The notes under the pieces: generated by a model
Told to the model about the DNA's origin: nothing
What the model saw: the letters and a program-made list of their open reading frames with translations, nothing else
Databases searched by the model: none
Translations under genes and position numbers: made by a program
Assembly (NCBI RefSeq): GCF_001006325.2
Contig: NZ_LBIA02000001.1
Location: 4,341,501 to 4,405,500 of the forward strand
Origin: Afipia massiliensis
Lineage (GTDB): Bacteria; Pseudomonadota; Alphaproteobacteria; Rhizobiales; Xanthobacteraceae
DNA: 64,000 bases
Direction: 5' to 3'
Shown here: one piece after another, positions 1 through 64,000 of the stretch
Layout of the letters: the number at the start of each line of letters is the position of its first letter
How positions within the stretch are numbered: the stretch's first letter is position 1

Positions 1-129
1 GAAGGATTCCGATGGCAGGCCAGCGCATCGGCTTGGCTCCATAGGTTGGCGATCCGCGAGAACGGGCTCGGCGCGGCTTCCAGCTGCCCTGGTCTTGGTC
101 TATCTTCTCGCCGCTGAATCGGAGGGCGA

Positions 130-1335
130 ATGAGTACAGGCTTGCGGTTTTTTGATTCCTTTGGCGCTCACTACAACGACAAGATTCAGCTCTCACAGTA
201 CCAGGCCCAGATCATCGGAGGCGCGATCCGCTCACGCTCGCCGGGATGCAGGATGCTCGTATTCGGAGTCGGCAATGATACTCCGCTGTGGCTTGCGCTG
301 AATCCCGACGGTGAAACGCATTTTCTCGAAGGCGACCAGAACTGGATCGCTGCGATCAAGGAGAAGATTCCAGATATTTCCATCGGCCTGTTCCCCGACC
401 ACGGCACGACGGTCCAGGGTTCGGCGACGATGGGCGCCAGCGATCTTTCCCGTTTTCCTCCCCCCGCACATCTGTCCGACCGCGAATGGGACGTCATCCT
501 TGTCGATGGCCCGTTGGGATATGCACCTGACGATCCAGGGCGCGCCATCTCGATATACTGGGCCTCGAAACTTGCGTCAGATCGAACGCATGTTTTTGTC
601 GATGACTACGACCGCGATATCGAGATGAAATTCGCGGACAAGCTGCTGAAGGCGCGCGATACCGCTTCGATGATCGTTCCGTCCAGCGACAAAGCATCGT
701 ACCGGAAAATGTTCTGGTCGATGGGATCCATTGTCCGACCAGACGAGAAGCCCGTCGTCCTGTCCGTTGCAACCCCTGACTACGCGCGCCAGTGGCGCTT
801 CTGTATCGACAGCCAGAAAACCTATTGCTCCAGAAACCAGTTCGACCACCGGGTCATTGACCCGACCAGATCAAAGCTTCATCCAAAATGGACGAAGCTC
901 GAACTGGCAATTGACCAGCTCACACGCGGAAACGACGTTTTACTGATCGATGCGGATGCCGAAATATCCAAGACGTGCCCGCCCTTCACCCGTGTTCTGT
1001 CCGATCATCCCCGGCATGATGTTTTCTTCGTCCGCGGAATCTCCGGACGCCCAAACTCAGGTGTCATGATACTGCGCGGCGGAAAGGACAGCATCGCAGT
1101 TCAACTTCTGAATTCCTGTCTCTCCACGCGTCTGGAAACCGTACCTGCAGACGATTTTGTGACAGCCGAAGGCGAGAACGGGCACATCATCTGGCAACTC
1201 CAGAAAACCCCTTTCGCGCAAAGCGCTCATGAACTCGATCGAAGCTGGAATTGTTCGATCCCGGAGCAAGCGGAGACCGCATTTGTCCGGCACTATACGA
1301 ACCGGCTACGGGATCACCTGAACGCTAAGCTATAG
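130..1335 (+). CDS. Two-domain protein: GXM-like methyltransferase plus glycosyltransferase-like domain
   Basis: 401 residues. The N-terminal half (about 1-205) resembles the glucuronoxylan-methyltransferase-like (GXM/DUF579) fold: a glycine-rich LVFGVGNDTPLW segment at 43-54 where a SAM loop would lie, DGPLGY at 126-131, and a later VDDYDRD. The C-terminal half looks like a GT-A glycosyltransferase: an acidic LLIDADAEI with a DxD at 274-276, then an NSGVMILRGG segment. A sugar-modifying role on surface polysaccharide is inference. It converges on the GTA tail fibre gene and the two 3' ends overlap by 6 bp. Neither half was checked by search, and the fusion boundary is approximate. Confidence 0.55.
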   Translation: MSTGLRFFDSFGAHYNDKIQLSQYQAQIIGGAIRSRSPGCRMLVFGVGNDTPLWLALNPDGETHFLEGDQNWIAAIKEKIPDISIGLFPDHGTTVQGSATMGASDLSRFPPPAHLSDREWDVILVDGPLGYAPDDPGRAISIYWASKLASDRTHVFVDDYDRDIEMKFADKLLKARDTASMIVPSSDKASYRKMFWSMGSIVRPDEKPVVLSVATPDYARQWRFCIDSQKTYCSRNQFDHRVIDPTRSKLHPKWTKLELAIDQLTRGNDVLLIDADAEISKTCPPFTRVLSDHPRHDVFFVRGISGRPNSGVMILRGGKDSIAVQLLNSCLSTRLETVPADDFVTAEGENGHIIWQLQKTPFAQSAHELDRSWNCSIPEQAETAFVRHYTNRLRDHLNAKL

Positions 1336-3096
1336 ATACTGCCCGCCGGTCGCCGCCGATCCCGCAACGCTGCCCGGAAAGAAATTCGCTCCGCCGCCGT
1401 TTGTGTTGATGACTGCGTTGCTGTTCGCGGTATACCGCGCTCCTGTGGCCGAACCTGAGTATGTGACGTTTGTATTCGTGATGAAGCCAAGCCTGTCCGC
1501 AAAAGCGAAGCCTCCGGAAAAGGCCAGGGTGCCGGTCAGAGTCACGGTCAGATTAACCAGATTAATGTATCCAGCCGGGGATGCCGAATGATGCCGGACG
1601 GCGGATCCGTTGATGGTGTAGTTCACTCCGCTAATCAGGATGGAGCCGTATTGGGTCGCACGCAGGTGATTGGCTGCGCATGCTCCAAAGCTCACATTGC
1701 CGCTCACGGTTATAAACCCGCCTGTCGATGCATCGAGTGCCGACCCCGATGTCGTTGTCCTGAATTCAAATCCCTCAACATTGAGGCGTCCGTTTGCACT
1801 GCAAGTGATGCATGCTGCGCCGGTTGTGGAGATGATGCAGTTGGCAGGCGTTGTCGTATCGCCCCGCAGCGTGACCGTGCCGGCGCCGATCTATGCACCA
1901 TTGACCGCGGCACCGCTGGTGTACGTGCCGGAGCCAACCTGGATCGTCACATTGTAAATTGACAGATCGAGCGCGGCGACAATGTCGATTGCCTTCTGAA
2001 GCGTCAGAAATGCGCCGCCGGATGCGTTCGACAATCCATCGTTGCTGTTGCTGCCGTCGGTGCGCACATAATAAGTGCGGTTCGCGGTGAGCACCTCGCG
2101 GCCGCCGGACCGCGCGATCGCATACCAGCGTGCCGCCGTGCCATCGTAGCGCAGGATCGCCGCCTGCTTCGCGCCGACGGCGAGATCGCTTCCGAGCGTG
2201 AAGCGATTGGCGGCCGTCGACGATGCACTCTCATTCAGCAGCGAGATGACCTGGCTGCCGGTGTTGACGAGCGCGAAGACCCGCCCCTCCGCCCCGCCCG
2301 CCAGTCCCGACACGCTGCGCAAGGCATCGGACGACAGATTGAGAACGGCGGCCGAAGCCAGTCCGGTGGGATTGTAGTCGTTCTGGTTCGATGTGATCTG
2401 CGACGGCGAGATCACGCCGGTCAGCGCCAAACCGCGCGGCAGCGCCGCGTTGCCCGAACTCTGGTCGATCACCAGCGCTTCGACAAACGCCGATCCATCG
2501 TTCGAGACCTTGAGCTTGAATGCGTCCGAGCCGATCAGGCCGAATTCCGCGCGACCCGAGAACGCATCGGAGAACACCACTGATGCGGTGTTCGCGCTGG
2601 CCTCCTTGGAGATTTGTAGCCGCATGTCGCCGGTGCCGCTGTCGGCGACATCGAGGGCGTTGAACAGCGCCGCGTTCGATTTCACCGTCAGCAGGTTGGG
2701 AGCGCTCGCGATGTCGTTGATGCCGAGTTGCGCAACGCTGCCTGACATGGTGCCGACACCGCCAACGTCGATCCACGCTGCGCCGTCGTAGACGAGCAGC
2801 ACGCCATCGGCATCGCACCAGGCACACCAGCCAAGTTTCGGGGGGAGAAAGCGCCATGCGCCGTCTTCATAGATGGCCACTGCGTCCGCATGCCCGGCCC
2901 ACGCGCCGGTCGCGCCGCTCGCCACGATGTGACGATCGCCGTTCGCGGGCGTGAGCGGTGGCACGGCCTGGTCGGCATCGAGCACGCCGATCTGGACCAC
3001 AGCGTCCAAAATCCGCAATGCTTCGTTGTGCGTGACATGCTTCTGCGCCTGGCTGCCTTCGATGAAAGGCATCCCGAGATGGACTGTGTCTGTCAT
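1330..3096 (-). pseudogene. GTA tail fibre: DUF2793 domain plus beta-helix, interrupted by an in-frame amber codon
   Basis: DUF2793 proteins are tail-fibre components of phages and GTAs; in Rhodobacter capsulatus such a protein belongs to the particle. The start at 3096 gives the family opening MTDTVHLGMPFIEGSQAQKH. A TAG at 1891-1893 ends this frame after 401 residues (the 3' part reads KAIDIVAALDLSIYNVTIQV). The same frame continues past the TAG, with no shift, to a TAG at 1330-1332 and encodes a further 186 residues rich in Gly, Ser, Thr and Asn, typical of a right-handed beta-helix spike (LRGDTTTP, FSGSATGARYTANSN). A single nonsense change, probably from Trp or Gln, is the simplest reading. 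The truncated fibre may still be made. Confidence 0.7.
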
Positions 3097-3152
3097 GTGA
3101 TAACTAACTCTGACTGCGATGAAATGCTTGGCTCTATACCGGCACAATCGAA

Positions 3153-3261
3153 CTCCCTCTCCCGTGGGGAGAGGGTTGGGGTGAGGGCGTAGAATCTATC
3201 GAGAGACCGTACGCCCTCACCCGATGCACTTCGTGCATCGACCTCTCCCAACGGGAGAGGT
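3153..3261. repeat. Palindromic intergenic element, type C
   Basis: Long interrupted inverted repeat whose arms carry CTCTCCC/GGGAGAGG and GGGTGAGGGCGT/ACGCCCTCACCC, between the fibre gene and g15. It is related to the C-rich/G-rich elements at 8.6, 12.2 and 22.1 kb. Confidence 0.75.
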
Positions 3262-3308
3262 GAAGCAGAACAGAAATCGCGCCGCAGTTTAACACCCGCG
3301 ACTCTTGC

Positions 3309-6300
3309 TCAGAGTGTGAGGGTGAATTCGGATGGATGCCCGCGCCCGACCGTGCTCGACATTTGCGAGACGCGGCCGTGCAGCACCGTCAGCGGCGCGC
3401 CGAAATCGGCGAGCTCATCTGCACTGGCGTAAAGCGCGGACGGCACGGTGCATGGAATGCTCCGCACCACCGACGCACCGGAGAGAATGTCGAGCGTGTA
3501 GGCCTCGGCGTCTTCGCCGAGCGGCACCTCGACGCCCCAGTTGTCGCCGTCGCGGCGGGTGCGCCGTATCCAGGACACGCGGATGCCGCCGCCTTCACGC
3601 GACGCTTTGACATGCACCGGCGACAGCGGCATCAGCGCGGTGGGCTGCGGTGTCAGCGTCAAGGCCAGCGCCGATGGATCGTCGTGGCTGCGGCCGGTCG
3701 CGACGATGCGCAGATCGATGGCGCGGTCGAGCGCGCCAAGACCGCGCGCTATCGTCACCACATGATCGTCGAGCAGCACGAACGGCGACCCCGCGGGCAG
3801 CGGATCGGCAATGGCGTATTCACTGCCCGCCTGCCCGCGCAACAGCCGCGACAGCTTGTAGGTCTTGTCGCCCACCAGTTCGGCGTTGGCAAATTGCAGG
3901 ATTTCCCACGTCCCGGCGGCGTTGAGCACCGCGGCCGCGTTCGCGCCATCGAGCACCCGCGCATCAGTGACCGAGGCCAGCGCGCCGCCGTAAAGCGCGA
4001 CGCGCATCTCTCCGCCCCGGTCCCAGCGGCCTGTGGGACCAACCGGGAGCGCATCGAGCGTCTCGCCGATGATCGAGGGCACGAAGGCTGTCGCCGCCTT
4101 CTCGAAGCTCAATCCGTCGGTCGAGCGCCACACCGTCACTGAACCTGGCCAGGGATCGGCGAAGATCGCCAGCCGCGTCAGCACCGGCGGTTCGGAGGAA
4201 TCGATGCCCGGCAGGTCGAGCACCAGCGCCTGCACCGGACCTAAAGCGGGCGGAATCGCCGGCGGCTTCACGCGCGGTGCGAACAGCGGCACCGAGAACA
4301 CCTCTGGATCGATGCTGCGCGCCTTGATCTGCCGCGATGTCGTATCCACCAGTTCGGATATCTCGAACAGCCGCCGCCGCGCGTTGATCGTTACGCCGAT
4401 CACATCACCCGGCGTCAGCGGCAACGCCTTCATGCCAAGCGAGAACGCGATGCTTTCACGCCCCGCCCACAGATCCTGCAGCCAGATATCGGCGCGGCGC
4501 GTGGCAGCAGCGTCATCGGTGATGACGGCGAAATCCGAGTGCAGCATGCGGTTCGATCCGCCGACCAGCCGCCGCGATGTCACCGCCGAACGGCGATAGT
4601 CCGCAGCACCATCCGTGAAACCAAACGACACCTCGCGCGGCAGTTCGGTCTCCTGCCCGCGCGTCAGCCGCGCCAGTGCCCCCTTCTGCGGATCGACCAG
4701 CTCGTCTTCCGCGATTTCAGCGACCGGCGCAGCGCCGCGCTGAATGAACGTCAGCTCTCCGCCCGCCACCGTCGCGTCGAACGCATAGGCCATCGCCAGC
4801 GGATCGATCATCGCGCGCGGCGACATCGGGCGATCCACCACATAGCCGTCGCAGCTTTCGCGCAGATTGTCGGTGCGCGCATCGGCCACGTCCGCATCAT
4901 TGAGGATCGCGCCGACCAGCGCATCGAGCGGCGCCGCGCCAAGCCGCCCGGTCAGCCAATGCCCGGTCTGCCAGTTCGGTCCGTCGCTCCAGACGTCCAC
5001 CGCCGCCGGAAATACCGGATACGGCCGCGCGTCCCAGGTCCACAGGTGAAGCCCGGAGACATCGACCATCCGGCCGCCATAGACCGGCGATACGGGATTG
5101 AGCGCATCCGCGCCGAACGCAGGATCGAAGGCACCGATAATCGCCTCGATATAGCGGCGCTGGATCAGGTCGTCGCGCTGGCCGTTCGAAAAATAGGGAC
5201 TGGTGCCTTCGATCGACCGCGCGTCCGGAAACGCGCTCGGCTGGTTGGCGCCCTTGTCCACGGCGGGGCAACCGACTTCAGTGAGCCAGATCGGCTTGCT
5301 GCGCGGAGTCCATGCCGTTGCGCTGCCAAGCTCGACGCCGCCGACGCGCTCGATGTGCGGATTGGCCCACCAGTTCCAGAGATCCTTAGGCCGATAGATC
5401 CACGGCTTGCCGAGGCCGTCGGTGATCGGCGCGCGTGTCTGCGCGGCGCGCGCGGCATCGTCGGCGTAATACCAGTCATAGGCTTCGCCGCCGTTGAGGT
5501 TGGCTGCGAGATAGTCGCGATCATGGATCGAGGTTGCCAGCGATGCGTCGAAGTGCCCCGCATCGTCCCGCCAGTCCGACAGCGGCGCATAATAGTCGAT
5601 GCCAATCGCATCGATGGCCGATGAGGCCCATAGCGGATCAAGCGGAAAGCGCACCTCGCCGCCGACGACATGCGCGCCGTATTCGGTCCAGTCCGCGCCA
5701 TAGGTCACGACCGTGTCTGCGCCGACGACAGCCTTTACATCCGAGGCCAATGTCGCCAGCGCATTCACAGCCGGATACACGCCTGATGCAGAACGAACGC
5801 GCGTCAGCGCTTTCAGTTCCGAGCCGATCAGGAATGCATCGACGCCGCCGCACGATTCCGCGAGGTCGGCGTAATGCAGGATCATGCGGCGATAGTTCCA
5901 GCCGCTGACGCCGCCGCCGGAAAAGAAGTTTGCGATCTGCGTCGCCGCCGTGCCGGTGCCGTCGGGCGATCCGACCACGCCCGGCGCAGGACTGCATGTG
6001 ATGCGCCCGCGCCAGGGATAGACCGGCTGCGAGGCAGCGCCGGTCCAGGGATCGGTCAGCGTGTTGCCCGCCGGAATGTCCATCATCAGGAACGGATAGA
6101 ACGTGATTTTGAGTCCGCGCGCTTTCAGCTCCGCGATCAGATGGCGCAGGCTGTCGTCGGACGGCGTGCCGCCATAGGCCGGACGTCCCTCCACCGACGA
6201 GACCACAGTAGCGCTCGCCCGGCTCAACCCCGCAACCGACCACGTCCCGCCCGACGTCACCTTGATGGCGTTATCGACGCACGGACGCACGGTGCAGGTT

Positions 6301-7169
6301 CCTGCACGCAGATCGTTGCCGAACCACGCGACGACGATAGCGACGCGCTCGATATTGGGACAGGTCGCCTGCAGATCGTCGAGCGACGCGATGACGTTGG
6401 CGGCCGCGCTGGTGACGTGACGGTTTTCCGGCGCGGATTGACCGGGACCGAGCACCCGCACCACGGCGGATGTCTCGTACCCGAACTCGGTCGCGCCCGG
6501 GATCAGCGTCACTGCACGCGTCATCTGCTCGAGTTGGCCGATCGGCCGCACGATCTCGAACGACAGTTGCGGAATCCGGTTGCCGAAATCCGCCAGCGGC
6601 AGCCGCTCGAACACGACATAGGCCAGACCGCGATAGGCCGGTGCATTGCCCGCGCCCTCCTTCGCGACGATCAGATCGTCCGCCGCCTGGTCCTCGCCGC
6701 CGCGATGAACCCGCACGTTGAGGCCGGAAATATCGAGCGGCTTGCCGTCGGCCCAGATGCGGCCGACATGACCGATCTCGCCTTCGCACAGCCCGACCGC
6801 GAAGTTCGCATAGTAAGAGTAAGTCGTCGTGGTGGCCGTGCCGCCTCCACCGCCGCCAATGCCACCCTTGCCTCCGCCGCTTCCACCTTCGGTGCGCGTG
6901 GAGACGACTTCTTCAAGACGCGTCGCCCAGATCACCTGACCCGACAACCGTGCGCGGCCATAGACGCGCGGAATCGGCGCGCCTTCGGTCGAGGCCATAA
7001 CATCGAGATCGGCGAGACGCGGACCCTGAACACTGCGGTCTTCCGCAAACAGCGAACGGTCGATCATGTTACCGACGAGGGCGCCGGCGATGCGGCCCGC
7101 GATCGCGCCTGCCGGGCCGAACACCGCGCCCGCTGCGCCGCCGGCAACTGAAAGAACGAGTGCGGCCAT
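3309..7169 (-). CDS. GTA host-specificity / baseplate megaprotein (g15-like)
   Basis: 1286 residues from the ATG at 7169; an upstream extension of the frame runs through a palindromic repeat and was rejected. The start gives a Gly/Ala-rich hydrophobic segment (MAALVLSVAGGAAGAVFGP), then a Gly-rich loop (about 100-120) and a TIM-barrel-like central part with FLIGSELKALTRVR and IDAIGIDYYAPLSDWRDD, followed by a phage-tail-like part. This is the RcGTA g15 architecture; g15 forms the tip of the tail and contacts the recipient. It is the last large tail gene, after the NlpC/P60 peptidase and separated from it by a palindrome. Length and order match the family well. Confidence 0.9.
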   Translation of the reverse strand: MAALVLSVAGGAAGAVFGPAGAIAGRIAGALVGNMIDRSLFAEDRSVQGPRLADLDVMASTEGAPIPRVYGRARLSGQVIWATRLEEVVSTRTEGGSGGGKGGIGGGGGGTATTTTYSYYANFAVGLCEGEIGHVGRIWADGKPLDISGLNVRVHRGGEDQAADDLIVAKEGAGNAPAYRGLAYVVFERLPLADFGNRIPQLSFEIVRPIGQLEQMTRAVTLIPGATEFGYETSAVVRVLGPGQSAPENRHVTSAAANVIASLDDLQATCPNIERVAIVVAWFGNDLRAGTCTVRPCVDNAIKVTSGGTWSVAGLSRASATVVSSVEGRPAYGGTPSDDSLRHLIAELKARGLKITFYPFLMMDIPAGNTLTDPWTGAASQPVYPWRGRITCSPAPGVVGSPDGTGTAATQIANFFSGGGVSGWNYRRMILHYADLAESCGGVDAFLIGSELKALTRVRSASGVYPAVNALATLASDVKAVVGADTVVTYGADWTEYGAHVVGGEVRFPLDPLWASSAIDAIGIDYYAPLSDWRDDAGHFDASLATSIHDRDYLAANLNGGEAYDWYYADDAARAAQTRAPITDGLGKPWIYRPKDLWNWWANPHIERVGGVELGSATAWTPRSKPIWLTEVGCPAVDKGANQPSAFPDARSIEGTSPYFSNGQRDDLIQRRYIEAIIGAFDPAFGADALNPVSPVYGGRMVDVSGLHLWTWDARPYPVFPAAVDVWSDGPNWQTGHWLTGRLGAAPLDALVGAILNDADVADARTDNLRESCDGYVVDRPMSPRAMIDPLAMAYAFDATVAGGELTFIQRGAAPVAEIAEDELVDPQKGALARLTRGQETELPREVSFGFTDGAADYRRSAVTSRRLVGGSNRMLHSDFAVITDDAAATRRADIWLQDLWAGRESIAFSLGMKALPLTPGDVIGVTINARRRLFEISELVDTTSRQIKARSIDPEVFSVPLFAPRVKPPAIPPALGPVQALVLDLPGIDSSEPPVLTRLAIFADPWPGSVTVWRSTDGLSFEKAATAFVPSIIGETLDALPVGPTGRWDRGGEMRVALYGGALASVTDARVLDGANAAAVLNAAGTWEILQFANAELVGDKTYKLSRLLRGQAGSEYAIADPLPAGSPFVLLDDHVVTIARGLGALDRAIDLRIVATGRSHDDPSALALTLTPQPTALMPLSPVHVKASREGGGIRVSWIRRTRRDGDNWGVEVPLGEDAEAYTLDILSGASVVRSIPCTVPSALYASADELADFGAPLTVLHGRVSQMSSTVGRGHPSEFTLTL

Positions 7170-7202
7170 GAGAACGATCCAAGAAGTTGAAAATTCTGAA
7201 CT

Positions 7203-7284
7203 CGTCATTGCGAGCGAAGCGAAGCAATCCAGAGCTACAAGCAAAGGACTGGATTGCTTCGTCGCTACGCTCCTCGCAATGACG
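7203..7284. repeat. Palindromic intergenic element, type A
   Basis: Inverted repeat with outer arms CGTCATTGCGAG / CTCGCAATGACG and inner arms AAGCAATCC / GGATTGCTT, filling the gap between g14 and g15. Three further copies lie at 13.2, 25.7 and 27.9 kb. Confidence 0.9.
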
Positions 7285-7288
7285 GTGG

Positions 7289-7729
7289 TTAGTCCGTCAC
7301 TCCGGGAAACCGAAACACAAACGCGAGACGCCGCCGCCACCAGGGCGACAGCGCGACTTCGCACACCTCCGCGCCGTCATGGGCGTGGATCATGGTGCCT
7401 TCGCCCGTCGTAATCGCCGCATGCTTGGCGACGTATCCTTCGCGCCAGCGAAACAGCAGCACGTCGCCGCCGCCGATCTCATCACGCGCCACCGGCACGA
7501 GATGCCGCATGGCGGCTTCAGCCAAAGTCTCTGCACCAGTCGCCTCGGCCCAGTCCGGCGCGTAAGGCGGCGGCGTCTCGGGCTCGGAGCCGACGCAATT
7601 GCGCCAGACCCCGCGCACGAGCCCGAGACAATCGCAGCCAACGCCTTTCAGCGAGCCTTGATGACGATAACGCGTGCCGATCCAGTCGCGCGCCTCGGCA
7701 ACGATGGCGGCGCGGGTGAGAACGGTCAT
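7289..7729 (-). CDS. GTA NlpC/P60 peptidoglycan peptidase (g14-like)
   Basis: 146 residues. The NlpC/P60 catalytic Cys is visible in GCDCLGLV (Cys34) and the partner His in KHAAI (His103), with GGGDVLLFRW just before it. In RcGTA this enzyme is part of the tail and cuts cell-wall peptides during DNA entry. The start at 7729 overlaps the TGA of the preceding hub gene in an ATGA, so the two are translationally coupled. Length is typical for the GTA member. Confidence 0.93.
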   Translation of the reverse strand: MTVLTRAAIVAEARDWIGTRYRHQGSLKGVGCDCLGLVRGVWRNCVGSEPETPPPYAPDWAEATGAETLAEAAMRHLVPVARDEIGGGDVLLFRWREGYVAKHAAITTGEGTMIHAHDGAEVCEVALSPWWRRRLAFVFRFPGVTD

Positions 7730-8622
7730 GATCCACCCCCGAATGACCCGCCGTCATTCCCCGCCCCCGCACCCGGTGACGCAATCACAAAGTCATTGCC
7801 GGGAATGTGCGGAAAGCCGCGAAAATTGACGACGTTGTTGAACCGTTCGCGGCAGGTCGCGAACCGCTTGTCGCATCCCGCGGTCACCACAAACGCATCC
7901 CCATTCGCGACAGGCTCCGGCATCGCCTGCCACAACGACAGCCGTGCGTGGCCCGACGCGATGCGATGCTCCTTGATCTCGACCGACAGACCGTCGTTGG
8001 CGCCCGACGTCCAGGTCAGCTTGCCGCCCGTGAAAACGCCTTCGGAAAACGCGTCGAGTCCCGTCGCGATTATCGTGGACGTGGACTCGATCGACGTCAC
8101 GCTCCCCTCGCCCTCCAGCCCTGCTGCGGCGAGATCGAATTTGCACTGCGCATCGCCAAGGTCCGCGCCGCATCGCGCCGTGAACAGGCGGCCGCTTTGT
8201 TGCGACAACTGATCCGCCAGTCCGCGCAGCTCGGCGCTGAACGCCTGCCCCTCGCGCTTGACTTCCCCCAGTGTGGAACGCGCCGTCAGCACACGCAGCG
8301 ACACGTCGCTCCAGTCCACCAGCCAGCTCTCAACAGCTGCTGCGTCGTAGCGGCCCGCGGCGAGATCGCTCTCCAGCAATGCATCGTCTGACAGCGCGCC
8401 CGCGATCTCCGCGCCGTCAACCGAGAGGTCGAAGCGGCTGGTCGCCTCGGACGACGTGAAGCCGGTGCCGGCGCGATAGGTCACGCCTCCGATCATCAGA
8501 TCGTCGTCGTGATCGGTGAAGCCCTGCACCACGTCGTCACGCCGCGTCAGCTTCCAGCAATGGCAAAGCGTCGTTACGCCGGAATCGAGCTTCGCCTGGA
8601 GAGCGCTGGGAATATTACGCAT
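7726..8622 (-). CDS. GTA tail hub protein, DUF2163 (g13-like)
   Basis: 298 residues from the ATG at 8622 (MRNIPSALQAKLDSG); the longer frame begins in a palindrome. DUF2163 signatures include WKLTRRDD, GFTDHDDDL, the Cys-containing RCGADLGDAQCKFD and, near the end, GCDKRFATCRERFNNVVNF. The conserved cysteines recall the iron-sulfur-binding hub of RcGTA, which is an inference from family knowledge. It joins the distal tail protein to the g15 tip. It couples to g14 by ATGA and is separated from g12 by a palindrome. Confidence 0.9.
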   Translation of the reverse strand: MRNIPSALQAKLDSGVTTLCHCWKLTRRDDVVQGFTDHDDDLMIGGVTYRAGTGFTSSEATSRFDLSVDGAEIAGALSDDALLESDLAAGRYDAAAVESWLVDWSDVSLRVLTARSTLGEVKREGQAFSAELRGLADQLSQQSGRLFTARCGADLGDAQCKFDLAAAGLEGEGSVTSIESTSTIIATGLDAFSEGVFTGGKLTWTSGANDGLSVEIKEHRIASGHARLSLWQAMPEPVANGDAFVVTAGCDKRFATCRERFNNVVNFRGFPHIPGNDFVIASPGAGAGNDGGSFGGGS

Positions 8623-8633
8623 GCTTCTTCCTT

Positions 8634-8779
8634 CCACCCTCCCCTTGAGGGGGAGGGTCGGCAAGCATTGAGCGAAGCGAGATGCGAGCCGGGGTGGGGT
8701 GAAACGGCATGGTGTGATTTCACCCCACCCCGCCACTCGTTTCACTCGCGGCGACCCTCCCCCTCAAGGGGAGGGTCAA
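8634..8779. repeat. Palindromic intergenic element, type C
   Basis: Outer arms ACCCTCCCCTTGAGGG and CCCTCAAGGGGAGGGT, with internal arms around GGGGTGGGGTGAAA / TTTCACCCCACCCC. It fills the junction between g12 and g13. Confidence 0.85.
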
Positions 8780-8781
8780 GA

Positions 8782-9426
8782 TCACACCCGAATCTCCACC
8801 AGCGGGATTTTCGGGATCGCTCCCGCCGCGAAGGCCGACAGATCGACCTCGAGATAATCGGTATCGAACCGCACCGGCACGTCGAACAGATAGCCTGCCG
8901 TCACCGCCTCGCCGCTCGCGGGAATGTGCCCGCCGAGAAACGTCACAACGCCGGTCGTATGATCGCAGGTGAACGCAGTGCCGGACGCGACTTCGCTGCC
9001 CGCGACCGCAACGCGCACGCCGCCCGGCACCGGCTTGGCGACGTTGCGCGTGTAAGGCGCATAGGTGCTGCCGTAGGTCTTGATCAGTTGAAACGCCGCG
9101 CGCGTACCGTCTCCCGCACCCAGCGTCTGATCGAGCGGCGAGATGTCCGACGCAGGCGGCGCGGAGGAATGATCAAGCCGGTCGCGCCAGCGAAAGCCAT
9201 AAAGCTGCCCTCGCCGCTCCTCGAAAAACGCCACCACCTCCTGCAAGGCGTCGAGCGTTTTTACGCCGTACCCGGCATCGAAGCGGCGGCGCGAATGCGC
9301 CCAGCGCGCGTTGCGTTCCTCCCGCCCGGAGCCAAAGGTAATAATGTCAGTGCGCCGCTCCGGCCCGCCTGCGCTTTTCAGCGCGATGTCGAGCGGAAAC
9401 AGAATTTCGTGAAAGCTGGCGGGCAT
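8782..9426 (-). CDS. GTA distal tail protein, DUF2460 / TIGR02217 (g12-like)
   Basis: 214 residues, standard length for the family. The family opening FHEILFPLDIALKSAGGPER is clear, followed by RRFDAGYGVKTLDALQEVV and YGFRWRDRLDHSS; the end has DVPVRFDTDYLEVDLSAF. In RcGTA this protein forms the ring closing the tail tube above the hub. The ATG at 9426 is preferred because homologues start with the same hydrophobic MPASFHEI. The 450 bp upstream hold an opposite-strand zinc-ribbon gene and a palindrome before g11. Confidence 0.92.
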   Translation of the reverse strand: MPASFHEILFPLDIALKSAGGPERRTDIITFGSGREERNARWAHSRRRFDAGYGVKTLDALQEVVAFFEERRGQLYGFRWRDRLDHSSAPPASDISPLDQTLGAGDGTRAAFQLIKTYGSTYAPYTRNVAKPVPGGVRVAVAGSEVASGTAFTCDHTTGVVTFLGGHIPASGEAVTAGYLFDVPVRFDTDYLEVDLSAFAAGAIPKIPLVEIRV

Positions 9427-9522
9427 GGTTCATCCCGGTGTTTGTTGAGGGCGACCGGGAACCGATACGCCCGGCGGTGATTGACTGATCGGATGCTCAC
9501 GTAACCGAACGGAGATCAGACC

Positions 9523-9759
9523 ATGGCCCAGTGCGAAACCTGCGGAAACGATTACGACAAGGCATTTCAGGTGACGTTGGGCGGCAAGACCCACACCTAT
9601 GACAGCTTCGAATGCGCGATCCACGCCCTGGCGCCGACCTGCGCCAATTGCGGCACGCGCATCGTCGGCCACGGCATGGAGAACAAGGGCACGTTCTATT
9701 GCTGCGACCACTGCGCGGAGCACAAGGGCGTCAAGGGATTGCGCGACCGTGTGAACTAG
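9523..9759 (+). CDS. Small cysteine-rich zinc-ribbon protein of unknown function
   Basis: 78 residues with eight cysteines: pairs C4/C7, C40/C43 and C61/C64, plus C31 and C60. Several His (34, 50, 63, 67) make zinc binding likely. AGATCAG lies 7 bases or so before the ATG. It is the only plus-strand gene between GTA tail genes and sits between the tape measure and distal tail genes, which suggests insertion of a host gene. I recall similar small proteins in other Rhizobiales and Actinobacteria without an assigned role. Function not assigned. Confidence 0.75.
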   Translation: MAQCETCGNDYDKAFQVTLGGKTHTYDSFECAIHALAPTCANCGTRIVGHGMENKGTFYCCDHCAEHKGVKGLRDRVN

Positions 9760-9790
9760 AATTCGCTAAGTGTCCGTTGACCTGGACTTC

Positions 9791-9867
9791 ATTCCCGCTC
9801 GTCCCCGCGAAAGCGGGGACCCAGGTTTTGGCGTCACTGGATTCCCGCTTCCGCGGGAATGAGCGGA
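9791..9867. repeat. Palindromic intergenic element, type B (short form)
   Basis: Contains CGTCCCCGCGAAAGCGGGGACC and, 35 bp later, ATTCCCGCTTCCGCGGGAAT, in the gap after the zinc-ribbon gene. The same pair recurs at 14.69 kb. Confidence 0.85.
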
Positions 9868-9879
9868 GATGAGACCACA

Positions 9880-10470
9880 CTACAAGCTCCGCTGCCCGCG
9901 CGAGACCGCACGCGCGATCTGGCCAGTGATGTAATTTTCGGAGCGGCGGAAACTGTCGAGATCCGGCGTCGCGATGTGAATTGTGACGCTGTTACCGCCA
10001 CCACGGCTCGCGACACCGAGCTTGCCGTCCGGCCCGCGCGACAGCGGCATGATCGCCTCCGGTCCCGCTTCACCCGCGAGACCCACGCCGCCCTGCATCA
10101 ACGGGAAGTAAGTCGGGGTGCCTATCACACCGCCGCTCGCGAACGGTTTCACAGCGCCCGAGGCCGCCGTAAGCGAAGGACCATTTCCGCTTCCGATGCC
10201 GGCCAGTCCGGACAACAAACTCTCGATGCCGCCCGAGATGCTCTTCTCCAGCGGCTTGAATGCAAGCCGCACCGCCATATCCGACAGGCGCAGCGTCAGC
10301 GACTTCAGCACGTCATCAAACTGCTTGCCGCCGACAACCGACGCCCGGAAGGCGCCGGTCATCGCACGCGAAAACGCATTCGCGCCGATCGTCAATTCCC
10401 GCGTTCGCAGGCCGACGGTATCGAGCGTCTGCGACGACTCCTCGTTCGAAGCCTCGAAAGCCATGCTCAT
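9880..10470 (-). CDS. GTA tail tape measure protein, short type (g11-like)
   Basis: 196 residues. The C-terminal part carries the phage tape-measure pattern FASGGVIGTPTYFPLMQGG, then GLAGEAGPEAIMPLSRGPDG. The short length is normal for GTA particles, whose tails are short. The start at 10470 forms an ATGA overlap with the g10.1 stop; a second in-frame ATG two codons later cannot be excluded. Positioned as in RcGTA, between the tail chaperones and the distal tail protein. Confidence 0.92.
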   Translation of the reverse strand: MSMAFEASNEESSQTLDTVGLRTRELTIGANAFSRAMTGAFRASVVGGKQFDDVLKSLTLRLSDMAVRLAFKPLEKSISGGIESLLSGLAGIGSGNGPSLTAASGAVKPFASGGVIGTPTYFPLMQGGVGLAGEAGPEAIMPLSRGPDGKLGVASRGGGNSVTIHIATPDLDSFRRSENYITGQIARAVSRGQRSL

Positions 10471-10667
10471 GCTCCACGCAGCTTGTCAGGAAACTTTTGC
10501 ATCAGGTGATCCAGCACCGTGCGGTCCATCGGCTCGCGAGCTGGGCCGCGCACCGCCGCCACTGCATAGGCGAGTTCACGCGGCGTCATTCGCCAGAACT
10601 GCTCCGGCGGCAGCCGCAGCACGCCGATACCGAAGCCGATTGCTTCACTCCAGGGAAACGGTTTCAT
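10467..10667 (-). CDS. GTA tail assembly chaperone, TIGR02216-like (g10.1)
   Basis: 66 residues: MKPFPWSEAIGFGIGVLRLP, then PEQFWRMTPRELA. This is the pattern of the small phage protein after g10 in GTA clusters (PWxxA..G.G.LrLpPe.FW.mTP.El). It overlaps g10 upstream and g11 downstream by ATGA junctions, so the three are translated as a unit. It probably helps assemble the tape measure, by analogy with other tail chaperones. Confidence 0.88.
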   Translation of the reverse strand: MKPFPWSEAIGFGIGVLRLPPEQFWRMTPRELAYAVAAVRGPAREPMDRTVLDHLMQKFPDKLRGA

Positions 10668-10990
10668 GGCTCGCCGATCGGTGTGCCGTCGAACGTCGCG
10701 GCGATCAGGTCGGCAGCGACGCGCACATAGCCCGCCGCGCCGCCATCCACGGTCATGGCAGCAACCTCGTCATCCGCAACCGTCTCGCCCGCGCCGCGCA
10801 ATCCTGCCGCGATGATGCGAACCAGATCACGCGCCGACAGCCGTCCGGTGCCGAAGCGTTCCGCCAGCGCCATCAGATCGCTGGCGCCGAATGCGGATTC
10901 CAGTTCGGCCAGCGCGCCGAGCGTCAGCACCAGCGTCCGCCGTCTGCCGCCGAGGTCTGCGGAAATTTCTCCGCGATAGGTGTTGGGCAT
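10664..10990 (-). CDS. GTA gp10-family protein, tail chaperone
   Basis: 108 residues from the ATG at 10990 (MPNTYRGEISADLGGRRRTL). Family features are the LTLGALAELESAFG helix, SARDLVRIIAAGLRG and a C-terminal VAADLIAATF. GTA gp10 proteins are annotated as phage tail assembly chaperone-like. The longer frame to 11035 reads into a palindrome and was rejected. It couples to g10.1 by an ATGA overlap. Confidence 0.88.
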   Translation of the reverse strand: MPNTYRGEISADLGGRRRTLVLTLGALAELESAFGASDLMALAERFGTGRLSARDLVRIIAAGLRGAGETVADDEVAAMTVDGGAAGYVRVAADLIAATFDGTPIGEP

Positions 10991-11040
10991 GAGGTTCCTT
11001 GGTGGATAAGCTTCGCGCAGCCCTACGCCAAACATTCTGC

Positions 11041-11153
11041 GTCGTCCCCGCGCAGGCGGGGACCCATACTCCCTGGGCGGGAAGTTCTACACCGATGAAC
11101 ATGGCCTTCGGTGGTTATGGGTCCCCGCCTGCGCGGGGACGACATCGTAATTT
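11041..11153. repeat. Palindromic intergenic element, type B (long form)
   Basis: Outer arms GTCGTCCCCGCGCAGGCGGG / CCCGCCTGCGCGGGGACGAC, with inner ACCCATACTCCCTG and GGTGGTTATGGGT. It lies between g9 and g10. The same composite is found at 21.6, 23.5, 53.0 and 53.9 kb. Confidence 0.9.
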
Positions 11154-11167
11154 TTGCAACACTCCGC

Positions 11168-11575
11168 TCAGCTCGCCGCGAAGGTCAACGCGCCGGCGGA
11201 CTCCAGCGAGAGGTCGAACGTCACCTCGCCGTTGTGATCGCCCGAAAACTCGAGGCTCGAAATCTGGAACAGGCCTTCAATGGTGCCGAAGTCCGGCACC
11301 ACGACCTGGCAGGATTTCAGCACGCCATCGAAGAACGCCTGACGCACCATCGCATCCGACGCCGAATCCTTGAACAGACCCCTGCCCGAGACCGACGCGC
11401 GCTTGACGCCGGCACCGGCGAGCAGCTCGCGCCAGCGTTCGGTGGATTCCGCGTGGGTGACGTCCACCGTCTCCGTGTTGAACGCGATGCGGCGGCTGCG
11501 CAATCCGGCGACGGTGACGAAGCCAGCGCCGTCGCTCATCTTCAGCAGCAGGTCCTTGCCTTTCTGGGCGGCCAT
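11168..11575 (-). CDS. GTA major tail protein (g9-like)
   Basis: 135 residues from the ATG at 11575, chosen because GGAGAG lies 5 nt upstream. The sequence MAAQKGKDLLLKM, then GLRSRRIAFNTETVDVTHAE and RGLFKDSASDAMVRQAF matches the GTA/TP901-1 major tail tube family, which stacks into the hexameric tail tube. Palindromes flank both sides (type B after it, type D before it). Confidence 0.93.
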   Translation of the reverse strand: MAAQKGKDLLLKMSDGAGFVTVAGLRSRRIAFNTETVDVTHAESTERWRELLAGAGVKRASVSGRGLFKDSASDAMVRQAFFDGVLKSCQVVVPDFGTIEGLFQISSLEFSGDHNGEVTFDLSLESAGALTFAAS

Positions 11576-11626
11576 TGTTCTCTCCATATGCGTCGTGAAA
11601 ATATAGCGTTAGCAACATTCACAATC

Positions 11627-11711
11627 GTCATGCCCGGCCTTGTGCCAGGCATCCACGTCTTCTGCTTTTTCGGGGAAAGACGTGGATGCCCGGGACGGGC
11701 CCGGCCATGAC
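11627..11711. repeat. Palindromic intergenic element, type D
   Basis: Inverted repeat TCGTCATGCCCGGCC...GGCCATGACGA with an inner hairpin CATCCACGTCTT/AAGACGTGGATG. It occupies the g8-g9 junction and overlaps only the non-coding gap. Confidence 0.8.
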
Positions 11712-11719
11712 GAAAACAG

Positions 11720-12130
11720 CTATTCCAGCGGCTCCGTCACCGCGCGAAACCGCACCAGCGCGTGATAGGTGCGTCCGTCGGATTCGCGGCGGATGTCGGC
11801 AATCGAAAATCGCAAATTGACCAGCCGATGCCCCTCGGGCGACAGCGGCGCGTCGTCGAGCGCCTGCAGCAACGCGCCGGCAATGACATGCGCCTCGCGA
11901 TGGCCGCCCTTGCGTGACCAGGCGTGCAGCGTGAGCTGATGCTCCTGCGTCTGTCCGCCGTCCGTTGAGGCATCGGTCAGCCGCGCCTCGCCGAGCGTCA
12001 CGTAGGGAAACTCGGCATCGCGCGGCGGTTCGTCGTAGACCCGATCACCGCCGAGCGCTCCGGTCAGCGCACTGTCCGCCAGCAATGCGTCATGGATCGC
12101 GGCGCGCAGCGCCACGTTGGCTATGGTCAT
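11720..12130 (-). CDS. GTA tail terminator, DUF3168 (g8-like)
   Basis: 136 residues from the ATG at 12130 (MTIANVALRAAIHDALLADS). DUF3168 features are FPYVTLGEAR, QEHQLTLHAWSRKGGHREA and LVNLRFSIADIRRESDGRTYHAL given here in pieces: the last stretch contains DIRRESDGRTYHALVRFRAV. The protein caps the tail tube and links it to the head. The much longer open frame upstream runs through a 140-bp palindrome and was rejected. Confidence 0.92.
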   Translation of the reverse strand: MTIANVALRAAIHDALLADSALTGALGGDRVYDEPPRDAEFPYVTLGEARLTDASTDGGQTQEHQLTLHAWSRKGGHREAHVIAGALLQALDDAPLSPEGHRLVNLRFSIADIRRESDGRTYHALVRFRAVTEPLE

Positions 12131-12166
12131 GGTGATGTCCTGAAAGTCGGGGCAATACTTTCCTTT

Positions 12167-12304
12167 CCCTCCCCCTTGTGGGGAGGGTGGCGCGTGTGAG
12201 CAAAGCGAACAACGCGTCGGGTGGGGGTGCATTGCGCAAAGCAGCTCTAAGCCCCCACCCCGGCCTCCGCTTCGCTCGGCCGACCCTCCCCACAAGGGGT
12301 AGGG
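12167..12304. repeat. Palindromic intergenic element, type C
   Basis: Arms CCCCCTTGTGGGGAGGGT / ACCCTCCCCACAAGGGG with inner GGGTGGGGGT / ACCCC-rich counterparts, between g7 and g8. It is the closest match to the element at 22.15 kb. Confidence 0.88.
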
Positions 12305-12315
12305 ATTAAGGCCTG

Positions 12316-12636
12316 CTACGACACCCGTACGTCCGCATCGATCTCGATGAAGCGCCGGTCGTCGCGCTCCCGGATCGCAACGATCCGATAGATCCGCGCG
12401 CCGTCGCTGAAGCGATGCTGCAGCGTGAGCGAAAGATGGCTGCGCAGGACAATGCGATAGCTTTGCGTCACGCCGTCGGCGTCCGCCTCCACGTCCCGGC
12501 GCGCGGCAAGCGGCGTCACCTGCGCCCACACCGTGGCGAATGTCGTCCAGGTGCGGACCACACCGCCCTGGTCGTCGGGTGTCTCGATGGGTTGCTGGAT
12601 CACCAGCCGTGTCTTGAGTTGTCCGGGATCGATCAT
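12316..12636 (-). CDS. GTA head-tail adaptor (g7-like)
   Basis: 106 residues from the ATG at 12636 (MIDPGQLKTRLVIQQPIE), which overlaps the g6 stop in an ATGA. The phage head-tail joining family pattern is clear: DDQGGVVRTWTTFATVWAQV, then LAARRDVEADADGVTQSYRI and the final RRFIEIDADVRV. It acts as a head-closure ring between connector and tail terminator. Length is typical. Confidence 0.92.
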   Translation of the reverse strand: MIDPGQLKTRLVIQQPIETPDDQGGVVRTWTTFATVWAQVTPLAARRDVEADADGVTQSYRIVLRSHLSLTLQHRFSDGARIYRIVAIRERDDRRFIEIDADVRVS

Positions 12637-13199
12637 AGCGACAGCACCCGGTGCGACGAGATCATGGCATTGACGCTGGCCGGCATCATCGCGACGCTCG
12701 AACCGATGGCTATGAGACCCCGGTTCTCGTACCAGTGGGCCACCAGCATGCGGATCGCCTGCCGCAGCGTCTGCGGGACATCGCTCGCGGCTCCGAAGCC
12801 GACTTCGATATCGAGTTCGATACCTGCGACGCTGCGCCCCGGCACAGGCAGCGACCACGCCGGTGCGGCGAGGACACCCGCTGCGGCATCGACCACGAAG
12901 ATCTCGGAATCGATCGCACTTGCCTCACCCGCTGCATCGAACACGCGAACGGCGGTGAGTGCACGCAACGGTCCGATCCGCGGCGCGATGCGTCCGCCGT
13001 CGGGCCATCGATCCAGCACCAGTCGCCAGGTCTGCGTGATCAGGGCATTGCGCGTCAGCGCCTCGACATGGTTGCGCGCGGCGGACACAAGCGACGTGAT
13101 GATGGCGTCATCGTCGCCGTGTTCCACCCGCAGAAAGCTTTTTGCATCGGCAAGCGACAGCGGCTCGGCCGCCGGCGCGGTAACGAGATATGCGGGCAT
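12633..13199 (-). CDS. GTA head-tail connector (g6-like, phiE125 gp8 family)
   Basis: 188 residues. Family signatures are APAAEPLSLADAKSFLRVEH, DDDAIITSLVSAARNHVEAL and TRNALITQTWRLVLD near the N-terminus, with RQAIRMLVAHWYENRG close to the end. It docks to the portal in the head. In a canonical GTA cluster it directly follows the capsid gene; here about 5.3 kb of unrelated genes intervene (13.2-18.5 kb). Confidence 0.92.
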   Translation of the reverse strand: MPAYLVTAPAAEPLSLADAKSFLRVEHGDDDAIITSLVSAARNHVEALTRNALITQTWRLVLDRWPDGGRIAPRIGPLRALTAVRVFDAAGEASAIDSEIFVVDAAAGVLAAPAWSLPVPGRSVAGIELDIEVGFGAASDVPQTLRQAIRMLVAHWYENRGLIAIGSSVAMMPASVNAMISSHRVLSL

Positions 13200-13233
13200 G
13201 ATTTGATGCTTTCTGCTTCGAGAAATTTCAGCA

Positions 13234-13313
13234 CGTCATTGCGAGCGAAGCGAAGCAATCCATGGCACATAACGGTACTGGATTGCTTCGTCGCTACGCT
13301 CCTCGCAATGACG
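13234..13313. repeat. Palindromic intergenic element, type A
   Basis: CGTCATTGCGAGCGAAGCG on one arm and CGCTCCTCGCAATGACG-like sequence on the other, with GCAATCC/GGATTGC inside. It lies between g6 and the divergent protease gene. Confidence 0.9.
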
Positions 13314-13370
13314 AGCAAATGTCTGGTTTGACGGTTGACAAAACATGCGGGCCGAGGCTCAACCTTGCGG

Positions 13371-14138
13371 ATGATCTCGCTTCCTCGCCTCTGCGCCGCC
13401 CTCATCGTTACATTTGCATTCGTGCAGCCGTCGCATGCCATTACCGGCAGTCGCTCTGCGCCGAGCGTCGGCGTTGCGCAATCCATCGTCACGGTCGTTG
13501 CCGCGGGTGGCGGCGTCTGCACCGGGACGATGATCGCGCCGAACATTATTCTGACCGCCGCGCATTGCATCGCGCCAGGCACGGCCAATCGCGTGATCGA
13601 CTACTCGACGAAGCCGCCGCAACTGATCGCGCCGCAGCAGGTCGCAGTGCATCCCCGCTACAACGCGCAATCCATCGCGGCCCATCGGGCGACGGCGGAC
13701 GTTGCGCTGCTGCGCCTGTCCGCGCCGATGCCCGGCAAATCGGCCGCGCTTCTCGGCGTGCCGCGCATTCCCTTTACGCCCGTGTCGCGCTTCACTGTCG
13801 TCGGCATCGGATCGACGGTTGCAGGAAGCGACTCCGGCGTCGGCACGGCCCGCGCCGCGCCGCTCGCTGTGACCGGCCAGCCCGGCACCCTGCAGGTGCG
13901 CCTGGTCGATCCGCAAACCCAGAACAAAGCTGCGGGCATGGGCGCCTGCACCGGAGACTCGGGCGCACCCGCATTCGAAGATCAGGATGGCCGCAGCGTC
14001 ATTGTCGGCGTGGTGAGCTGGTCGACGGGCGCGAACAATTCCGCGGGCTGCGGCGGCCTCACCGGCGTGACCCCGCTCACATTATATAACGACTGGATCG
14101 TAAAGACCGCGCGCAGCTGGGGCGCGGCGATTCCGTAA
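13371..14138 (+). CDS. Secreted trypsin-like S1 serine protease
   Basis: 255 residues from the ATG at 13371. A signal peptide runs to about residue 23 (MISLPRLCAALIVTFAFVQP, then SHA). The S1 catalytic triad is visible: His65 in LTAAHC, Asp110 in TADVALLRL, Ser197 in GACTGDSGAP. The cysteines around the His and Ser are those expected for disulfides. A periplasmic or secreted endoprotease is the likely role. It is a host-type gene on the plus strand inside the interrupted GTA cluster, flanked by palindromes; nothing ties it to particle function. Confidence 0.9.
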   Translation: MISLPRLCAALIVTFAFVQPSHAITGSRSAPSVGVAQSIVTVVAAGGGVCTGTMIAPNIILTAAHCIAPGTANRVIDYSTKPPQLIAPQQVAVHPRYNAQSIAAHRATADVALLRLSAPMPGKSAALLGVPRIPFTPVSRFTVVGIGSTVAGSDSGVGTARAAPLAVTGQPGTLQVRLVDPQTQNKAAGMGACTGDSGAPAFEDQDGRSVIVGVVSWSTGANNSAGCGGLTGVTPLTLYNDWIVKTARSWGAAIP

Positions 14139-14245
14139 AGTTAACTGGCTACCTCCGCAGTGCATCTCGGGTTCCCGCGCCGAGGCCTGACAAACGACGG
14201 GCGATCCCCTACTCTCCGATTCATGAAACAAAACCGGAGACCATC

Positions 14246-14656
14246 ATGATTTCACGACGCGGTATCATTGGACTTCTCACCACATCGTTGCTGCTGCCCG
14301 CCGCAAACGCGGCGGCGCGCGACACGATGCTGATGGGGACCGTGAATTATCGCGAACGGATGGCGCTGCCGCCGAACGCGTCCGTGCTCGTGCAACTCGT
14401 CGATGTCTCCCTCGCCGACGCGCCGGCGCAGGTGATCGCGCAAGATCGCATCACCGGCGCCACCGGCAGTCCGATCCCCTACCGGCTGCGCTTCGACATC
14501 ACGAAGATCGAGCCGCGCCGCACCTACGCACTGCAGGCCCGCATCTCCGACGGCGATCGCCTGCTGTTCATCAATACCACCCGCCACGAGGTCTTCGCAG
14601 GCGGGCGCAACAACACGCGGATTCTCGTGCAGCGCGTCAGCGATCAGCCGCGTTAG
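14246..14656 (+). CDS. YbaY/YscW-family secreted protein
   Basis: 136 residues. A signal peptide is seen (MISRRGIIGLLTTSLLLPAA, then NAAA), with two Arg before the hydrophobic core. The mature part MGTVNYRERMALPPNASVLV, then VQLVDVSLADAP and a C-terminal FAGGRNNTRILVQRV matches the YbaY-type beta-sandwich (YscW family; many members are lipoproteins). There is no lipobox Cys, so it is probably periplasmic. GGAGACCATC lies before the ATG. Function of the family is largely unknown. Confidence 0.8.
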   Translation: MISRRGIIGLLTTSLLLPAANAAARDTMLMGTVNYRERMALPPNASVLVQLVDVSLADAPAQVIAQDRITGATGSPIPYRLRFDITKIEPRRTYALQARISDGDRLLFINTTRHEVFAGGRNNTRILVQRVSDQPR

Positions 14657-14691
14657 AGCATGATTCATGCCCATTGAATCGAATCTCACCT

Positions 14692-14752
14692 CGCTCGTCC
14701 CCGCGTAAGCGGGGACCCAGACTGGATTCCCGCTTTCGCGGGAATGAGCGGA
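14692..14752. repeat. Palindromic intergenic element, type B (short form)
   Basis: GTCCCCGCGTAAGCGGGGAC followed by ATTCCCGCTTTCGCGGGAAT, the same two hairpins as at 9.8 kb. Confidence 0.85.
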
Positions 14753-14801
14753 GAATGTGTTTTCAATTCAGGTTAATTCCATTCTAGCTTCGCCGACGGA
14801 T

Positions 14802-15092
14802 ATGACGATTCATCAGGCTCTCGCATACATTCTTCGATCGACCGCGGTTGCGGCGTTGTCCGTTACACTGACGGCGACCGCGCATGCGCAGCAGATGGAC
14901 ACTAAAACGCCGCGGCAACGCCCGCAGGCGGCGAAGCCGGATCACACCGCGAAGCAGCAGAAACCGCTCACACGTCCGCGCACCGCCACACCCTGTTCTG
15001 AATTCGGCGCGGGCTTCGTGCGCATGCCGGGTTCGGACAGTTGCGTCCGCTTCGGCGGATCGGTCGGCATCGGTGTAGGTACCGTGCCTTAA
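14802..15092 (+). CDS. Small secreted protein with a porin-like cysteine motif
   Basis: 96 residues from the ATG at 14802. A signal peptide covers about 30 residues up to TAHAQ. A Lys/Arg/Pro/Thr-rich linker follows, then a C-terminal segment CSEFGAGFVRMPGSDSCVRF GG that resembles the start of mature Rhizobiales porins (C..yG.gF.yiPGtdtCi.igG). It has no barrel. It could be a relic or a stand-alone family; I do not assign a function. Confidence 0.6.
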   Translation: MTIHQALAYILRSTAVAALSVTLTATAHAQQMDTKTPRQRPQAAKPDHTAKQQKPLTRPRTATPCSEFGAGFVRMPGSDSCVRFGGSVGIGVGTVP

Positions 15093-15123
15093 GGCACGAT
15101 CCCGCATCGTCGGGATCGGTTTC
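15083..15123 (+). terminator. Hairpins after the porin-motif gene, possible terminator
   Basis: A perfect GTGCCTTAAGGCAC palindrome overlaps the stop codon. It is followed at 15097-15118 by CGATCCCG-catcgt-CGGGATCG and a short gtttct. The T-run is weak. The genes on either side converge. Confidence 0.45.
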
Positions 15124-15170
15124 TGGCGCTTATAAAGATTTGCGCGACAACGTGTAACGATCCGCCTGGT

Positions 15171-15410
15171 TCAGTAACGCTGGCCGCGATGCCGATACTT
15201 CCTGCGCGGATGCGCCGACTGCGAATGCGACTGGGTGTAGGCCTCCCGGTACCGCTTGCGCGATTCCTCGAGCGCCCGCTGATAGCCGGGCGAGCCCATA
15301 ATAGTCGCCGCCACCCCGCCGCGCGCTGAGGCGGGGGTGATGTGGGAGACCGCGGTCGCGATCAGGAGAAGAAGAAAGAAAACTGCGGCCCGCTTGGTAC
15401 GACAGTTCAT
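15171..15410 (-). CDS. Small secreted basic protein, unknown
   Basis: 79 residues from the ATG at 15410 (MNCRTKRAAVFFLLLLIATA, then VSHITPASA), an evident signal peptide. The mature part is short, basic and Arg/His/Tyr-rich (SPGYQRALEESRKRYREAY; ending RKYRHRGQRY). Codon use resembles neighbouring host genes. No family recognised. Confidence 0.6.
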   Translation of the reverse strand: MNCRTKRAAVFFLLLLIATAVSHITPASARGGVAATIMGSPGYQRALEESRKRYREAYTQSHSQSAHPRRKYRHRGQRY

Positions 15411-15537
15411 GTTCGGCCTCTGCGCACGCCAGTTCCGGGTACCAACCTTGCATCGGCCTGAATGTTCCGCGGCGGCAACATAAAGGCTCAAACCCCAGAA
15501 AGCGATCAGGTGGCGCAACGCGCGGAAAGCCAGTACA

Positions 15538-16389
15538 TCAACCGCCGAATTTATAATTCAAGCCGATCCGCACGATGTTCAGGTTGGTCGTGAAGTTTGC
15601 TGAATAGGATGCCGGCGTCGATCCAGGCGCCGCCGTTACTGCAACCACGTTCACAGTCTCCTTGAACTGCGCGAAAAGATACTCGCCCTTCACGGACCAT
15701 TTCTGCCCAAGCGCGTATTCAAGCCCGCCACCCGCCGTCCAACCCGGAGTAATGCCGTTAGACGCCCCGGAAAAACACAGATCTGGAGCTGCGTTAAGGC
15801 TGCCGCAAGAGAACGTGTAGACCACTCCATTCGGACCAGCCAATCCCCCAGCGAAGCCTGTGCTAGTGACGGTGGACGCTGCGTTGTTCAGATGAGCGTA
15901 GGCAAAGCCGCCGGTGGCGTAGATCAGCAGCCTGTCGTTGGCCAGATAACCGAGCCGGGCGCGCACCGTGCCGAAATAGTCGATACTCTGGCTTGCCGAG
16001 GTCGATACTTGCCCGAAGAGATACGGAGTCGTGCCTCTCCCATCGATGCCCGCGCCCTGAAAGTCCGCTTCAAAGCCAGCCACCCATCTCGGGTCGAACT
16101 GATAATTGTAACCGACCTGAATGCCGCCGAGCGCTCCGGAGGAGCGATTGCGGTCGCCGTTGGCTGAGATCGGGAAGAAGTTGGGGGCCGAAAATATAAA
16201 CGACATAAGAGCATCGTTCGGCGCGTAGCCAACATCCGTGTTGGCCCAACCACCACCCACATTGAGACCGGCATACCAGCCACTCCAGTTTGACACCGGC
16301 GCTGGCGGCGCCTTGCGTATGAGATCGGCACCTTGCGCGGTGGATGCCGCCCCGAGCGTCAAGATTGCGGCGATCAACAAGTGCTTCAT
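15538..16389 (-). CDS. Outer-membrane beta-barrel protein (Omp25/31 / OmpA-like)
   Basis: 283 residues. The signal peptide ends near residue 21 (MKHLLIAAILTLGAASTAQG). A family opening follows: PVSNWSGWYAGLNVGGGW. Repeated amphipathic strands (VGYNYQFDPRWVAGFEADFQ; GTVRARLGYLANDRLLIYAT; FAYAHLN) lead to the C-terminal strand IVRIGLNYKFGG with the aromatic or glycine end typical of Rhizobiales Omp25-like barrels. Role: small outer-membrane barrel of host type. It is on the GTA strand but unrelated to the particle. Confidence 0.92.
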   Translation of the reverse strand: MKHLLIAAILTLGAASTAQGADLIRKAPPAPVSNWSGWYAGLNVGGGWANTDVGYAPNDALMSFIFSAPNFFPISANGDRNRSSGALGGIQVGYNYQFDPRWVAGFEADFQGAGIDGRGTTPYLFGQVSTSASQSIDYFGTVRARLGYLANDRLLIYATGGFAYAHLNNAASTVTSTGFAGGLAGPNGVVYTFSCGSLNAAPDLCFSGASNGITPGWTAGGGLEYALGQKWSVKGEYLFAQFKETVNVVAVTAAPGSTPASYSANFTTNLNIVRIGLNYKFGG

Positions 16390-16534
16390 GAAATGCCCCC
16401 TCGGAAATATCGCAACTGTAAAGCATCATTCTAGGTCGAGTCTGCGGGCATCGGATGTAGCAGCCGCGCAACACCCGGAGGTATTCAAGGATATGCTGCG
16501 GTAAAACAGTAGCGCGCCATTGGACTTCACTGAA

Positions 16535-16554
16535 TGGCCGGGTGATCCCGGCCA
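16535..16554. other. Perfect 8-bp-stem hairpin in the Omp upstream region
   Basis: TGGCCGGGtgatCCCGGCCA lies between the capsid remnant and the Omp gene. It has no T-run on either side, so it is not a simple terminator. The rest of 16390-16589 shows no gene. Confidence 0.4.
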
Positions 16555-16589
16555 CCCACATCGTCATTTTCCCTGCCTGCTCGCAGCTC

Positions 16590-16709
16590 TCAACTCGCCG
16601 CGAACTTGACCAGCTTGATGGCCTCGAAATCCTGGACGCCGCCGCCGACGCGCTTGGTGGTGTAGAACAGCACGTAGGACTTAGCGAAATACGGATCGCG
16701 CAGCACGCG
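16590..16709 (-). pseudogene. Remnant: last about 40 codons of a second HK97-type capsid gene
   Basis: Reading on the minus strand the fragment ends LVKFAAS followed by TGA, exactly like the intact capsid gene at 18520. Over about 39 residues only a few differ (FAKS for SAKP, FEAIKL for FDAIKL). Similarity stops abruptly at about 16709, next to the stop of the DUF2019 gene, and also stops downstream of the shared stop codon. It marks an endpoint of a recombination or insertion that brought in the toxin/immunity pair. Confidence 0.9.
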
Positions 16710-16714
16710 CAACC

Positions 16715-17089
16715 TTAAGTTGGAATATATCGTCCTTCATCAACTGCACGAAGCATCTGAGACGCGTTCATCGCAATCGGATACTCCTTCCGATCCTTGA
16801 TCAATTGGAGAACATCTCTTGCTTCACGAGGCGCCAGCGCGAGCGTGGCTATCGCGGCCTTAAAACGTACGGTCGGGTTGGGATGAGTATAAAGCGGCAG
16901 CAGCGCGCGGCGTTGATCGCCCTCGCGCGATTTTAACTGTGCAGCCACTTCTTCCATCTCGCCGTACAAACGATTGTATTCAGAACTTCGAATATTTTCC
17001 AACGCCGCATTCTGTTTGACCGCGATGTCAGCGAACAAGGCTACGAGATCTTCAACACTTGCCGTTTCAAGTTCTATCCGGCGACTCAT
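16715..17089 (-). CDS. DUF2019 protein, probable immunity protein
   Basis: 124 residues with the DUF2019 pattern: LETASVEDLVALFADIAVKQ, YNRLYGEMEEVAAQLKSREG, then DQRRALLPLYTHPNPTVRFK and a final LRAVDEGRYIPT. The fold is HEAT-like helical. The start overlaps the stop of the toxin-like gene in an ATGA, so the pair is co-translated. The immunity role is inferred from this gene order and from DUF2019 proteins being common partners of toxin-like proteins. Confidence 0.8.
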   Translation of the reverse strand: MSRRIELETASVEDLVALFADIAVKQNAALENIRSSEYNRLYGEMEEVAAQLKSREGDQRRALLPLYTHPNPTVRFKAAIATLALAPREARDVLQLIKDRKEYPIAMNASQMLRAVDEGRYIPT

Positions 17090-17991
17090 GGCTTGAGAAC
17101 TCCCGCGTCGATCAAAGCTTCTATTCCAACACGTCTCCGTTCGCTTGAATCCTTATCTCTCAGATAGTCTCTTGGAGTTAATCCTCCAAACTCGTCGCTA
17201 CGCGTGCTGAACCACCCGGAAATCTCATAATGCTTTAGGGTAGGAATTCGCACCTTGTTACTCGGATCGTCAATTTCGCCCCACGTGAATCCTAACCGTC
17301 TCAGCAGAGTCCGTTCTTCAATGTGGTGATCCTCATAGCCTGGCTCGCTGGCCGGACTGACCCTGCTTTGCAGCTCTTCTAGAGTCTTTGGTGGGTCACT
17401 ATACGACTTCATTGCTGAATCGTAAGACTTTAACCACTCGATCTGGTCCTTCGCCCCGAAGAAGATGTCGACCGCGGGAGCATATCGGCCAACCCGGTTC
17501 ACCCAGCGCGCGATATCCCAAACAACCTTCATTCTATCTGCCGGGGATTCCGGGCGCTGCAGTGGAATCTCGGACGGCTCAAGCGGGGGCCCTTGGTTGT
17601 GACCGATGCCTAGGCCGTCGCCTTCCGGCATATCACCCGCAAGCCGCGCATAATCGCTATTGTCCCGATCCCGCGGCGCGATCTGAAACAGCCCGAGATT
17701 GCCGATCTCGCTCAAATCGAAATTGATACTGCCCACCGGTCGGGCGGTGGCGTTTGCCGCAGGATTGCTTCCATCCCCCCCACCGTCCGTCCATTGCCCA
17801 CCATCGGGATTGCCCGCCGGCACACGCGGCTGGCTCGGGCTGTATTTGCGTTCCAGCGCTGGAAAGACGCTTGCGACATCGGTGCCGGGTTTAAGAAAGC
17901 GCGCAGCATCCGGGCGTATCCAGCGATACGCGTCCGGACGCATCCATCGCGCTTGCTGAGCGCGCGTGTATGCATCATCGCGTGCGGGCAT
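17086..17991 (-). CDS. Putative GTA-locus toxin: RVPAGNPDGGQW pretoxin domain plus HNH-like C-terminal domain
   Basis: 301 residues from the ATG at 17991. N-terminal region (1-70): MPARDDAYTRAQQARWMRPD, then RWIRPDAARFLKPGTD and YSPSQPRVPAGNPDGGQWTD. This leader is shared with the gene at 20.8 kb and, as I recall, with many Rhizobiales toxin-like proteins. A linker has GIGHNQGPPLEP. The C-terminal 90 residues hold GYEDHHIEERTLLRRLGF, then SNKVRIPTLKHYEISGWFST, a His-His / Asn / His arrangement typical of HNH-superfamily nucleases, and end with ALIDAGVLKP. The partner DUF2019 gene follows directly. Nuclease activity and packaging into GTA particles are hypotheses. Confidence 0.72.
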   Translation of the reverse strand: MPARDDAYTRAQQARWMRPDAYRWIRPDAARFLKPGTDVASVFPALERKYSPSQPRVPAGNPDGGQWTDGGGDGSNPAANATARPVGSINFDLSEIGNLGLFQIAPRDRDNSDYARLAGDMPEGDGLGIGHNQGPPLEPSEIPLQRPESPADRMKVVWDIARWVNRVGRYAPAVDIFFGAKDQIEWLKSYDSAMKSYSDPPKTLEELQSRVSPASEPGYEDHHIEERTLLRRLGFTWGEIDDPSNKVRIPTLKHYEISGWFSTRSDEFGGLTPRDYLRDKDSSERRRVGIEALIDAGVLKP

Positions 17992-18198
17992 GCGAAGTGA
18001 CCTATGAAAATAGAAACTGGAATCGTCTGCGGGGAAGCCGACTGTCTGCCAGCGTCCCCTATTCACTCGAAGCATTCGCGTGGTCGAATGCCGGGTTCCT
18101 TCATTCGGTGTTCATGCACGCGACGCGAGGATGATCTTGGCGGCCTCGTCATGCGGAACTGCGGCGGCGCCACTGTCGAGCCATGAGGAGATTGCGCG

Positions 18199-18465
18199 AT
18201 GAAAAAGATCCTGTTCAGCCTTGTCGTTGCCCTGCCTGTCGCGTTTGCGGCATCACAGGCCCCGGCGCTGCCGCTCCATTCAACAAGTCCCTTAATCAGC
18301 CACACCACATCGTCAGATATCGTTGAAGTCAAAGGCGGCCGTGGCAAGGGTCACGGCTGGGGTAAGCACCATGGCTTCAAGCGGCATGGCTGGAGTCGTG
18401 GCCGCAAAGTCGGTTGGCGCGGCCGAGGCTGCCCTCCGGGACATTGGAAAAAGGGCTACTGCTAA
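18199..18465 (+). CDS. Small secreted Gly/His/Arg-rich protein
   Basis: 88 residues. Signal peptide MKKILFSLVVALPVAFAASQ, then APALPL; the mature part is rich in Gly, His, Lys, Arg and Trp (GKGHGWGKHHGFKRHGW) and ends GCPPGHWKKGYC with two cysteines. GAGGAGATTGCGCG precedes the ATG. Such GH-rich secreted proteins are common in Bradyrhizobiaceae, function unknown; metal or nucleic-acid binding is possible. It lies on the opposite strand between the capsid gene and the toxin cassette. Confidence 0.72.
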   Translation: MKKILFSLVVALPVAFAASQAPALPLHSTSPLISHTTSSDIVEVKGGRGKGHGWGKHHGFKRHGWSRGRKVGWRGRGCPPGHWKKGYC

Positions 18466-18474
18466 GCGGCGGCA

Positions 18475-18508
18475 CAGCGGCGCGCAAAAATCGACGCGCC
18501 GCTGTCTT
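18475..18508. terminator. Hairpin between convergent GH-rich and capsid genes
   Basis: CAGCGGCGCG and CGCGCCGCTG form a perfect 10-bp stem with a 10-nt A-rich loop at 18475-18504, followed by TCTTC. The location between two 3' ends supports terminator use in one or both directions. Confidence 0.6.
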
Positions 18509-18519
18509 CATGATGGAAG

Positions 18520-19809
18520 TCAGCTCGCCGCGAACTTCACCAGCTTGATGGCGTCGAAGTCCTGGACGCCACCGCCGACGCGCTTGGTGGTGTAGAACAG
18601 CACATAGGGTTTTGCGGAGTACGGATCGCGCAGCACGCGTACGCCCAACCGATCCACGATCAGGTAGCCGCGGCGGAAATCGCCGAACGCGATCGACAGC
18701 GAGTTCGCGCCGATGTCCGGCATGTCCTCGGCCTCAATGAGAGGGAACGTCATCAGCGATGCGCGTCCGCCCGCCTGCGCCGGCGGCTGCCACAGATAAG
18801 CGCCGCCGGAGTCCTTGAACTTGCGGATCGCCGCCTGCGTCTTGCGGTTCATCACGAAGTTGCCGTTCTGGCGATAGCCCGCTTTCAGCGCGTAGATGGT
18901 ATCGACCAGCACATCGGACGGATTGCTTGAGGGAAACGCGCCCGCCGATCCGCTCGCGACATAGCCGAGATTGCCCCAGGTCCATGAGCCGTTGGCCACC
19001 GCCGTGTAATTGAGAAAGCCCTTCGGCTTGTTGCTGCCGTCGCCGTTGACGAAGGCGGCGCCCTCCTGCACCGCGAAGGTCAACTCGACTTCGGAGGCGA
19101 TCCACTCGTCGATGTTCACCGCCGAGTCGTCGAGCAGCGTCGCGGTCGCGGCCGGCATGGCGTAAAGCTCCATCGCCGGAAAGCTCAAGGCATCGAGCGT
19201 CGGCGACGTGGTCTGCGTGCGCGTATCGGTCTCGCCGACCCAGCCGGTCGCGGGGCCCGCGGTCATGAACGGCTTCTTGTAGACATTGCCGGAGATCTCG
19301 CGCACGCTTGAGATGGCGCGGATCGGCGAGATCGCGGCGAGCCGCGATCCGATCTCCTGTTCGAGCTGCGCCGGCACCAGATAACCGCCGTCGGCATTGG
19401 AGCCGACCGACAGCGCCTTGGTCTCCATCAGGCGCAGACCCGAACTCTCGCCCTGGCGCACATAGACATCGAACGCACTCTTGTGCTCGCGCGCCGACGC
19501 GTCAGTGAAGCGCACGCGGCCGTCGTCGAGTCGGCCTCCGTCAAGCAAGGGGCGCGCGCTCTTCAATGCAAGATCGTCGATGCGTTTCATCTGGGCGTCG
19601 AGCGCGCCGTTGATGCGGTCGACCTTCTCATCGAGCAGCACGTCGGCGCGGCGGCCGACGGCGGCGAGTCGCTCGTCGTTCGAGGCCTTGAATTCCTCGA
19701 ACATCGCCATGATGGCGTCGTGCTCGCCGCGCGCGGCGGACGAGATGCCGGATTTATGCTCCGGCGCGGTGTCGGTGATGTCGTAGTCCATGTTCTTGTC
19801 GAAACTCAT
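18520..19809 (-). CDS. GTA major capsid protein, HK97 fold (g5-like)
   Basis: 429 residues. The N-terminal part to about 120 is a charged helical scaffold-like delta domain (EHDAIMAMFEEFKASNDERL). The HK97 capsid part begins near KALSVGSNADGGYLVPAQLE, with TWGNLGYVASG and AFGDFRRGYLIVDRLGVRVL towards the end. AGGAGA stands 7 nt before the ATG. The delta domain would be removed by the prohead protease encoded 1 kb upstream. In place of a direct junction with the protease and connector genes, both sides carry toxin-like cassettes. Confidence 0.95.
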   Translation of the reverse strand: MSFDKNMDYDITDTAPEHKSGISSAARGEHDAIMAMFEEFKASNDERLAAVGRRADVLLDEKVDRINGALDAQMKRIDDLALKSARPLLDGGRLDDGRVRFTDASAREHKSAFDVYVRQGESSGLRLMETKALSVGSNADGGYLVPAQLEQEIGSRLAAISPIRAISSVREISGNVYKKPFMTAGPATGWVGETDTRTQTTSPTLDALSFPAMELYAMPAATATLLDDSAVNIDEWIASEVELTFAVQEGAAFVNGDGSNKPKGFLNYTAVANGSWTWGNLGYVASGSAGAFPSSNPSDVLVDTIYALKAGYRQNGNFVMNRKTQAAIRKFKDSGGAYLWQPPAQAGGRASLMTFPLIEAEDMPDIGANSLSIAFGDFRRGYLIVDRLGVRVLRDPYSAKPYVLFYTTKRVGGGVQDFDAIKLVKFAAS

Positions 19810-19851
19810 GTGGTTCTCCTAGGGTGGGATCGGGTTGAAAATTGAAATGCA

Positions 19852-19881
19852 CAAACAGAAACGCCGCCCAAAGGGGCGGCG
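19852..19881 (-). terminator. Rho-independent-type hairpin upstream of the capsid gene
   Basis: On the minus strand CGCCGCCC-cttt-GGGCGGCG is followed by TTTCTGTTTGT. It lies after the stop of the small gene at 19930 and 43 bp before the capsid start, so it would limit read-through from the inserted cassette into the capsid gene. Confidence 0.55.
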
Positions 19882-19929
19882 GATTGAACTTTGGATACTG
19901 CGGCTTAGAAGCGAACTCAGGCGCTGCGG

Positions 19930-20307
19930 TCAGCGCAGCGTGAGTCCGGATCGCGCTTCGCTGTCAGTATCGATCAAGCGCAATGAGCTTGCTTCGTAGA
20001 TATGACGCGAAATCTTCACGGCGAATCTGACTCCGTCAATTTCCTGTATCAAGTCAGCCGAAATATCCTGCAAATCGTAAGCGGCAAGGTCGAGCCCTGC
20101 TCCAAGATCGACCCACGGTCCTCCAAGCGGCTGACGTACAGCGCGAGAATCCGACCAATCGAATACGATCATCTGCGGACGGCCCTGCGAGCCGGCCTCC
20201 ACCTGTGCAGCGAACTCCCGCGCCAGTTCAAGCGCCGTTTGCGAGATTTTCACGGCGCCGGGCGGCGCGAAGAAGCTGCGAGAAGGGGGAGCGAATTTGC
20301 CGGCCAT
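19930..20307 (-). CDS. Unknown protein of the second cassette, possible immunity protein
   Basis: 125 residues, no family recognised. It has a Pro/Phe-rich start (MAGKFAPPSRSFFAPPG), a helix (TALELAREFAAQVEAG), then MIVFDWSDSRAV, DLGAGLDLAAYDL and FAVKISRHIYEASSLRLID. The gene begins 42 bp after the toxin-like frame at 20350 and ends before a terminator-like hairpin. By its position it matches the DUF2019 gene of the other cassette, so immunity is the working guess, made only from gene order. Confidence 0.55.
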   Translation of the reverse strand: MAGKFAPPSRSFFAPPGAVKISQTALELAREFAAQVEAGSQGRPQMIVFDWSDSRAVRQPLGGPWVDLGAGLDLAAYDLQDISADLIQEIDGVRFAVKISRHIYEASSLRLIDTDSEARSGLTLR

Positions 20308-20349
20308 TCGAGATATCCTGGAAATGTTAGATACTGTACAAATCGCAAT

Positions 20350-20838
20350 TTATCGAAATGGGTCGCGAATGATTCCGGGAGGGCTATGACCAAGCCCGGA
20401 TCGCCTGATTGTCTGTCCGTTCGCGCAGTCATAAAATGCGCTGAACTCCTTCAGTCCGAAGTAATTGACCGTTCGGGAAACTCCGCTCAAAATACACACA
20501 GGAATAATGTTCGCAAGCTGCGTCCCTGGCGCCCAGAAATTATCCGGCGTCGCATCCGAGATGACGCGCGGGTCATCGATGCCAACATTTCCCATCGGAA
20601 TGGCAAGCGTTCCTCGCCCGTCCGTCCATCGGCCGCTCTCGTCACCGTTGCCCGCTGGTACGCGCGGCTGGTTGGGGCTGTATTTGGTCTCGACAGGAAT
20701 GAGCGCCGGATAAACCGATGCCGGGTCCGTGCCGGGCGCAAGGAAACGCGCAGCGTCGGACCTAATCCAGCGGTGTGCATCGGGCCGCATGAAACGCGCG
20801 CGCTAATGCACGTCGAAAGCATCCAGACGTTGCGTCAT
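20350..20838 (-). pseudogene. Second pretoxin-family gene, with an amber codon at codon 12
   Basis: Counting from the ATG at 20838 the frame reads MTQRLDAFDVH, then TAG (20803-20805), then RARFMRPDAHRWIRSDAARF. It aligns without gaps to the leader of the 17.99-kb gene (MPARDDAYTRAQ QARWMRPD), where the amber position is Gln. The ATG shares bases with the TGA of the protease gene (TGATG), which supports this start. Later motifs are YSPNQPRVPAGNGDESGRWT and a short C-terminal domain (about 85 residues) that is not HNH-like and that I do not recognise. Restart at the ATG at 20790 is possible and would give 146 residues. Confidence 0.7.
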
Positions 20839-21491
20839 CAGCGCGCCTCTGCACTGGACGACGCAACTCCACGCAACGCGTACTTGCGGCCGGCGCGGGT
20901 GTCCAGCCGGATTAGAGCCGGACTCCCGCGCCGGGCGAGCGGCGCCGGTGCGTCCGCGGCACCACCCGAACCCCGCCACTCTTGTTCAGCGCGCGTCCGC
21001 TGCGGCGACAGCTTTGGCTTGGGGAATGCCTGCTTCACCGCGCGGACGCGCGCCCCCGCCAGCAGCGGGAACGTGACGATCGAAATCTCCCAGAGATCGA
21101 CCTGATACAGTTTGCGGATGCGCGTCTTCGGATCGATCTGGCCGCGCACGGTGCGATAGCCGATCGACAGGCCGTCGATGGCGCCCTGCTCCACCAACGC
21201 ATAGAGTTCGCGTCCGCGCGCGACATCGGGGATCAGCCGCCCCCTCGCCCACAGGCCGCGAAAGTCCTCATGCAGATCGAGCCAGACGCCGACCGGTTCG
21301 GCGGGATCGTGCTGGAACAGCATCGGGATCTTGCGCAGGCCGCGTTGCGCCAGCGTGCGCGTGAATGCGCCGGGCATCACCATGTCGCGCGCCTGATCGA
21401 CTTCGCCGAACAGGCTGGCATAACCTTCCACCGTGCCGTCGCTCGCGAGCGACACGGTGGATGTCGATGAAATGGGCGCGTGCATGGGCAT
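20838..21491 (-). CDS. GTA prohead protease, HK97 family (g4-like)
   Basis: 217 residues. The family core is clear: GTVEGYASLFGEVDQARDMV, PGAFTRTLAQRG, the catalytic His region MLFQHDPAEPVGVW and the Ser in GLSIGYRT, followed by LYQVDLWEISIVTFP. The C-terminal 60 residues are Ala/Arg/Pro-rich and less conserved. The enzyme would remove the capsid delta domain during head assembly. Its stop overlaps the start of the toxin-like pseudogene. Confidence 0.93.
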   Translation of the reverse strand: MPMHAPISSTSTVSLASDGTVEGYASLFGEVDQARDMVMPGAFTRTLAQRGLRKIPMLFQHDPAEPVGVWLDLHEDFRGLWARGRLIPDVARGRELYALVEQGAIDGLSIGYRTVRGQIDPKTRIRKLYQVDLWEISIVTFPLLAGARVRAVKQAFPKPKLSPQRTRAEQEWRGSGGAADAPAPLARRGSPALIRLDTRAGRKYALRGVASSSAEAR

Positions 21492-21564
21492 CCTCGCGAA
21501 CTGCGCGTGGTTGGGTGGGCTTGAATTTTCGGGATCACTCGCTGGAGGCGAAATTCCATTTCAG

Positions 21565-21692
21565 TGTCGTCCCCGCGAAAGCGGGGACCCATAACCACCG
21601 ATCATTGTGTTGATTACGGGAGACGTATCCGCGCATCGCAACGAGGGACGATAGCGCGGGGAGTATGGGTCCCCGCTTTCGCGGGGACGACA
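21565..21692. repeat. Palindromic intergenic element, type B (long form)
   Basis: GTCGTCCCCGCGAAAGCGGGG / CCCCGCTTTCGCGGGGACGAC outer arms enclosing GACCCATAACCACCGA and a GAGTATGGGT counterpart, between the protease gene and the 63-codon gene. Confidence 0.9.
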
Positions 21693-21719
21693 TTCTGAGA
21701 CGTTACGTCGTTCACGTCC

Positions 21720-21911
21720 CTACTTCGTGCGCCGCGTCGTCTTTCGCCGCACGGGCTTGTTGCGCGACAGTTTCGCTGACGCAGGCTTCACCGGCGCCTT
21801 GTGCTGGATCCGATCGAGATGCGCGAGAAACTCGCGAAACACTGTCAGATGATCCGGCGCGGATTTCCGCTCCGGCTGTATCGCGCGCAACACCGTGTGT
21901 AACGTATCCAT
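21720..21911 (-). CDS. Small basic protein of the GTA cluster, unknown
   Basis: 63 residues: MDTLHTVLRAIQPERKSAPD, then a helical HLTVFREFLAHLDRIQHKA and a Lys/Arg-rich tail ending RRKTTRRTK. The ribosome-binding sequence GAGGAAT lies inside the last codons of the upstream membrane-protein gene, so the two are tightly linked. No named family; a DNA-binding or head-assembly role would fit the tail but is only a guess. Confidence 0.65.
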   Translation of the reverse strand: MDTLHTVLRAIQPERKSAPDHLTVFREFLAHLDRIQHKAPVKPASAKLSRNKPVRRKTTRRTK

Positions 21912-21914
21912 AAA

Positions 21915-22130
21915 TTATTCCTCGTTGATGAAATGAGTGAGACTGCGCTGAACCTTCACCCTGCGGTTGAAACGCGAGAGCTGACGGACGAATTCATCGA
22001 ACCGGCGCGTGGCGCCGACCAGTTCACGCAGCGTGAACAGGAACGCGGCGCTCGCCGCGAGCGCCCACAACAGCAGCGCCAGATGCGCGAGATCGCCGCG
22101 CTCGGTAAACGTCTTGATCAGGTCGGACAT
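21915..22130 (-). CDS. Small membrane protein of the GTA cluster (g3.5 position)
   Basis: 71 residues with one clear membrane segment (LALLLWALAASAAFLFTL, about 16-33) followed by a charged helix (RFDEFVRQLSRFNRRVKVQR). It sits between portal and protease, the position of RcGTA g3.5. Function unknown. A type C palindrome separates it from the portal gene. Confidence 0.72.
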   Translation of the reverse strand: MSDLIKTFTERGDLAHLALLLWALAASAAFLFTLRELVGATRRFDEFVRQLSRFNRRVKVQRSLTHFINEE

Positions 22131-22146
22131 TGTTGTTCTGCGATTC

Positions 22147-22281
22147 TTGCTTATCCCTCCCCCTTGTGGGGAGGGTGGCGCATTGAGAGCGCAGCGAACA
22201 GTGCGTCGGGTGGGGGAGATTATTGAAGACCCCCACCCCGACCTCGCTCCGCTCGGTCGACCCTCCCCGCAAGGGGGAGGG
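22147..22281. repeat. Palindromic intergenic element, type C
   Basis: CCTCCCCCTTGTGGGGAGGG and CCTCCCCGCAAGGGGGAGGG arms with inner GTGGGGGA / CCCCCACC counterparts, between the portal gene and the g3.5-like gene. Confidence 0.88.
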
Positions 22282-22292
22282 ACAAAGGAAAT

Positions 22293-23465
22293 TCACCCCA
22301 GCCGATCCCCATCGGCCACCGGCGCATAGCCGGTCGCCTCGCGCTTCTCGTTCAGCGTCAGGAACGGCGCATTGGCGACGCGATCCCACAATGCTGCACG
22401 GTCGTTCGCCAGCGCGTCGATCCGGTCGGTATCCACCACAATGCGCAGCTCCCCGCCGAACTGCGGCGACAGCCATTGCGCCAATGAGCTGCCGACGCGC
22501 GAGGCCAGCGGCAGGATCGTCTGCCGCCAGAACACCCGATTGGCTTCCTGGAAATTCGCGTAGGTGTTGTCGCCGGGAATACCGAGCAGCATCGGCGGCA
22601 CGCCGAACGCCAGCGCGATCTCGCGCGCGGCGGAATTCTTGGCCTCGAGAAAATCCATGTCCTTCGGCGTCAGCGACATCGCCTTCCAGTCGAGTCCGCC
22701 TTCCAGCAACAAGGGCCGTCCGGCATTCACCGCGCCCTGATAGGTGTCGGTGAGTTCGCGCTTGAGCCGGTCGAATTGTGAATCCGACAGCACCGCGCCT
22801 TCCGGCCCGGAATAGACCAGCGCGCCGGACGGCCGCGCGGCGTTGTCGAGCAGAGCCTTGTTCCAGGCCGAGCTGGCGTTGTGCGTGTCCACGGCGACGG
22901 CTGCTGCCTCGATCGGCGCGAGGCCATAGTGATCGTCGAGCGGATGAAAGAATGTCAGATGCAGGATCGGCGGCACGTTCGACGCAAGCTGATCGAACCG
23001 CACGCTGCGCCCTGCGACGCTGTACTCGTAAGCCTCCGCCCAGCCGTCATGACCGGGCACCACCTTCATGCGATCCGGCCGCAGCGCGTGAAGCTCGCGC
23101 ACCTGGTCGCCGAGCGCGACGGCCTCGACATAGGCATTGCCGGCGAGCAGCATGTGCGCGTACAGCGCCTCGAAGAAACTCGCGCCGTCCTGCCGCGCGT
23201 TGGGTTTCGTCAGCAGTTGCGAAAGCGGATGCCCGTCCCTCTCCTGTGCGCCTTCATAGAGAAGGAAGCCGCACGACGCGGCGTTCTCCGCGATGAGGCG
23301 CACCGCGCGATGCACAATGGCGTTGGTGAGATAACCCTCGCGGGCCAGCGCCGCATAATCGCGCGGCGTCCACCGCGCCCGCCCGCCGCTCTCGAACGCC
23401 AGCACCTGCGCCGTGCGGCTGGCCTTGGCTTCGGGTGCGCGGAAAAGCTTTTTGAAGTTGAGCAT
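22293..23465 (-). CDS. GTA portal protein (g3-like, HK97 portal family)
   Basis: 390 residues from the ATG at 23465 (MLNFKKLFRAPEAKASRTAQ); a longer frame starts in a palindrome and was rejected. Family signatures: LTNAIVHRAVRLIAENAASC, YVEAVALGDQVRELHAL, the HLTFFHPLDDHYGLAPIEAA motif and FGVPPMLLGIPGDNTYANFQ. The dodecameric portal is the DNA gate of the head. Downstream of large terminase, as in RcGTA, but separated from it by a type B palindrome. Confidence 0.94.
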   Translation of the reverse strand: MLNFKKLFRAPEAKASRTAQVLAFESGGRARWTPRDYAALAREGYLTNAIVHRAVRLIAENAASCGFLLYEGAQERDGHPLSQLLTKPNARQDGASFFEALYAHMLLAGNAYVEAVALGDQVRELHALRPDRMKVVPGHDGWAEAYEYSVAGRSVRFDQLASNVPPILHLTFFHPLDDHYGLAPIEAAAVAVDTHNASSAWNKALLDNAARPSGALVYSGPEGAVLSDSQFDRLKRELTDTYQGAVNAGRPLLLEGGLDWKAMSLTPKDMDFLEAKNSAAREIALAFGVPPMLLGIPGDNTYANFQEANRVFWRQTILPLASRVGSSLAQWLSPQFGGELRIVVDTDRIDALANDRAALWDRVANAPFLTLNEKREATGYAPVADGDRLG

Positions 23466-23517
23466 GGCTGTCCGTTCTCCGGGGAGAAAGAGAAACGCGG
23501 GTGGCATCATAATCAGG

Positions 23518-23642
23518 GTCGTCCCCGCGAAAGCGGGGACCCATACTCCCTGAACCGTCATTGTGGACGCAGCCGTTTCGGCGCACCCGCTATCATCACA
23601 TCAATCGGTGGTTATGGGTCCTCGCTTTCGCGAGGACGACAT
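23518..23642. repeat. Palindromic intergenic element, type B (long form)
   Basis: GTCGTCCCCGCGAAAGCGGGG and CCTCGCTTTCGCGAGGACGAC arms with ACCCATACTCCCTG and CGGTGGTTATGGGT inside, between the portal and large terminase genes. Confidence 0.9.
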
Positions 23643-23671
23643 CGTGGAAAACACGTCGCCACGCTTTCAAC

Positions 23672-25042
23672 TCACAACCCCCGCACCCGCGGCGCCGCGC
23701 GTGTGGTGAACGTCAGCGACGCAATCGCCCACACCAGCGCATCGAGCCGGTCGGGCGATCGGCCCGACGACAAACCGGACGGCCCGAAGTCGCACATCTC
23801 GTCTTCAAGCGCGGAGAACATGCCCGCATGTTTGACGCGGCCTTGTTCATAGAGTGTTGCGACGGGCTCGGCGCGCAGCCACTTTCCCCGTGACGCACGG
23901 ACTGAGACCACCGGCACGCTCGCATCCACTTCATTAATGACCGAGCGCACCATTTCGCCGCCCTGGTTGACTTCGGCGACGAGTGCATCGGCTTCAAGCC
24001 GCCGCCACAGCGCGATCGCTTTCGCCGCCCACACCGATGGCGTCGCCTGCGACACCGTCTCGTCGGCGATCACGTAAATCGCGCCCTCGCCCGTGATGCC
24101 CGCCGCGACAATGCCGCAGGCATCGGCGCGCTTGCCGGATGACGCCGGCGGATCGACCGCGACCACGATGCGCGCCAACGGCGGTGCATCACTCACGCGG
24201 CAGCTTTCTATCAACATCCGCGACCACAGCGCGTCGGGCCTGTCCTCGATGATCTCGCCGTTCAGCTCCTGACGCCCGAGCCGCGTGTCCTTGTAGCGCG
24301 CGAGCACGCCCTTCAGAAACGTCGGCGCGAGATGATAGGCATTCGCCTGCGTCGCCGCACGAGTCACAACACTCGTCGGCTCCAGCATCAGCCGCTTGAT
24401 CAGCGCGGTCGGCCGCGGCGTCGTCGTAATCAGTTGCCGCGGCTGATGGCCGAGACGCAGACCGAACTGCAGCATGTCGAACGTCGCCTCTGCATAGCGC
24501 CACTTCGCCATCTCGTCCGACCAGGCGCAGCCGAACTGCGGGCCGCGCAGGCTTTCGGGATCCTCCGCCGAGAACGCATAGGCCACCGCGCCATTGCTCC
24601 ATTCCAGCCGCCGCCGCGACGAGGTCCACACCGGGCGCTCATCGCGACGATGCACAGCGAGTAATCCCGACACTCCTTCGATGACAACTTCCCTCACGTC
24701 GTGCTCAGTCTCACCCACGAGCGCGATGTTAGTCACGGGTGCATCCGCTAATGGCGGAATCCCGAGCGCCTGTGCCCTCACCCATTCCGCGCCCGCGCGA
24801 GTCTTGCCTGCCCCTCGTCCACCGATCAGCAACCACGTCAGCCACGGCTGCCCATTTGGCGCGAACTTCGGCGGCACCTGATGATCGTGCGCGAACACAT
24901 CCCATCGTGCGAACAGCAGCTCCAGCTCAGCCCGCCTCATCCCCTCCAGCAGGAAGCGGCGCTGCGTCTGCGACCAGGCCTTCCAGGCGGCGCGAAAGTT
25001 CGCGGCGGAATTCGTCGAGGTCTCGGGGAATGGCGTCGTCAT
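23672..25042 (-). CDS. GTA large terminase (g2-like)
   Basis: 456 residues from 25042. The ATPase Walker A is GGRGAGKTRAG (Lys80), a Walker B-like FGCAWSDEMAKW follows near 175, and the nuclease domain begins near IVVAVDPPASSG with conserved acids. The motor packs DNA into heads; in GTAs it packs random host DNA. An alternative start at 24940 (MRRAELELLFARW) would overlap the small-terminase end by only 14 bp and has GGAGGGG directly before it; family members often begin just before ELELLFARW, so that start is at least as likely. Confidence 0.94.
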   Translation of the reverse strand: MTTPFPETSTNSAANFRAAWKAWSQTQRRFLLEGMRRAELELLFARWDVFAHDHQVPPKFAPNGQPWLTWLLIGGRGAGKTRAGAEWVRAQALGIPPLADAPVTNIALVGETEHDVREVVIEGVSGLLAVHRRDERPVWTSSRRRLEWSNGAVAYAFSAEDPESLRGPQFGCAWSDEMAKWRYAEATFDMLQFGLRLGHQPRQLITTTPRPTALIKRLMLEPTSVVTRAATQANAYHLAPTFLKGVLARYKDTRLGRQELNGEIIEDRPDALWSRMLIESCRVSDAPPLARIVVAVDPPASSGKRADACGIVAAGITGEGAIYVIADETVSQATPSVWAAKAIALWRRLEADALVAEVNQGGEMVRSVINEVDASVPVVSVRASRGKWLRAEPVATLYEQGRVKHAGMFSALEDEMCDFGPSGLSSGRSPDRLDALVWAIASLTFTTRAAPRVRGL

Positions 25043-25583
25043 CGGCGGCCTTCGCTGTGTCGTCTCCCGCCCCGCGCTCCTGCTCGCGCAACCGCATCAC
25101 TTCCTTCAGCGTGCGCGCGAGCGAGGCCAGCACACGGGCGCGGCTTTCGGTCTCGACGCGCTGCGCGGGCGCGATACGCGTCGGGCTGCCGACGATGCGC
25201 TCGATCTTCGTGAGTTCGCGCTCGATTGCGTCGCTGACACGCTCGACCATCGATGCCGCCGGCGTTTCACCGGGCGGCGGATCGGCAGCGATATCCACCG
25301 CAGTGCGCTTGCGTGACATGGGCACGGCGCGATCCGCCTTCACCCTCGCACTTTTGATCGCATCGATCGCAGCGTGATCGCTCGCATCCGCGACGAGATT
25401 GCTGGGGTGTTCGTTGAGGACTTTTGCGCGTGGGCGCTTTGCTTTCTCAGGCTTCGCAACCGGCTTTTTCGCTGCCGTCTTCCTGACTGTGACTTTCCGC
25501 ACTACCTTTTTTGCAACGATCTTACGCGCAGCCTTCTTCGCCGCCGGCCTTTTCATCGGCGCGGCGGAAGGCTTCTTCGGCAT
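24927..25583 (-). CDS. Probable GTA small terminase (g1-like) with a histone-like N-terminal tail
   Basis: 218 residues. The first 55 are Lys/Ala/Arg-rich, like histone H1 or Ku-type tails (PMKRPAAKKAARKIVAKKVV). The middle is ordinary; the C-terminal half is helical (ERELTKIERIVGSPTRI; RVLASLARTLKEVMRLREQE; LDEFRRELSRRLEGLV). The position directly before large terminase is that of g1, shown to be a small terminase in RcGTA. Homology is inferred from position and the LARTLKEVMRL helix. Nothing close to a Shine-Dalgarno sequence stands at the 25583 ATG, so the true start may be internal. Confidence 0.68.
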   Translation of the reverse strand: MPKKPSAAPMKRPAAKKAARKIVAKKVVRKVTVRKTAAKKPVAKPEKAKRPRAKVLNEHPSNLVADASDHAAIDAIKSARVKADRAVPMSRKRTAVDIAADPPPGETPAASMVERVSDAIERELTKIERIVGSPTRIAPAQRVETESRARVLASLARTLKEVMRLREQERGAGDDTAKAADDDAIPRDLDEFRRELSRRLEGLVADAAPLPAGGDEAG

Positions 25584-25673
25584 CGTTGGAGACTCTCATG
25601 TTGATACGACAACGCCGCGCTGGGGCGCGGCGATCGATTGGATGGCTAGCCGTTTGTTGCCGACATTACCGCT

Positions 25674-25754
25674 CGTCATTGCGAGCGAAGCGAAGCAATC
25701 CAGAGCAACAAGGAAGACTGGATTGCTTCGTCGCAAGCGCTCCTCGCAATGACG
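25674..25754. repeat. Palindromic intergenic element, type A
   Basis: CGTCATTGCGAGCGAAGCG and CGCTCCTCGCAATGACG arms with GCAATCC/GGATTGC inside, between the small terminase gene and the small membrane gene at 25.8 kb. Confidence 0.9.
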
Positions 25755-25800
25755 CAGAAAACGCCAACGTGCGAAGATCCGATCCTCGTCAGAAGGCAGG

Positions 25801-25965
25801 CTACGTCCGGAAGAAAACGAACCAGACGATCGCCAGCACAAAGATCGCAGCGATGGTGCTGACGGTCAGCAGCGCCAGGATGGATGGCCCCGGCTCCGCC
25901 CCGCGTGCTTCGGTCGGCGTTTCGACGATCCGGCGTTCGCCTTGCACGTGTTCGACTTTTGCCAT
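25801..25965 (-). CDS. 54-residue membrane protein upstream of the GTA genes
   Basis: Too short for ordinary ORF thresholds. It reads MAKVEHVQGERRIVETPTEA, then RGAEPGPS, then one membrane helix (ILALLTVSTIAAIFVLAIVW) and ends FVFFRT with TAG. TGAGGACGC before the ATG is a good ribosome-binding site. Charged N-terminus inside, one C-terminal anchor. It is the first gene after the promoter-like repeat at 26.1 kb and precedes the small terminase by 218 bp on the same strand. Unknown function. Confidence 0.65.
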   Translation of the reverse strand: MAKVEHVQGERRIVETPTEARGAEPGPSILALLTVSTIAAIFVLAIVWFVFFRT

Positions 25966-26097
25966 TGCGTCCTCATTCATTCGAATGCACGAAACAGCCC
26001 GCGCAGCGTATGAAGGGCAACGCCCTATGTCCGGTGAGGTTCCTGATTCGATGCCGCCTCGCGGCGAGACACCTTAAGTAGTGCTCAAGGGCACAAC

Positions 26098-26160
26098 TCT
26101 GGAGCATGTCAGAACCCTACTGCGGGAGCGTTACGCTGTCAAGGATTATTTTCCTAGTGT
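26098..26160 (-). promoter_or_regulatory. Promoter-like repeat, copy A
   Basis: On the minus strand TTGACA (26142-26137), 17 nt, then TAGGGT (26119-26114). The spacer holds the palindrome GCGTAACGC. The unit is repeated with about 75-80% identity at 28.5 kb, where it precedes the Xre antitoxin gene. Here transcription would run toward the 54-residue membrane protein and the GTA cluster. It starts just after the stop of the response regulator gene. Confidence 0.5.
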
Positions 26161-26161
26161 C

Positions 26162-26539
26162 TCAATGCACCGTATGTCGCTGACGCGACATTTCGGCCTG
26201 CCGCAGCAGCTCAAGCGGCAGCCATGGTTTCTGCATGAACAGCACGTTGTCAGGAACATGCTCGACGCTCTGTCCCGACGTGAGAATGACATCGATATGC
26301 GGGAATCGCTCCCGCGCCATTGAGGCAAGCTCGAGGCCCGACATGTCGCCGTCGAGGTTCACATCGGTGAACATCAGCATCAGTTCGTTTCCTGCTCTTT
26401 CAAGAACGACGGCCGCGGCATCCCCACTCATGCACTGAATAACGTTCATGTCGCTTTCCTCAAAGATCAGGCTGACAAGTTCCCGCTGCAGCTGATCGTC
26501 TTCCACCACGAGAACAGTGTGCTTAAAAGCGCGTCCCAT
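26162..26539 (-). CDS. Single-domain response regulator (CheY-like)
   Basis: 125 residues from the ATG at 26539, chosen for GGGAGG 6 nt upstream. Receiver-domain residues are all present: acidic pair at 14-15 (VVEDD), phospho-acceptor Asp59 (MFTDVNLDG), Thr/Ser at 87-88 (LTSGQ) and Lys104 (FMQKPW). No output domain, so it acts through a partner or as a phosphate shuttle. No histidine kinase is adjacent. Confidence 0.92.
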   Translation of the reverse strand: MGRAFKHTVLVVEDDQLQRELVSLIFEESDMNVIQCMSGDAAAVVLERAGNELMLMFTDVNLDGDMSGLELASMARERFPHIDVILTSGQSVEHVPDNVLFMQKPWLPLELLRQAEMSRQRHTVH

Positions 26540-26651
26540 CGGTGCCTCCCATTCCATGAATAGGGGCAATGCGTCGGGACCGCATAAGTTCGGTAGATGA
26601 CGTAAGGAACGAAATCCGCGGCAGCACGTTTGACCGAAAACGAGGTGCGTC

Positions 26652-26843
26652 ATGAAGGAAGTTGTGGAGCGTGTGATGAAGGCGTTCGCGCAAAAACATC
26701 AAGCGATGACGCCGGAACAGGAGCGCAAGGTCCGCGACGAGGTGTCTGAATTCGTGGCCGAACTTCTGGAGAAGCGCGCGGCGCAACTGGCTAAATTCGC
26801 CGATCGCAGGCTGCGCGAAACCGAGCCGGAGCCGCGCATTTGA
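26652..26843 (+). CDS. Small charged helical protein, unknown
   Basis: 63 residues, highly charged and helical (MKEVVERVMKAFAQKHQAMT, then PEQERKVRDEVSEFVAELLE). GAGGTGCGTC precedes the ATG. It diverges from the response regulator gene and is followed by a good terminator at 26.87 kb, which supports it as a real one-gene unit. No family named. Confidence 0.65.
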   Translation: MKEVVERVMKAFAQKHQAMTPEQERKVRDEVSEFVAELLEKRAAQLAKFADRRLRETEPEPRI

Positions 26844-26870
26844 GTTTCATTGAACGGAAGTTGTGACAAC

Positions 26871-26893
26871 CCGCCTTACCACGGCGGTTTTTT
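26871..26893 (+). terminator. Rho-independent terminator
   Basis: CCGCC-ttaccac-GGCGG followed by TTTTTT, 28 bp after the stop of the small charged protein. Confidence 0.82.
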
Positions 26894-26967
26894 CATGACG
26901 GCACGAACCCCGCACGGAACCGCAATGCCTTCGAGAAGGTTCCTACCTCACAGTGTGGAGATCCGTC

Positions 26968-27213
26968 ATGACACCCCAAGAGAGTGTGCTCGATGCGGTT
27001 CTGCGGGCACGAGGCATTCTGGCCGAGTACATCGAGCCAGGCCCACGCGATTGCGCTCAGACACTGAGCCGGCTTTTTGTGATCTTCGACGACGAGAAGC
27101 TGACGACTGCCATCAACATCCTGAGTCTGGAAACGGTCGGCGCGACGATGGCCTCTGCTGATGCGGCTAAGCCCCCACCCACCTCTCCTCCTTGTAGTCG
27201 AACCACCGGCTGA
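26968..27213 (+). CDS. Small conserved protein, unknown
   Basis: 81 residues from the ATG at 26968 (GTGGAGATCC upstream). It begins MTPQESVLDAVLRARGILAE, then YIEPGPRDCAQTLSRLFVIF, a pattern I recall in short Bradyrhizobiaceae proteins. The last 20 residues (PPPTSPPCSRTTG) are low-complexity and overlap the 3' end of the RES gene by 47 bp, so the natural C-terminus may have been replaced when the toxin-antitoxin pair arrived. Confidence 0.65.
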   Translation: MTPQESVLDAVLRARGILAEYIEPGPRDCAQTLSRLFVIFDDEKLTTAINILSLETVGATMASADAAKPPPTSPPCSRTTG

Positions 27214-27862
27214 AGCGCTTGCCGTCCCATTCATATTGCAGGTGCCGCTCCTGCATCGGCACGCCGACGACATCCGGCCAGAATGCCGCGATGCATGAGC
27301 CGCCAGCGTCGCGCACGCTCGGATAGACGATGCCGTCACTGCCTCCGTCGCGGAGGCCAGCCGCGAACGGCCGACTGTGCGTGTAGCTCTCGCTGTCCAG
27401 GATCAGCCGCCTCAACCTGTCGTCGAGCTTCGTCACGTCGTGCAGCGTGGCGTTCACGTGGCCCAGCAGCACGCGCATGTCCTCGCGGCGCGGCGGGTCA
27501 TCCGAGTCCGCCGCGAAGCGCGCGAAGTGATAGCCGGTTTCCCTGATCGCGGTGTGGAGCGTGCGCGCGGCGTAATAGACGCCATAGCTGCCGTCCGAAA
27601 AACGCGAGCCGTTGCGGTTCACATGGGTGAACGGCGCCATCACCCACGATGCGTTCGGCCCGGTCACCCGCCGCTCCGGCGGCACCAGCGCGATCTCGCC
27701 CGCCTCGTCGCGCAGGCGCGGATTGGTCGCCTGTTCAAGCTCGGTCAGCACGTCCCACACGGCGGGATCATCCGAGACCCGCTCGAACAGCGCGATCGGC
27801 GGATAGCGCGACGCGATGATGCGCCACGCCTCGCGCCAGCGCACCCGCGAGGTGGCTGTCAT
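27167..27862 (-). CDS. RES-domain toxin (NAD+-degrading type)
   Basis: 231 residues from the ATG at 27862. RES-domain features: Arg in ALFERVSD (28), SRFSDGSYGVYYAARTLHTA, then the Glu in IRETGYH (108) and the Ser-containing GGSDGIVYPSVRD. RES toxins hydrolyse or phosphorolyse NAD+ and pair with Xre-type antitoxins. The partner gene is directly upstream; the 147-bp gap contains a palindromic element. The start further upstream would translate the palindrome and was rejected. Confidence 0.9.
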   Translation of the reverse strand: MTATSRVRWREAWRIIASRYPPIALFERVSDDPAVWDVLTELEQATNPRLRDEAGEIALVPPERRVTGPNASWVMAPFTHVNRNGSRFSDGSYGVYYAARTLHTAIRETGYHFARFAADSDDPPRREDMRVLLGHVNATLHDVTKLDDRLRRLILDSESYTHSRPFAAGLRDGGSDGIVYPSVRDAGGSCIAAFWPDVVGVPMQERHLQYEWDGKRFSRWFDYKEERWVGA

Positions 27863-27909
27863 ATGACAGCCCGGCTGAATGTACAGCCAATCTGCACGTG
27901 CTCCCATTT

Positions 27910-27993
27910 CGTCATTGCGAGGAGCAATTGCGACGAAGCAATCCAGTCCTTTCCAGATAAAAACTGGATTGCTTCGCTTCGCTCGCAATGACG
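27910..27993. repeat. Palindromic intergenic element, type A
   Basis: CGTCATTGCGAGGAGCAATTG and the matching CGCTCGCAATGACG arm, with inner AAGCAATCCAGT/ACTGGATTGCTT, inserted between antitoxin and toxin genes. Confidence 0.9.
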
Positions 27994-28009
27994 ATGTAGA
28001 AAAGACACG

Positions 28010-28408
28010 TCACGACCACGGCGCGCGGGCGGCATCGACATAGGCGCGGACCGCCGCGAGATCCGTGACGTCGCCTGCGGTCATCCTTGCGAGAGGAGTC
28101 TGTCCCGCGAAAGCGCGGTTCGGGCGCAGCACCCAGCCGTCGGCGAGCGCGGCGTCGGAGTAGACGATCTGCAGCGCCTTCCAGATGCCGGCGACGTAGC
28201 CGATCCGGCGCAGCGTATCGTCCGGCACGCGCGCAGCCTTGCCGCTCTTCCATTGAAAGAACGTGCGCTCCGCGGGATTGCCGAGGATGCGCCGCGCGTC
28301 GCCATTGCCGATGCCCCACCGGGCCATGATCCTGAAGAAGCCTTCCAGCGCGAGGCCGTGGCGGTCGGAAGGAATAATATCCTGTAATGTCTGCGGTTTT
28401 GCAGTCAT
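28010..28408 (-). CDS. Xre/ParS-type antitoxin of the RES pair
   Basis: 132 residues from the ATG at 28408. An N-terminal HTH-like region (FFRIMARWGIGNGDARRILG, FFQWKSGKAARVPDDTLRRI) is followed by the MbcA/ParS-type toxin-binding segment (GIWKALQIVYSD, ADGWVLRPNRAFAGQTPLAR). These proteins neutralise RES toxins and usually repress their own promoter. The promoter-like repeat at 28.5 kb lies about 100 bp upstream. Confidence 0.88.
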   Translation of the reverse strand: MTAKPQTLQDIIPSDRHGLALEGFFRIMARWGIGNGDARRILGNPAERTFFQWKSGKAARVPDDTLRRIGYVAGIWKALQIVYSDAALADGWVLRPNRAFAGQTPLARMTAGDVTDLAAVRAYVDAARAPWS

Positions 28409-28498
28409 GTGCCTATCCTCTGCAATCTTGCATAAGATAGGAACCTTGCCTGTGAGCGTCAATGGCTCACCTGGCCCGTGTCAGGGCCGGAAAACACA

Positions 28499-28565
28499 AT
28501 TCTGGAGCATGCCGGAACCCTAACCCGGCAGCGTCACGCTATCAAGGATTAATTTCCTATTTATT
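28499..28565 (-). promoter_or_regulatory. Promoter-like repeat, copy B
   Basis: On the minus strand TTGATA (28545-28540), 17 nt, TAGGGT (28522-28517), with GCGTGACGC in the spacer. It is the second copy of the unit at 26.1 kb and points toward the antitoxin gene. The symmetric GCGTNACGC element is a candidate operator for antitoxin self-control. Confidence 0.52.
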
Positions 28566-28651
28566 GTGGTCCATTCACCCGAGCCGGCCAGTTCGGTACG
28601 CAATAGCGCGCTGAGTCCCATGACGTTTCGCGCCTGCTCTCTCGTGACGCC

Positions 28652-28849
28652 CTAATCCTCACCAAGCAGGATGGCCTCGGTTTTTGTGAAGCCGCAGAGG
28701 GTGCACAAATAGACGGCGCGGTCTGTCGCGGCGCGGCTGCTCATCCGAAGCGCCAGGCCCTGGATTTCCATGGGATAGCCTTTGCAATTGGGGCAACCCA
28801 CCGTTGGAGGTCGTGCTGGCATTGTTTCGAAGTGACGATCTGTTTTCAT
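28652..28849 (-). CDS. Small zinc-ribbon protein, unknown
   Basis: 65 residues from the ATG at 28849 (MKTDRHFETMPARPPTVGCP). Two CxxC knuckles, GCPNCKG and YLCTLCGFTKTE, with 27 residues between, form a zinc ribbon. The start could also be the second Met (MPARPPTV). Function not assigned. Confidence 0.68.
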   Translation of the reverse strand: MKTDRHFETMPARPPTVGCPNCKGYPMEIQGLALRMSSRAATDRAVYLCTLCGFTKTEAILLGED

Positions 28850-29008
28850 CCCATCAGTCCTTTGGCAGTAGCCGTGGGGAACTGTGTCGCTCAACACGGC
28901 TGACCGGATATTGTTCCTTAATTTCCAAGCACTTCGTCGGAACATGCGCTCTTCGAAGCCGTTCTTGCGTAGCAGCGTGACGGAACCGCGCGCCTACGGA
29001 GACATGTC

Positions 29009-29176
29009 ATGACAGACCCGTCCGACCTGATACGGCGGGCTTCGGAATTGACCGAGCGTGCCGACCACGAAGACGACCCTGAAACGCGGGAACGGCTGCT
29101 CAGGATGGCCGCCTATTATGTGCAGATCGCCGAAAGCGAAGAATGGCTGGCAGCTCACCCGACGTCGCGTCCATAG
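29009..29176 (+). CDS. Very small acidic helical protein, unknown
   Basis: 55 residues, below usual thresholds: MTDPSDLIRRASELTERADH, then EDDPETRERLLRMAAYYVQI and AESEEWLAAHP. Charged, helical, TPR-like spacing of Leu/Ala. ACGGAGACATGTC precedes the ATG. I recall similar short proteins in Bradyrhizobiaceae. Divergent from the zinc-ribbon gene. Confidence 0.6.
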   Translation: MTDPSDLIRRASELTERADHEDDPETRERLLRMAAYYVQIAESEEWLAAHPTSRP

Positions 29177-29188
29177 GTGACGTCCTGA

Positions 29189-29428
29189 TCAAGAAGTAGC
29201 CGCACGGGTTGGGGCCAAACCGTTTTGCTGCGCGGCGCAGATGCCGACGCTGACTCGCTGCGAAATCTTCGCATCGCAGTAGCTGTTGCAGATGGATCCG
29301 TTGAGCCGGGAGCACTTCGCCATGCACGCCTGATAGGTGCACGTTACACCCGCAGGCCCGGCCGCAGCGGCGGCCCCCGGCATTGCGCTTGCGATCAGAT
29401 GGACGATCAGCCACGCGGTGTTCAACAT
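29189..29428 (-). CDS. Secreted cysteine-rich small protein, first of a tandem pair
   Basis: 79 residues from the ATG at 29428. A signal peptide (MLNTAWLIVHLIASAMPGAA, then AAAG) is followed by the motif CTYQACMAKCSRLNG, then C..YCDAKISQRVSVGIC. The pattern CTYxxCxxxCxxLxG...C...CDxxI..R...G.C is shared with the next gene at 29.5 kb. Six or more Cys in about 40 residues suggest a disulfide-stabilised periplasmic or secreted peptide. Function unknown. Confidence 0.68.
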   Translation of the reverse strand: MLNTAWLIVHLIASAMPGAAAAAGPAGVTCTYQACMAKCSRLNGSICNSYCDAKISQRVSVGICAAQQNGLAPTRAATS

Positions 29429-29516
29429 GCACTGCTCCGTTTGGGAGAGTGCAGCACGACGCGATGTCCCGCGCAACGCGAAGGATTTCCCTCAACCGCT
29501 GGTCAGCGAAGGCTAA

Positions 29517-29726
29517 CTATTTGCACACGCCGCTCGCCTTGCGCTCGCGGATGGTCCTGTCGCAGTGGGTTGAGCATCCACCCTGCCGGCCGCCACCGCC
29601 CAGCTTCTGGCAGTTCGCGACGCACCCCTCGTAAGTGCAGGCCTGCCCTCTGGGTTTCTGGGCATTGGCGGGATTAGCCGCGACGATAAAGGCTGCCAGA
29701 AAACAGCCCGGGACAATGCGAAGCAT
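29517..29726 (-). CDS. Secreted cysteine-rich small protein, second of a tandem pair
   Basis: 69 residues: signal peptide MLRIVPGCFLAAFIVAANPA, then NAQ, followed by CTYEGCVANCQKLGGGG, GGCSTHCDRTI and a final SGVCK. It shares the cysteine spacing of the gene at 29.2 kb, and the two lie in tandem on the same strand. GGAGGGATTC lies before the ATG. The array of 11-bp repeats at 29.75 kb is directly upstream. Confidence 0.72.
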   Translation of the reverse strand: MLRIVPGCFLAAFIVAANPANAQKPRGQACTYEGCVANCQKLGGGGRQGGCSTHCDRTIRERKASGVCK

Positions 29727-29748
29727 GAATCCCTCCCTGCAAATTCAT

Positions 29749-29792
29749 TGAAGTACTTTGGAAGTACTTTGGAAATATTTTGGAAATGTTTT
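29749..29792. repeat. Four tandem 11-bp repeats upstream of the cysteine-rich gene
   Basis: Four consecutive 11-mers of the form GGAAGTACTTT: the first two are nearly perfect (TGAAGTACTTT, GGAAGTACTTT), the last two drift (GGAAATATTTT, GGAAATGTTTT). The 11-bp period is about one helical turn and the unit contains the palindrome AAGTACTT. The array ends 23 bp upstream of the gene start. The remaining gap to 30003 shows nothing else. Confidence 0.8.
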
Positions 29793-30003
29793 GCCGGAGT
29801 TCAGCAGCGTTTCATGTCACCCACAACTGCCCATCTGGCTAGCTGGACAATCGCGAACGAGGTACCTCGTCGTCCCTCCCCGGCCGCGCCGCAGAAGTCC
29901 GCGACACCCGGCAGTGAAACCGGCCGTCCGCCGCTTCGCCTTATGCGCCGGAGTTTGTCACCGTTTCGCCTTTTCGCGCGAAACGGCTGTTCAGTATCGC
30001 ACC

Positions 30004-31584
30004 CTACTCCGCCATTTCGGCGGCAGCGGCTTGCGGTGGTCCGGCGAGCGGGCGCTCTTCCATCAGCATCACCAGGGTCGCGGCGGTTGCAAGCAACGCC
30101 GCGGCGGCACCGAACACGTAACGGAACGCGGCGATCATATCGCTCGCGGCGATCGCATGCGCCGAACCGATCTGATGCTCGGCACCGATAGTGAGATTGC
30201 CGCCAAGCACCATCAGCAGGATCGCCGTGAAGACCGCGACCGTGAACGACGCCAGCAGCGAGCGGAAGAAGTTCATCGCGCCGGTCGCCGTGCCGACCTG
30301 CGCACGTGGCACAGCATTTTGAATCGACACCACGCTGACCGGGAAAACCGTGCCGAGCCCAACCGCCATCAGCGACAGCCCCGCGAGCAGTTGCCACAGC
30401 GGCAGCGGCGTCGCCAGCGCGAGCGCAAACGCCGCGCAGGTCGCGAGGCTCACGCCGCCGATCGCCGCGCGCTTGTAGTGCTTGGTGTACATCATCGCAC
30501 GGCCCGCAGCCCATGCGCCAAGCACCGACACCGCGACCAGCGGAATCAAGGCGAGGCCCGCTTCGCTCGCGGTGAGGCCATACACGACCTCGTAATACAA
30601 CGGCATGTGCACGGTGAGGCCGATCATGGTGCCGATGGCGCAGCCGCCCGCGGCCATCGCGTACGGCACCACCGTTCCCGACAGCAACGGGATCGGCAGG
30701 AACGGCTCCTGCGCGCGGCGCACATGCCAGACGAAGGCCACGCCGAGGAACAGCGCCGATCCGATCATCGCAAGGATCGCGGGCGATGCCCATGCGAAGC
30801 GGTTGCCGCCCCATGTCAGCACCAGCATCACAATCACAGCGGACGCCATCAGCAGGACGCCGCCGAGCCAGTCGACCTTGCGCCTGCGATGGAAGACCGG
30901 AATCTTTTTCATCCTCGGCAGCAGCAGTCCGAGCGATAGCGCGCCGAGCGGCAGATTGATCCAGAAGATCACCGACCAGTGCAGATGTTCGGCGAACAAT
31001 CCGCCGAGCACGGGTCCGCCGATGCCGGCCGCAACCCACACCGATGAGAAATACGCCTGATACTGGCCGCGTTCGCGCGGCGACACCACGTCGGAAATCA
31101 CGATCTGCACCAGCGGCAGGATTCCGCCGCCGCCGATGCCCTGAAGCGCGCGCGCCAGAATCAGCGTCAGAATATTCGGCGCGATCGCGCACAGCACCGA
31201 GCCGATCAGGAACAGCGACATCGAAACGATGATCATCGCGCGGCGGCCGTAGATGTCGCTCAGCGTGCCGTAGACCGGCGCGACCGCTGTCGCCGACAAC
31301 AGATACGCGGTGATCACCCAGGACAGATTGCTGACGTCCTGAAACTGGCGGCCGATGGTCGGCAATGCGGTTGCGACGATGGTCTGGTCGAGTGCGGTCA
31401 GGAACATCGTGAGCATCAGGCTCAGCAGGATGGTTCGCACTTCGCTTTTCGACAGCGGCGGCGCCGGCACGATCGGCGGCGCTTCGGAAAGATCGATGAC
31501 TTCGGTGGCGATGTTGGAAACGTCGTCCGGGTCCAGCGCCTGCGCTTCGTCCGCGTCGCCGCGCTGTCGATGTGTCTCGGTCAT
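30004..31584 (-). CDS. DHA2-family multidrug exporter (EmrB/QacA type)
   Basis: 526 residues with about 14 membrane segments. Motif A-like GTLSDIYGRRAMIIVS (about 115-130) and the DHA2 motif C region ALQGIGGGGILPLVQI are clear; LTMFLTALDQTIVATALPTI opens the first helix (motif D1). A cytoplasmic N-terminal 45 residues is polar. Proton-driven drug or metabolite export is expected. No membrane-fusion partner or regulator is adjacent, which differs from emrAB operons. Confidence 0.92.
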   Translation of the reverse strand: MTETHRQRGDADEAQALDPDDVSNIATEVIDLSEAPPIVPAPPLSKSEVRTILLSLMLTMFLTALDQTIVATALPTIGRQFQDVSNLSWVITAYLLSATAVAPVYGTLSDIYGRRAMIIVSMSLFLIGSVLCAIAPNILTLILARALQGIGGGGILPLVQIVISDVVSPRERGQYQAYFSSVWVAAGIGGPVLGGLFAEHLHWSVIFWINLPLGALSLGLLLPRMKKIPVFHRRRKVDWLGGVLLMASAVIVMLVLTWGGNRFAWASPAILAMIGSALFLGVAFVWHVRRAQEPFLPIPLLSGTVVPYAMAAGGCAIGTMIGLTVHMPLYYEVVYGLTASEAGLALIPLVAVSVLGAWAAGRAMMYTKHYKRAAIGGVSLATCAAFALALATPLPLWQLLAGLSLMAVGLGTVFPVSVVSIQNAVPRAQVGTATGAMNFFRSLLASFTVAVFTAILLMVLGGNLTIGAEHQIGSAHAIAASDMIAAFRYVFGAAAALLATAATLVMLMEERPLAGPPQAAAAEMAE

Positions 31585-31788
31585 GAGCCTGAAAAGGTGG
31601 TCCGGGAAAGGACGTTATAACGAATGGTCCAGCCTCGACCGGCCTGACCTTGAAATGCACGGGATGACGCTAGGTTTATCCTGTTTCGCACGGCTTCATA
31701 AGCAGCGCGGGCGCATGGGTGCACCGCGCGGATGGATCATCACCTGCGCGTTATCCGCTGCCTGAAGGATCTTTAGGAACGGCGCGAG

Positions 31789-32307
31789 CTATTTGGAGGC
31801 CGGACGCTTCTTCAGCCGCGCGCGTTTTGGAATCACGCCGGGCCACTGCACGATATGGTCCTCGAGGTCCGCCTCTTCGACCTCGTCCTCGGTTCCCCAC
31901 ACCCGCCCCTGCACCGACACGCCGGCTTCGTGGACCGTGTTGGGATCTCCTGAAATCAGCGGGTGCCACCAGTACAGGTCGCGGCCCTCGGCGACGAGCT
32001 TGTAGCCGCAACTCGGCGGCAGCCAGTTCAACGTCCGGACGTTCTCCGGCGTCAGCCGCACGCAATCGGATACTTTGGCCGACCGGTTGGGATAGTCCTT
32101 GCAGGCGCACAGTCCCGCATCGAGCAGCGTGCAGGAGATGTGGGTGAAGTAGATCTTGCCGGTGTCCTCGTCTTCCAGCTTTTCCAGGCAGCAGCGCGCG
32201 CAGCCGTCGCACAGGCTTTCCCATTCGCTGTCGGACATCTCCTCCAACGTCTTGGTTTTCCAGAAAGATTCGCTCTGGGTCGAAGGCGGCCGAGGCCGGA
32301 CTGTCAT
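31789..32307 (-). CDS. YcgN-family cysteine cluster protein (UPF0260)
   Basis: 172 residues from the ATG at 32307 ([20 protein letters not shown]). The family cysteines are in [19 protein letters not shown], then [20 protein letters not shown] and [30 protein letters not shown] also fits. A metal or Fe-S site is presumed; the cellular role of the family is unclear. The longer frame upstream lacks a ribosome-binding site. Confidence 0.92.
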
Positions 32308-32633
32308 GGCTTTGAACCTGTCGGGATCGCGGGACGTACATACGCTATATGGAGGCTTTATGAGCCTTGGCGCAGGCGGTGCAAGCGCCAAGGTGGAGGC
32401 TGGCGTTTTCCATGCCGAAAAGCGTGGGCAGCGTTCACCCTCATCATCAAAAAACCAACGCGGCCATTGGTTTATGGTTCATGGTCGGCTAGAAGTTTGC
32501 AGATTCCCGACGGCGAAATCGGCTCTCCGGTCGCCTTGGGGATGCCGCAAATTGATCAGCATCGTCTAACCAGCGCTTTTCATCCGGCGACTCGTGATCC
32601 GTACGGGACGCCGCGTTATTTTCAAGGGTTCCG
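32308..32633. other. 326-bp gap between ycgN-like and PBP genes
   Basis: Divergent upstream region. It holds an A-rich tract (CATCATCAAAAAACC) and no convincing small gene; a 70-codon frame starting ATGAGCCTTGG has no recognisable features. Promoters for both flanking genes are expected but none stands out. Confidence 0.35.
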
Positions 32634-34907
32634 GTGCGCCAGATCGTACCCAGCGAGTGGAAAAAGCGGTTCCGGCATTTTCTGCTGGACCTCGACGCGC
32701 GCATCGATTCCACGCTGTTCTCGTCGGGCGCGGGACTGCGCGAACTCTGGGAGCGCTATTCGACCTTCATGGATCGTTTCTATGTCGGCCGCTGGAAGCG
32801 CTGGGTCTTCGTCGAACCGATCTCGGAAGGCGCAACCATCGGCCTCGCCGGCCTCGTGCTGATGCTCGCGTTGGCGGTTCCCGCCTTTCGCGAAACCTCC
32901 GACGACGACTGGCTGAAGAAATCCGATCTCGCGGTATCGTTCCTGGATCGCTACGGCAACCCGATCGGAAACCGCGGCATCAAGCACAATGACTCGATCC
33001 CTCTCGAGGACTTTCCCGACAATCTGATCAAGGCAACGCTCGCCACCGAGGATCGCCGTTTCTACGATCATTTCGGTATCGACATTGCAGGTACGACGCG
33101 CGCGCTGGTCACCAACGCGCAGGCCGGTGGCGTGCGGCAAGGCGGCTCGTCGATCACCCAGCAGCTCGCCAAGAACCTGTTCCTCAACAACGAGCGCACC
33201 ATCGAGCGCAAGGTGAAGGAAGCGTTCCTCGCCATCTGGCTGGAAACGCGCCTGAGCAAGAACGAGATTCTGAAGCTCTATCTTGACCGCGCCTATATGG
33301 GCGGCGGCACCTTCGGCGTCGACGGCGCGGCGCATTTCTATTTCAACAAGTCCGCGCGCGACGTGAATCTGGCGGAAGCTGCGATGCTCGCCGGACTGTT
33401 CAAGGCGCCGACCAAATACGCACCGCACATCAACCTGCCCGCCGCCCGCGCCCGCGCCAACGTCGTGCTCGACAATCTGGTGGATGCAGGCTTCATGACC
33501 GAAGGTCAGGTGTTCGGCGCCCGCCGCAACCCCGCCAACGCGGTCGACCGGCGCGACGAGAATTCGCCGAACTACTATCTCGATTATGCCTTCGACGAGA
33601 TGCGCAAGCTCGTCATGACGTTCCCGAAATCCTACACCGAGCGCGTGTTCGTCGTTCGCACCGCGATCGACATGAACGTGCAGCACGCCGCGGAAGCGGC
33701 TGTCGAAAACCAGTTGCGCCAGTTCGGCCGCGACTATCACGCAACGCAGGCCGCGCTTGCCCTCGCCGATCTGGACGGCGGCGTGCGCGCGATGGTCGGC
33801 GGGCGGGATTACGGCGCCAGCCAGTTCAACCGCGCCGTCGACGCCATGCGCCAGCCGGGCTCGTCGTTCAAACCCTATGTCTACGCCACCGCGCTGATGA
33901 ACGGCTTTACGCCGAAGTCCATCGTCGTCGATGGACCCGTCTGCATCGGCAACTGGTGCCCGCAGAACTACGGCCGCTCCTATTCGGGCTCAATGACGCT
34001 GACGACAGCGATAACCCGCTCCGTCAATGTCATTCCCGTGAAGCTGTCGATCGCGATGGGCAAAGGCAGCCCCAACCCGCCGAGGGCTGGCCGCGCCAAG
34101 ATCGTCGAGACCGCGCGCAAGATGGGCATCACCGCTCCCCTCGTCGATACGCCATCGTTGCCGATCGGCTCCACCGAAGTCAGCCTCGTCGAGCATGCCG
34201 TCGCCTACGCCGCCTTCCCGAACAAGGGACGCGCGGTGAAGCCGCACTCCGTTCTCGAAGTTCGCACCGGCACCGGCGATCTGGTCTGGCGCTGGGATCG
34301 CGACGGCAAGAAGCCGACGCAAGCGATCCCTGCCTCGGTCGCCGCGGACATGTCGGAAATGATGAGCCACGTGGTCGACGAAGGCACCGCCCGGCGCGCC
34401 CGGCTCGACGGCATTCCCGCTGCCGGCAAGACCGGCACGACGAACGCGTTCAGGGACGCATGGTTCGTCGGCTTCACCGGCAACTTCTCGATGGCCGTCT
34501 GGTACGGCAACGACGATTACTCGCCGACCAACCGCATGACCGGCGGCTCGCTTCCCGCACAGACATGGCATGACGTCATGGTGGTTGCGCATCAGGGCGT
34601 CGAGGTCAGAGACATTCCCGGCGTCGGTCCCGGCAAGAAACTTCCGCCGGATGTCCTTGCGGCTGCCAATGCAAACGCCAAGGCCCCCGAAGTGAATCCT
34701 GGTCCGCCGCCGATCCTGACCCGGCGCGGCGCGAACATTCTCGTGCGCGTCGAGAAACTTTTCGACGACGCGGCAAAGACCGTGAACGTGCCCGGCAAGA
34801 CGACATCGAACGGTGCGGCCAAGCCTGCATCCAGCGTGGCCTTCCCGGACAGTTTCGCCTCGGCAACTTCCGATCCGGCGGCGCCTGTGCCGCCGCGCAA
34901 GAACTAA
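32634..34907 (+). CDS. Penicillin-binding protein 1A-type transglycosylase/transpeptidase
   Basis: 757 residues from a GTG. A membrane anchor lies at about 68-84. The GT51 domain shows TEDRRFYDHFG (Glu139) and GGSSITQQLAKNLFL (170-184). The transpeptidase domain shows SSFK (410-413), SVN (463-465) and KTGT (599-602). The bifunctional enzyme polymerises and cross-links peptidoglycan in the periplasm. A Pro/Ala-rich tail follows the catalytic part. It is followed by two small genes (DUF1214/DUF1254). Confidence 0.95.
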   Translation: MRQIVPSEWKKRFRHFLLDLDARIDSTLFSSGAGLRELWERYSTFMDRFYVGRWKRWVFVEPISEGATIGLAGLVLMLALAVPAFRETSDDDWLKKSDLAVSFLDRYGNPIGNRGIKHNDSIPLEDFPDNLIKATLATEDRRFYDHFGIDIAGTTRALVTNAQAGGVRQGGSSITQQLAKNLFLNNERTIERKVKEAFLAIWLETRLSKNEILKLYLDRAYMGGGTFGVDGAAHFYFNKSARDVNLAEAAMLAGLFKAPTKYAPHINLPAARARANVVLDNLVDAGFMTEGQVFGARRNPANAVDRRDENSPNYYLDYAFDEMRKLVMTFPKSYTERVFVVRTAIDMNVQHAAEAAVENQLRQFGRDYHATQAALALADLDGGVRAMVGGRDYGASQFNRAVDAMRQPGSSFKPYVYATALMNGFTPKSIVVDGPVCIGNWCPQNYGRSYSGSMTLTTAITRSVNVIPVKLSIAMGKGSPNPPRAGRAKIVETARKMGITAPLVDTPSLPIGSTEVSLVEHAVAYAAFPNKGRAVKPHSVLEVRTGTGDLVWRWDRDGKKPTQAIPASVAADMSEMMSHVVDEGTARRARLDGIPAAGKTGTTNAFRDAWFVGFTGNFSMAVWYGNDDYSPTNRMTGGSLPAQTWHDVMVVAHQGVEVRDIPGVGPGKKLPPDVLAAANANAKAPEVNPGPPPILTRRGANILVRVEKLFDDAAKTVNVPGKTTSNGAAKPASSVAFPDSFASATSDPAAPVPPRKN

Positions 34908-34931
34908 CCGCGTCATGATAGCGCTTCCACC

Positions 34932-35510
34932 GTGCGGCTGATCCTCATCACTCTCGTCACACTGACCATCGCAACCATCGTCGGCCTCGGCACGACATGG
35001 ATGACGGCGACGCGCGGCGTCAACGTCGGCACCATCAAGATCGGCGCATGGACCGCACGTCCGAAAACCGGCACGAGCGACATCGACCCCTACTCGCGCG
35101 CCTCGGTCGCGCGCAGCGGCGAACTTCCGGTCGGCACCGGCGATGGCGTCATGTTCACGGCCACGACCGATGATACCGGCCGCCAACTCGACGGACGATG
35201 CGATGTCGTCGTGAAAGGCGTGACGCCCGCCGCGCGGTTCTGGACCCTGACGTTCTACGATCCCAAGGGACGGCTCGTCGCCAATTCGCTGCAGCGTTAC
35301 GGCTTCACCAGTCAGGAAATCGTCCGCGGATCGGACGGAGGCTTCGAGGTCCGGATCACATCGCGGTCGCGCGCCGGAAACTGGCTGCCGACAGGCGGTC
35401 TCGACCACTACATGCTGGCGCTCCGGCTTTACGATACGCCGGTCGGCGTCGGAACGCGCACGCAGAAGGATGCGCCGATGCCCTCCATCGTGACGGTGGG
35501 GTGCCCATGA
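34932..35510 (+). CDS. DUF1214 protein
   Basis: 192 residues from a GTG 24 bp after the PBP gene. An N-terminal membrane segment or signal (ITLVTLTIATIVGLGTTW) is followed by the DUF1214 part: ATRGVNVGTIKIGAWTARPK, DIDPYSRASVARSGELP, FWTLTFYDPKGRLVANSLQR. DUF1214 commonly occurs beside DUF1254, often in one protein; here they are separate and coupled. Envelope role, unknown. Confidence 0.85.
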   Translation: MRLILITLVTLTIATIVGLGTTWMTATRGVNVGTIKIGAWTARPKTGTSDIDPYSRASVARSGELPVGTGDGVMFTATTDDTGRQLDGRCDVVVKGVTPAARFWTLTFYDPKGRLVANSLQRYGFTSQEIVRGSDGGFEVRITSRSRAGNWLPTGGLDHYMLALRLYDTPVGVGTRTQKDAPMPSIVTVGCP

Positions 35511-36073
35511 TCCGCTGGCTGTTCGCAATCATCGGTGGCGCGTTGCTCGGCGGGGTCGTGCACCTCGTCAGCGTGCTTGTGCTTCCCCGCGTCGCCACGC
35601 TCGATGCCTATTCGCGCCTCGCGCCGATCACCAGGCTCAATGCCGTCACCGCGCTGCCCGCGGCAGAGCCCGGCAAGGCGCCGATGCCGTTCATGGACCC
35701 GGCTTTCGCAAGCGCCGCCTGCCGCTACGATCTCTCGAACGGTCCGATCAAGCTCACGGTGCCGGTCAGTCAGGCCTACACATCGGTGTCGTTCTACACG
35801 CGCAACGATGTCGCGTATTACGCGATCAATGATCGCTCGGCCGGGCGGCGCGTGATCGAACTCGACCTGATGACGGCGGCACAGCACGCCGAATTGCCGG
35901 AAGACGAGGAAGTCACCGCCGCCGACCGGCTGATCATCGACTCGCCGACCACAACCGGCCTGATCCTGCTCAAGGCACTGGCCGCAGAACCCGGCCTGAT
36001 GCCGCAGGCGCAGGCGTCGCTGGCCGCTGCGAATTGCCGCGTACAAACCGATACGCCGCAAGCGAAGCGATAG
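35507..36073 (+). CDS. DUF1254 protein
   Basis: 188 residues from the ATG at 35507, which overlaps the DUF1214 stop by ATGA. An N-terminal membrane segment (LFAIIGGALLGGVVHLVSVL) is followed by VATLDAYSRLAPITRLNAV and FMDPAFASAACRYDLSNGPI. The longer frame starting upstream is an out-of-frame extension into the DUF1214 gene and was rejected. The coupled pair probably forms one envelope complex; function unknown. Confidence 0.85.
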   Translation: MIRWLFAIIGGALLGGVVHLVSVLVLPRVATLDAYSRLAPITRLNAVTALPAAEPGKAPMPFMDPAFASAACRYDLSNGPIKLTVPVSQAYTSVSFYTRNDVAYYAINDRSAGRRVIELDLMTAAQHAELPEDEEVTAADRLIIDSPTTTGLILLKALAAEPGLMPQAQASLAAANCRVQTDTPQAKR

Positions 36074-36077
36074 TTCG

Positions 36078-36153
36078 CTAGTGATCCGGTTCTGACATTC
36101 GTATCACTTCCCAGCAGGCGCCCTTACGAATGTCAGAACCAAAGGATCACTAG
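36078..36153. repeat. MITE-like palindrome, first of two
   Basis: Near-perfect terminal inverted repeats: CTAGTGATCC-gg-TTCTGACATTCGTA, and on the other side TACGAATGTCAGAAC-caaa-GGATCACTAG. Both tips begin CTAG. Length about 76 bp, too short to code. Confidence 0.85.
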
Positions 36154-36164
36154 AATTATAGTTT

Positions 36165-36240
36165 GCTAGTGTCCTTTCGTATCCGACGTTCGCGTTGGAC
36201 CCGCCGCAAAGTAAAGCGAACGTCGGATACGGGACACTAG
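36165..36240. repeat. MITE-like palindrome, second of two
   Basis: CTAGTGTCC-tttc-GTATCCGACGTTCGC and the mirrored GCGAACGTCGGATAC-GGGACACTAG. It has the same CTAGTG tips and length as its neighbour but a different core. One arm is found again between folB and folK at 59.8 kb. It reaches the last codon of the LysR gene. Confidence 0.85.
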
Positions 36241-37166
36241 CCGATGCTCCCCGCAAACCGTTCGGCGAGACGCTCGCGGCGGAAGGTGTCGGCGACGAAA
36301 TCGACAAACGCGCGCGTCTTCGCCGGCAGCAACGTGCGGGTCGCATAATAGACCGAGATCGAGCCTGCGTCAGCGTACCATTGCGGCACGACGCGCACGA
36401 GCGCGCCGCTTTCGAGGTGGTGCAATGCATCCGGCACCGCGATCAATGTCACGCCAAGACCGAGCAGCGCTGCCCGGCACATCGCGGAGGGATCGTTGAA
36501 CACGATCGTGCCCGGCAATTGCACATCGACTTCCGAACCTGCGGCGTTGCGCATGGTCCACTGCCGCACCCGTCCAGTCCGCGCAGCGCGCATCACGATG
36601 CCATCGAACGCGGCAAGTCCCGAAGGATCTGGCGGCAGTGTGCGGCCTTTCAGATAGGCCGGCGATGCAACCGCGATGATGTGCAACGGCGCAAGCGGCC
36701 GTGAGATGACGCCCGGTGCGAGTTCGATACCGCCGCCGATCGCCGCATCGAATCCTTCGGCGATCAGATCGACCTGCCGGTTCTCGAATTGCCAGTCAGC
36801 GCGAATGCGCGGATAGCGCGCGAGAAACGCGGGCAGCAGCGGCAGAACATAGTCCGCGCCAAATGTCGGACTGAGGCTGACCTTGAGCACGCCGGCAGGC
36901 TCGCCGTGGTCCGTCGCCGCTCCGGCGATGGCGACCTGAAGGCCTTCGAGATTGCCGCGTATCTCAAGCAGAAAACGCTCCCCGGCCTCAGTCAGCGTCA
37001 GCTTGCGCGTGCTGCGCTGAAACAGGCGGATTCCGAGATTCCGCTCCAGTATCGCGACGTTGCGGCTGACCGCAGCCGGCGTCAGCGCCAGACGGCGGGC
37101 TGCGGCAGAAAACCCACCATTTTCAGCGCTTTGAACGAAGGACTCGAGATTGGCCAGCGTTTCCAT
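36237..37166 (-). CDS. LysR-family transcriptional regulator
   Basis: 309 residues. An N-terminal winged HTH (METLANLESFVQSAENGGFS, AAARRLALTPAAVSRNVAIL) and a C-terminal effector domain (GVLKVSLSPTFGADYVLPLL; LGVTLIAVPDALHHLESGAL). It is transcribed divergently from a SnoaL-like gene and a Rossmann-fold gene, which are the likely targets. The DNA between them carries GATTAG and CTAATC half-sites (37182-37219). The 3' end touches a MITE-like palindrome, which may supply the last codons. Confidence 0.9.
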   Translation of the reverse strand: METLANLESFVQSAENGGFSAAARRLALTPAAVSRNVAILERNLGIRLFQRSTRKLTLTEAGERFLLEIRGNLEGLQVAIAGAATDHGEPAGVLKVSLSPTFGADYVLPLLPAFLARYPRIRADWQFENRQVDLIAEGFDAAIGGGIELAPGVISRPLAPLHIIAVASPAYLKGRTLPPDPSGLAAFDGIVMRAARTGRVRQWTMRNAAGSEVDVQLPGTIVFNDPSAMCRAALLGLGVTLIAVPDALHHLESGALVRVVPQWYADAGSISVYYATRTLLPAKTRAFVDFVADTFRRERLAERFAGSIG

Positions 37167-37181
37167 GTCACCATTTTATAC

Positions 37182-37219
37182 GATTAGTTGAAAATAAATA
37201 CAGCAATTACCTGCTAATC
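37182..37219. promoter_or_regulatory. Possible LysR operator
   Basis: GATTAG (37182-37187) and CTAATC (37214-37219) are inverted half-sites in the AT-rich region between the divergent LysR and SnoaL-like genes. Confidence 0.35.
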
Positions 37220-37274
37220 AGTTGCCAATAAACAGGCGATATCGGGTCCGTCACCAGCCAAACGGAGCCAGACA

Positions 37275-37778
37275 ATGTCCCAGCCAGTCTCATCCACCCG
37301 CCGCGGTTTTCTGATTGCTCTCGCCCTCGCCGGCAGCGTCACCCAGGCCTTTGCCCAGAACACCGGCGCCCATCTCGAAGCCAACAAGGCCGTGGTGCGC
37401 ACGGTCATCGAGGAAGTGCAGCGCGACGGCAACTTCGCGAATTTCGAAAAGCTGTTCGCGGCAAGCTACGTCGACCGGACCGCGTTCCCGGGATTCGCCA
37501 ACGACCGCGAGGGCACCCGTAACGTCTACCTCACACTTCGCAAAGCCTTCCCCGGCTTCCGCGCCGTCATTCATCGTCAGGTTGCCGAGGGCGATCTCGT
37601 GACATCGCACAAGACCTACCACGGCAAGCATCTCGGAGAATTCAACGGCGTCGCCCCGACCGGCCGCGACATCACCTTTGAGGCCATCGACATCATGCGC
37701 GTCCGCGACGGTCAGATCACCGATCACTGGGGCGTCACCGACATCGGCTCGCTGATGCGCCAGATCAGCGCGCGCTGA
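37275..37778 (+). CDS. Exported SnoaL-like / ester cyclase family protein
   Basis: 167 residues. A twin-arginine-like signal (STRRGFLIALALAGSVTQAF, cleaved after AFAQ) points to Tat export. The mature part is a SnoaL-type cone: NFEKLFAASYVDRTAFPGFA, VYLTLRKAFPGFRAVIHRQV and the family end VRDGQITDHWGVTDIGSLMR. Substrate unknown. It is the first gene divergent from LysR and is followed 49 bp later by an NAD(P)-binding gene. Confidence 0.85.
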   Translation: MSQPVSSTRRGFLIALALAGSVTQAFAQNTGAHLEANKAVVRTVIEEVQRDGNFANFEKLFAASYVDRTAFPGFANDREGTRNVYLTLRKAFPGFRAVIHRQVAEGDLVTSHKTYHGKHLGEFNGVAPTGRDITFEAIDIMRVRDGQITDHWGVTDIGSLMRQISAR

Positions 37779-37827
37779 ACCGGCTTTGAAATCAACTCAT
37801 ACGCCTAAAACCTGAAAGGAACACACG

Positions 37828-38433
37828 ATGACCAAGACAATCGGAATTATCGGATCGGGCTCAATCGGTTCAGCCGTCGCACGCAGGCTTGCCAGTGCCG
37901 GAATAGAGGCAACCATCGCCAACAGCCGCGGCCCTGCTTCACTCAAGGATCTCGTTCGCGAGATTGGCCCCTCCATCAGGGCCGGCACGGTGACGGAAGC
38001 CGCGAGCAAGGACATCGTTCTCGTCGCGGTGAACTGGTCGAAACTGCCGGCCGCGCTTGCCGGCCTGCCCGCCTGGAACGGCCGCATCGTGATCGACGCC
38101 AACAACCCGATTGAAGCGCCGCTGTTCAAGCCCGCTGAACTGAATGGCCGGATCTCGAGCGAAGTCTTCGCCGGGCTTGTGCCGGGCGCGCGCGTGGTCA
38201 AGGCGTTCAACCATCTGCAAGCGCACGTGCTCGCGAGTGACCCGCAAGCCGACGGCGGCAAGCGCGTCCTCCTCTATTCCGGTGATGACAACGCCGCGAA
38301 GGCGGAAGTCGCAGCGCTGATCGACCGGCTCGGCTTCTTCGGCATCGATCTTGGTTCGCTCGCAGTCGGTGGAAAGCTTGTCCAGTTTCCCGGCGGACCG
38401 CTGCCGGTGCACAATCTGGTCAAGGTCGCCTGA
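37828..38433 (+). CDS. NAD(P)-binding oxidoreductase of the F420:NADP reductase-like family
   Basis: 201 residues. The Rossmann fingerprint GIIGSGSIGSAVARRL opens the protein, followed by IANSRGPASLKDL; VIDANNPIE, VKAFNHLQAHVLASD and VQFPGGPLPVHNLVKV fit the NADPH-dependent F420 reductase-like (NpdG/COG2085) family. F420 dependence is not implied; many members act on other substrates. AAAGGAACACACG lies before the ATG. Confidence 0.86.
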   Translation: MTKTIGIIGSGSIGSAVARRLASAGIEATIANSRGPASLKDLVREIGPSIRAGTVTEAASKDIVLVAVNWSKLPAALAGLPAWNGRIVIDANNPIEAPLFKPAELNGRISSEVFAGLVPGARVVKAFNHLQAHVLASDPQADGGKRVLLYSGDDNAAKAEVAALIDRLGFFGIDLGSLAVGGKLVQFPGGPLPVHNLVKVA

Positions 38434-38443
38434 TCGAAATGAC

Positions 38444-38477
38444 AACGCCGCCCGCAATCGAACCTGCGGGCGGCGTT
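38444..38477. terminator. Bidirectional terminator between convergent genes
   Basis: A 13-bp perfect stem, AACGCCGCCCGCA and TGCGGGCGGCGTT with an 8-nt loop, lies 10 bp from each flanking stop codon. Short T and A tracts border it. Confidence 0.82.
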
Positions 38478-38488
38478 CTCAGTATCCC

Positions 38489-39127
38489 TTACTTCACATT
38501 ATTCACATGCGGCCAGATCTCCAGCGCGCCGCGATAGATCATCTCGCCGGCAACGTAGAGGATGACCGCGAGGCCGACATAGGCGATCCAGCGGTGCTTC
38601 TGCAGCAACTTCGCAATGAACGATGCGGCAACGCCCATCATCGCGATCGACAGCGCAAGACCGAATACCAGAACCCATGGATGCTCGCGGGCCGCGCCTG
38701 CAACAGCGAGGACGTTGTCCAACGACATCGAGACGTCGGCGACGATGATTTGCCAGGTTGCCTGGGCCAGCGTCTTGGTCGGCATCCCTTCGACCGCCAC
38801 CCCATTTTCATCTGTCACAGGATTTTCTTCGTGCCCGGCGCCGGAGCGCAATTCGCGCCACATCTTCCAGCAGACCCACAACAGCAGGATGCCGCCCGCA
38901 AGCAGCAGACCGACAATGGCCAAAAGCTGGGTTGTAAGACCTGCGAACACGATGCGAAGCACCGTGGCGGCGATGATGCCGATCAGGATTGCCTTGTTGC
39001 GCTGTTCCTTTGGCAGGCCAGCAGCAGCGAGGCCGATGACGATGGCGTTGTCGCCAGCAAGAACCAGGTCGATAAGGATGACCTGAAAGAGTGCAGTCAA
39101 AACTTCTGGTGTGATGAAATCAAACAT
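38489..39127 (-). CDS. TerC-family membrane protein (YjbE type)
   Basis: 212 residues with about seven membrane segments. The TerC core is visible twice: LIDLVLAGDNAIVIGLAAAG and IIVADVSMSLDNVLAVAGAA, with the acidic Asp-Asn pairs that in this family are linked to Mn2+ export or metal handling. A cytoplasmic loop (EENPVTDENGVAVEGMPTK) splits the halves. Upstream, 240 bp hold no gene; I could not recognise the yybP-ykoY riboswitch that sometimes precedes terC genes. Confidence 0.9.
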   Translation of the reverse strand: MFDFITPEVLTALFQVILIDLVLAGDNAIVIGLAAAGLPKEQRNKAILIGIIAATVLRIVFAGLTTQLLAIVGLLLAGGILLLWVCWKMWRELRSGAGHEENPVTDENGVAVEGMPTKTLAQATWQIIVADVSMSLDNVLAVAGAAREHPWVLVFGLALSIAMMGVAASFIAKLLQKHRWIAYVGLAVILYVAGEMIYRGALEIWPHVNNVK

Positions 39128-39366
39128 AAGCCGGGCTTCCCTTTTTTGTTGAGGAAGAGCGGCCTCCTGTCACAGGCGATTACGGATCTTCGCTGCCTGT
39201 CACCCACCAACTCGCTTAAGTCAGTGCATCACAGGCGGACGTTGCCGCATATCCAAGGGGCCACTCCAAGTGAATTCCAGTCCGACATCGCAGCCTCGCG
39301 GCTGCCAGAGGGGCCCGGCCTGGTCGTCTATATTCCAAGTCTACGATCTAAGTTCTACGTATCTCC

Positions 39367-39720
39367 CTATTGTTCATAAGTTCGGCGTTCGAACAGATGC
39401 TCGAACAATTGCACGACTTGTTCCGGTTCGCCCATCACGGACGCAGCACAACCGGTAATAACCAGGCCACCAGCGATATCCCAGAGATTCAGGTTCTCCG
39501 TGTTCCGCCTCGCCCTGGTCGAGAGCGCTATCACTGCTGCCAGCGCCGCTGTTCCGAAAAACAGCACGCTCAGCGCAGGCAACACGAGACGCTGTTCAAG
39601 CGCGTAGACGATGAAAAACGCAGGCACGGCAACGGTGAAACTCAGCGCGATCAACGTTCCGAAGTTCCGACCGAAGAGAAACACCTTGGCAATTGGGGAA
39701 CCTGTCATTCCATCCCCCAT
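39367..39720 (-). CDS. Small membrane protein, unknown
   Basis: 117 residues with two to three membrane segments (FGTLIALSFTVAVPAFFIVY; LVLPALSVLFFGTAALAAVI; IAGGLVITGCAASVMG) and a charged C-terminus ending FERRTYEQ. The start may be the Met four residues later, which has GGGGGATGGA before it. Two-gene or single unit; no family recognised. Confidence 0.62.
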   Translation of the reverse strand: MGDGMTGSPIAKVFLFGRNFGTLIALSFTVAVPAFFIVYALEQRLVLPALSVLFFGTAALAAVIALSTRARRNTENLNLWDIAGGLVITGCAASVMGEPEQVVQLFEHLFERRTYEQ

Positions 39721-39841
39721 TTTTCATCTCGCGGCAAATCAGCTGGCGTGTTGTCTCAGGAACAAACAACCGATTGCGGGCGGACTCAACGCGACGTTCT
39801 GCCGCACATCTGAGCGCAAAGAGACAGAAACAGCAGTAAAA

Positions 39842-40570
39842 TCAACCACCTACACGCAGCGCGCGACCAACGACCGGCGTGGCCTTAATCCACGTCTCCG
39901 ATGCCCGCTTGGACAATTGCACGATCAGGCGGTCGGCATCCGCAGCCATCGCATCCGGCGCGTGGATCACCAGCCGATCCAGCGCCCATCTGTAGGACGC
40001 CACGCGCTGCTGCAGGCATTGCTGCACCCACTGCACCACCAGCACATTCTCGCGCATGCGCGCCTGCGCATCGGCGTATTCGCGTGGCGACAGTTCAGAG
40101 ACGATCCCGAGCGCCTTGTTGCGCTTGATGTCGAGATCGTTGACGCGCAGAGCGACCGGAATGAACTGATCGAGCATGACGCCGTCGTTGCGCACGTCCT
40201 CCATCAATCCACCGTAGGCCGCGGCCTGCGAGCGGTGCGGTTCATCGATCATGCGGCGTCCATAAATCGTCCGGTCGAAAACGACCGTCTGCCGCCAGGG
40301 CGCCGGTATCGTTTTGTAATCGCCGAACACTGCTTTCCACGCCGGGCGTGAGTGCGGCGGTTCGATGAAGTAGTAGGCAAGATCGCGCAGCGATCGTTCC
40401 AGATCGGTCAACTGGAATTGCGACGGCTGACCGCCCAGCGCCGTGGTGGCCTCGACGCCGACCCACTTGTGCATGTCTTCATGATAAAACGTCGAGCGCG
40501 TGCGGCCGAAGTCATCACTCGCACATGCGAGGCTCGCCACGAACGGCAAAAGATAAAGCGGATTACACAT
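39842..40570 (-). CDS. Probable lipoprotein, unknown function
   Basis: 242 residues. The N-terminus MCNPLYLLPFVASLACASDD has a lipobox-like SLAC with Cys at 16. The mature protein is polar and helical (HRSQAAAYGGLMEDVRNDGV, VVQWVQQCLQQRVASYRWAL) with no domain I recognise. It lies between two unrelated small genes on the same strand. Confidence 0.68.
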   Translation of the reverse strand: MCNPLYLLPFVASLACASDDFGRTRSTFYHEDMHKWVGVEATTALGGQPSQFQLTDLERSLRDLAYYFIEPPHSRPAWKAVFGDYKTIPAPWRQTVVFDRTIYGRRMIDEPHRSQAAAYGGLMEDVRNDGVMLDQFIPVALRVNDLDIKRNKALGIVSELSPREYADAQARMRENVLVVQWVQQCLQQRVASYRWALDRLVIHAPDAMAADADRLIVQLSKRASETWIKATPVVGRALRVGG

Positions 40571-40636
40571 CGCGGCCCGGTGTTACAGCGTTGCCGATCC
40601 GGCGAGGCTCTCGCCGGCAGAGACTCTGAACGCTGG

Positions 40637-40843
40637 TCAGGAACGCGCCCGGCGCTTGCGACGGCGGCCTGGTGCCGTTCCCTCCTCCGGTCCGATTCCA
40701 TCGCTGGCTTCGTCAGCGTAACGCTCGATCCGGATGGCGGGGAGAATCAGGATGGTTGCCGTTCCCTCGCGCGGGGCCATGTTCACATCCGGTCCGGCGC
40801 GGCGCGCCGCTGCATCGACCGGAAATTCAACAATGGTGCCCAT
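40637..40843 (-). CDS. Small conserved protein, unknown
   Basis: 68 residues: MGTIVEFPVDAAARRAGPDV, then acidic/neutral middle (ILILPAIRIERYADEASDG) and a basic tail RRRKRRARS. AGGAGAGATCG precedes the ATG. The MGTIVEFP opening recurs in small Bradyrhizobiaceae proteins as far as I recall. Function unknown. Confidence 0.65.
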   Translation of the reverse strand: MGTIVEFPVDAAARRAGPDVNMAPREGTATILILPAIRIERYADEASDGIGPEEGTAPGRRRKRRARS

Positions 40844-40987
40844 ATCGATCTCTCCTGGCCGCCCTGCTTTTCCTCAAGGATTGGCTCAAGGATCGGCGGC
40901 ACCCGGTCATTAAGAGTGAGCATGGTTAATGGCTTGTTAACAGGCGCCGGATAACGTCAGGCCGAGACTTAACCTCGCGTATCCGGC

Positions 40988-41983
40988 ATGACGACACTCC
41001 CGATGTTTCACGGCTTTGATGGCCTGATGACTCTGTCCCGGCGCGAGGGCGTTGATATTCGCCCGACGCTGCTGCGCGTGCTGACGGACCTCTATGTCCA
41101 GACCGCCGACCATACCCGCGACGAGGAACGGCAGTTCGCCGAGCTGGCTTCGCGCCTGATCGATGAGGTGGACGACGCCACGCGCGCCGCCGTGCGGGCG
41201 CGGCTTGCGATCTATCCGAACACTCCGCGTGAAATCGCCCGGAAGCTGCAGTTGAAATACACGACGGGCAAACCGCAGCCCGTTTCAGCGAACGATGAGC
41301 ATATTCTCGACGATACATTGATCGATCCGGCGGATCTGGAGATCGTATCGGAGCCCGAGGTCTCGGTCGCTCCTGCGATGATGCCCGCACCAACCATGTC
41401 GATGCAGCCGGACGATGCGGCGCAGCTGATCGAGATGTTTCTGTCAGCCGACCGCACCCAACGCGCCCAGATGCTTCATGGTCTGACCGACACGCCGCTG
41501 AAACCATCAACACCGGTCGACCCGCGCCGCGCGACCCGCGCGGTTGCGGCCCTGGAACAGGCTGCACTGGCGGCCGATGCCTCGGACTTTGCCGCCGAGC
41601 TCGCCGATGCCCTGATCCTGACCTCCAGGGTTGCGGCCCAGATCGTCAATGAACCCGGCGGCGAGCCGCTGGCCTGCGCGCTCAAGGCCCTCGGCATGCC
41701 CGGTGAATCATATCAGCGCGTGCTGTTGTTTCTGAATCCGTCGCTCGGCGCATCGGTCATGGATGTCTACCGGCTGGCGCGCCTCTACGAGGTGATCGAA
41801 TTGCGGACTGCGCTGATCATGCTTGCGGCGTGGCGTGGTGCGGCGCTGGCCGCCACGCGGGCGAAATATCGCCCCGCACTCTACGATGACGAACGCCAGC
41901 GCGCCCGTTCAACGCCGGCGCAATCGCGTCCCGCCGCTCAGCCGGGCACGCACGTCACGGCGCGCGAAACATCGCGCGGGTAG
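40988..41983 (+). CDS. DUF2336 protein
   Basis: 331 residues. The N-terminal DUF2336 repeat-like helices (VDIRPTLLRVLTDLYVQTAD; ERQFAELASRLIDEVDDATR; LAIYPNTPREIARKLQLKY) and the C-terminal LKALGMPGESYQRVLLFLNP match the family. DUF2336 proteins are common in Rhizobiales and lack a settled role. No signal peptide or membrane segment. Tail after 300 is Arg/Pro/Ala-rich. Convergent with the DUF1491 gene. Confidence 0.85.
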   Translation: MTTLPMFHGFDGLMTLSRREGVDIRPTLLRVLTDLYVQTADHTRDEERQFAELASRLIDEVDDATRAAVRARLAIYPNTPREIARKLQLKYTTGKPQPVSANDEHILDDTLIDPADLEIVSEPEVSVAPAMMPAPTMSMQPDDAAQLIEMFLSADRTQRAQMLHGLTDTPLKPSTPVDPRRATRAVAALEQAALAADASDFAAELADALILTSRVAAQIVNEPGGEPLACALKALGMPGESYQRVLLFLNPSLGASVMDVYRLARLYEVIELRTALIMLAAWRGAALAATRAKYRPALYDDERQRARSTPAQSRPAAQPGTHVTARETSRG

Positions 41984-41986
41984 TGG

Positions 41987-42334
41987 TTAGTTTTTTGCCA
42001 GATCGAGGAAGTGCCGGCCTTCCCTGTCCTCGATCTCGACAATCCAGACATCGGGATCGAAGCTGATTTCCTTGGCGAGGCGCGCTTCGATGGCGGCTTC
42101 GTCCACGGCCTGCGGCGGCGACTGCGTGAAAACGCGCTCGATAGGCCGGCTGTCGTCGTAGGCGGTTTGCGGCGCCGGAACGAACAGCAGCGCGGTCCCG
42201 TCCATCAGCGCCACCTTCACGAACACCGCGCCCGCCTCCTCCGCGCCACGGCGACGGACGGCGCCGAACATGCCGGCGCTCTGGCATCGCCGCAGATAAC
42301 CCGCGACCCAGATAGACGATTTCAGGCGAGACAT
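41987..42334 (-). CDS. DUF1491 protein
   Basis: 115 residues from the ATG at 42334 (MSRLKSSIWVAGYLRRCQSA). DUF1491 features are GAVFVKVALMDGTALLFVPA and FDPDVWIVEIEDREGRHFLD near the end. Soluble, short alphaproteobacterial family without known function. Next to the DUF2336 gene, tail to tail. Confidence 0.88.
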   Translation of the reverse strand: MSRLKSSIWVAGYLRRCQSAGMFGAVRRRGAEEAGAVFVKVALMDGTALLFVPAPQTAYDDSRPIERVFTQSPPQAVDEAAIEARLAKEISFDPDVWIVEIEDREGRHFLDLAKN

Positions 42335-42434
42335 GAGGCAGGACCGATCAGGCGGATGGAAAGACAGGGAGTTGCTACCATAGCCGGAGCCGACGATGTT
42401 AGCCGCCTGTCTCACCATTGACGGGTGACGCCGC

Positions 42435-43067
42435 TTAGTCGAGCGGGCGGCCGGTCAGAACCGTCAGGTCCCGAATCAGGCGATCGGACAACTGGCCCGT
42501 GAGCGGCATCTTGCGATCCCGCTCGAATTTCTGAATCGCCGCCTGCGTATCAGTCCCGATAACGCCGGTCGGCTTAAGCTGGCCATAGCCAAACTCGGTC
42601 AGCGCACGCTGGACCGCGGCAATGCGACGGGTCGAAACAATCAGATCGCCGACCGGATCGCTCTTTGCCGCATGAATTGGCGCGGGAGGCCGCGGCGCGG
42701 CAGGTGATGCGACCGGCTTCGCAGGAGCAAGCGCCGCCGATTCCAGCGGCTTGTCGACAACGCGAGCCTCGGCTTCAACCGGACGAACCCGCGGCAGCGG
42801 CGCAGGCGACGGCGCAACGGCGGGCAGCGACGATACCGCAGCGGTGCTGAACATCGGCGATGGGTGACGGCCCGCCTGCAGGAACATCGCATTGGTGACG
42901 ATGGCGATCACAGCCGCCAGCGCCGCAGTTGCCGCCAGTGTATCCTTCGGGCTGTGAAGCAGGACGCGCATGATCAAGCCGCGCTCCGGCTCCGGCTCAA
43001 CCGCGACGGCGGCGGCGCGACGGCGGCGGCGGGGTTTCTCGTCGTCTTCGGCAATCTGTCTAGGCAC
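42435..43067 (-). CDS. Membrane-anchored peptidoglycan-binding protein
   Basis: 210 residues from a GTG that overlaps the kinase stop by 8 bp. Arg-rich cytoplasmic start (EDDEKPRRRRRAAAVAVEPE), one membrane segment (TLAATAALAAVIAIVTNAMF), a Pro/Ala-rich linker, then a PG_binding_1 domain (RRIAAVQRALTEFGYGQLKP, then TGVIGTDTQAAIQKFERDR). It is translated from the same message as the PAS histidine kinase and may sense or anchor to the wall. Partner role is an inference from the overlap. Confidence 0.88.
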   Translation of the reverse strand: MPRQIAEDDEKPRRRRRAAAVAVEPEPERGLIMRVLLHSPKDTLAATAALAAVIAIVTNAMFLQAGRHPSPMFSTAAVSSLPAVAPSPAPLPRVRPVEAEARVVDKPLESAALAPAKPVASPAAPRPPAPIHAAKSDPVGDLIVSTRRIAAVQRALTEFGYGQLKPTGVIGTDTQAAIQKFERDRKMPLTGQLSDRLIRDLTVLTGRPLD

Positions 43068-44889
43068 GTTTCTTCACCTGATAGTCTTGTGGTTCCGCGC
43101 GCTGCGGCGCGAGGGTTGCGATATTGCTGGGCTTTTCTGCCGGCGGTGTAAACACCATCGGCAAGGCAACGGTCACGGTCGTGCCGACGTCGATCTGGCT
43201 TTGTACCGTCATCTCGCCGCCATGCATCGCGACCAGGCTCTTGACGATGGAGAGTCCAAGTCCGGTGCCTTCGTGACGGCGCTGATAGGTCTTTCCGGCC
43301 TGAAAGAACGGATCGCCGATCCGCTTCAGGTCCTCGGCGCCGATACCGACGCCGCTGTCGACCACACGAACCAGCAGGCGCGATCCTTCCACGCCAGCGG
43401 AAACGGTGACGGTGCCGCCCCGCTCCGAGAACTTGATCGCATTGGACAGCAAATTCAGAATCATCTGCTTGAAGGCGCGTGGATCGCCGGTGATCTGAGG
43501 CAAGTCCGCCGGCGCACGCGTGGCAATCTCGATGCCGTTTTCGCGCGCTTTCAGAACCATCAGGTTGCAGCAGCCGATCAGGGACTCGCGCGGGGCAAAC
43601 AGCTCGGGAACGATCTCGAAGTTGCCGCTTTCCATCTTCGACATGTCGAGAATGCCGTTGACCACCGAGAGCAGATGCAGGCCGGAGTCGTTGATGAGCT
43701 GCGCGTATTCCTGCCGGCGCGCCGCATCGATCATCATTTCCTTCTCGCGAACGATCATTTCCGAGAACCCGATAATGGCGTTCAGCGGCGTCCGCAATTC
43801 ATGACTCATCGTGGCGAGGAAGCGCGACTTGGATGCGCCCGCGCGCTCTGCTTCCATATGCGCCATCTCGAGCGCCTGTTCCTGGAGCTTGCGCTCGGTG
43901 ACGTCGCGCATCACGGCCACCACGTCGACATCGGGACCCGCGAGCGACCTTGACGTCGCGTCGATCGGCCGGCACCGCATTTCGATCCAGACGAAGTCGG
44001 CGGACGGCGTGCGTGCATGATCGGAGTCACGCGCGACATCCCGCCTCACGCGGAATTCGACACTGCGTTCGTCGCCGCTGCGCGCGGCTTCCGACAAGGC
44101 AGTCAGGTAAGCCGGACGATCGGCGACATGAACGCGGTCGAACAGTCCGTGCTCCAGCAGCAGCGCCGCCGGCGTACCGAGCAAGGCCTCCGCAGCCGGC
44201 GAAATGAACCGGATCGCACCGTTACGGCTATGCCGGGAAATCACGTCGCTGATGTTGTGCGCGAGAAGGCGATAACGCTCCTCCTCGACCATCAGCAGCT
44301 TTCTGCTCATCCGGCCCAGCGATTCCGCGCTGAACGCCAGCGCCGATGCGTAGATCGTCGCGGTTGCGATACCCAGCGCCTCGAACAGCGAACTGTATGA
44401 GGCGGGAATCTGCGACATCGGCAAGGCTCCGAAGGCGTCGATCATCACGAGTCCCAGCGCACAGCCGAGCGCAAGCGCGACGGCGATGGCGACCGCACGC
44501 CGCGAGGCCGACAGCGCCGCATCGAGCGGAACGGCCACCAGCCAGATCGCGGCGAACGAGGAAATTCCTCCGGTATTGAGGCACACCGCCATGACCACCG
44601 CAGCCAGCGCAGTCGATGACAATATGTGCGCGCGCTCGTATTGGCCTGTGCGCGACAAATAATATGAGACGAGGATCGGCGCGATCAGCCATGCGAACAC
44701 CATGACTTCGACTTCCTGCGGCGCTCCGCGAACCGCAAGATAAAGTGGCAGCGAAGCAAGCGCGGCAAGGCCGCCCAGCAGCCGCGGGCCGATGAAGGCG
44801 CGATGACGGGCTCTCGTCATCAGATCCCGCCGCGCTGATGGATGCAGCAGCGAGTCCAGATGATCGCGTATGATGCCGGACAATCTCAC
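43060..44889 (-). CDS. Membrane PAS sensor histidine kinase
   Basis: 609 residues from a GTG. About six membrane helices to residue 190, a PAS domain at about 205-335 (NISDVISRHSRNGAIRFISP), then HisKA with the phospho-acceptor His363 in MSHELRTPLNAIIGF and an HATPase_c domain (NLLSNAIKFSERG; DSGVGIG; GTGLGLSIVKSLV). Resembles PdhS/DivL-type Rhizobiales kinases in the H-box region, but the membrane part differs. No cognate response regulator is adjacent. A CtrA-like box lies upstream. Confidence 0.92.
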   Translation of the reverse strand: MRLSGIIRDHLDSLLHPSARRDLMTRARHRAFIGPRLLGGLAALASLPLYLAVRGAPQEVEVMVFAWLIAPILVSYYLSRTGQYERAHILSSTALAAVVMAVCLNTGGISSFAAIWLVAVPLDAALSASRRAVAIAVALALGCALGLVMIDAFGALPMSQIPASYSSLFEALGIATATIYASALAFSAESLGRMSRKLLMVEEERYRLLAHNISDVISRHSRNGAIRFISPAAEALLGTPAALLLEHGLFDRVHVADRPAYLTALSEAARSGDERSVEFRVRRDVARDSDHARTPSADFVWIEMRCRPIDATSRSLAGPDVDVVAVMRDVTERKLQEQALEMAHMEAERAGASKSRFLATMSHELRTPLNAIIGFSEMIVREKEMMIDAARRQEYAQLINDSGLHLLSVVNGILDMSKMESGNFEIVPELFAPRESLIGCCNLMVLKARENGIEIATRAPADLPQITGDPRAFKQMILNLLSNAIKFSERGGTVTVSAGVEGSRLLVRVVDSGVGIGAEDLKRIGDPFFQAGKTYQRRHEGTGLGLSIVKSLVAMHGGEMTVQSQIDVGTTVTVALPMVFTPPAEKPSNIATLAPQRAEPQDYQVKKRA

Positions 44890-45342
44890 GTTGTTCTCAC
44901 TGCTCGGCCGGACGTCGTATCGACAGCCGGAACGCCCCCGTTTTTCGTTTGGCCGATGGTGTCAGAGTGAACTTAAGCGAACACTAAGGCGCGGGGCCGA
45001 TTGCGAGTTACACCGTTCGGATGCGCTGTTTCGCGCGAAATCGGCGATTTCATTCGGCCGAAATGGTGAACGCGAAGTTTCCATGCCGCGACGTTATGGT
45101 TTCGAAATCGTGCATGGCCGATGAGCGCTCCAACAGGTCCATGCGCGGCATTCAAAACAAAATAGCTTCTTATCAATTGAAAATTTACGCCAAATCAAAC
45201 CATTCAAATTTTACACAGCACAAGAACCGGGGATTTATCCGCGTCTGCTACGACTGAGGATGATTGCGAGATCAATCGCAACGGGGCGGAGCGCTTCACG
45301 GCGGTGAAGCAGCTCCGGTGAAAGCGATCGACGGGGTGTGTG
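44890..45342. other. 453-bp gap upstream of the kinase and DUF5330 genes
   Basis: Divergent promoter region. TTAA-N7-CTAA at 44973-44987 is close to a CtrA box (TTAA-N7-TTAA). From 45150 to 45220 the DNA is AT-rich (AAAATAGCTTCTTATCAATTG), probably the DUF5330 promoter. No gene seen. Confidence 0.4.
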
Positions 45343-45816
45343 ATGTTCTTCCTTCTTCGCATGGCATTCTGGCTGGGGCTCGTGCTCGTGCTGTTGCCGA
45401 CCGACAAGTCGTCCGCTCCGGACCAGGGTCCGCAGATCGGCGCATCGGAAGCCATTTCGGCGGCCACTGCGGCCGTGTCCGACATGAGCCAGTTCTGCAA
45501 CCGGCAGCCGGCGGCATGCACGGTCGGCGGACAGGCTGCGACCGTCATCGGCGAACGCGCCCAGTCCGGCGCCAAGAAAGTTTATCAGTTCATCACGGAC
45601 AAGAACGAAAAGAGCGACAAGAACGAAAAGAAAGCGCCTGAGCCCACCGACAAGGCCAACAAGAAAGCACCGGATCATACCGGCTCGATCGGCACACCGG
45701 ATGACCGCGATATGAGCGAATCCCGGACCGTGGCGATCGTGCATCAGACGTTGTCTCAAGACGATCTCGCCATCGACTGGCAGCCGCCGGCTTCGGGAAC
45801 GGCAACGGACCCATAA
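45343..45816 (+). CDS. DUF5330 protein
   Basis: 157 residues from the ATG at 45343 (a GTG precedes it by one codon). One N-terminal membrane segment (MFFLLRMAFWLGLVLVLLPT) then a soluble DUF5330-type domain: AAVSDMSQFCNRQPAACTVG, with two cysteines. A Lys/Glu-rich tail (DKNEKSDKNEKKAPEP) follows. Envelope protein of unknown role in Rhizobiales. It is followed by sufE in the same orientation. Confidence 0.82.
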   Translation: MFFLLRMAFWLGLVLVLLPTDKSSAPDQGPQIGASEAISAATAAVSDMSQFCNRQPAACTVGGQAATVIGERAQSGAKKVYQFITDKNEKSDKNEKKAPEPTDKANKKAPDHTGSIGTPDDRDMSESRTVAIVHQTLSQDDLAIDWQPPASGTATDP

Positions 45817-45946
45817 AGGCCGCCCGGAACGGCCGATATTTCGGGCCGAAAAGGCCCGGAACTTATGGCTTTCGACGCTCCGCGATCTCATATAAGGCTC
45901 GTGCCAGAATCTTTGGCACGGATTTGACACGAGTTAGCGGGCGGCC

Positions 45947-46378
45947 ATGACCACCATCGACGAGATCAGGGACAATTTCGAACTGCTCGAGGAGTGGGAC
46001 GACCGCTACCGCTATGTCATCGAACTTGGCCGCACGCTCGCGCCGATGTCCGACGCCGAGCATTCCGCCGAAAACAAGGTTCAGGGCTGCGCCAGCCAGG
46101 TCTGGCTGTCGCGCAGCATCGACCGGGGCGGCGACGAGCCCGTGCTGAATTTCAAGGGCGACAGCGACGCACATATCGTGCGCGGGCTGATTGCGATCCT
46201 GCTGACCATCCAGTCCGGGAAGGCGCCGCAGGACATTCTGAAGACCGATCCGATCTCCATCTTCGACGAATTCGGATTCCGCGAGCATCTGACGCCGCAG
46301 CGTTCCAACGGCCTGCGGGCCATGGTGGAGCGCATCAAGAACGACGCCCGCGAAACGCTGGCGTCCTCTACGGCGTAA
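45947..46378 (+). CDS. sufE: SufE-family cysteine desulfurase partner
   Basis: 143 residues. The family pattern FELLEEWDDRYRYVIELGRT, then the active Cys48 in NKVQGCASQVWL, is clear. SufE takes persulfide sulfur from SufS for Fe-S cluster assembly. The 3' end overlaps the convergent DUF6456 gene by 11 bp. No suf operon genes are adjacent, which is common for this stand-alone copy in the order. Confidence 0.93.
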   Translation: MTTIDEIRDNFELLEEWDDRYRYVIELGRTLAPMSDAEHSAENKVQGCASQVWLSRSIDRGGDEPVLNFKGDSDAHIVRGLIAILLTIQSGKAPQDILKTDPISIFDEFGFREHLTPQRSNGLRAMVERIKNDARETLASSTA

Positions 46379-46979
46379 AGCTCGCGTCGTCGGCCAGCCA
46401 TGTCCTGATGGCCGCGCCGGTGCCGGTTGTATCGCTGCGCAGTCCGTAATGCCGCGCCAGCCGATCCAGCGCCAGTTGCAGCACGACTTTCGCCGACCGT
46501 GACGGCCAGCCGCGCTCGCGCTCGACGTCCTCCAGACCGCGCAGGAAACAGCACACGTCGAGCAGCAACCCGGAAAATTCCGGACCGCAGGCGTCCAGCG
46601 CCAGACGCACCCGCTGGCGCGACGCGACGATCAGATCTGTCATCTCGCCACCGCCGCCGGCTCCGCGCGTTCGCCCGATGCCGGTCCAACTCGACGAGAC
46701 GCGCGGCGTCAGGTGTCCGCGCGTGAAGTCCGCGCGCAGGCGTTCGCCTGCGATGAACTGATCCGGCCCGATCATGGCGCGGCCGTCGCGGCCCTTGCGG
46801 CGCGCCAACCATCCCAGCGGGCTTTCGTTGTCGTTGACGAGCACCTGCGCCATGCCGGTTTCCGTCATGAGATCGCGCACCGACAGGTCGAGGTGTTGCG
46901 CGCGGAACCCATCGATCTCATGGCCGGACGTTTGGCGAGTAGTGCCGGAGCCGGACGAGCGGCCTTGCTGCCGCTTCAT
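46368..46979 (-). CDS. DUF6456 protein
   Basis: 203 residues. The family core is NDNESPLGWLARRKGRDGRA, EQFIAGERLRADFTRGHLTP-like GPDQFIAGERLRADF and CCFLRGLEDVERERGWPSRS, then KVVLQLALDRLARHYGL. A role in DNA or regulation is plausible from its neighbour; the family is not characterised. The start overlaps the preceding HTH gene by ATGA, so the two form an operon. Confidence 0.85.
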   Translation of the reverse strand: MKRQQGRSSGSGTTRQTSGHEIDGFRAQHLDLSVRDLMTETGMAQVLVNDNESPLGWLARRKGRDGRAMIGPDQFIAGERLRADFTRGHLTPRVSSSWTGIGRTRGAGGGGEMTDLIVASRQRVRLALDACGPEFSGLLLDVCCFLRGLEDVERERGWPSRSAKVVLQLALDRLARHYGLRSDTTGTGAAIRTWLADDASFTP

Positions 46980-47353
46980 CGGCCGTCTCCGCCAGCCGCC
47001 GCGCGGCTCATCAGTTCGAGCGTCGCGACACGGCAGTCGAACCAGATGTCATCGCGGGCATCCTCCACGACGCGGCAGGCATGGGCGATGGTGGTGCGGT
47101 CGCGTCCGAAGGCACGCCCGATGACCTCAAACGTCAGGCTAAAACCAACATGGGCGAGATACATCGCGATCTGCCGTGCGAGAGCGGCGCGCTGCGAGCC
47201 GCGCAGCCCGTTTTCAAGATCGGCGGCGGCGAGGCCAAAGTCGGCCGCAACGCAGGCAATGACCAAACGGCAAATGTCGTTCGGACGAAACTCGGCGGAG
47301 CTGGAGGATTGCGGCGGGGAAAAACCGGAAGCGGACGATCGGATTTCAAGCAT
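46976..47353 (-). CDS. DnaA domain IV-like HTH protein
   Basis: 125 residues. The C-terminal half has the DnaA DNA-binding pattern ARQIAMYLAHVGFSLTFEVI, then GRAFGRDRTTIAHACRVVED. It lacks the DnaA AAA+ domain. Such short proteins occur in alphaproteobacteria and may bind DnaA-box-like sites. A strong promoter with an overlapping inverted repeat stands directly upstream, and it is coupled to the DUF6456 gene. Confidence 0.88.
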   Translation of the reverse strand: MLEIRSSASGFSPPQSSSSAEFRPNDICRLVIACVAADFGLAAADLENGLRGSQRAALARQIAMYLAHVGFSLTFEVIGRAFGRDRTTIAHACRVVEDARDDIWFDCRVATLELMSRAAAGGDGR

Positions 47354-47361
47354 CGGAACCT

Positions 47362-47399
47362 CACTAGGAATTTATACCTATATCCTAGTGACGATGCAA
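47362..47399 (-). promoter_or_regulatory. Promoter with overlapping operator for the HTH/DUF6456 operon
   Basis: On the minus strand TTGCAT (47399-47394), 17 nt, TATAAA (47376-47371). The inverted repeat CACTAGGA (47362-47369) / TCCTAGTG (47383-47390) covers the -10 and spacer. The -10 ends 18 bp before the ATG, so the leader would be very short. Confidence 0.65.
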
Positions 47400-47515
47400 A
47401 TGCCGGGGATAGCGATCCCCGGAAAAATATAGAGGCTATCCGGACTTGACTCCGGAAGCCTCCAATGTGGAATTATTCCTAGGGCGCGACAAGCCCGTTA
47501 TTGGCCAGGCAGCCG

Positions 47516-47929
47516 TTATTTCCGGCGGCGGCGCTGCTGGCCGAGACCCATCTTCTTGGCGAGCTGGGAACGGGCCACGGCGTAGTTCGGAGCCACCATC
47601 GGATAGTCAGCCGGCAGGCCCCATTTCTCGCGGTATTGCTCCGGGCTCATGTTGTACTGCGTCCGAAGGTGCCGCTTCAGCGACTTGAAGCGCTTTCCGT
47701 CCTCGAGACATACGAGGTAATCCGAGGTCATCGATTTCTTGATGGAGACCGCGGGCCTGGCCGGCTCGGCCGCGGCCTCGGTGCCGCCGGTTGAGACCCG
47801 CACCAGCGCGGCGTGGATCTGACTGATCAGGGCCGGAATTTCGGCGGCGGTCGTCGCGTTGTTGCTGACATAGGCCGACACGATCGACGCGGTCAGCTCG
47901 ACGAATCCCTTGGGGGCGGTTTCGCTCAT
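47516..47929 (-). CDS. MucR/Ros-family zinc-finger regulator
   Basis: 137 residues from the ATG at 47929 (MSETAPKGFVELTASIVSAY). The family zinc-finger region appears as YLVCLEDGKRFKSLKRHLRT, with Cys and His ligands, then YNMSPEQYREKWGLPADYPM, and a basic end RRRRK. MucR proteins are global regulators of envelope, motility and cell cycle genes in Rhizobiales. The palindrome GGAATTATTCC at 47469 lies downstream, close to the HTH operon promoter. Confidence 0.93.
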   Translation of the reverse strand: MSETAPKGFVELTASIVSAYVSNNATTAAEIPALISQIHAALVRVSTGGTEAAAEPARPAVSIKKSMTSDYLVCLEDGKRFKSLKRHLRTQYNMSPEQYREKWGLPADYPMVAPNYAVARSQLAKKMGLGQQRRRRK

Positions 47930-48162
47930 GGTGATGTCTTTCAGACGCGATCGGATGCGCAGTCGAAAACGAGCCAGCCCAAGCAAACAGATGCCCGGCC
48001 GCGGCGTCTATACTTGGCAAGTATGGAAGAACTATTGCCAGTCTGACAAGAAGAACTGAATACTGCGGCGCTTTATTTGAAGCCGCAGCGGTTCGCGCCA
48101 CGTACCGAAAGCTGCCGTGCATTATCCGCGCATGTTAAGCCGCCTTGAAAGGAATACCCTCC

Positions 48163-48798
48163 ATGAGCACAGCGAGCGATGCCCGTTTCTGGGACCGGAG
48201 TTCACGGAAGTACGCCATCAGTGCGATTGCGGATCAGGCCGGATATGAGCGCACGCTGGACCGGACCCGCGCCCTGCTGCGACCAAACGACCGGGTGCTG
48301 GAGTTGGGCTGCGGCACAGGAACAACGGCGCTCCGGCTCGCGGACCATGTTCAAGGCTATCTTGCGACGGATATTTCCGCTGAAATGATCGCGATTGCCA
48401 ATGAGAAATACGCCGCGGGCCCCATCCCGGCCCTTGTCTTCCGCACCGCGACCGCAGAAGCGCTTACACCCGCTGCGGCACAGTTCAACGCGGTTCTGGG
48501 ATTCAGTTATCTCCATCTGGTCCGCGACCTGCCTGGCACGCTGCGCCGCATCCACGCCGTGCTGGCAGCGGAGGGTTTGTTTATCTCCAAGACACCCTGC
48601 GTCGGGGATATGAACCCACTCATCAAGTTTGCGCTGCCCGCGATGCGCGCGATCGGCAAAGCACCCTATGCAGGCGTCTTTCGGGCGGCGGACCTGAGGC
48701 GGCATATATGTGCGGCAGGCTTCGACATTCTTGCCACTGAAAACCACGCAACGAAGGGCAACGAGGCCCGTCCCTACATTGTGGCGCGCAAGATATGA
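48163..48798 (+). CDS. Class I SAM-dependent methyltransferase
   Basis: 211 residues from the ATG at 48163 (GAAAGGAATACCC upstream). Motif I VLELGCGTGTTALRLADHV is textbook; ATDISAEMIAIANEKY and LGFSYLHLVRDLPGTLRRI follow. Type-11 methyltransferase, substrate unknown. Convergent with the membrane protein gene at 48.9 kb. Confidence 0.9.
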   Translation: MSTASDARFWDRSSRKYAISAIADQAGYERTLDRTRALLRPNDRVLELGCGTGTTALRLADHVQGYLATDISAEMIAIANEKYAAGPIPALVFRTATAEALTPAAAQFNAVLGFSYLHLVRDLPGTLRRIHAVLAAEGLFISKTPCVGDMNPLIKFALPAMRAIGKAPYAGVFRAADLRRHICAAGFDILATENHATKGNEARPYIVARKI

Positions 48799-48870
48799 CA
48801 TGAGCGGGCGAAGCTGTAACGACGCTTCGCAGCCGTTACGGCAGACATCAAACGCCGCGCTGATCCGCGC

Positions 48871-49905
48871 CTAGTTGCGCTGGTCCAGATGCGCGCGCAG
48901 TTCGTCGATGGAGGCGAACCGCACCATGCCTTCGGGCATCTGCGCCTCGATCGAGCCATCGGAATACAGCGAGTACGCCATCGAATCGACCACACCCGAT
49001 TTCACGATCGTCACCGACGACGCATCGGCGCGCCGTGGAAATCGTTCGCGGACAGGCTCAGGCGTCTCCTGCTCATCGGCGGCTGGCTGCGATGCAGTCT
49101 GCCCGTTTTGAAGCGGAGACTTTGGAAACAAGGGGGATTCCTGCCGCGGTCTGCCGGACTGCGGCCATGCGCTCTCGAACGGGCTGGGTGCATTCGTCTC
49201 GGCGTCACCGCGCTGAGTGTCCTCCGCGGAGGACTGATGCTGACCTTCATCCGGCGACGCCGACGCATCGCGCGGCGACAGTTCGCGGTTCTTGTCGCGC
49301 CGGGACGATGAAAACATGATGTTGCGGCGCTGGCGCGGCGTGGGTTCGGCAGGCGGATCGAACGGTTCGCTCGATGCTCCGAGATTGCGGTTGCGGGTGA
49401 TCGGATGTTCGTCCCAGGCAGCCGGTTCTGACGGCGCGCGGCCGTGATCGCCGGTCTCGTCGGCAAAATCATCCCGATCCCTGTCGGACGGCTGGTCGCG
49501 GGTGAACAGCGTATCCTCGCGGGCAGGCCTTTCTTCGCGGCCAAGTCTTTCTTCGCGGGCAGTTCTTTCTTCGCGGATGGGAGACCTTGGGGGCATCGGA
49601 CGGGGCGCCGCCGGCGGTTCAGGGACAGCAGCGCGCGCCGGACGAATGGCCGGAGCCTCAAGCTCGGCGGCAGGTTCGCGCGGCACAGCCGGCGCCGGCA
49701 AACCGGTTTCGAGGCGGCGCGCGAGGTTCCTGAATTCCCGGCCAACGAAATACAGCCCGATCAGGACCAGCCCGGTGCAGGACACCACGGCTCCTGCCAG
49801 GATCATCGTGTTGCCGAAGCTGAATTCCTTGATCGGAATCCCGAAAACGACCGTGAGAAGGCCGATACACAGGACGACCGTTCCGCCGATCAATAGCGCA
49901 ATCAT
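48871..49905 (-). CDS. Membrane protein with long disordered linker, unknown
   Basis: 344 residues from the ATG at 49905, chosen for GGAG six nt upstream. Two N-terminal membrane helices (MIALLIGGTVVLCIGLLTVV; MILAGAVVSCTGLVLIGLYF), then about 220 residues of Arg/Glu/Pro/Ser-rich low complexity (EERTAREERLGREERPARED), then a small C-terminal segment VDSMAYSLYSDGSIEAQMPE ending LRAHLDQRN. The folded C-terminal motif suggests a conserved Bradyrhizobiaceae family; no function. Confidence 0.72.
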   Translation of the reverse strand: MIALLIGGTVVLCIGLLTVVFGIPIKEFSFGNTMILAGAVVSCTGLVLIGLYFVGREFRNLARRLETGLPAPAVPREPAAELEAPAIRPARAAVPEPPAAPRPMPPRSPIREERTAREERLGREERPAREDTLFTRDQPSDRDRDDFADETGDHGRAPSEPAAWDEHPITRNRNLGASSEPFDPPAEPTPRQRRNIMFSSSRRDKNRELSPRDASASPDEGQHQSSAEDTQRGDAETNAPSPFESAWPQSGRPRQESPLFPKSPLQNGQTASQPAADEQETPEPVRERFPRRADASSVTIVKSGVVDSMAYSLYSDGSIEAQMPEGMVRFASIDELRAHLDQRN

Positions 49906-50235
49906 TACAAGCTCCAAACCCGCGCCAGCGGACTCAACAGGTAGAGTTCCATAATAGTTTCAAGTAGACGCGTTACCAATCGGTAATTAAGCGCACTTTC
50001 AACGAAAGATGCCCCGTCGGTCAGGCGCCATTCAGATTCAGGAGCCTAATCTGTCAGGCGTGCAAGAAAGCGTTCGGGCCGTGGTTGTAATTTTACCCTG
50101 ACCGCAATGTTGCGTTGCAATCTAAGAAAATGTGCCACAATTCACAATTACCTAAACACCGAACTGAGATACAAAGTTCCCGGGAAGCCTGCCCGGAAGA
50201 TATGCAGGCGCGGGAACGCTGGATCCATTAGTTAG
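49906..50235. other. 330-bp divergent gap
   Basis: Upstream region of the membrane protein and the glycosyltransferase genes. It holds AT-rich patches (ATTCACAATTACCTAAACACC; GGTAATTAAGCGC) and no gene. TTAA at 49986 is a lone CtrA half-site at best. Confidence 0.35.
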
Positions 50236-51885
50236 ATGTCATCCGTCACAACATCGGCACTCGACTCGCCAGCCGGGCGCTCGATCGAGCAGACGTGCGA
50301 TGACCTCGCGCTCGCAGTGCTGGCTGTTGTGACAGTCATCGCGGGCCTGACATTCAAAGACTATGGCCTTGGCTGGGACGACTACACCCACGCGGAGTAT
50401 GCCGATCTGCTGCTAAAGATGTTCGGCAGCGGCTTCACCGACACCAGCGCCCTGTCGTTCGCGAACCTCTACATGTATGGCGGCGGCTTCGACATGGCGG
50501 CCGCGCTGCTGCACAAGATCGTTCCGCTTGAACTGTTCGAGACGCGGCGGCTGCTGGGCGCCATCGTGGGCGTGATCGGCCTCGGGGTCACATGGCGGCT
50601 CGCGCGGCGCGTCGGCGGACCCGTGGCCGGTCTCGCGGCGATCGTCCTGCTCGCGCTGTGTCCAATATTCTACGGGCACATGTTCATGAATCCGAAGGAT
50701 GCGCCCTTCGCGGTGTCGATGGCGATCCTGATGCTCGGGCTGGTGCGGCTCGCGCAGGAATATCCGTCACCAACGCCGCACACGATCCTGATCATCGGCC
50801 TCGGCGCAGGTCTGTCGGTCGGTTGCCGCATCCTTGGCGGCCTGGCGCTGATCTATGCCGTGATCGGCTTCCTGCCGCTCTGGATTTCCGACATTCGCGT
50901 GCACGGCGCGCGTGAGGCCGCGCGCCGGCTCGGTCATGTCGTTTATGTTCTGCTGCCCGGCGTGCTGCTGGGCTATCTCATCATGGGTCTGATATGGCCC
51001 TGGTCCATTATCGACCTCGCCAATCCGTTTCGTGCGCTGACATACTTCTCGCATTTCTTCGAGAAGCCATGGAAGGAATTGTTCAACGGCGCGATCGTCT
51101 CGGTGCCGGACATGCCGTGGTCCTATCTGCCGACGCTGTTCGCGTTGCAGCTTCCGGAAGTCATGCTCGGCCTGCTCGGCGCGGGCGTCGTCGGCACGCT
51201 CGTTGCGTTGATGCGGTCGGAAGTCGATTCCAGGCGGAAGACCATCCTGCTGATGCTGACGCTGGCCGCGACGCTGCCGCTGATCATCGCGATGGTGAAG
51301 CGCCCTGCTCTTTACAACGGCATTCGTCATTTCATCTTCGTCATCCCGCCGATGGTGGTTCTTGCCGGTGTCGCCTTTGCCGCCATCGTCGGCTGGCTGA
51401 AGCAGCACAGCCGCGGCGCGCAGGCCGTGTTTGCCCTGGTGTTCATGCTGGGACTGATGTTGCCGCTCAATGAAATGATCCGGCTGCATCCGTATCAGTA
51501 CACACACTTCAACCATATCGCCGGCACCGTTCGCGGCGCCGACGATCGCTACATGCTCGATTACTGGGGTCTTGCGCTCAAGCAGGCATCCGAAGGGCTG
51601 CGGCAGGAAATCGAGGAACGTCAGGAACCCGCGCCCCGGAACCGCAAGTGGCGTGTCGCGGTGTGCGGCCCGCAGCGTCCGGCGCAGGTCGCGCTTGGCC
51701 CGGACTTCACCATCGGCTGGGACAGTCACGCCGCCGACTTCGCCATGACGCTCGGCGAATTCTACTGCAAGGGCCTCAACGCGCCCGTGGTGGTCGAGAT
51801 CAAGCGCGACGACGTGGTGTTTGCGCGGGTTTACGATATCCGCGGCAAGAGCATCGCCAGCCTGCTCGCCATCCCCGCGCCCTGA
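50236..51885 (+). CDS. ArnT/PMT-like membrane glycosyltransferase
   Basis: 549 residues with about 11 membrane segments. The first periplasmic loop has the family's acidic motif GLGWDDYTHAEYADLLLKMF and a later YGHMFMNPKDAPFAVSMAIL, as in GT39/GT83 lipid-linked sugar transferases. A C-terminal soluble part of about 100 residues has SHAADFAMTLGEFYCKGLN. It would move a sugar or aminoarabinose-like group to envelope lipid or protein. Followed 101 bp later by an aldolase gene. Confidence 0.85.
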   Translation: MSSVTTSALDSPAGRSIEQTCDDLALAVLAVVTVIAGLTFKDYGLGWDDYTHAEYADLLLKMFGSGFTDTSALSFANLYMYGGGFDMAAALLHKIVPLELFETRRLLGAIVGVIGLGVTWRLARRVGGPVAGLAAIVLLALCPIFYGHMFMNPKDAPFAVSMAILMLGLVRLAQEYPSPTPHTILIIGLGAGLSVGCRILGGLALIYAVIGFLPLWISDIRVHGAREAARRLGHVVYVLLPGVLLGYLIMGLIWPWSIIDLANPFRALTYFSHFFEKPWKELFNGAIVSVPDMPWSYLPTLFALQLPEVMLGLLGAGVVGTLVALMRSEVDSRRKTILLMLTLAATLPLIIAMVKRPALYNGIRHFIFVIPPMVVLAGVAFAAIVGWLKQHSRGAQAVFALVFMLGLMLPLNEMIRLHPYQYTHFNHIAGTVRGADDRYMLDYWGLALKQASEGLRQEIEERQEPAPRNRKWRVAVCGPQRPAQVALGPDFTIGWDSHAADFAMTLGEFYCKGLNAPVVVEIKRDDVVFARVYDIRGKSIASLLAIPAP

Positions 51886-51986
51886 TCCGCCACATGGCGC
51901 CCCTGCGAGGACCGCATGTTGCGGTAGCGGGGTCGCAGCGCTAGGCTCGCGGCATAAAAGATCAATAAATCGCAGAGGAAATCGCC

Positions 51987-52766
51987 ATGTCGCCCGCCGA
52001 AGCACGCCTCACGGAAGTCAAATCCACCATGTCGGACGCGGAATGGGAACAGCGCGTCAATCTCGCTGCCGCATATCGCCTCGTCGCGCTGTACGGCTGG
52101 GACGATCTCGTCGACACGCACATTTCGGCACGGGTGCCCGGCCCCGAGCATCATTTCCTGATCAATCCCTACGGACTGATGTTCGACGAAATCACCGCGT
52201 CGAGCCTGGTCAAGGTCGATCTCGACGGCAACCAGTTGAGCGAGAGCGACTACAGCATCAATCCCGCCGGCTTTACGATTCACTCCGCCGTTCACGAAGT
52301 GCGCGAAGATGCCGGCTGCGTGATGCATCTCCACACTGCGGACGGCACCGCCGTTGCAAGCTGCATGGAAGGCCTGCTGCCGCTGAACCAGACTGCGCAG
52401 CTCGTCACCGGCGACCTCGCCTATCACGATTACGAAGGCATCGCGCTCGATCACGACGAACGCCCGCGCATCCAGAAGGATCTCGGCACCAAGAACCATC
52501 TTCTGCTGCGCAATCATGGCACGCTGACCGTCGGCCGTTCGGTCGCCTCGGCGTTCGAGCGCATGTATCACCTCGAGCGCGCCTGCACGATGCAGGTCCG
52601 CACCCGCATGCTTGGGCCGACCGCCTATCCGGTCGACAAGCTTGTGATCGAGAAGAACGAAAAACTGGTGACCGACCCGGTGCGCTCGGATCTGCGTTCG
52701 ACCAAGCTGGTCTGGCCGCCGCTGCTGCGCAAGCTTGACAGGATCGACCCCAGCTACAGGACTTGA
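51987..52766 (+). CDS. Class II aldolase/adducin-family protein
   Basis: 259 residues. The family zinc site is visible: HLHTADGTAVAS with two His, and a later NHLLLRNHGTLTVGRSVASA; LYGWDDLVDTHISARVPG opens the domain. AGAGGAAATCGCC before the ATG. Substrate unknown; many members are sugar-phosphate aldolases or epimerases, others lack catalysis. The gene ends before a strong terminator. Confidence 0.9.
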   Translation: MSPAEARLTEVKSTMSDAEWEQRVNLAAAYRLVALYGWDDLVDTHISARVPGPEHHFLINPYGLMFDEITASSLVKVDLDGNQLSESDYSINPAGFTIHSAVHEVREDAGCVMHLHTADGTAVASCMEGLLPLNQTAQLVTGDLAYHDYEGIALDHDERPRIQKDLGTKNHLLLRNHGTLTVGRSVASAFERMYHLERACTMQVRTRMLGPTAYPVDKLVIEKNEKLVTDPVRSDLRSTKLVWPPLLRKLDRIDPSYRT

Positions 52767-52823
52767 CAGGATCGATCCCGGTTCTAGATATCGATCTGTC
52801 AGCCTCTACACTGACCGGACTGC

Positions 52824-52853
52824 AAACGCCGCCCAATTCCGGGCGGCGTTTTT
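52824..52853 (+). terminator. Rho-independent terminator after the aldolase gene
   Basis: CGCCGCCC-aattcc-GGGCGGCG followed by TTTTT (52827-52853). Confidence 0.85.
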
Positions 52854-52864
52854 GCGTTTGCGTC

Positions 52865-52977
52865 CGTCATTCCGGGATGCGCCTCTTGGCGCAGGCCCGG
52901 AATCCATGACTGCGAAAATCTCCTGAGTGGCTGTGGATTCCGGGTTCGCTCGCTACGCTCGCGCCCCGGAATGACGG
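52865..52977. repeat. Palindromic intergenic element, type D-like
   Basis: CGTCATTCCGGGATGCG at the left and CGCCCCGGAATGACG at the right, with GGCCCGGAATCCA / TGGATTCCGGGTTC inside. It sits directly after the aldolase terminator. Confidence 0.8.
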
Positions 52978-53028
52978 CGGATCAACCTTCGATGTCGTCC
53001 CGGCGAAGGCACGCTGCCACACATTCAG

Positions 53029-53155
53029 CGTCGTCCTCGCGAAAGCGGGGACCCATAACCACCGAACGACGTGTTGAAAGCGAAAAGATAGCTCCAATAC
53101 CACCCTCAAATTGACGCCTCAGGGAGTATGGGTCCCGGCCTTCGCCGGGACGACG
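53029..53155. repeat. Palindromic intergenic element, type B (long form)
   Basis: GTCGTCCTCGCGAAAGCGGGG / CCCGGCCTTCGCCGGGACGAC arms with ACCCATAACCACCGAACGAC and CAGGGAGTATGGGT inside. Confidence 0.88.
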
Positions 53156-53859
53156 TGGAGAGATACGAAACAGTCCGCCGCAACATTTCGTGATGGGGAC
53201 ACCAATCCCCGCGCCCCGGACCACGCTTAAGTTCGCGATGTCCTGTTCGTGAGGGGCGCTTCTCGAGGGCGCTTTTGAAGCGGAGCAGGATGCGGTGCCT
53301 GCACGCGTGTTTCGCACACACGTCGTCCGGGAGGCTGGGGTCACCGTCCGGGTCAACTATGTGGCTCTGCCGTTCGCGGCTGGACGTCGGTGAGGATGAA
53401 GGCGGCGAAAGCCGGCCGGATCAGGGGTCGAGTTGCTCCCCCGTCCCCACCCGGAAGTACGGTCCCTTCGCCCAAAGTCGCCGCAATGGAGCGCTGCAAG
53501 GCGATGCGCTTCCGGAGGTTCACCGTGTCGCAAGCGGTGCCGGAAGCGACACAAGACAAGGTGCGCCTCGCGGCGCTCCATGCCCCTCATGTTGCGAGGG
53601 GCAGATCCAAAGCTCACCTCGCGCGATCAAGTGCGAGAGCGATGCCGCGTGGCTGTTTGAAAACTGAATCGGAAAATGCGTCATCGCCGCTGAAGGCACT
53701 CACATATTCAATGTCATGGCCGGACTTGTTCCGGCCATCCCGATTACCGAGGCACCGTGCTCACCTGACCGGGATCACCGGGACATCCCCGATCAAGTCG
53801 AGGACAGGCGCCCGGTGATGACAACCAGCGAGTTAGGCAGGCGCTCGCCACACCCACGA

Positions 53860-53988
53860 TGTCGTCCCCGCGCAGGCGGGGACCCATAACCACCGAACGA
53901 CGTAGTGGTGGCGAGAAGATTGCTCCGGCATCTCCCTCAAATCGGTAACTCAGGGAGTATGGGTCCCCGCCTGCGCGGGGACGACGTG
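53860..53988. repeat. Palindromic intergenic element, type B (long form)
   Basis: GTCGTCCCCGCGCAGGCGGGG / CCCCGCCTGCGCGGGGACGAC arms, inner ACCCATAACCACCGAACGAC and CAGGGAGTATGGGT. It is the closest partner of the 53.03-kb copy (same inner blocks). Confidence 0.88.
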
Positions 53989-54067
53989 GAGAGATTTGTG
54001 ATTGGATCAAAGTGGCTGAAAACTAAATCGGAAAGCGACGCTGCTGTCGCGACATCACATCGAAACG

Positions 54068-55468
54068 TCAGCGCGGTGTGTCGGCGAACGCCGCCAGAAT
54101 ACGCGCCCACGAGCGGATGCCTTTGTGGAAGCTCTTCAGGTCGTACTTTTCGTTCGGCGAATGGATGTTGTCGTCCTCAAGTCCGAACCCGATCAGCACC
54201 GTTTCCAGCCCCAGCGTCTTCTTGAAATCCGCGACAATCGGAATCGATGCACCCGAACCGATCAGGAGCGCGTCCTTGCCCCATTCGTCGGTCAGCGCAC
54301 GCTTCGCCGCCGCCAGCGGCTTCATGCCCCAGTCGAGCGCAATTGCGGGCGCACCGGCATGATCGATGAACTCGGCGGTGCAATCCGCCGGCAGACGCGA
54401 GGTGACGAAGTCGCGGAAGGCCTTGCGGATCCTCGAAGGCTGCTGGCCCTCCACCAGCCGGAACGAAACCTTTGCGGACGCCTCCGCCGGAATAACCGTC
54501 TTGGAGCCTTCACCGGTATAGCCGCCAACGATGCCGTTGATGTCGCAGGCCGGACGCGACGACACCTGCTCGATCAGCAACCGGTCCTTTTCGCCGGCCG
54601 GAACCGACAGGCCGATCGGCTTCAGGAAAGTTTCCGGAGACAGGTTGAGATTCTTCCACTGCGCCAGAATGTCGGGCGGCAGATCCTTCACCCCGTCGTA
54701 AAACCCCGGAATGGTGATGTGGCCGTTGTCATCGTGGATGCTGCCGAGAATGCGGGTCAGCACGCGGATCGGGTTCTGCGCCCCGCCGCCGAAGATGCCC
54801 GAATGCAGATCGCGATTCGCCGCCTTGATCTTGACCTCGTCATAGACGAGGCCGCGCAGCGAGGTCGTGATCGCGGGCGTGTTCTGGTCCCACATGCCGG
54901 TGTCGCAGACCAGCACGAAGTCGGCGGCGAGGTCCTTCTTGTGCTTGTCGAGGAAGGGGCCGAAATTCTTCGAGCCGATTTCCTCTTCGCCCTCGATCAG
55001 GATCGTCACATTGAGCGGCAGCGATCCGGTGACATTCTTCCAGGCCCGGCAGGCCTCAACGAAGGTCATCAACTGGCCCTTGTCGTCTTCGGCGCCGCGC
55101 GCAACGATGATCTTGCGGCCATCGGCGTGATCGGTGACGACCGGCTCGAACGGCGGCCGATGCCACAGATCAAGCGGGTCGACCGGCTGCACATCATAGT
55201 GGCCGTAGAACAGCACATGCGCACCAGCGCTGCCGTTGCTCTTGCCGACGATGGCCGGATGCCCGGCGGTCGGGCGCACGTCGGTCGCAAACCCGATGGA
55301 GGCGATGTCGGCCGCGAGATGATCCGCGGCTTTTTTGCAATCGTCCGCAAACGCAGGATCGGCCGAAATCGACTTGATCCGGAGCAGCGTGAACAGCCGC
55401 TCGAGGCTCTTGTCGAAATCCTTGTCGATACGATCGAGGACGGCTGCGAGTTGGGGCGTAGCGGACAT
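54068..55468 (-). CDS. M20-family dipeptidase/carboxypeptidase
   Basis: 466 residues. Metal ligands of the M20 family: VLFYGHYDVQPVDPLDLWHR (His, Asp), RGAEDDKGQLM (Asp), ILIEGEEEIGSKNF (catalytic and metal Glu), VCDTGMWD and the C-terminal ENIH-type LEDDNIHSPNEKYDL. A dimerisation lid lies around 215-330. Cytosolic di- or tripeptide hydrolysis is the usual role. A long open frame antisense to this gene was rejected. Confidence 0.94.
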   Translation of the reverse strand: MSATPQLAAVLDRIDKDFDKSLERLFTLLRIKSISADPAFADDCKKAADHLAADIASIGFATDVRPTAGHPAIVGKSNGSAGAHVLFYGHYDVQPVDPLDLWHRPPFEPVVTDHADGRKIIVARGAEDDKGQLMTFVEACRAWKNVTGSLPLNVTILIEGEEEIGSKNFGPFLDKHKKDLAADFVLVCDTGMWDQNTPAITTSLRGLVYDEVKIKAANRDLHSGIFGGGAQNPIRVLTRILGSIHDDNGHITIPGFYDGVKDLPPDILAQWKNLNLSPETFLKPIGLSVPAGEKDRLLIEQVSSRPACDINGIVGGYTGEGSKTVIPAEASAKVSFRLVEGQQPSRIRKAFRDFVTSRLPADCTAEFIDHAGAPAIALDWGMKPLAAAKRALTDEWGKDALLIGSGASIPIVADFKKTLGLETVLIGFGLEDDNIHSPNEKYDLKSFHKGIRSWARILAAFADTPR

Positions 55469-55509
55469 CGTATTCTTTCCTCAAATCAAGATGGCGCGAA
55501 CGACGACAA

Positions 55510-57183
55510 CTATCGCCGCAACAACCCGCCGAGCGCGCCGCGCACGATGGAGCGGCCGATCGATCCGCCGAGCGAACCGGCGACAGATTTGCCGAGGGTG
55601 GCTGCGACGTTACCGACAACCTTGTTCGTGACCGAGCGCGTGACGTCGCGCGCGATGACCTGCCCGGTCGACAGCTTCTGGCCCCGCGGTCGCGTCGTGC
55701 CGAAAATGGATCCGACGATCGAACCAAGCTGGCCCAGCACTCCGCCTTCAGAACTTCCTTCAGCGGGCGGGGCCGCGGTCTGGGTGAGGCGCTCGCGCAG
55801 CATCTCGAAGGCAGAGTCGGAATCGATGGTGGTGTCGTATTTGCCCCGCACCGGGCTCGCCGCCATGATCGCCTTGCGCTCCTCCGGCGTAATCGGTCCC
55901 ATCCTGGCGGTCGGCGGACGGATCATGACGCGCTCGACCATGGCCGGCGTGCCGTTGCCCTCAAGGAACGACACCAGCGCCTCGCCCTTGCCCAGTTCGG
56001 TGATGACCTGAGCGGTATCGAGATTGGGATTCGGCCGGAATGTCTGCGCGGCGGCCTGCACCGCCTTCTGGTCGCGCGGGGTGAACGCGCGCAGCGCATG
56101 TTGGACGCGGTTGCCAAGCTGGGCAAGAACGCGATCCGGAACATCGATCGGGTTCTGTGTGACGAAATAGACGCCGACGCCCTTTGAACGAATGAGCCGC
56201 ACGACCTGCTCGATCTTGTCGAGCAGCGCTTTCGGGGCATCGGTAAAAAGAAGATGCGCTTCGTCAAAAAAGAACACGAGTTTCGGTTGCGGCGGGTCGC
56301 CGACCTCAGGCAGTTCCTCGAACAGTTCGGACAGCATCCAGAGAAGAAACGTCGCGTACAAACGCGGGCTCTGCATCAGCTTGTCCGCGACCAGGATGTT
56401 GACCATGCCCCGGCCGTTGGAGTCGGTGCGCATGAAATCCTTCAGTTGAAGCGCCGGCTCACCGAAAAACTGCTCGCCGCCCTGGTTTTGCAGCACAAGT
56501 AGCTGGCGTTGGATCGTGCCGATGGTCTGTTTCGTGACATTGCCGAACTGCTGCGCCGTCCGTTTAAGTTCCAGAATGGCGTCGCTGGTATCATCCCCGT
56601 CCTTCTTCCCGTTGGCGGGGGATATGGCATCCAGGATTGCGCGCAAATCCTTGAAGTCGACCAGCGGAAGGCCGCCTTCGTCAGCGACCTTGAAGGCGAC
56701 ATTGAGCACGCCTTCCTGCACGTCGTTGAGATCGAGCATGCGCGACAGCAGCAATGGTCCCATTTCCGAGACCGTGGCGCGCACCGGATGGCCCTGCTCG
56801 CCGAACACGTCCCAAAACACTGTCGAAAACTGGTCCGGCTTGAAATCCAGTCCCATCGTCTTGGAGCGGCTGAGAATGAAATCCTTGGCCTCGCCCACCT
56901 CGGAGATGCCCGACAGATCGCCCTTGATATCCGCGGCGAAGACCGAAACACCTGCGCGCGCAAAACCCTCGGCCATGACCTGAAGCGAGACCGTCTTGCC
57001 GGTGCCGGTCGCTCCCGTGACGAGACCGTGCCGGTTCGCGAGCCCAAGCGTCAGAAATGCTGGCTGATCGCCCTTCCCGATAAAGATCGTCTTGTCGGTA
57101 TCGGCGGACGCAGCGCCTCCGGCAGCAGCCGGCGCCGGCTTTGCCGCCTTGTCAGAAGCAGTTTTGGATGCCCTCTTTGCCAT
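55510..57183 (-). CDS. HerA-like helicase/ATPase (DUF853, YjgR family)
   Basis: 557 residues. Walker A GATGTGKT (57-64), the family [10 protein letters not shown], Walker B in [16 protein letters not shown], and the end of the ATPase [16 protein letters not shown] low-complexity N-terminal 30 residues ([20 protein letters not shown]) and a Gly/Ser-rich C-terminal 80 residues ([20 protein letters not shown]) flank the core. It is probably a hexameric DNA-translocating ATPase; cellular role not settled. NurA-type partner is absent. Confidence 0.92.
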
Positions 57184-57675
57184 CTCTCGCCTCGTGCAGA
57201 CTCTATTGTCCCGCCGTCGAAACGCGGCGCATGATGTGTGATCTTGCAGTATGGAACCCGCCGGTCAACCCGCAGATCGCTTGGCGGACAATAGCCGATG
57301 CCGCGCTGCATGATGCACTGGCATAATATATGTCGCTCCACCGCAGCGATTGAGTGAAATTTGCTCCAAGGCGTCAATTCGGTCCTTGTGAATCTCGAAT
57401 GCGACGATGCGGGCCGCATCACAAATCGGACGATGGATTGAAACGAATTCGCATCCGCTGCGTAGTTTGAAACCGCGCTAACCAATTTGTCACCTTTGGA
57501 ACGGCAAATGATCGCGAAATCGACGATGATTCGTGCACGGGTGCAACACTTCACGGTCGATTGCGCTCAACTGCGGTTTCAAAAAGCGTCATCGCTTGTA
57601 ATTCGCAAAACACGCGCTCAAGATAAATCACAAACAAAGATCCGGTACGCAACCGGTGGGTAACGGGGCAATTTA
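57184..57675. other. 492-bp divergent gap
   Basis: Upstream of HerA-like and the 121-residue gene. No gene recognised; ACCGGTGGGTAACGGGGCAA stands before the plus-strand gene. An AT-rich zone around 57600-57640 (AAGATAAATCACAAACAAAG) is a promoter candidate. Confidence 0.35.
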
Positions 57676-58041
57676 ATGGACGAGTTCATTGGCGAGCTGG
57701 CTGCAAAAGCCGGCATTGACAACGCTGTGGCCGAAAAAGCCGTCGGTGCCATGCTTGGGTTCCTTCGCAAGGAGGGGCCGGCTGAACAGGTGCGTTCGCT
57801 GATCGAGCAAATTCCAGGCGCAGAAGACGCGATCAAGGCTTCTGGTTCCGGCGGCGGTCTCGCGGGCATGCTTGGCGGTGGCATCATGGCGCTTGGCGCC
57901 AAGCTGATGGGGCTGGGTCTGGGAATGAGCGAGATTCAGAACCTCGCGCGTGAACTATTCAAGTTCGGCCGCGACAAAATTGGCGCGGACGGGATGCGCG
58001 CGATCATTGCCGAGACGCCAGGCCTTTCCAAATTCGCGTAA
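57676..58041 (+). CDS. Small helical protein, DUF2267-like
   Basis: 121 residues: MDEFIGELAAKAGIDNAVAE, KAVGAMLGFLRKEGPAEQVR, then a Gly-rich segment (SGGGLAGMLGGGIMALGAKL) and a C-terminal ALGAKLMGLGLGMSEIQNLA followed by VREL-like FKFGRDKIGADG. The opening resembles DUF2267 N-terminal helices; the Gly-rich loop may be a membrane-interacting region. It precedes a DUF4332 gene by 23 bp. Confidence 0.68.
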   Translation: MDEFIGELAAKAGIDNAVAEKAVGAMLGFLRKEGPAEQVRSLIEQIPGAEDAIKASGSGGGLAGMLGGGIMALGAKLMGLGLGMSEIQNLARELFKFGRDKIGADGMRAIIAETPGLSKFA

Positions 58042-58064
58042 ATTCATTTTCAAGTTCGAGCATC

Positions 58065-58487
58065 ATGTCCAATCCTCTTTCAGCGTATCCTCTCTCGAAG
58101 ATTGACGGCCTTGGCGCGCACGCCCAGGCCAAGCTCAAGGCACAGGGCATTCGCACGATGGCCGCGCTGCTCGACAATGCCAGCACCCCGAAGGGCCGGA
58201 AGTTGCTCGCTGCAAAGACCGGCCTCAGCGAACAACAGCTGCTGGCCTGGGCGAACATCGCAGACTGCATGCGCATCAAGGGGATGGGCAAGGCCAAGGC
58301 CGAACTGCTGCGCGCGGCAGGCGTCGTGACCGTGCGCGAGTTCGTGCAACGCAACCCTCAGCGCCTCGCGCAGGCCATGAAGGAAGCCAACGACAAGCGC
58401 AAGCTGGTCCAGGTTCTCCCATCGGATAAATCCGTCGCCGAACTGATCCAGCGCGCCCGCAAGCTGCCGTTGAAGATTTCCTACTGA
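58065..58487 (+). CDS. DUF4332 helix-hairpin-helix protein
   Basis: 140 residues. LSKIDGLGAHAQAKLKAQGI and MRIKGMGKAKAELLRAAGVV are two HhH motifs, the mark of DUF4332. Likely DNA- or protein-binding; a partner is unknown. It is 23 bp after the small helical gene and 103 bp before folP. GTTCGAGCATC stands before the ATG. Confidence 0.88.
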   Translation: MSNPLSAYPLSKIDGLGAHAQAKLKAQGIRTMAALLDNASTPKGRKLLAAKTGLSEQQLLAWANIADCMRIKGMGKAKAELLRAAGVVTVREFVQRNPQRLAQAMKEANDKRKLVQVLPSDKSVAELIQRARKLPLKISY

Positions 58488-58590
58488 AACGGCCCACGGC
58501 CCCGGTTGCGGTGGCTACTCAGGGCTCCTTGGGCCACAGCCCGCTTCGCCATCGCTTGACTCGCCAGCAGGGACCGCGCAAAGCCACCGC

Positions 58591-59448
58591 ATGATGGCCG
58601 CCCCGTCCCGATCGTCAAATCCGGCTGCCGCGCAGCTTCATCCGGTGCTGCGCAGCCTGTTCGCGCGTCCCCTTCCCGTGGTCATGGGCGTGCTCAATAT
58701 CACCCCGGACTCGTTCTCCGACGGCGGCCAGTTCACCACACCCGAACTGGCCCTCGCGCAGGCAAAGCGGATGGCCGCAGAGGGCGCAGGCGTTCTCGAT
58801 ATCGGCGCGGAGTCGACCCGGCCCTACGGCTCGAAGCCGGTTTCGGCCGACGACGAACTGCAACGGCTGCGGGACATCCTGCCGGCGGTTGCCGCCCTGG
58901 AGGTCCCGGTCTCCATCGACACCATGAAAGCATCCGTGGCCGCGTGGGCATTGAGCAACGGCGCGGCCATTGCCAACGACGTCTGGGGTCTGCAGCGCGA
59001 TCCGGACATGGCGCGGGTGATCGCGGATCACAATGCGCCGGTGATCGTCATGCACAACCGTGACAGCGTCGATCCCGCCATCGATATCGTGACAGACATG
59101 GTGGCATTCTTTGCGCGCTCGCTGGACATCGCGGCCAAGGCGAATATCCCGCCGGGAAATATCGTACTCGATCCGGGCATCGGCTTTGGCAAGACGCCGG
59201 AGCAGAGCATGACCGCAATCGCCCGGCTCGATGACCTGAACCAGTTCGGCCTGCCGTTTCTGGTCGGCGCATCGCGCAAGCGATTTATCTCGGCCGTATC
59301 ACCATCTGAACCGCATCAGCGGATCGGCGGCTCTCTTGCGGCACACCTCTTGGCGGCACAGCGCGGCGCCAAAATCATCCGCGCGCACGACGTGGCGGAA
59401 ACGGTGCAAGCCCTGCGCGTGGCATCGGCAATCGAGGACAAGCGATGA
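58591..59448 (+). CDS. folP: Dihydropteroate synthase
   Basis: 285 residues. The DHPS motifs VMGVLNITPDSFSDGG (31-46), DIGAESTRPYGSKPV, VPVSIDTMKASVAAWAL and DPGIGFGKTPEQSM are all present. The enzyme joins pABA to the pterin diphosphate in folate synthesis. It is the first gene of folP-folB-folK and overlaps folB by ATGA. Confidence 0.97.
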   Translation: MMAAPSRSSNPAAAQLHPVLRSLFARPLPVVMGVLNITPDSFSDGGQFTTPELALAQAKRMAAEGAGVLDIGAESTRPYGSKPVSADDELQRLRDILPAVAALEVPVSIDTMKASVAAWALSNGAAIANDVWGLQRDPDMARVIADHNAPVIVMHNRDSVDPAIDIVTDMVAFFARSLDIAAKANIPPGNIVLDPGIGFGKTPEQSMTAIARLDDLNQFGLPFLVGASRKRFISAVSPSEPHQRIGGSLAAHLLAAQRGAKIIRAHDVAETVQALRVASAIEDKR

Positions 59449-59825
59449 GCGACGTGATCTTCATCAAGGGACTTTTGATCCACGCCCGTCATGGTGTCAT
59501 GGACCATGAAGCCGAAGTCGGCCAGCGGTTCGTGATCGACCTCGAGCTGTCCATCGATCTCGCGGAGTCCTCCCGCACCGACAAGCTTGCCGACACTGTG
59601 TCCTATTCAGACGTGGTCACAACCGCGAGCGCGGCCTTCAAGGGCCATAACTATTATCTGCTGGAGCGCGCGGCCGGCGCAGTGGCGGAATCGATCCTTG
59701 CCGCCTTCACCCGCGTCAGTGCAGTGAAAGTGACGGTCCACAAGCCGCATGCGCCGATCGCCGCGATTTTCGACGACGTCGGTGTCGCCATCACACGCAC
59801 GCGGGCGGGAGGCGCTGCACAGTGA
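59445..59825 (+). CDS. folB: Dihydroneopterin aldolase
   Basis: 126 residues. FolB features: IFIKGLLIHARHGVMDHEAE and VGQRFVIDLELSIDLAESS near the start, YLLERAAGAVAESILAAF in the middle and AVKVTVHKPHAPI towards the end. It cleaves dihydroneopterin for the next step. ATGA overlap with folP; a MITE arm separates it from folK. Confidence 0.95.
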   Translation: MSDVIFIKGLLIHARHGVMDHEAEVGQRFVIDLELSIDLAESSRTDKLADTVSYSDVVTTASAAFKGHNYYLLERAAGAVAESILAAFTRVSAVKVTVHKPHAPIAAIFDDVGVAITRTRAGGAAQ

Positions 59826-59852
59826 AGCGAACGTCGGATACGGAACACTAGC
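59823..59852. repeat. Half of a MITE-like palindrome at the folB-folK junction
   Basis: GCGAACGTCGGATACGG-aACACTAG is the same right arm as at 36.2 kb (GCGAACGTCGGATACGGGACACTAG), with one change. It starts at the folB stop and ends just before the folK ATG. No left arm is present. Confidence 0.75.
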
Positions 59853-60344
59853 ATGGCGAGCGTCCTGATCGCCCTCGGCGGCAATATCGGCGATGTCCGC
59901 GCAACCTTCGTGAAGGCCATCGCCAATATCTGCGGCATGACGCAGGCTGCCCTGATCGCACGTTCCTCGGACTACACGACACCGCCATGGGGCGACGAGC
60001 ATCAGGAGCCGTTCGTCAACGCCTGCATCGAAATCGAGACCAGTCTCGATCCGCACGCGCTGCTGTTCACACTGCACAAGATCGAGAAGAAGTTCGGCCG
60101 TGACCGGGCCAACGAACGGCGCTGGGGTCCGCGCACGCTGGACCTCGACATGATCGCCTATGATGACGTTCGCCTCGACAAGCCAGAACTGACGCTGCCG
60201 CACCCTCGCCTGTTCGAACGGGCCTTCGTGCTGGTGCCGCTGGCGGAGATCGCGCCGGATCGCCCGATTGCGGGACAAACCGCGCGCCAGGCCCTTGCGC
60301 GGCTCTCCGCTGATGGCATCGAACGCCTGCCTGATTTGCGTTAA
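59853..60344 (+). CDS. folK: 6-hydroxymethyl-7,8-dihydropterin pyrophosphokinase
   Basis: 163 residues. FolK motifs: IALGGNIGDVRATFVKAI, EPFVNACIEIETSLDPHAL, and the signature RWGPRTLDLDMIAYDDVRLD, followed by HPRLFERAFVLVPLAEI. It makes the substrate for FolP. The start lies directly after the MITE arm, so the arm supplies the leader between folB and folK. Confidence 0.96.
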   Translation: MASVLIALGGNIGDVRATFVKAIANICGMTQAALIARSSDYTTPPWGDEHQEPFVNACIEIETSLDPHALLFTLHKIEKKFGRDRANERRWGPRTLDLDMIAYDDVRLDKPELTLPHPRLFERAFVLVPLAEIAPDRPIAGQTARQALARLSADGIERLPDLR

Positions 60345-60431
60345 ACGCCTGAAACAACCAATTGGCTTGCGCGCCGCCGCGTGGCATTTTCAGGCCAACA
60401 AAGTAATGTTTACTGGGAGCTAACCCCCTGA

Positions 60432-62297
60432 ATGTCCACTAAAACTGACGATCTGCCGCTCGCGGCCGACTTCGCCCCTGCCTCCCGCGATGACTGGCGG
60501 AAGCTGGCCGATGGCGTCCTCAAAGGCGCGCCGTTCGAAAAGCTGGTCGGCAAAACCTACGACGGGCTGCGGATCGATCCGATCTATGAGCGAGCCCGCA
60601 ATGCGACAACCATTCCGGCTCGCCTCGCCGGCGCGCCGTGGCAGATCATGCAGCGCGTGGACCATCCGGATGCCACGATCGCCAACGCTCAGGCGCTTCA
60701 TGATCTTGAGAACGGCGCGACGGGTCTGACCATCGTCTTCGCAGGGGCCAACGCCGCGCGGGGATTTGGTTTGCCGCCGACCAAGGAAGCGCTGGCGCGT
60801 GTCCTCGACGGCATCTACCTCGACGCCGGCATCGGCATTGAGCTCGAAATCGGTCCGCAGTCGCGCGACATGGGACAGCACCTCGCCGAACTGCTGGCCG
60901 CGCGAAAGATCGCGCCCTCCACTGTAAATTTCCGCTTCGGCCTCGACCCTATCGGCGGCGGTGGCGTGCGCGGCAGCAGCCACGGCAGCTGGGATTCAAT
61001 CGCAAAGGTGTTCGGCGGAAAGATCGCGCAGCTTGCGAAGATCGGCTTTCGCGGTCCCTTCGCGCCGGCTGACGGCCGGGTGATTCATGATGCCGGAGGT
61101 TCAGAAGCGCAGGAACTGGCTTACGTCCTCGCCGTCGGTGTCGCCTATCTGCGCGCGCTGGAAGCTGCCGGCATCGCACTCGACGACGCACGGCGGATGG
61201 TCTACGCGCGCCTCAGCGCCGACGCCGACCAGTTTCTCACCATGGCGAAATTCCGCGCGCTGCGGCTTCTATGGGCCCGCATCGAGCAAAGCTGTGGGCT
61301 GACACCCGAGCCGATGTTCGTGGTGGCGGAAACCGCATGGCGGATGCTGACGCAGCGCGATCCCGACGTGAACATGCTGCGCGCGACCATCGCGGCATTC
61401 TCGGCAGGACTCGGTGGCGCCAACAGCATCAGCGTCCTCCCGCACACCCTGGCGCTCGGATTGCCGGATGCTTTCGCCCGGCGTATCGCGCGAAATACCC
61501 AGCTTGTGCTGCTGGAAGAATCCAATCTCGACAAGGTGTCGGACCCGGCCGCCGGATCGGGCGGCATCGAGACCCTGACCAGACAGCTTTGCGACACTGC
61601 CTGGGCACAGTTTCAGGAAATCGAAAAGGCCGGCGGTGCATTTGCAGCGCTTGAGAAGAATATCATTCAGTCGAAAGTCGCCGCCGTGCGCACCGCGCGC
61701 GATGTCAATATCGCCAAGCGCAAGGACATTCTGACCGGGGCCAGCGAATTCCCGAACCTGAACGAGAAAAAACCCGCAGTGCTCGATGTGAAGCCCGCGG
61801 TTCTGCCGTCATCGGATGAGGTCGTCACGACGTTTGATGCACTCGCGCCCATTCGTCTGGCTGCATCGTTTGAGAAACTGCGCGATGCCTCGGATCAAAT
61901 GCTGGCGAAATCCGGCAAGCGCCCCGCGGTATTCCTCGCCAATCTCGGCACGCCAGCGGACTTCACCGCGCGAGCAACATTCGCGAAGAGTTTCTTTGAG
62001 ACCGGCGGCATTGAAGCTCCCGGCAACGACGGCTTTTCCGATCCGGCTGCGCTCACGGCCGCCTTCGCGGCTTCCGGCGCGAGCCTCGTTTGTCTTTGTT
62101 CCTCCGATAAGGTCTACGCCACGCAGGCCGTTGCCGCAGCTCAAGCCCTTCACGCCGCGGGTGCAAAGCATATCTATCTCGCAGGCCGGCCCGGCGAACT
62201 CGAAGCCACGCTGCGGGCTGCGGGCGTCGGCGAATTCATTTTTGCCGGAGGCGATGCCCTGGCAATGCTCAAGGCGGCCTACGAACGTATGGGGTGA
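60432..62297 (+). CDS. mutA: Methylmalonyl-CoA mutase small subunit
   Basis: 621 residues. The substrate-domain pattern YDGLRIDPIYERA, GVRGSSHGSWDSIAKV and SISVLPHTLALGLPDAFARR, then RNTQLVLLEESNLDKVSDPA, matches the non-catalytic partner of MutB in the heterodimeric enzyme. The C-terminal domain resembles a B12 domain without the DxHxxG signature. It is followed by a small GFA gene and then mutB. Confidence 0.94.
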   Translation: MSTKTDDLPLAADFAPASRDDWRKLADGVLKGAPFEKLVGKTYDGLRIDPIYERARNATTIPARLAGAPWQIMQRVDHPDATIANAQALHDLENGATGLTIVFAGANAARGFGLPPTKEALARVLDGIYLDAGIGIELEIGPQSRDMGQHLAELLAARKIAPSTVNFRFGLDPIGGGGVRGSSHGSWDSIAKVFGGKIAQLAKIGFRGPFAPADGRVIHDAGGSEAQELAYVLAVGVAYLRALEAAGIALDDARRMVYARLSADADQFLTMAKFRALRLLWARIEQSCGLTPEPMFVVAETAWRMLTQRDPDVNMLRATIAAFSAGLGGANSISVLPHTLALGLPDAFARRIARNTQLVLLEESNLDKVSDPAAGSGGIETLTRQLCDTAWAQFQEIEKAGGAFAALEKNIIQSKVAAVRTARDVNIAKRKDILTGASEFPNLNEKKPAVLDVKPAVLPSSDEVVTTFDALAPIRLAASFEKLRDASDQMLAKSGKRPAVFLANLGTPADFTARATFAKSFFETGGIEAPGNDGFSDPAALTAAFAASGASLVCLCSSDKVYATQAVAAAQALHAAGAKHIYLAGRPGELEATLRAAGVGEFIFAGGDALAMLKAAYERMG

Positions 62298-62301
62298 AGC
62301 C

Positions 62302-62766
62302 ATGAAGGAACGAGTTCCCGTTCTCACCGGCGGTTGCCAATGTGGCGCTGTGCGTTTTGCGTCCTACTCCAAACCGGGACGGATCAGCGTCTGCCACTGC
62401 CGGATGTGCCAGAAGGCGGTGGCCGGACCGTTCGCATCGTTCGTTGAAATACCGCATGGCGATTTCGCGTGGACGCGCGGCACGCCGGCGACGTTTCGCT
62501 CGTCATCGTTGGCGGCGCGCGATTTTTGCGCGGCCTGTGGAACGCCGCTCAGCTATCGCAAGGTTGACGGTACGGTGATCGAGTTGCTGACCGGTGCTTT
62601 CGATCGGCCGGATCACGTCATTCCGACCTATCAAATTGGCGTTGAATCGAAGCTTGCCTGGATCAGCCATCTGCACAACCTTCCCGGCAAGACAACCTCG
62701 GAAGCTGCCGGTTCTGCCGAAGCCGGCAGCATTGTCAGCTATCAGCATCCAGACCATAATACGTAG
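62302..62766 (+). CDS. GFA-family protein (CENP-V/GFA domain)
   Basis: 154 residues from the ATG at 62302. Zinc ligands: GCQCGAVRF (Cys12, 14), CHCRMCQK (Cys31, 33, 36) and FCAACGTPLSYR (Cys76, 79). GFA-domain proteins were first described as glutathione-dependent formaldehyde-activating enzymes; most, including this one, have no proven activity. It begins 4 bp after mutA and lies between mutA and mutB, an unusual place, so it is co-transcribed with them. Confidence 0.93.
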   Translation: MKERVPVLTGGCQCGAVRFASYSKPGRISVCHCRMCQKAVAGPFASFVEIPHGDFAWTRGTPATFRSSSLAARDFCAACGTPLSYRKVDGTVIELLTGAFDRPDHVIPTYQIGVESKLAWISHLHNLPGKTTSEAAGSAEAGSIVSYQHPDHNT

Positions 62767-62810
62767 CCGCGCGTCACCACGATGATTGCGCGCAAACCTG
62801 AGACAGCAGA

Positions 62811-64000
<1,190 letters not shown>

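What the first reader, a model, noticed from the sequence alone, without database searches (positions are those of the whole stretch)
16590..18075. HNH-type toxin and DUF2019 immunity pair inside a GTA head gene cluster, bordered by a capsid remnant
Seen: a 301-residue protein with a RVPAGNPDGGQW leader and an HNH-like C-terminus, coupled by ATGA to a DUF2019 gene, sits between the GTA capsid and connector genes. Known: GTA heads package host DNA and are released by lysis; phage MuF-type toxins travel with capsids. Inference: GTA particles or their lysate could carry a toxin to recipients, and the DUF2019 protein would protect the producing lineage. This would be an exclusion or cargo system joined to a GTA.
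Basis: partly seen in the sequence, partly recalled or inferred. Interest (0 to 1): 0.78.

Follow-up and report, generated by a model that had tools for sequence, protein, structure and literature searches.

The report
Toxin-immunity cassettes in gene-transfer-agent heads
Some bacteria related to Afipia carry, beside the head genes of a virus-like particle that moves DNA between cells, small swappable pairs of a predicted toxin and its antidote, which suggests that these supposedly helpful particles may also act as weapons or kin checks.

Summary
Behind the capsid gene of an RcGTA-type cluster lies a 301-residue protein with a conserved 74-residue leader and an HNH-like C-terminus, coupled by ATGA to a DUF2019 gene and followed by a 46-codon capsid 3' remnant.

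The leader is a carrier for polymorphic toxins. In 248 family genomes, 66 of 70 strong leader hits lie within 8.6 kb of a GTA-type capsid gene; the other 4 are on contigs with no capsid hit. The same motif precedes colicin-E3, colicin-E5, CdiA-CT RNase A and deaminase domains. 20 of 21 HNH-group toxins are followed by a DUF2019-family gene. GC changes inside the toxin genes (leader 67%, tip 53%, downstream gene 53%). In other alphaproteobacterial loci motif and toxin are fused in frame to the portal or prohead protease, which points to delivery in or with heads. Many cassettes are followed by pieces of the preceding head gene.

Toxicity, immunity and presence in particles are not shown. I rate this a new variant of a known kind: head-borne polymorphic toxins (compare MuF), here in GTA clusters and with new carriers.

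The parts
17770..17991 (-). Leader (carrier) domain, 74 aa: Arg/Trp-rich part plus KYSPSQPRVPAGNPDGGQWT motif
   Evidence: Alignment A1; 70 hits of 60 bits or more in 248 family genomes; no Pfam/PHROG/NCBIfam hit
17086..17991 (-). Whole leader-toxin protein, 301 aa
   Evidence: 833 homologues at E<=0.001
17086..17400 (-). HNH-like C-terminal domain (predicted nuclease toxin)
   Evidence: Invariant H-H-N-H in 52 sequences; model pLDDT 96.8; weak structural matches, among them HNH enzymes
16715..17089 (-). DUF2019 gene, predicted immunity protein, ATGA overlap with the toxin gene
   Evidence: PF09450 E=6.5e-39; same family behind 20 of 21 HNH-group toxins; solved relative 2i9c E=1.2e-26
16593..16730 (-). 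Capsid 3'-end remnant (residues 384-429)
   Evidence: tblastn 83% identity; same remnant in L034, the Afipia birgiae locus
18520..19809 (-). Major capsid protein (g5)
   Evidence: PF05065 E=9.4e-90; TIGR01554
20350..20802 (-). Second leader-toxin ORF; leader part 20611-20802; an in-frame TAG cuts off the first 11 leader codons upstream; ATG at 20790 gives 146 aa
   Evidence: 83 homologues, some with RNAse_A_bac or Ntox44 C-termini instead
19930..20307 (-). Partner gene of the second cassette (125 aa), predicted immunity protein
   Evidence: Same downstream family in 4 of 4 members of that toxin group; no Pfam hit
20838..21491 (-). Prohead protease (g4)
   Evidence: PF04586 E=4.8e-40
22293..23561 (-). 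Portal (g3)
   Evidence: PF04860 E=1.3e-90
23672..25042 (-). Large terminase (g2), named by position and cluster homology
   Evidence: Frame; homologues in the same place in relatives
12633..13199 (-). Head-tail connector (g6)
   Evidence: PF05135 E=1.7e-13
8782..9426 (-). Distal tail protein, Rcc01695 family (g12), marks the cluster as RcGTA-type
   Evidence: TIGR02217 E=3e-91; PF09343

Best explanation
The pair is one of two polymorphic toxin-immunity cassettes lodged behind head genes of a resident RcGTA-type gene transfer agent. The constant leader (Arg/Trp-rich part plus KYSPxQPRVPAGNxxGGQWT motif) is a carrier that probably brings the protein into or onto the GTA head; in other lineages the portal or the prohead protease itself is the carrier. 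The variable C-terminus is a nuclease or other toxin, here an HNH-like nuclease. The downstream gene, here DUF2019, encodes the cognate immunity protein that protects producers and kin. Particles or lysate released at GTA lysis would carry the toxin to neighbours and spare relatives with the same immunity gene. New toxin-immunity modules enter at the 3' end of a head gene and leave head-gene remnants. Shown here: anatomy, conservation, toxin-domain diversity, pairing, GC mosaic, linkage and fusion to head genes, remnants. Inferred: packaging, release, entry into recipients, killing, protection, route of cassette gain.
For: Linkage: 66 of 70 strong leader hits within 8.6 kb of a GTA-type capsid gene. 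Upstream head gene of 135 leader positions (redundant loci kept): protease 52, capsid 51, portal 23, terL 5, g6 1, none held 3. Toxin domains among 93 C-termini from loci with head genes: RNAse_A_bac 10, MafB19-deam 3, Deam_C 3, Cytotoxic 1, Colicin_E5 1. Pairing: DUF2019 family behind 20 of 21 HNH-group toxins, 17 with 4-base overlap; Imm1 3, Imm-NTF2-2 1, CdiI_2 1 and DUF2019 18 among 82 downstream ORFs. Mosaic: leader GC above toxin-tip GC in 37 of 37 cassettes, leader not different from capsid. Fusions: portal-motif-toxin and protease-motif-toxin in one frame; Phage_portal+Colicin_E5 in L117, C-terminal Peptidase_S78 piece+RNAse_A_bac in L104. Remnants: 38 of 58 partial head-gene pieces lie within 2.6 kb behind a leader ORF. 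Leader dN/dS median 0.24.
Confidence: 0.68

Rival explanations
1. The GTA head region is only a tolerated insertion hot spot. The cassettes are polymorphic toxins delivered by another route (T6SS, plain lysis), and the link to head genes comes from recombination, not from packaging.
For: Bare-motif HNH+DUF2019 pairs occur outside GTA clusters, one beside a Tlde1-domain gene and an IS-type integrase. The capsid-g6 gap also holds unrelated genes such as an OMP and a trypsin.
Against: In-frame fusions to portal and prohead protease; the full leader is almost confined to GTA clusters; leader GC matches the capsid.
Confidence: 0.2
2. The cassettes are intracellular toxin-antitoxin or phage-exclusion modules: the toxin stays in the cell and acts on infecting phage or addicts the cell to the GTA cluster.
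For: Short coupled gene pairs; HNH and RNase toxins are common in such systems (recalled).
Against: No PADLOC hit for the four window proteins. Domains are those of exported toxins (CdiA-CT RNase A, colicin E3/E5 type). A constant N-terminal carrier with variable tips is typical of exported toxins (PMC3482391, abstract start and passages).
Confidence: 0.08
3. The HNH gene is a homing-type selfish nuclease that spreads into cassette-free capsid 3' ends; the capsid duplication is its footprint.
For: HNH genes in phages are often homing enzymes (recalled); a capsid remnant lies behind the cassette.
Against: The same kind of carrier and remnants go with RNases, deaminases and colicin-type domains, and a constant partner gene is not expected.
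Confidence: 0.03

Closest known systems
MuF polymorphic toxins of temperate phages (PMC5576092; passages)
   Same: Toxin domains behind a constant N-terminal part, genes in the head/packaging module next to the portal, proposed delivery by the particle.
   Different: No MuF domain; carriers are a new leader, the portal or the prohead protease; the cluster is RcGTA-type; alphaproteobacteria, not Firmicutes; sites behind protease and capsid; head-gene remnants.
Portal-fused and capsid-packaged effectors of phages, polyvalent proteins (PMC5512222; passages)
   Same: Enzymatic domains (PBECR RNase and others) fused to portal or MuF and predicted to be packaged and injected.
   Different: Here paired with immunity genes and arranged as exchangeable cassettes; prohead-protease fusions; colicin/CDI-type tips; the term gene transfer agent does not occur in that text.
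CDI/Rhs polymorphic toxins with orphan modules (PMC3482391; passages; orphan modules recalled)
   Same: Constant carrier, variable tip, cognate immunity gene, displaced modules with a piece of the core gene; some of the same toxin and immunity families.
   Different: Carrier is tied to GTA head genes, not to a CdiA or Rhs protein.
RcGTA and RcGTA-like clusters (PMC11409702, PMC10883770; passages)
   Same: Head-tail cluster content and order.
   Different: The word toxin does not occur in the text of either paper.

Membership tests
Polymorphic toxin systems | Constant N-terminal part with many unrelated C-terminal domains | tested here: met
   217 C-termini fall in 63 groups; toxin families in Pfam
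Polymorphic toxin systems | Type-specific immunity gene directly downstream | tested here: met
   20 of 21 HNH-group toxins with the DUF2019 family; 4 of 4 in several small groups; groups of 59 and 20 mixed; Imm1, Imm-NTF2-2, CdiI_2 among 82 of 88 downstream ORFs scanned
Polymorphic toxin systems | Displaced modules with pieces of the core gene | tested here: met
   38 of 58 partial head-gene pieces within 2.6 kb behind a leader ORF
Polymorphic toxin systems | C-terminal domain is toxic and neutralised by its partner | not testable with these tools
   Needs expression tests
MuF toxins | N-terminal MuF domain | tested here: not met
   No Pfam family at E<=1 in the window leader protein
MuF toxins | Gene directly behind the portal gene | tested here: not met
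   Window copies lie behind capsid and protease; 23 of 135 leader positions have portal as the nearest upstream head gene
RcGTA-type gene transfer agent cluster | Conserved head-tail gene content and order with Rcc01695-family tail protein | tested here: met
RcGTA-type gene transfer agent cluster | Packages random host DNA, not its own genome | not testable with these tools
   Needs particles
HNH/EndoVII nuclease toxins (Tox-EHHH-like) | [ED]H...H...H residues | tested here: met
   D/E-H-H and later N and H; the two H, N and later H invariant in 52 sequences; motif as given in PMC3482391
HNH/EndoVII nuclease toxins (Tox-EHHH-like) | HNH/EndoVII fold | tested here: inconclusive

The most novel reading that the evidence does not exclude
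In this family (Afipia, Rhodopseudomonas, Nitrobacter and kin) the gene transfer agent is a kin-discriminating weapon as well as a gene shuttle. Heads carry diverse polymorphic toxins through a dedicated leader. Random host DNA in the same particles can spread matching immunity, and new cassettes by homology at head-gene 3' ends, to relatives, while non-kin are poisoned. This would help to explain why a costly, lytic GTA is kept by selection.
Probability: 0.4. Interest if true: 0.93.

Novelty: new variant of a known kind. Interest (0 to 1): 0.8.

Why it matters
GTAs are mostly seen as altruistic DNA shuttles whose upkeep is hard to explain, because producers lyse. If heads or lysates carry toxins and kin hold the immunity, GTA release becomes a competitive act with a direct benefit to the lineage, and the puzzle becomes testable by deleting one cassette. 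It also gives the DUF2019 family (solved structure 2i9c) a likely role, adds the prohead protease and a new leader to the known toxin carriers, and gives a sequence handle (QPRVPAGNxDGGQWT) to find head-borne toxins in uncultured phages and GTAs.

Tried and rejected
Silent-site test for recent exchange at the capsid 3' end: 4-fold site identity of 20 genus capsids is 77% and 70% in the last two windows, inside the 59-87% seen elsewhere (one window with only 6 sites aside); no support. Source of the window remnant: 83-87% DNA identity to all 12 capsids compared, 88% to the A. birgiae remnant; no clear donor. Leader as a derived piece of a head protein: hhalign probabilities of 0.21% or less against terL, portal, protease, capsid and g6. 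Named phages and plasmids: no leader match. Two motif-containing queries gave one unannotated phage record (18 residues, E=4) and five records matched only in their portal part. HNH fold: no PDB sequence match; Foldseek no match at E<=0.001; VIA weak. First clustering of C-termini gave a false group of 152 and was redone after trimming; the largest group of the second clustering (59) still looks mixed. My simple ORF picker missed many cassette genes, so cassettes were found by HMM. Taxonomic reach: full leader at E<=1e-12 in 1 of 297 genomes of the order, the own one; at E<=1e-8 in 8 of 289 of the class, the 7 others only partial matches from position 33 on. Rows left out: 95 of 116 C-termini from loci without recognised head genes and 82 of 88 downstream ORFs were scanned; 51 of 120 listed homologues went into the alignments A6 and A7. 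Paper searches showed no paper, by title, abstract start or the passages read, on toxin-immunity cassettes in GTA head clusters; most subscription papers and all preprints are outside that library.

Full report
What is in the window. On the - strand lies an RcGTA-type head-tail cluster: terL 25042-23672, portal 23561-22293, S78 prohead protease 21491-20838, HK97 capsid 19809-18520, g6 connector 13199-12633, then tail genes including a DUF2460/TIGR02217 'Rcc01695 family' protein and a Gp84_N/BR0599 protein. Between capsid and g6 is the reported pair: a 301-residue leader protein (17991-17086) overlapping by ATGA a DUF2019 gene (17089-16715, E=6.5e-39), then a 46-codon capsid 3' remnant (16730-16593, 83% identity). 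A second leader ORF (20802-20350) with a 125-aa partner (20307-19930) lies between protease and capsid; an in-frame TAG cuts off its first 11 codons. These are the only two clear leader copies in the genome.

The leader belongs to GTA head clusters. The 74-residue leader (A1) was sought in 248 genomes of the family. Seventy hits reach 60 bits, in 48 genomes; 66 of the 70 lie within 8.6 kb of a capsid gene homologous to the window's (median 1.0 kb). The other 4 are on contigs without a capsid hit, at start coordinates 530-1435. By these lists 45 of the 148 family genomes with such a capsid gene hold a strong leader near it; 103 do not. In the fetched loci, redundant ones kept, the nearest upstream head gene of 135 leader positions is protease 52, capsid 51, portal 23, terL 5, g6 1, none held 3. 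In clusters without a leader, protease and capsid genes can touch, for example L055, L057 and L060. Beyond the family the full leader was not seen: own genome only of 297 drawn from the order at E<=1e-12, and 7 other genomes of 289 of the class with partial matches only. Named phages and plasmids gave no leader match. Uncultured viral contigs do hold leader or motif loci; four of the best look like the same GTA clusters (L152-L155).

The partners look like immunity proteins. DUF2019-family genes follow 20 of 21 HNH-group toxins that have a downstream ORF, 17 with the 4-base overlap. Several small toxin groups have their own partner family in 4 of 4 members, the window's second cassette among them; the groups of 59 and 20 have mixed partners. 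Of 82 downstream ORFs scanned, 18 are DUF2019, 3 Imm1, 1 Imm-NTF2-2, 1 CdiI_2. DUF2019 has weak HEAT similarity, and HEAT proteins are among the immunity proteins in PMC3482391 (passage). A DUF2019 structure exists, 2i9c from R. palustris.

The cassettes are mosaics. In 37 of 37 cassettes with a leader score of at least 80 and a capsid in the locus, the leader is richer in GC than the toxin tip: means leader 67.4, capsid 66.8, tip 52.6, downstream gene 53.4. The leader is under purifying selection (median dN/dS 0.24, 149 of 171 pairs usable); the HNH and DUF2019 sets are too divergent for a firm value (1 of 105 and 8 of 91 pairs usable). So the carrier shares the composition of the cluster, while toxin and immunity look swapped in.

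Physical link to the head. In several loci the motif and toxin are in one frame with a head protein: portal in L101, L117, L119, L132, L145, L156, L157, L187, L204, L216 and L220, and in L068/L112 with the portal gene itself split; prohead protease in L104, L113, L120, L160, L179, L188 and L194. Some of these are redundant copies of one locus. Of 10 such ORFs scanned, all show portal or S78 protease, and Pfam names the toxin in 2: Phage_portal plus Colicin_E5 (L117), and a C-terminal S78 piece plus RNAse_A_bac (L104). Portal and prohead protease act in or on the head (known), so these fusions are the best evidence that the toxins travel with particles. In Phyllobacterium and similar contigs, protease copies or pieces with different toxins stand in arrays (L104, L120, L179, L194). 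Whether those clusters are GTAs or prophages I could not tell.

Remnants. Fifty-eight partial head-gene pieces were listed in loci with head genes, contig-end cuts and split genes included; 38 lie within 2.6 kb behind a leader ORF, mostly C-terminal parts of the head gene that precedes the cassette. This fits repeated arrival of [head-gene 3' end + carrier + toxin + immunity] with older modules left downstream, as recalled for Rhs/CDI orphans. A silent-site test on the capsid did not show extra exchange, and the window remnant has no clear donor, so the route is inference.

How it probably works. When the GTA is made, leader or fusion toxins are built into or onto heads; immunity protects the cell until lysis; particles or lysate bring toxins to neighbours; kin carry the immunity. 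A weak point: RcGTA DNA uptake needs ComEC and ComF (PMC10883770 passages), so the toxin may reach only the periplasm unless its middle part helps it across, as in colicins or CdiA (recalled). Release in the lysate as a bacteriocin-like protein is therefore also open. Co-expression with the head genes is likely from strand and position but not shown; in the window an opposite-strand ORF lies between capsid and toxin.

Known or new. MuF toxins (PMC5576092, passages) and portal-fused effectors (PMC5512222, passages) are the nearest; they share head linkage but not the carrier, the cluster type or the cassette anatomy. The listings, and the passages read, show no report of toxins in GTA head clusters.

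Noticed in passing
window 18199-18465 (+): An 88-aa ORF on the opposite strand, with a hydrophobic start and a Gly/His/Arg-rich end, lies between the capsid gene and the toxin gene; no Pfam hit.
   Followed up: partly
window 27167-27988 (-) and 28010-28462 (-): A RES-domain toxin gene with an Xre/MbcA/ParS-type antitoxin gene lies just upstream of the GTA cluster.
   Followed up: partly
window 13335-16389: The gap between capsid remnant and g6 holds non-GTA genes: a trypsin-like protease, a YscW-domain protein and a beta-barrel outer membrane protein. Related clusters also have extra genes in this gap.
   Followed up: partly
window 20802-20840 (-): The second leader begins at an ATGA overlap with the protease stop and meets an in-frame TAG after 11 codons; the open ORF restarts at ATG 20790.
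   Followed up: partly
L051 8232-10303: Outside any GTA cluster: a bare-motif HNH toxin with three DUF2019-family genes in a row behind it, between metabolic and signalling genes.
   Followed up: partly
L047 6213-11931: Outside any GTA cluster: HNH plus DUF2019 pair near a Tlde1-domain gene and an IS-type integrase.
   Followed up: partly
L104, L120, L160, L179, L188, L194: Phyllobacterium and similar viral contigs: whole or partial prohead-protease copies in series, several fused in frame to a different toxin each.
   Followed up: partly
L061 3972-9282: A second terL-like gene and two capsid 3' remnants lie between capsid and g6.
   Followed up: no
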